DNA of 14,610 nt from Acidobacteriota bacterium (lineage in GTDB: Bacteria > Acidobacteriota > Terriglobia > Terriglobales > Acidobacteriaceae): contig JAJXXG010000700.1 in assembly GCA_021781255.1 (NCBI GenBank), positions 1 through 14,610 of the forward strand, written 5' to 3'. Position 1 is the stretch's first letter; every line of letters starts with the position of its first letter. A program made the translations under genes and the position numbers. This document shows positions 1 through 14,610 of this stretch, piece after piece. The notes below the pieces were generated by a model. The model worked only from the letters and a program-made list of their open reading frames with translations, was not told the DNA's origin and made no database searches.

Positions 1-1
1 T

Positions 2-553
2 CTCTCCTTCGGCATCGGGTTTGGCATGGGGCCGTTCATGGGCTATGGCTGGGGCTGGCGCAACTGGGGCTGCGGCTGGGGTGACGGGATGCGCGGTCCG
101 ATGTTTGGGGGCGAGCGCTATTTCGGGCACAGTCACGCCTTCTATGACCACAACGCATTTGCGCGCGGCAACTATCGAGGGATCGGCGGCGCAGGTGGCG
201 GACAACGCGGATTTGTAAGCAGCAACCGTGCCGGAGCGTTCGGTGGCGGCAACCGCAGGCAAGGGTTCGATGGCAACCGGCCTGGGGGGATTGGGAACCG
301 GCCGAGCACGTTTAACGGAGGGAATCGCGGCCTGCGCGGGTTTGGCGCTCGGGGCGCGCCCAGTATGCGTGGCGGAGCCTTCAGCGGCTTTAGCCGCGGT
401 GGCGATGCAGGCGCCTTCTCTGCGCGCGGGCGTTCAAGCATGGGCGGCGGCTTTGGCGGAGGCGGGATGCGAGGCGGATTCGGCGGCGGCGGCATGAGAG
501 GCGGCGGGTTCGGTGGCGGAGGCATGCGGGGCGGTGGCGGCGGGCGTCGTTGA
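2..553 (+). CDS. DUF3300-family protein, C-terminal part (5' truncated by window edge)
   Basis: The reading frame is open from the window edge to the stop at 551-553, so only the C-terminal ~183 residues are present. They begin with an aromatic/glycine stretch (FGMGPFMGYGWGWRNWGCGW) of the kind that follows the DUF3300 domain. A Gly/Arg/Asn-rich low-complexity tail follows and ends in three near-copies of GGFGGGGMRG. DUF3300 proteins are predicted exported envelope proteins of unknown function. The complete DUF2950 gene 42 bp downstream supports the call, because these two families are often adjacent. The diagnostic DUF3300 domain lies upstream of the window, so the family assignment rests on composition and context. 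A generic glycine-rich secreted protein is the alternative. Confidence 0.7.
   Translation, partial: LSFGIGFGMGPFMGYGWGWRNWGCGWGDGMRGPMFGGERYFGHSHAFYDHNAFARGNYRGIGGAGGGQRGFVSSNRAGAFGGGNRRQGFDGNRPGGIGNRPSTFNGGNRGLRGFGARGAPSMRGGAFSGFSRGGDAGAFSARGRSSMGGGFGGGGMRGGFGGGGMRGGGFGGGGMRGGGGGRR
443..536 (+). repeat. Tandem Gly-rich coding repeat at the 3' end of the DUF3300-type gene
   Basis: Three imperfect copies of a unit coding for (G)GFGGGGMRG lie in tandem. Unit length varies by one glycine codon (10 or 11 residues). The DNA is almost entirely GGC/GGA/GGG codons and is prone to slippage, so copy number may vary between strains. The repeat is part of the protein, not a separate element. Confidence 0.7.
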
Positions 554-595
554 TGGCGCAGAACCGGGTGAAGAGACGCTGAAAGGGAGATGGAG

Positions 596-1642
596 ATGAC
601 CGGGCTGAAGATGCGCAAACAGACACACCACAAAAATACTGCCGGATTCGCTGTTGCGTGTGCCGCTCTGGCGATCTGCGCGGCGACCGCCGCTCAGGCG
701 CCGGCCTCGCAATCCACTGCAACCGTTGCCGCCAGGCCCGCTGCGCCGGCGGCCGCGTCGGCTGCGGTTCCCTCGGTTCCTCAGGACAAGCCGCAAAAGG
801 GACAGGAATTGTTCGCCTCCCCACGCCGCGCGACTCTGGCACTGGACGCGGCGCTCGAGAAGAATGACACGGCCGAACTGCTGAAGGTGCTGGGCCCAGG
901 CGCGAAGGAGGTTCTCTGGTCTGGCGATGCAGCCGAGGACCGCGCCGCCATGGAGCAGTTTGTGAAGAAGTTTGCCGAGATGCATCGGCTGCAGATCGAG
1001 CCCGATGGATTTACGAGACTCTATGTGGGCGCGGAGAACTGGCCCTATCCGATTCCGCTGGCGCGCGCCGGGCTGATGTGGTTTTTCGACACAACGGCAG
1101 GCAAACAGGAGATACTGTATCGCCGCGTGGGTGAGAATGAGATCACGGTGATACAGGTATGCGGCGAGCTGGTTGCGGCGCAAAAGGAGTATTTCGCTCA
1201 ACCGCACGACGGAGCCAGGGCGGGCGAGTACGCACAGCGCATCCTGAGCAGCACTGGCAAGCACGACGGCCTCTACTGGCAGGTGAAGGCTGGCGATCCA
1301 TTGAGCCCGCTCGGTCCTTTTGTTGCCAAAGCTGAAACAGAAGGTTACACACAGGACGTAACGCAGCGCCCGGAGCCATTCCACGGCTACTTCTACCGCG
1401 TGTTGAGGGGCCAGGGACCGAATGCCCCCGGCGGCGCAAAACGCTATGTGCAAAATGGCCGGATGACAGGCGGCTTTGCGTTTCTGGCCTATCCGGCGGA
1501 GTACCGCTCGTCGGGCGTGATGACGTTCATGGTTGGCGCCGATGGCGTCGTTTACCAGAAGGATCTCGGGCCGAAGACGACGGAACTGGCGAAGGCCATC
1601 CGGCTCTACAATCGCGATGCAAGCTGGCAGAAGGCCGACTGA
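596..1642 (+). CDS. DUF2950 family exported protein
   Basis: This 348-residue protein has a hydrophobic signal segment (about residues 15-33, ending ATAAQA), a Pro/Ala-rich linker to about residue 65, then a full-length DUF2950 domain. Recognisable family stretches are the WPYPIPL block, WFFDTTAGKQEILYRRVGENE, IQVCGELVAAQKEY, YAQRILSSTGKHDGLYW, SPLGP, HGYFYRVL, GQGPNAPGGA, NGRMTGGFAFLAYPAEY and GVVYQKDLGP. The function of the family is unknown; an envelope location is predicted. I chose the ATG at 596 because GGAG (586-589) lies six bases upstream. The in-frame ATG at 590 abuts that same Shine-Dalgarno sequence. The gene follows the DUF3300-type gene in the same direction after 42 bp and is probably co-transcribed with it. 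The hairpin at 1685-1725 would end the transcript. Confidence 0.9.
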   Translation: MTGLKMRKQTHHKNTAGFAVACAALAICAATAAQAPASQSTATVAARPAAPAAASAAVPSVPQDKPQKGQELFASPRRATLALDAALEKNDTAELLKVLGPGAKEVLWSGDAAEDRAAMEQFVKKFAEMHRLQIEPDGFTRLYVGAENWPYPIPLARAGLMWFFDTTAGKQEILYRRVGENEITVIQVCGELVAAQKEYFAQPHDGARAGEYAQRILSSTGKHDGLYWQVKAGDPLSPLGPFVAKAETEGYTQDVTQRPEPFHGYFYRVLRGQGPNAPGGAKRYVQNGRMTGGFAFLAYPAEYRSSGVMTFMVGADGVVYQKDLGPKTTELAKAIRLYNRDASWQKAD

Positions 1643-1684
1643 GCCTCGCTGCCGGGTCTATCAACCCGACAAAAGCCGGAAGCG

Positions 1685-1725
1685 ACAAAAGCGGCTCATC
1701 CAACAAGTGAATGAGCCGCTTTTGT
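1685..1725. terminator. Bidirectional rho-independent terminator between convergent genes
   Basis: ACAAAAGCGGCTCAT (1685-1699) and ATGAGCCGCTTTTGT (1711-1725) are perfect reverse complements, giving a 15-bp stem with an 11-nt loop. The stem has a GC-rich core flanked by an A-run on one side and a T-run on the other, so it can act in both directions. It sits between the DUF2950 stop at 1642 and the YceI stop at 1757 and suits both converging transcripts. Confidence 0.9.
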
Positions 1726-1756
1726 GCAGAGCGGATCGAAAGATCGACTTCCCCGT

Positions 1757-2335
1757 TCAGCTTGCAGGATTGAGGCGGCCGGTGAGCGCCAGATCCACGT
1801 CCACGTCCTTGGCAACCTTGAGGATGAAGATGCTCGGATCCTTGAGGCCCCATTTCACATAGGGAACGGTGAAGTGCGCTTTCGCAGTGCATGTAGCGCC
1901 GTCTATGTGGATCTGCATGGGCACAGTGATGGTGTGCGGCGTGCCGTGGAGGGTGAAGACGCCGGTGACCTGAAGGTTGGAGTCGCCCGAAGCGAGGATG
2001 GTTCCCTGATAACTCTGCGGCGCAAAGGTCACATCGGCAAAGTGGGCGACGTCGAGCACCTCCGTGGTCATCTTGTGGTCGCGACTCTTGTTGCCGGTAT
2101 CGCCGCTGGCGGCTGAGACCACAATGGAGCCGGACATGCCGGGCATCGTGCGATCGAAATCCACCATCCCGCTTTGCACGTGGAAGACGCCGTGGGTTCC
2201 ATGATCGGCGCCGCCAAGAAAGAAGCTCACCTGGCTGGCGCCGGGATTGACGGTAAACGTCTGGTGCTGCGCAAAGACGCTGAAAGCAAAGGCAAGAGGA
2301 AGGATAGCAAGGGCGGCACGTGTAAGGGTCTTCAT
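1757..2335 (-). CDS. YceI-family periplasmic lipocalin-like protein
   Basis: This 192-residue protein has a Sec signal peptide (MKTLTRAALAILPLAFAFSVFAQ) followed by a single YceI domain. Typical features are the FTVNPGASQVSFFLGG opening, the GVFHVQSGMVDFD strand, DHKMTTEVLDVAHFADVTF, the LQVTGVFTLHGTPHTITVPM block and a C-terminal KDVDVDLALTGRL strand. Structurally characterised YceI proteins form a beta-barrel that binds polyisoprenoid chains, so the ligand here may be an isoprenoid quinone or prenyl lipid (inference). The start at 2335 has AGGAGA seven bases upstream and overlaps the preceding cytochrome-fusion stop by four bases (ATGA). A longer in-frame start would bury the signal peptide. 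It is the last gene of the seven-gene operon. Confidence 0.92.
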   Translation of the reverse strand: MKTLTRAALAILPLAFAFSVFAQHQTFTVNPGASQVSFFLGGADHGTHGVFHVQSGMVDFDRTMPGMSGSIVVSAASGDTGNKSRDHKMTTEVLDVAHFADVTFAPQSYQGTILASGDSNLQVTGVFTLHGTPHTITVPMQIHIDGATCTAKAHFTVPYVKWGLKDPSIFILKVAKDVDVDLALTGRLNPAS

Positions 2336-4263
2336 GGGTTTGTCTCCTGTATGAATTGGGATGCTATGGGTTGCGAGCTGGGCGTAGCGATCTTCTGCAT
2401 GAGCCAAAAACTGATGGAGGCAACCTGCCGGCCGGTCAGGTATTCATGACCGGGCATGTCGGTACCCGGCAAGCCGAAGCGGGTGATCTGCGCGATGCGT
2501 TCAAAACGCTCCTGGGGCATAGACGCGGGCGGAAGATAAAAGAATGGTCCCGTGGCAGGATTGGGGGGCAGGCGCTTGAAAGCGGACTTCCAGCGCCGGA
2601 GCGTTCGGCCGTCTGCACTGTGGCAGGTCGCGCAAAAGCGCGCATAGAGTTGCGCACCCTGTGCTGCGTCTGCTTCCTGCACATCGGTCGGGGATGGATA
2701 CCAGCTCTCTTCGTCGGAGACATGCTGCTGGACGCCGGGGCCGCGTAGGCTGGCGAGATAGGCAACGAGGTCGTCGCCCCGGCCGTCGCTAAAGAGAAAT
2801 GCATAGGATGGCATGATCGATGCACCGCTGACCTCCGGAGGATCGAAGAAGTGCATCTTGAGCCAGAGCGACGAACGGCGAGCGCCGACCTGGGAAAGGT
2901 CCGGCCCCTGGCGGCGGTTGCCGATGAGCGGCGGGTGCTGGAGGTGCACGGCATCAAGACTTTCAACCGGGCCCCACATCAGCACATCGGCCGTCTGAGG
3001 GCGAACGTACTGCGAGTGGCAATGGATGCAGCCCTCAGCGATATAGACCTGGCGGCCGCGCTCCGCGGGCGAGAGCTGCGTGGAGGGTTGGGGCTGCTGG
3101 ATGTGAGCGACCGCAAAGGCGACGACAAGAATGGCAGCGGTGAGTGCCAACTCGCGCGCGCGGCGCCGGGCAAGGGTCAGGAACGCGGGCGTAAGAACCA
3201 GCACTCCCGCAGCGGCAAGAAACAACGGCGGCACATGACCGAGGTTCTGGCCCATACCGATTCCGAGGGCGGAGCCGACCCACCCGGCGAGGGCGTAGAT
3301 CCAGCCGGCCTGGCGCGCTCGCTCCGCGAGGGATGCCGCGGGCGAAAGCAGAGATGGGTATGCCACCAGGGCAACCGAGTAGAGAGAGACGCCGACGGGA
3401 TAGAGAACAGAGGCCGGCAGCGTGCGGGCCGGGTCGAGCAGGAGCCAGCAGGCGCCAGCCAGAACAAGAAACGCCGCGGTCAGGACAAACAGCAGACCGC
3501 GACGGCCCAGCAGGATGGCACCAGCTACGGCGGCCGTCAGATGCAGGAGAGCATTGGTCCACAAGTGCGCGTTGCCTTGCCAGGTTCCCGCTTTCAGCGC
3601 AGGCGTGTGCTGGATGATGAAGAACGCGGCTGAATCCAGCCAGACGAGGGCGGCAAAACTCGCCACCACGAATGGGAAGAGCAGAGCCGCGCTGGCGCGG
3701 GAGTCCACCGGCGCGAACCGCGGCGGTGCGGCATCGACGGGCGCAAGCAGGATGCCCAGCAGGCAAAGCAGCGCGGCGGCGATGGAATGGACCTGGGGCG
3801 AGGCAGCGAAGAACCAGGGAACATTGCAGAGAAAATATCCGATTCCGGTGCCGAAGCCGACGGTGAGCAGAGGATTCCGCGTGCTGCACCACCCGGCCAG
3901 ATGTGTGACCAGCGTGACAGTGAGCAGGCCGAGACCGCAGCCGATGAGCAACGAGACTGCCACGGCTGCGACTGAGTTGAGCGGCAGCAGTGCCAGCAGA
4001 GCAGCGGCGCCGGAGACGCCAAAGCCCGCGCGCAGACGCAACTGCGCGGAAGGCCAGAGCGCGATGCGCGGTGCGAGCAGACTGAGCCCGACGCCGCCCA
4101 CAGCCATGGCAGCCATGACGGCTTTGAGTTGCGCGCCGGCGATGCCGAGCGCGGCCAGCCTGTTGAGGAATGCGAACTGGGCAAAGATGAGGAAGTACAC
4201 GTAGGTGATGGACACAAGACCCGCACCACGGACTCCTGCATTACCCTGTTTAGCAGTCGCCAT
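2332..4263 (-). CDS. Fusion protein: 12-TM MFS-like membrane domain plus CcoO-like and CcoP-like cytochrome c domains
   Basis: This is a 643-residue protein. Residues ~15-390 hold about 11-12 hydrophobic helices with an MFS-like layout, with a short polar break at about 175-190. Residues ~398-510 resemble CcoO/FixO: GRQVYIAEGCIHCHSQYVRP has the haem c motif C412-x-x-C415-H416, GPDLSQVG follows, and M484 in SIMPSYAFL is the likely axial ligand. Residues ~533-625 form a second cytochrome c domain with C544-A-T-C547-H548 and probable ligand M603 (GTDMPG), like a CcoP module. Both haem domains would face the periplasm. In ordinary cbb3 oxidases these modules sit in separate single-anchor subunits, so fusion to a polytopic transporter-like domain is unusual. 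The start at 4263 follows AGAGG and overlaps the upstream gene by 14 bp; in-frame ATGs further upstream lie inside that gene. The role is inferred to be electron transfer with the CcoN-like neighbour; a transport role for the N-terminal half is speculative. Confidence 0.85.
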   Translation of the reverse strand: MATAKQGNAGVRGAGLVSITYVYFLIFAQFAFLNRLAALGIAGAQLKAVMAAMAVGGVGLSLLAPRIALWPSAQLRLRAGFGVSGAAALLALLPLNSVAAVAVSLLIGCGLGLLTVTLVTHLAGWCSTRNPLLTVGFGTGIGYFLCNVPWFFAASPQVHSIAAALLCLLGILLAPVDAAPPRFAPVDSRASAALLFPFVVASFAALVWLDSAAFFIIQHTPALKAGTWQGNAHLWTNALLHLTAAVAGAILLGRRGLLFVLTAAFLVLAGACWLLLDPARTLPASVLYPVGVSLYSVALVAYPSLLSPAASLAERARQAGWIYALAGWVGSALGIGMGQNLGHVPPLFLAAAGVLVLTPAFLTLARRRARELALTAAILVVAFAVAHIQQPQPSTQLSPAERGRQVYIAEGCIHCHSQYVRPQTADVLMWGPVESLDAVHLQHPPLIGNRRQGPDLSQVGARRSSLWLKMHFFDPPEVSGASIMPSYAFLFSDGRGDDLVAYLASLRGPGVQQHVSDEESWYPSPTDVQEADAAQGAQLYARFCATCHSADGRTLRRWKSAFKRLPPNPATGPFFYLPPASMPQERFERIAQITRFGLPGTDMPGHEYLTGRQVASISFWLMQKIATPSSQPIASQFIQETNP

Positions 4264-4660
4264 GCAACAACCAGCCTCTGCGCAGACCTGCTGCCTGAAT
4301 CGTGACGCACGCGCCGTCGAACAATGCAATCGCAATCCAACCCGGCGCGAGAGCACCGGAAAGCACCGCAGCGCACACATAAACTGCGACTGAGCCGCGC
4401 AGGATGGCTGTGACGAGCCACAGGGCCTCAATCTTGGACGTGCAGCCGCCGCGGCGGACGAGCATGGCGCCGTAGAGATACGACAAGCCCACGGCCAGAA
4501 CTAAGGCCCCGATGAACGAGAGGAACGGCAGCGCATCGGCAGGCACGGCCAGATGCATGAGGCTCAGCGTGAAGACCGGCGCGGCCATCAACAGCGCGCC
4601 CGTGACGGTATCCGACATGCCTGCCACGACGTGATAACCAAGAAGGACTGGATGCTTCAT
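4250..4660 (-). CDS. Small polytopic membrane protein of unknown function
   Basis: This 136-residue protein has four predicted hydrophobic segments (about 16-35, 44-66, 79-101 and 103-124) and a short cytosolic-type loop RRGGCTSK near residue 70. I do not recognise the family. The start has AGGAGA eight bases upstream and overlaps the CcoN-like stop by four bases (ATGA at 4657-4660). Its 3' end overlaps the cytochrome-fusion gene by 14 bp. This placement between two cbb3-like subunits suggests an accessory or assembly subunit of the same complex (inference). No haem-binding CxxCH motif is present. Confidence 0.8.
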   Translation of the reverse strand: MKHPVLLGYHVVAGMSDTVTGALLMAAPVFTLSLMHLAVPADALPFLSFIGALVLAVGLSYLYGAMLVRRGGCTSKIEALWLVTAILRGSVAVYVCAAVLSGALAPGWIAIALFDGACVTIQAAGLRRGWLLHGDC

Positions 4661-5988
4661 GCAACTTTCTCCTGTGGAACCTTAGTGCGCGCGGGGTCCA
4701 GCTCGCCAAGCAAAACAAAGGCGTCGCGGAACCACTCCAGGGATGCCGCCAGCATCAAGATGCCCGTGAGAAGTCGAAGGATGTAAAGAAGATTGCGCGC
4801 CGGTCCGGGCACGATCGTGAAAGCAGGGTTGGAGCCTTCCAACCATCCCGCAGCGGTGATGACAACGACATATGCGAGCACTCCCCAGTTCCACAGGTGG
4901 AACGACCAGGATCGCGTGAAGATCCAGCCGCCCTCGCCCAGCAACTGAACCATCACCAGGATGATGAGCGCGGAGAGAAACCCGGCTATGGCGGTGAAGG
5001 AATGGCCCACCAGGCCGTCGGTGAACTTGAAGTGATCGAGCACGCCGGGCAGGAACAGGACCCATCCGGAGACAACCAGCAGGCCCCACCACCAGAGCAT
5101 CGCCTTGCGCCATGCGCGCGTGTTTGCGTGCCACTCGAAAGCCGCATAGTAGGCCGGCGTAAGCGGCAGCCAAAGGACCATTGCGCCCAGGCTCATGAAT
5201 TGCGATGGGATGCGATGGCTGATGTCAGCTCGGCTGAGACCGGCGCAGAGCAGGCTCTCGGCCAGCAGCAGCAGCCATGCGATGCGAACGGCCGAAGCCG
5301 GCGCCGCATTGCGCCGCGTAATGCCGTAGGGAACGATGAGCAGAATCAGCACGACCGCAAGCGAGGACTCAAGCTGGCTGGTGCCTGTAGGGCCGCCGGT
5401 GTCTGGGTTCACGGCGGGATAGATGCCGGGACTGGATGCGATGTAGAGCGCAACTGGCACGGTGAGCAGGATGAGCAGGCCAAGGAATTTTGCGACGCGG
5501 GCTTTCGGATTGCTTTCACCGCCAGCTTGCGATGGACGAAAAAAAGCAATGGCAAGCAGCAGCCACAAGGCAAAAGCCGCCAGCGGAAATGCGATTCGAG
5601 CGGGGCCTGACCAGTCAAGAAAGAGCTTGCCGCTGCTGTGACCCGCAAGCCACATGAGCGCGCCGAGGCCGAGCGCCGCGGACCACCCCCAGAGCACCGG
5701 CCTGCACCATGCGGTGGCTGAGCCGCGGTCCGCACAGTACACATGAAAGAGAAAGCCGAGCATGGGCATGCTGCTCCAGCCATAGAGCATGACGTTCATA
5801 TGCACCATCATCCAGCGACCGTAGGTCCACTCGCCGAGCCAGGCATTCAGCGAGGGCAGCAGAAGCAGGATGGCAAGCAGGACGCCGATGGCGTTGCCCA
5901 GAACAAGCCAGAACAGGCCATGCCACGCGGCGTAAGCGACGGCCGGAGATTTCTGCGCCGAAGCGTCACTCGCGGGATAAGGGCTCAT
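4657..5988 (-). CDS. Divergent CcoN-like (cbb3-type subunit I fold) membrane protein lacking CuB ligands
   Basis: This 443-residue protein is numbered from the ATG at 5988 and has about 12 TM helices. Resemblance to CcoN is seen in the helix II-like block WMMVHMNVMLYGWSSMPMLG (H63), the YPAVN stretch before helix VI, CAG..SHRIPSQF..LGAMVLWLPL (helix VII/VIII style) and KFTDGLVGHSFTAIAGF. That last block matches the TDWTIGHVH helix of cbb3 oxidases, with H329 kept and the second His replaced by F331. No histidine occurs between residues 117 and 258, so the helix VI CuB histidine is absent. The HH pair of helix VII aligns with S252-R253, and the cross-linking Tyr with a Leu. It may bind haem b but is unlikely to reduce oxygen. 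The start is uncertain: ATGs at 6003, 6000 and 5988 all lack a clear Shine-Dalgarno sequence, and all overlap the ATPase gene. Confidence 0.8.
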   Translation of the reverse strand: MSPYPASDASAQKSPAVAYAAWHGLFWLVLGNAIGVLLAILLLLPSLNAWLGEWTYGRWMMVHMNVMLYGWSSMPMLGFLFHVYCADRGSATAWCRPVLWGWSAALGLGALMWLAGHSSGKLFLDWSGPARIAFPLAAFALWLLLAIAFFRPSQAGGESNPKARVAKFLGLLILLTVPVALYIASSPGIYPAVNPDTGGPTGTSQLESSLAVVLILLIVPYGITRRNAAPASAVRIAWLLLLAESLLCAGLSRADISHRIPSQFMSLGAMVLWLPLTPAYYAAFEWHANTRAWRKAMLWWWGLLVVSGWVLFLPGVLDHFKFTDGLVGHSFTAIAGFLSALIILVMVQLLGEGGWIFTRSWSFHLWNWGVLAYVVVITAAGWLEGSNPAFTIVPGPARNLLYILRLLTGILMLAASLEWFRDAFVLLGELDPARTKVPQEKVA

Positions 5989-6676
5989 GGATTCGTCCAT
6001 CATGCATTTCAAGGAGGCGATCGCAGCGCTGCGCCAGCGCGCGGTCATGCGTGGCCATCAACAAGGTTACGCCTTCAGTGGCGGCCAGATCGAGCAGCAG
6101 ATCAAAGACCGTTGCGCTGGTTTCTTCATCGAGCGATCCTGTGGGTTCATCTGCCAGCAGAATCTTCGGACGGTTCATCAGAGCGCGGCAGAGAGCTGTG
6201 CGCTGGCGCTCGCCGCCGGAGAGCTTCTGAATGCGGTGACCAAGGCGGTGGCGCAGGCCGGTTCGCTCAGTAAGCTGCTGCAGCCTTTCGCGCGCCGCAC
6301 GGCGATCGGTGCCCGCGGCCACGCAGGGAATCATGCAGTTCTCTTCGAGCGTGAGATCGGGGATGAGGTTATGCAGTTGAAACACAAAGCCGACCTCGTG
6401 CCGCAGAAGACGAAGCAGGTCGCGCCGGCGATTAACCTCCGAGCCATTCACGGATACGTGGCCGCGGTCTGGCGCATCGAGGCCGCCGAACAGGTGCAGC
6501 AGCGTGCTTTTGCCGCAACCGGATGGGCCGCAAAGCGCAATGGTCTGGCCTTGCAGGACATCGAAGCTAACGCCTTTTAGCACGGTGATGGCGCCATCGT
6601 CATAGCTCTTCCATAAGTCCTGCGCGTGCAGTACGACGCTGCTTGTGGGACTGGCTGGATTGTCGGGCGTAGTCAT
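5966..6676 (-). CDS. ABC transporter ATP-binding protein, LolD/MacB type
   Basis: This 236-residue ATPase has all core motifs: Walker A GPSGCGKST (50-58), Q-loop Q100 in FVFQLHNLIPDLT, signature LSGGE (152-156), Walker B ILLADE (172-177) followed by PTGSLDEET, and switch H210 in MATHD. The FQLHNLIPDLT and DEPTGSLD patterns are typical of the lipoprotein-release/macrolide-export (LolD, MacB, FtsE-like) branch. It would power the FtsX-type permease encoded just upstream, and the ATGA overlap at 6673-6676 supports a coupled pair. Its 3' end overlaps the CcoN-like gene by 23 bp or more. The substrate is unknown. Such transporters often act as mechanical or periplasmic-substrate exporters rather than classical importers. 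Confidence 0.92.
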   Translation of the reverse strand: MTTPDNPASPTSSVVLHAQDLWKSYDDGAITVLKGVSFDVLQGQTIALCGPSGCGKSTLLHLFGGLDAPDRGHVSVNGSEVNRRRDLLRLLRHEVGFVFQLHNLIPDLTLEENCMIPCVAAGTDRRAARERLQQLTERTGLRHRLGHRIQKLSGGERQRTALCRALMNRPKILLADEPTGSLDEETSATVFDLLLDLAATEGVTLLMATHDRALAQRCDRLLEMHDGRIHEPLSRE

Positions 6677-7782
6677 TCGAAGCGCAGCGCCTCCACCGCA
6701 CGAATCCGCATGGCGTAGATCGCCGGATAAAGCGCGCCCGCCACGCCGGTGACGAGCGCGAGAAGGATGACGATCAGCAGAACGGCAAGGCGGATGGAGA
6801 CATCAATATAGCCGTCGAGCGCGGGGATGAGCTTGAGTCCGAACAGTGCCACGATGCCGACTGCGAGGCCGCACAGCGCGCCAACAAGGGAGACCAGCGC
6901 GGACTCGCCGAAGATCATGCTCGCGATCTGTGTATTGGAGAAGCCATTCACGCGGAGGATGGCGATCTCGCGAATGCGCGTGAAGACCGACATGATCATG
7001 GTGTTGGCCACTCCCAGACCGCCGAGCAGCAGGCCGCACCCTCCCACAGCCCATGCCGTGGCTTTGAGGATCTTGAATTGCGAATAGGAACGCGTAAACT
7101 CAGCATCCTCAAGACCGATGAGATTGGGGAACTGCTGCTTCACCCTCGCTTTGAATGCGTCGGCGTCTCCGCCGGAACGCAGCTTGATAGTGAGAACGGA
7201 AGAGCCGTCCTTGTGGAAGAAGCGCTGCGCCGAGGCGATCGGCATGAAGACGCCCCCGTCTTCAAATCCGTTGGCGGTCTTGAGCACGCCAATGACGCGA
7301 AAGACGCCGTGGCCGATCGGGACTTCGCTGCCGACGTTCGCATGGAGAAAATCCGCGGCGCGCGCGCCCAGGACCACGTCATCGTCGTGGATGCCGAAGT
7401 CGCTGCGATTGCCCGCAATCCACGAGGCTTTGCGGATGCGCGCATCTTGCGCCGTAACGCCGAAGCAAGTGATGATGGGATGATCTGCGCTGGAGACAAT
7501 GCCGAAGAGAACCGGGTCGGCATGAGCAACGAGAGGCCACTTCGCGATCTGTTCCGCCGCAGTTTGCGAGACTGTGCTGAAGAAGAGGTCTGAGACATTG
7601 CGCTCGAAGACGATGAGCTGGCTGTCGCTCGATAGAATCCCGGAGAACATGCCGATCGCGCCCTGCAGAATGGTGACAACCGTGATCATGGCCGCCACGC
7701 TGAACGCAATGCCGGCGATGCTGATGAAGGTTCGGATGCGATGGCGCTGAAGATTTGTCAGGATCAGGCGCAGGAAGATCAT
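6673..7782 (-). CDS. ABC transporter permease, MacB/FtsX family
   Basis: This 369-residue protein has the MacB layout. TM1 is at about 18-41 (IRTFISIAGIAFSVAAMITV) and is followed by a ~200-residue periplasmic MacB_PCD-like domain. A C-terminal FtsX domain spans about 245-365 with three helices and the conserved stretch NTMIMSVFTRIREIAILRVNGFS. It ends with YPAIYAMRIRAVEALRFE, the usual P-A-x-x-A-x-R-x-x-P/A-x-E-A-L-R ending. I chose the ATG at 7782 because it gives an exact ATGA overlap with the prenyl synthase stop; an in-frame ATG at 7809 would add nine residues. The partner is the ATPase downstream. No membrane-fusion protein or outer-membrane factor gene is present in the window, so the export path is incomplete as seen. 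Confidence 0.9.
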   Translation of the reverse strand: MIFLRLILTNLQRHRIRTFISIAGIAFSVAAMITVVTILQGAIGMFSGILSSDSQLIVFERNVSDLFFSTVSQTAAEQIAKWPLVAHADPVLFGIVSSADHPIITCFGVTAQDARIRKASWIAGNRSDFGIHDDDVVLGARAADFLHANVGSEVPIGHGVFRVIGVLKTANGFEDGGVFMPIASAQRFFHKDGSSVLTIKLRSGGDADAFKARVKQQFPNLIGLEDAEFTRSYSQFKILKATAWAVGGCGLLLGGLGVANTMIMSVFTRIREIAILRVNGFSNTQIASMIFGESALVSLVGALCGLAVGIVALFGLKLIPALDGYIDVSIRLAVLLIVILLALVTGVAGALYPAIYAMRIRAVEALRFE

Positions 7783-8732
7783 GACTCCGCTTTCAGAGTC
7801 ATCTCGCAAGCACTCTCTGTCACGCGGCTCAGCTCATCCTGCAGATCGCTGCGCAGTTTTCCCAGGAACTCGATGCCGGGCCTCGTGCGGAGCAGGCGCT
7901 TCAACGTGTGATCGCCAAGCCGGATGAGGCGGTTCAGGCGCTCCACAGCATTGGGTATGCCGATGGCCGTGGCCATGTTGGGGCGGTCGAGGAGGATATC
8001 TCGCGCCACGGACTTGCCGGTCTCAGCTACGCTTTGTAGCACATCTTTCAGGTCATCGACAATCTGATACCCGAGCCCCCAGCAGGCAGCGATGCGCTCA
8101 AGCTGCCGCACCTCGCGCTCAGGCGCGCCGGCCAGCAGAGCCGGCAGCACAAGCGTAAGGCGGATGAGCGAGACAGTCTTGCCATGCGCGATGCGCTCAG
8201 TGGTCTCGCGCGTGTGCGGCAGCGTGGCATAGTGCAGGTCGAGGCTTTGCCCGTTCAGCAGGCCTTCCACCCCGAGGCGCTTTTCCAGATACTCCATGAC
8301 CTGCGGCTGTGTCGCCGGGGGAGAGCCTGCCAGCGCTTGCCAGATGAGCGCATACGCGCGGTTGATGAGGGCGAGCGCGGAAAGAATTGCGCCCGGCTCG
8401 CTGAACGCTACATGGACACAGGGAGCGCTGCGCCGGTGCGTGGCATCGTCCATGCAGGGCAGGTCGTCAAAGATCAATGAGGCCGTATGAAAGTATTCGA
8501 GTGCAATGGCAAGCCGATTGGCGCGCGCGGGCTCCAAGCCATAAGCCGCAGCCAACTGCAGCACCATGCGCGGGCGAACGAGACTGCCGGGATTCTCCAG
8601 CACATGGCAAAGGGCCGCCTCGAAGTGTGGATCGAGACCGGCCGGCACAGGCAACAAAGCGCGAAAATCTTCCGCCAGTTGCGTAGTATTCAGTTCATCC
8701 AGGCCAAATTCCGCCGGCACATTTAACCTCAT
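7779..8732 (-). CDS. Polyprenyl (E-isoprenyl) diphosphate synthase, IspA/GGPP-synthase-like
   Basis: This 317-residue enzyme would condense isopentenyl diphosphate with allylic diphosphates. The first Asp-rich motif is DDLPCMDD (89-96), followed by RR (100-101). The second is DDLKD (226-230) within GYQIVDDLKDVL, then TGKSVARDI. The substrate-binding HGKTVSLIRL block (183-192) is also present. The N-terminal GKxxRP motif is altered to GSLVRP, with the lysine missing. The bulky F87 just before the first motif may influence chain length, but product length (C15, C20 or longer) cannot be read with confidence. The start at 8732 (MRLNVPAEFG) matches the family length; the ATG at 8852 would add 40 atypical residues. 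No clear Shine-Dalgarno sequence precedes 8732. It is the first gene of the operon and could supply the prenyl chain used by the downstream proteins (inference). Confidence 0.88.
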   Translation of the reverse strand: MRLNVPAEFGLDELNTTQLAEDFRALLPVPAGLDPHFEAALCHVLENPGSLVRPRMVLQLAAAYGLEPARANRLAIALEYFHTASLIFDDLPCMDDATHRRSAPCVHVAFSEPGAILSALALINRAYALIWQALAGSPPATQPQVMEYLEKRLGVEGLLNGQSLDLHYATLPHTRETTERIAHGKTVSLIRLTLVLPALLAGAPEREVRQLERIAACWGLGYQIVDDLKDVLQSVAETGKSVARDILLDRPNMATAIGIPNAVERLNRLIRLGDHTLKRLLRTRPGIEFLGKLRSDLQDELSRVTESACEMTLKAES

Positions 8733-9003
8733 GATGGGGTGATGAATTTCAAAAGGCCTCTCGCGCAGGGAATCCTGCTGCGAGGTCAACGAGATACCAA
8801 CCAGCAACACGCACCCTTTTAGACGCAGCTCAAGCGCGACGGGAGACAGCAACAGGGCTGAAAACGGATGACAATTTGTTCATTCTTTCGAAATCAGGCG
8901 CGCCGGAAGGACTCCGCAGCAGGGCATGAAGTTACCGGTGCAACACGAGGTTGGATCGGCATCGGCTCGTTCATGACGACAACTTAATCTAGCCTGCGAA
9001 TGC

Positions 9004-9034
9004 CTTGGATCGCGCCAGAAATGTCTGGTCCAAG
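9004..9034. promoter_or_regulatory. Interrupted inverted repeat upstream of the response regulator
   Basis: CTTGGA (9004-9009) and CCAGA (9015-9019) pair with TCTGG (9024-9028) and TCCAAG (9029-9034). The result is an 11-bp stem with a 5-nt one-sided bulge (TCGCG) and an AATG loop. It could be an mRNA leader hairpin or a DNA operator. Confidence 0.45.
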
Positions 9035-9040
9035 CAGCGC

Positions 9041-9060
9041 CTGCCTGCACCTGCCTGCAT
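9041..9060 (+). promoter_or_regulatory. Tandem decamer CTGCCTGCAC/CTGCCTGCAT, possible response-regulator site
   Basis: Two copies of CTGCCTGCA sit exactly 10 bp apart, 16 bp before the response-regulator start. OmpR/PhoB-family regulators typically bind direct repeats with 10-11-bp spacing, so this could be an autoregulatory site. Binding is an inference from spacing alone. Confidence 0.4.
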
Positions 9061-9076
9061 CGACTAATATCCTTTC

Positions 9077-9754
9077 ATGCGGCTTCTTCTGGTGGAAGAT
9101 GAACTCGATATTCAGACGTTCCTGCGGAATTCTCTGGAAGAAGCGGGTTACGGCGTGGATGTGGCGGGCAACGCTGCGCAGGCAGAGGATATGGCTACGC
9201 AGTCGGCGCACGACATTCTAATTGTGGACCTTGGGCTGCCGGACAGGGACGGCATCAGCCTGATTCTGCGGCTGCGTGAGATGGGAATTTCCGCGCCTGT
9301 GCTGATCCTTTCCGCACGGCGCTCGGTGGATGATCGGGTGCGCGGGCTGGAGCAGGGCGGCGACGACTACCTGACGAAGCCCTTTGCCCTGGCGGAACTG
9401 CTGGCGCGGCTGCGCAATCTGCTGAAGCGCAACAGCCCGGCAGCCGGCGAGGCAACACGGCTGCGGGTGCAGGATCTTGAGTTGGACCTGCTGCGACGCG
9501 AAGCGACGCGCGGCGGACTCGTGCTGCAATTGACGCCGCAGGAGTTTGTGCTGCTGGAGTATCTGTGCAGAAACGCGGGGCGCGTGGTCACACGCTCCAT
9601 GATTCTGGACAAGGTGTGGGGTATGCGCATTCAGCCGGATACAAACGTCGTGGACGTGCATATTTACAGGCTGCGCGGCAAGGTGGATGGGAAAGGGCAG
9701 CAGCCGCTGATCCGCACGCTGCGAGGTGTGGGCTATGTCCTCAAAGACCGTTAA
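9077..9754 (+). CDS. OmpR/PhoB-family response regulator
   Basis: This 225-residue protein has an N-terminal receiver domain (1-115) with acidic pocket E7-D8, phospho-acceptor D51 in ILIVDLGLPDRDG, S79 in LILSARRS and K101 in DDYLTKPFALAELLAR. A winged-helix DNA-binding domain (about 127-223) carries LTPQEFVLLEYLCRNAGRVVTR, the NVVDVHIYRLRGKVD recognition region and the C-terminal RTLRGVGYVL hairpin. It acts in the cytoplasm as a transcription factor activated by its cognate kinase, which overlaps its 3' end. The GLPDRDG and VTRSMILDKVWG patterns recall the CusR/CopR/QseB branch, but the signal cannot be assigned. No clear Shine-Dalgarno sequence precedes the ATG. It is divergent from the seven-gene operon and is a candidate regulator of it. 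Confidence 0.93.
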   Translation: MRLLLVEDELDIQTFLRNSLEEAGYGVDVAGNAAQAEDMATQSAHDILIVDLGLPDRDGISLILRLREMGISAPVLILSARRSVDDRVRGLEQGGDDYLTKPFALAELLARLRNLLKRNSPAAGEATRLRVQDLELDLLRREATRGGLVLQLTPQEFVLLEYLCRNAGRVVTRSMILDKVWGMRIQPDTNVVDVHIYRLRGKVDGKGQQPLIRTLRGVGYVLKDR

Positions 9755-11219
9755 TCCGGTGATGCATTCGGCGGCATGGCGTATCTCGCTGTGGGCGACG
9801 CTGGCCTTTGCCTGCGGCACCATGCTGGTCTTTATTTTTCTCCATCGTTTCGTCTCCAGCGACATCCGGCAGCGCACGAATGCATGGCTGGCAGGCGAAG
9901 TGGAGGTACTGGGCGATGTAGCCGAGCACACGCCGAAGGATGCTCTCTACGACAGGGTGGTAAGCGAAGTGGCGGAGCTGGCGGGCAAGGAAGTGCCCAA
10001 CCGGCTGCGCTCCGAAGGCCACACAAACGATCTTGTCTTTTTTCTGCAAACCGCCGGAGATGGGGCCCAGACGCTGTGGGTGGGCGCCGGAAGCGGAGAA
10101 CCTTACCTGAACGCGATCCGGAAGCAGCCATTTCCGCCGGATGAACCGCAAGACGTGCGCGTAGCCGGCTCGGCGATTCCTTTTCGCGTGGTGGCATTGC
10201 AGATTGACGATGGCAGCCGGATCTACCTGGGTCTCTCTGAGCGCGACGAGCTGCGTGTGCTGCGCAACCTGCGTTTCCGCTTCATCATGCTGTGGTTGCT
10301 GCTGGTGCTGCTGGGCTTTGCCATTGTCTTCTACACCGCGCGCCGCATGTTGAGCCACGTCCGCGATATTACGGAGGCCGCATCGCGCATCGGCCACTCC
10401 GACCTGAATGCGCGCGTGCCCATGAGCGCCCGGAATGATGAGGTGGCGCACCTGGCGCGTACGCTGAACCGCATGTTGGATCGTATTGAAAGCTCGATGC
10501 ACCAGTTGCACACCATTACCGATGCGCTCGCGCACGACCTGCGCAGTCCGATGACTGCGATTCGCGGCAAGCTTGAGATGTCTCTCTCTGCCGCAAGACA
10601 CGGCGAACAGGCCGAACCGATCGTCGCAGCCATTGAGGAACTGGACCGGCTGACGGAGTTCCTCAATACTTCGCTCGACGTGGCCGAGGGCAAGGCGGAT
10701 GCGCTGCGCCTATCGCGGAGCGAGATTGACCTGGATGAGTTGCTCCACGTGATGGTGGATCTCTATGAGCCTTCGATGAGCGAGAAGAATATGCATGTGA
10801 CGCTGCAAAGCCAGGGGCCGGTCAGGATTCAGGCCGATGCGGCACTGATGCACCGTATGATCTCAAACCTTTTTGATAATGAGTTGAAGCATGTGCCGTC
10901 CGGATGCTCGATCCGTTTGAGCCTTACCGTCGAAGAAGACGCGGCAAAGCTGACGGTAGAGGATGACGGGCCGGGTTTTGCGCCGGAGGTTCTGCCGCAT
11001 CTGTTTGAACAGCGGGTGAAGGGCAGACAATCCAGCGGGCACGGGCTGGGGCTGGCCTTTGTCGAGGCTGTGGCCCGGGCACACCGAGGAGGCGTTGTTG
11101 CATCGAATCATGAAGGCGGGGGCGCGCGGCTTACGTTGACCCTTCCGCTTGGCCGGGTGATCGATTCATCTCTTCCAATCGAGATGACTGTCTCGGGCGC
11201 CGGGCCGAACCATCGGTGA
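9735..11219 (+). CDS. Membrane sensor histidine kinase (HAMP, HisKA, HATPase_c)
   Basis: This 494-residue kinase has TM1 (about 17-38), a ~145-residue periplasmic sensor region, TM2 (about 182-201) and a HAMP linker (about 202-255, ending DEVAHLARTLNRMLDRIE). The HisKA helix carries H267 in LAHDLRSPMTAIRG. The ATPase domain has N-box NLFDNELKH (378-386), G1 VEDDGPGF (408-415) and G2 SGHGLGLAFVEAV (434-446). N-box and G-box residues look intact, so it should be active. The periplasmic domain has no obvious metal-binding cluster. I chose the ATG at 9735 because GAGG lies seven bases upstream; it overlaps the regulator gene by 20 bp. In-frame ATGs at 9726 and 9762 are alternatives. It would phosphorylate the upstream response regulator. 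Confidence 0.92.
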   Translation: MSSKTVNPVMHSAAWRISLWATLAFACGTMLVFIFLHRFVSSDIRQRTNAWLAGEVEVLGDVAEHTPKDALYDRVVSEVAELAGKEVPNRLRSEGHTNDLVFFLQTAGDGAQTLWVGAGSGEPYLNAIRKQPFPPDEPQDVRVAGSAIPFRVVALQIDDGSRIYLGLSERDELRVLRNLRFRFIMLWLLLVLLGFAIVFYTARRMLSHVRDITEAASRIGHSDLNARVPMSARNDEVAHLARTLNRMLDRIESSMHQLHTITDALAHDLRSPMTAIRGKLEMSLSAARHGEQAEPIVAAIEELDRLTEFLNTSLDVAEGKADALRLSRSEIDLDELLHVMVDLYEPSMSEKNMHVTLQSQGPVRIQADAALMHRMISNLFDNELKHVPSGCSIRLSLTVEEDAAKLTVEDDGPGFAPEVLPHLFEQRVKGRQSSGHGLGLAFVEAVARAHRGGVVASNHEGGGARLTLTLPLGRVIDSSLPIEMTVSGAGPNHR

Positions 11220-11276
11220 CAAACCAAACGGCCATATTGGATTGAATTGCAACTGGGCAAGCAAGCAGCAGGGTTT

Positions 11277-11289
11277 GTGTGCAGCACAC
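11277..11289. promoter_or_regulatory. 13-bp perfect palindrome (GTGTGC-A-GCACAC) before pgl
   Basis: The two 6-bp arms are perfect reverse complements around a single base, too close to form an RNA hairpin loop. It lies just ahead of the GGAGG ribosome site of pgl, in the 90-bp gap after the kinase gene. A DNA operator is possible; chance cannot be excluded. Confidence 0.3.
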
Positions 11290-11309
11290 CCCCGGAGGGA
11301 AAGATCTCG

Positions 11310-12107
11310 ATGGGAAGTAGACTCAAAGTCACGTATTGCATTGAGCCGGACGCCGCGTCGCTGGCGCGGCGTGCCGTAGAGCATCTGGTTGCGCAGGCTA
11401 AGGCGGCCATTGCCGCGCGCGGCCGTGCGCGGATCGCGATCAGCGGCGGCTCCACGCCCAAGGCGGCCTTTCAGCTGCTGGCGGACCCCAAGCAGATCTG
11501 GCGTCACGCCATGCCGTGGGACAAACTTGATATTTACTGGGTCGACGAGCGCTGCGTTCCTCCCGACCATCCCGACAGCAACTACTGCATGACCCGTGAG
11601 ACTCTGCTGAACTATGTGCCGCTCAAGGCTGAGCAGATCCATCGCATGGAAGGCGAACTCGATCCGCAGGTGGCCTCTTCGCGCTACGAGTCCATGCTGC
11701 GGGATACGTTTCGGCTGGAAGGCGCGGAGAGCCCGCGCTTCGACGTGATTGCGCTGGGCATGGGCGGCGATGGCCACACCGCATCCTTGTTTCCCTACTC
11801 GGCGGCCGTGCATGAGATGGGGCGGTTGGTGACCGCCAACCACGTTGAAAACAAAGATGCCTGGCGGATTACCCTGACATGGCCGGTGATCAACCACGCG
11901 GACTCAGTCTTCTTCCTGATTGGCGGAGCGGACAAGGCGGCCCGGATTCACGAGGTCTTTATGGGGCCGCGCGATCCGGAGCGCCTTCCCAGTCAACTGA
12001 TTTGGCCCTCAGGCGGTATACTCACACTGATTCTGGATAAGGCCGCTGCTGCGCTTCTGCCCGCAACCGATGGGGAAGGCTGCGGGGTTCTGGAGATGGA
12101 ACGATGA
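11310..12107 (+). CDS. pgl: 6-phosphogluconolactonase
   Basis: This 265-residue enzyme of the DevB/SOL family hydrolyses 6-phosphogluconolactone to 6-phosphogluconate in the oxidative pentose-phosphate and Entner-Doudoroff routes. Family motifs are [11 protein letters not shown] (44-54), [18 protein letters not shown] (75-92) and the signature [18 protein letters not shown] (145-162), in which H156 corresponds to the catalytic histidine region. [12 protein letters not shown] and GGADKA follow near the C-terminus. The start at 11310 has GGAGG 11 bases upstream. The longer in-frame ATG at 11247 would add a 21-residue extension without family similarity. Its stop overlaps the glk start by four bases (ATGA), so the two genes form a glucose-phosphorylation and lactone-hydrolysis operon. 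Confidence 0.95.
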
Positions 12108-13123
12108 TTCTGGCAGGGGACGTGGGCGGCACCAAGGTCTATCTGGCGCTGTATGACTTTGTCGATGGGAAGCTTAAATACACCCGCGAAGAGCGCTATC
12201 CGGCCAAGAACTACACCGGGCTGGAAGAGATCGTTAAAGAGTTCCTGAGCGCGGACAAAGTGACGGCGGCGTGTTTTGGCGTGCCCGGCCCGGTACGCGA
12301 CGGCCGCCTGCGCCTGACCAACCTGCCCTGGACGCTGGACAACCGCGAACTCTCAGCCAACCTCGGCATCCAGCATGTCTTTCTTATCAATGACTTGGAG
12401 GCCAACGGCTACGGCATTGCCGAGCTGTCGCCAGACCAGATCTACACGCTGAGCGAGGGCGACCCTGGCCAGATTGGCAACCGCGCACTGGTCGCCGCCG
12501 GCACAGGCCTGGGCGAGTGTTTCCTGGCCTGGAACGGGCACCACCACCTGCCGTTTCCCTCCGAAGGCGGCCACTCCGACTACGCACCGCGCAATGAGGA
12601 CGAGATCGACCTGCTGCGCTTCCTCAAGCAGAAGTACAACGGGCGCATCAGCTTTGAGCGTGTCGTCAGCGGCATGGGCCTGACCAATATCTATGAGTTT
12701 CTGCGCGAGGTGCGGGGGCTGGATGAACCGAACTGGCTGGCCGCGCGCATCGCCTCTGAAGACCCCAACGCTGTCATCACGGAAGTGGCGCTGGCCGCCA
12801 AAAGCGAAATCTGCGAGAAGGCGCTGGACATGTTCGTCTCCGCCTATGGGGCGGAGGCAGGCAACCTGGCGCTGAAGATTCTGTCTGTCGGCGGCCTTTA
12901 CGTGGGCGGCGGTATCGCGCCGCGCATCCTGGAGAGGCTGAAGGATGGCCTCTTCATGAAGGCCTTTACCGACAAAGGCCGCCTGAGCCAGCTACTGGTC
13001 AACATGCCGGTACGCATCATTCTGGAAAGCCGCGCCGCGCTGATGGGCGCGGCGGCCTACGCAGAAGCACGCGCTGCGGAGATCAGCGGCGTCTCCGCAA
13101 GGGCCGCGTCCATGAGCCACTAG
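12104..13123 (+). CDS. glk: Glucokinase (Glk family, proteobacterial type)
   Basis: This 339-residue cytoplasmic enzyme would phosphorylate glucose with ATP. Landmarks are the N-terminal phosphate-binding loop GDVGGTK (5-11), GVPGPV (59-64) and LTNLPW. The catalytic block is LINDLEANGYG (94-104) with D97 as the likely base. AAGTGLGE (131-138), EGGHSDYAPR (154-163, with E154 and H157 as sugar contacts) and the C-terminal VGGLYVGGGIAPR adenosine motif follow. The E-G-G-H-x-D-Y-A-P-R signature places it in the Glk (PF02685-type) family rather than ROK kinases. The start is fixed by the 4-bp overlap with pgl. No strong terminator is visible in the 38 bp before the convergent neighbour's stop. Confidence 0.95.
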   Translation: MILAGDVGGTKVYLALYDFVDGKLKYTREERYPAKNYTGLEEIVKEFLSADKVTAACFGVPGPVRDGRLRLTNLPWTLDNRELSANLGIQHVFLINDLEANGYGIAELSPDQIYTLSEGDPGQIGNRALVAAGTGLGECFLAWNGHHHLPFPSEGGHSDYAPRNEDEIDLLRFLKQKYNGRISFERVVSGMGLTNIYEFLREVRGLDEPNWLAARIASEDPNAVITEVALAAKSEICEKALDMFVSAYGAEAGNLALKILSVGGLYVGGGIAPRILERLKDGLFMKAFTDKGRLSQLLVNMPVRIILESRAALMGAAAYAEARAAEISGVSARAASMSH

Positions 13124-13161
13124 GCGCCAAGCAGACACATCTCTCGTGGGTTTAGCCTGTC

Positions 13162-14223
13162 TTAGCGAGGCGTGACAAAGATCACGTGGATGTTTGCACT
13201 GACTTCAACCAGATGGCCATGCAAAAGATACGGCCGATACTGCCACTGAGTCACCGCATCCAGCGCAGCCTTGGTCAACACAGAGCCCGGAGAGATGACC
13301 ACCTCTGGATCATAAATTTTCCCGTCTGTACCGATCCTGGCGTGAATGAGTACGGTACCCTGCAGTTTCTCAAGCACTGCTATTGGCGGGTATTCCGGCG
13401 GCACTTTTTTGATGAGCGCACCTTCTGCTACTCCGGAAGAAAGCGAAACATTCGGTGTAGGAATCTCCGTGGCATCGACAGGCGGCTTGAGTGCAGCATT
13501 TGCAGGGTCGAACGACGTGACAGAGTCCACCGTCACAGAAAAGACCGTTCGGTCCTCCGCCATGACCCGTACTTCCATCGGCAGGTTGCGTTCCTGCATC
13601 TGTTCAATGCGACTGTATACAGTCGTGAAGATCCGTTCGCTGTAGGAAAATCGCAGCACCGGAGCCTTGGGATCAAAACAATACGCTGGAAATGACCCCA
13701 GTACAGTGGAACTACCCTCCTGCGCCGCTGCTTTTTCGGGTACGAGCATGACACAGTGAAATTGAATACCGCCTGCCTTCGCCATTTTGCTCTGCAATAC
13801 CATCTGAGGACTGTCCAGCACAGCGGGTGCCGGCAAAGGCCGCAGAATCCTCGAGATGGGGTCCCGCTCGAAGTAATGGAGCGCCTCCCCACTGGCTTGG
13901 TAGAAATGCTTGCCGTCCGCTGTACTCCACTCCGACCGGCTGGCGCTGGGGCGGGTCCAGGTGCGGCGATGAACTTTTGGACTGGCCCACCAGTATTCGA
14001 ATGTGCCTGTTTCTCCCGGCTTTCCCAATGCGTCATAAAGCTGATAATGCGCCTTCATGTGCCAGGGCTTGAGCGCAGGGTCATTGAAGTCATAGAGCGG
14101 GGCTGCGGCTTTGAAGATCGCGCGCGGGTCCGTCGGTAGCCCCTGGGATTGACTTCCAGAAGTCTGTCCGGCTGCAGAGAACGCAGCGAGTAGCAACGAT
14201 GCGGCAGCAATCATTTTAAACAT
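13162..14223 (-). CDS. Exported protein with C-terminal TonB domain
   Basis: This 353-residue protein has a signal-type N-terminus (MFKMIAAASLLLAAFSAAGQ) and a ~240-residue periplasmic region that I do not recognise (residues 30-260). That region contains WHMKAHYQLYDALGKPGETGTFEYWW and a Cys pair at 157 and 182. A TonB C-terminal domain spans about 270-350 (KKVPPEYPPIAVLEKLQGTVLIHARIGTDGKI...ALDAVTQWQYRPYLLHG). The YP..A....QGTV pattern and the WQYRP motif are diagnostic. There is no membrane anchor beyond the signal peptide and no Pro-Glu/Pro-Lys spanning segment, so it is unlikely to act as a classical inner-membrane TonB. Soluble TonB-CTD proteins of this kind appear to be common in Acidobacteria. 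ATGs at 14244 and 14214 are alternative starts; none has a well-spaced Shine-Dalgarno sequence. Confidence 0.82.
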   Translation of the reverse strand: MFKMIAAASLLLAAFSAAGQTSGSQSQGLPTDPRAIFKAAAPLYDFNDPALKPWHMKAHYQLYDALGKPGETGTFEYWWASPKVHRRTWTRPSASRSEWSTADGKHFYQASGEALHYFERDPISRILRPLPAPAVLDSPQMVLQSKMAKAGGIQFHCVMLVPEKAAAQEGSSTVLGSFPAYCFDPKAPVLRFSYSERIFTTVYSRIEQMQERNLPMEVRVMAEDRTVFSVTVDSVTSFDPANAALKPPVDATEIPTPNVSLSSGVAEGALIKKVPPEYPPIAVLEKLQGTVLIHARIGTDGKIYDPEVVISPGSVLTKAALDAVTQWQYRPYLLHGHLVEVSANIHVIFVTPR

Positions 14224-14261
14224 CGCCGCATTGTAGTGAAGCATCCCTCAGATTGTCATGG

Positions 14262-14289
14262 GGTAGGAAGGACCGCTTGAAGTCCTACC
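14262..14289. other. Short stem-loop upstream of the TonB-domain gene
   Basis: GGTAGGA (14262-14268) and TCCTACC (14283-14289) pair into a 7-bp stem with a 14-nt loop. It lies between the TonB-CTD gene start and the small reading frame at 14294-14386. It lacks a U-run, so a terminator role is doubtful. It could be an operator or part of a leader. Confidence 0.3.
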
Positions 14290-14293
14290 TTCT

Positions 14294-14386
14294 TCAGGCC
14301 CGGGAGGGGTTTGCTGCCTCCGCCGGTGCGAACCAGAGGCGCTGGATGGCCAGCGCGGCCTGCACCAGCAGGATGAGTGCAGGCAC
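14294..14386 (-). pseudogene. Possible gene remnant: short hydrophobic reading frame
   Basis: A 30-codon frame starts at a GTG and codes for VPALILLVQAALAIQRLWF followed by a polar tail. It resembles the last helix of a membrane protein, and an in-frame TGA lies five codons upstream of the GTG. It may be a decayed 3' end or chance; no ribosome site was seen. Confidence 0.2.
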
Positions 14387-14467
14387 CCCGTCTCTTGGTC
14401 ATTGGACTCACTGGCTCAGATAGATTCTCAAGAGTCGGCTTTATCGCAAGGTTTTCTGAGAGCTCCT

Positions 14468-14501
14468 GATCGTTCCGAGCGGTTCACCGCTAGGCAAGAT
14501 C
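14468..14501. other. Imperfect stem-loop with AGCGG-TTCA-CCGCT core
   Basis: A 5-bp core stem closes a TTCA tetraloop, and GATC arms at 14468-14471 and 14498-14501 extend it with mismatches. It directly abuts the larger inverted repeat at 14499-14563. The two may form one structured intergenic element of unknown role. Confidence 0.35.
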
Positions 14502-14563
14502 GGAAACGCCTCGGGTGATGTAGCTATGCTGGCACCTCGGAGTTGATCCGAGGCGTTTTCGAT
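14499..14563. terminator. Long inverted repeat, possible terminator or structured RNA element
   Basis: ATCGGAAACGCCTCGG (14499-14514) pairs with CCGAGGCGTTTTCGAT (14548-14563) at 15 of 16 positions. The 33-nt loop contains a second CCTCGG (14535-14540) that could pair with the same right arm instead. The GC-rich stem bordered by A- and T-runs is terminator-like in both directions, but the long loop and alternative pairing also fit an attenuator-like RNA or an intergenic repeat. The rest of 14245-14610 shows no convincing gene. Confidence 0.45.
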
Positions 14564-14610
14564 TTGCGGGTGAGAAGGAAGCCGCAGGCGCCGGGGCCGC
14601 GGTGATCGAG

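Follow-up and report, generated by a model that had tools for sequence, protein, structure and literature searches.

The window analysed here, a 14,610-nucleotide stretch from an Acidobacteriota bacterium (GenBank assembly GCA_021781255.1, contig JAJXXG010000700.1), contains a cluster of seven reverse-strand genes at positions 8732–1757, flanked by a divergent two-component system (Table 1). Consecutive genes overlap by 4, 4, 23, 4, 14 and 4 bp, which confirms the original prediction of seven overlapping genes on one strand. The stoichiometric co-production that was deduced from these overlaps is unsupported.

Table 1. Genes and features of the cluster and its divergent neighbours (positions in the window).
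Feature	Position	Strand	Remarks
Polyprenyl (E-isoprenyl) diphosphate synthase (PPS)	7779..8732	-	PF00348, E 3.8e-39
ABC permease, MacB_PCD + FtsX	6673..7782	-	LolC/E-like, under cut-off
ABC ATPase, nearest LolD/YbbA models (under cut-offs)	5966..6676	-	TIGR02211, E 1.8e-66
CcoN-like membrane protein	4657..5988	-	Fold of haem-copper subunit I; GHN ligand of CuB absent
Small membrane protein, ~4 TM by eye (4-TM protein)	4250..4660	-	Core member; alignment of 16 sequences
Fusion of MFS-like domain, CcoO/FixO-like monohaem domain (CIHCH) and CcoP-like monohaem domain (CATCH)	2332..4263	-	Family matches
YceI-family lipocalin	1757..2335	-	PF04264, E 2.2e-20; probable N-terminal signal peptide by eye
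Intergenic region	8733..9076	divergent	Presumed home of both promoters
OmpR-type response regulator (CopR/CusR-like)	9077..9754	+	Divergent; conserved neighbour
Sensor histidine kinase (CopS/CusS-like)	9726..11219	+	Overlaps regulator gene

Promoters and terminators were scanned across the region 1500–9300, using a simple sigma-70 model and shuffled sequence as the expectation. The sigma-70 scan returned one site, against a mean of 1.5 in the shuffles, and none in the intergenic region. Terminator-like sites numbered 12, against 6.8 expected (sd 2.9), and 11 of them lie on the operon strand; this excess counts against the interpretation proposed below. Neither RNA families nor tRNAs were detected in the window. 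A role in anti-phage defence was considered and rejected: PADLOC, run on six of the seven proteins, returned nothing beyond ATPase-type matches to the ABC ATPase and, for the permease, a weak match to LolE-TM. The nearest relative genome has 77% of sampled words in common with the window. The named relatives belong to the Acidobacteriota, some of them labelled Terracidiphilus, a name now placed under Occallatibacter, class Terriglobia.

Among 60 relatives, 17 have the CcoN-like protein; of these 17, G033 carries a fragment and G018 lacks an inner part of the protein. In the genus sample, in which many genomes are incomplete, 16 of 36 genomes hold more than a remnant. We compared 22 near loci with long flanks, selected for holding the CcoN-like gene, leaving out L064 and L068, which duplicate the contigs of L024 and L027, as well as the short loci. 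The complete seven-gene set is present in 21 of the 22, in the window order in 19 of these, while L056 and L057 carry yceI upstream and divergent. The predicted co-occurrence of the seven genes in order is thus borne out in the near loci, and the arrangement is not peculiar to a lone strain. L019 is close to the window, with a CcoN-like protein 98% identical. L060, from G033, is a decayed remnant in which only the two genes for regulator and kinase, yceI, the 4-TM gene and the end of the CcoN-like gene survive. In the short loci of G005, G011, G034 and G036, the permease, ATPase, CcoN-like, 4-TM and fusion genes follow in order within the flanks. In 17 of the 20 near loci that can be judged, the two-component genes adjoin the cluster in divergent orientation, with yceI in between in L057; they are not beside it in L026, L055 and L056; this count leaves out L019, which ends too early, and the remnant L060. 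The CopRS-type divergent two-component system probably regulates the cluster.

For more distant relatives, a CcoN-like profile was built from the window protein and 24 sequences from among the 120 matches listed. It matched 16 of 399 genomes of the class and 11 of 396 of the phylum. Four phylum matches (E 1e-84 to 1e-97) belong to the family as distant members. The six weak matches, with E values of 1e-5 to 1e-8 (L121 among them being the same gene as L041), were all identified after translation as true CcoN, since they carry GHN and HH. A search with the fusion protein in the class of one distant member matched 12 of 147 genomes, the query's own included. Among 5.8 billion proteins searched by profile, the family members listed include some under the Verrucomicrobiota names Lacunisphaera, Opitutaceae and Opitutales. 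The distant set read comprises 15 loci from 14 Acidobacteriota genomes.

In these loci, a core of PPS, CcoN-like protein, 4-TM protein, MFS/cytochrome c fusion and YceI recurs without the ABC genes, in the order YceI, PPS, CcoN-like, 4-TM, fusion, MBL hydrolase and RND transporter. Wherever contigs reach far enough, PPS (10 of 10) and YceI (8 of 8) lie upstream of the CcoN-like gene. Of the 13 loci that cover the interval of the 4-TM gene, 9 carry a recognisable copy, with L096 as a weak tenth. The MBL hydrolase occurs in 8 of the 14 genomes and the RND transporter in all 14, taking two contigs of G872 together. The RND protein of L051, the one scanned against NCBIfam, is nearest to HpnN and BstA and scores under their cut-offs. 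The ABC permease of the window was detected in none of the 15 distant loci, and the only trace of the ATPase is a 31% match in L051, about 4.5 kb from yceI. The ABC pair belongs to the near loci, lies outside the core and is replaceable. In the window itself, the ATPase reaches 223.8 bits against a LolD cut-off of 307.75, and the permease 82.7 bits against a LolCE cut-off of 362.45. An RND search in seven near genomes, run with no positive control, came back empty.

Genes of quinone type accompany several distant cores. Isochorismate synthase is present in 3 of the 14 genomes (L053, L094 and L097, all one family); L053, the one scanned against families, passes its cut-off. UbiA likewise occurs in three, L093 and L095 by Pfam and L100 by tblastn, and the first two score over the UbiA-like model cut-off and well under that of MqnP. 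A UbiE-like methyltransferase (Ubie_methyltran, Pfam) is found in four (L052, L054, L093 and L096); the three scanned against NCBIfam fall well under the cut-offs for UbiE and match a model of corrinoid-associated methyltransferases about equally well, which counts against the interpretation favoured below. Altogether, 9 of the 14 genomes have at least one of the three, with contig ends hiding some. The isoprenoid, quinone-like theme of the original prediction gains independent support from these neighbours and the RND transporter. Two results tell against the interpretation favoured below: 5 of the 14 distant genomes, some with contigs that end early, have no match to any of the three, and none was detected within the available flanks of the 22 near loci.

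The cluster PPS is an extra copy, being the third or fourth in each of five genomes tested that carry the cluster. Per genome, three PPS were counted in G001, G003, G019 and G337, four in G372, and two in G006, G032 and G033. Its Asp-rich motifs, DDLPCMDD and DDLKD in the window, are both retained in 24 of 24 copies. The GGKR-type motif, which we take to serve IPP binding, is absent: the window has PGSLVR and other copies are similar, while the PDB relatives 3kra and 5e8h have GGKRVR. This absence, too, was counted against the best explanation.

Structurally, the CcoN-like protein adopts the fold of haem-copper subunit I, and JGI annotates it as cbb3 subunit 1; no Pfam match was obtained for the window protein. 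In a tree, the family is set apart from true CcoN with a support of 0.907, although identities are low and no conclusion rests on the tree. The CuB ligands of the P. stutzeri cbb3 oxidase are given as His207, His257 and His258 (PMC3578206). Among true CcoN references, GHN, the TM6 ligand of CuB, is present in 7 of 8 and the HH pair in 8 of 8. GHN occurs in none of 20 aligned family copies, and it is likewise missing from 25 near copies (alignment A1) and from three Verrucomicrobiota proteins. Two of the three CuB ligands align with the HH pair, which is found in 10 of the 20 family copies, 21 of the 25 near copies and 11 of 21 sequences of the tree set; 19 of the 25 near copies read SHH and the window SHR. 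Residues 255–259 of the structural model have low pLDDT. By alignment, the protein thus lacks a three-histidine CuB site, and since GHN is absent in all copies and HH is missing in the window, it probably does not reduce O2. As many copies keep the HH pair, a remnant metal site is possible, a point against the interpretation proposed below.

The haem ligands of cbb3 subunit I are presumably the TM2 histidine and the TM10 HxH motif. His23, His63 and His329 are invariant across the 25 near copies, and all three haem-ligand histidines are present in those distant and Verrucomicrobiota copies that cover the positions. The window clade retains only His63 of TM2 and the first TM10 histidine, His329. 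In 8 of 8 members of that clade, Phe or Leu replaces the second TM10 histidine, the presumed low-spin haem ligand; this loss makes the haem content there uncertain and likewise tells against the proposed interpretation.

The fusion protein carries monohaem haem c domains of CcoO type (FixO, E 8.9e-29) and CcoP type (Cytochrom_C, E 4.5e-12), joined to the MFS-like domain. Two CxxCH motifs are present in 25 of 26 aligned fusions (the window and 25 loci), L053 having one, and the FixO-like core is very conserved across the alignment. A profile search of the MFS-like domain against the PDB gave no match, and a single-sequence structure prediction of the fusion (pLDDT 40.6) was set aside. The window copy of the 4-TM protein matched no Pfam family, returning single-member Pfam matches only. 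The PDB relatives of the YceI protein are 5ixg, 5ixh and 1y0g.

Taken together, we propose with moderate confidence that the cluster encodes an envelope module dedicated to the synthesis, transport and redox cycling of an isoprenoid lipid of quinone type. The extra PPS would supply the prenyl tail, and in distant copies isochorismate synthase, UbiA and the UbiE-like protein are suggestive of head-group synthesis, prenylation and methylation. The lipid may then leave the inner membrane through the ABC exporter in the window, or elsewhere through an RND pump of the HpnN/BstA kind; as one group has the exporter and the other the pump, lipid movement appears to be part of the function. YceI, judging from its family, may serve as the periplasmic carrier. 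Given its aligned ligands and incomplete CuB site, the CcoN-like protein would act as a b-haem electron-transfer subunit and not as an oxidase. It would pass electrons between the fusion's pair of c-haem domains and either the quinone pool or the lipid bound by YceI, in a direction that is a guess. The MFS-like domain and the 4-TM protein could anchor the complex or bind the lipid. Most likely, such a module would hold an envelope isoprenoid quinol pool reduced, as an antioxidant or electron relay, by analogy with BcnA–LcoA. More tentatively, and with less confidence than we place in the module itself, a haem-copper subunit I may have become a quinone:cytochrome c electron-transfer protein that works independently of oxygen. 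With the fusion, the lipocalin and the lipid pump it would form an undescribed machine that supplies the periplasm or outer membrane with isoprenoid quinol and redox-cycles it there.

Other readings of the cluster were weighed against this one. The HH pair, common in near copies, would suit a terminal oxidase of cbb3 type, or an NO reductase, that has diverged yet still functions and is encoded with assembly and cofactor genes, the MFS-like domain importing copper or a cofactor (CcoA imports copper for cbb3). The absence of GHN from every copy aligned and the SHR of the window argue against it, as does a COX1-type subunit over the PF00115 cut-off in all nine genomes tested (eight cluster-bearing, plus G362), and we regard this reading as distinctly improbable. 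A quinol:cytochrome c oxidoreductase of the main respiratory chain, replacing bc1 or alternative complex III, with YceI and the lipid genes merely supplying a special quinone, would account for the aligned b-haem ligands and two c haems in one unit, and for the quinone-type genes of distant copies. It also appears unlikely, because the patchy distribution in the genus sample, many incomplete genomes notwithstanding, would be odd for an essential complex and no Rieske protein is found among the seven.

The cluster could instead make and export a specialised non-quinone isoprenoid lipid, for example an antimicrobial or outer-membrane lipid, that the cytochromes modify. The extra PPS, the replacement of the RND transporter by a MacB/LolD-like exporter, the MBL hydrolase of distant genomes and the patchy distribution are all compatible with this. 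Isochorismate synthase, UbiA and YceI, however, all indicate quinones, and neither a terpene cyclase nor a P450 was found among the 17 distant-locus proteins scanned, leaving an unlikely alternative to the quinone-type module.

Among known systems, the module resembles BcnA–LcoA in having a YceI-family lipocalin gene beside a membrane cytochrome gene. The E. coli counterpart of that pair is, we assume, YceI–YceJ. For BcnA (a YceI lipocalin) and LcoA (a cytochrome b561), a quinone-loaded lipocalin is proposed to quench lipid peroxyl radicals (PMC9113575); an isoprenoid quinone is the likely bound ligand there, and may be so in the cluster. In contrast to that system, the cytochrome consists of the CcoN-like protein without GHN and the CcoO/CcoP-like fusion, and genes for a prenyl synthase and a lipid transporter are present in addition. 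Family searches of the seven proteins returned no b561 match, and as its cytochrome is of another kind the cluster is not a member of the BcnA–LcoA type. With cbb3 (CcoN, CcoO, CcoP) it has in common the subunit I fold and the CcoO-like and CcoP-like haem c domains; it differs in the incomplete canonical CuB site, the joining of these domains to an MFS-like domain and the lipid-gene operon. Two papers report cbb3 oxidases in some Acidobacteriota genomes (PMC9599518, PMC5900883). The RND gene of L051 recalls the HpnN/BstA transporters of isoprenoid lipids (hopanoids and sterols), but scores under their cut-offs, and the window has an ABC exporter instead. That exporter is similar to LolCDE and MacB in pairing a MacB_PCD and FtsX permease with a LolD-like ATPase, and differs from them in its single permease, its scores under the Lol cut-offs and its absence from distant clusters.

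The cluster is a conserved module, and what is new in it is the gene combination and a CcoN-like subunit without a complete CuB site. A search of open-licence papers, by title and start of abstract, returned no description of it. To our knowledge, how isoprenoid quinones exit the inner membrane and how YceI lipocalins use them is an open question; the cluster, by bringing tail synthesis, lipid export, electron transfer and a carrier together at a single locus, makes it testable. A haem-copper subunit with a partly lost CuB site bears on the evolution of the superfamily, and its label as a cbb3 subunit could lead to soil Acidobacteriota being wrongly credited with high-affinity O2 respiration.

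The genes flanking the operon and its two-component genes are listed in the table below, together with additional genes of two distant clusters. Among the 22 near loci compared, a DUF2950 gene occupies the same place as in the window only in L019. The 6-phosphogluconolactonase/glucokinase-like pair still adjoins the two-component genes in L059, L060, L062 and L063. MBL-hydrolase matches were observed in the flanks of three near clusters (L026, L055 and L057), as for the distant clusters, and this hydrolase is a possible link between the near and distant arrangements.

Genes flanking the operon in the window and additional genes of distant clusters
Feature	Location	E value	Position
Glycine-rich open frame	window 26-553		convergent with operon
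DUF2950 protein	window 590-1642	6.1e-101	convergent with operon
6-phosphogluconolactonase and glucokinase-like gene (latter labelled by eye)	window 11247-13123		downstream of sensor kinase
Gene without Pfam match	L093 5708-6919		between RND/UbiA genes and UbiE-like gene
Gene without Pfam match	L096 13502-14638		between RND/UbiA genes and UbiE-like gene

A cluster copy in decay was observed in L060 (G033 contig C128, 2027-5939), which retains the two-component genes, the 4-TM gene and yceI; the polyprenyl synthase, ABC and fusion genes and most of the CcoN-like gene were not found. YceI may have a separate use of its own there. In L069 (9467-10587), the CcoN-like gene is represented by two matching pieces with approximately 100 residues absent in between, which may reflect either an assembly fault or a real deletion. 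The nearest genome (G001) additionally encodes, at L126, a distinct 872-aa ORF combining three CxxCH motifs (counted by eye) with a CcoN-like part that carries IHDAVG, GIHHY and GHSHLAM.

The fusion protein of the distant copy L053 (6890-8563) possesses the CcoO-like haem domain only, the second haem domain being absent. In the CcoN-like protein (window 4657-5988, minus strand), the second TM10 histidine, the putative low-spin haem ligand, is replaced by Phe/Leu in the window's clade, where the remaining cluster genes are nevertheless intact, whereas it is kept in the distant copies. The haem content may thus differ between clades.
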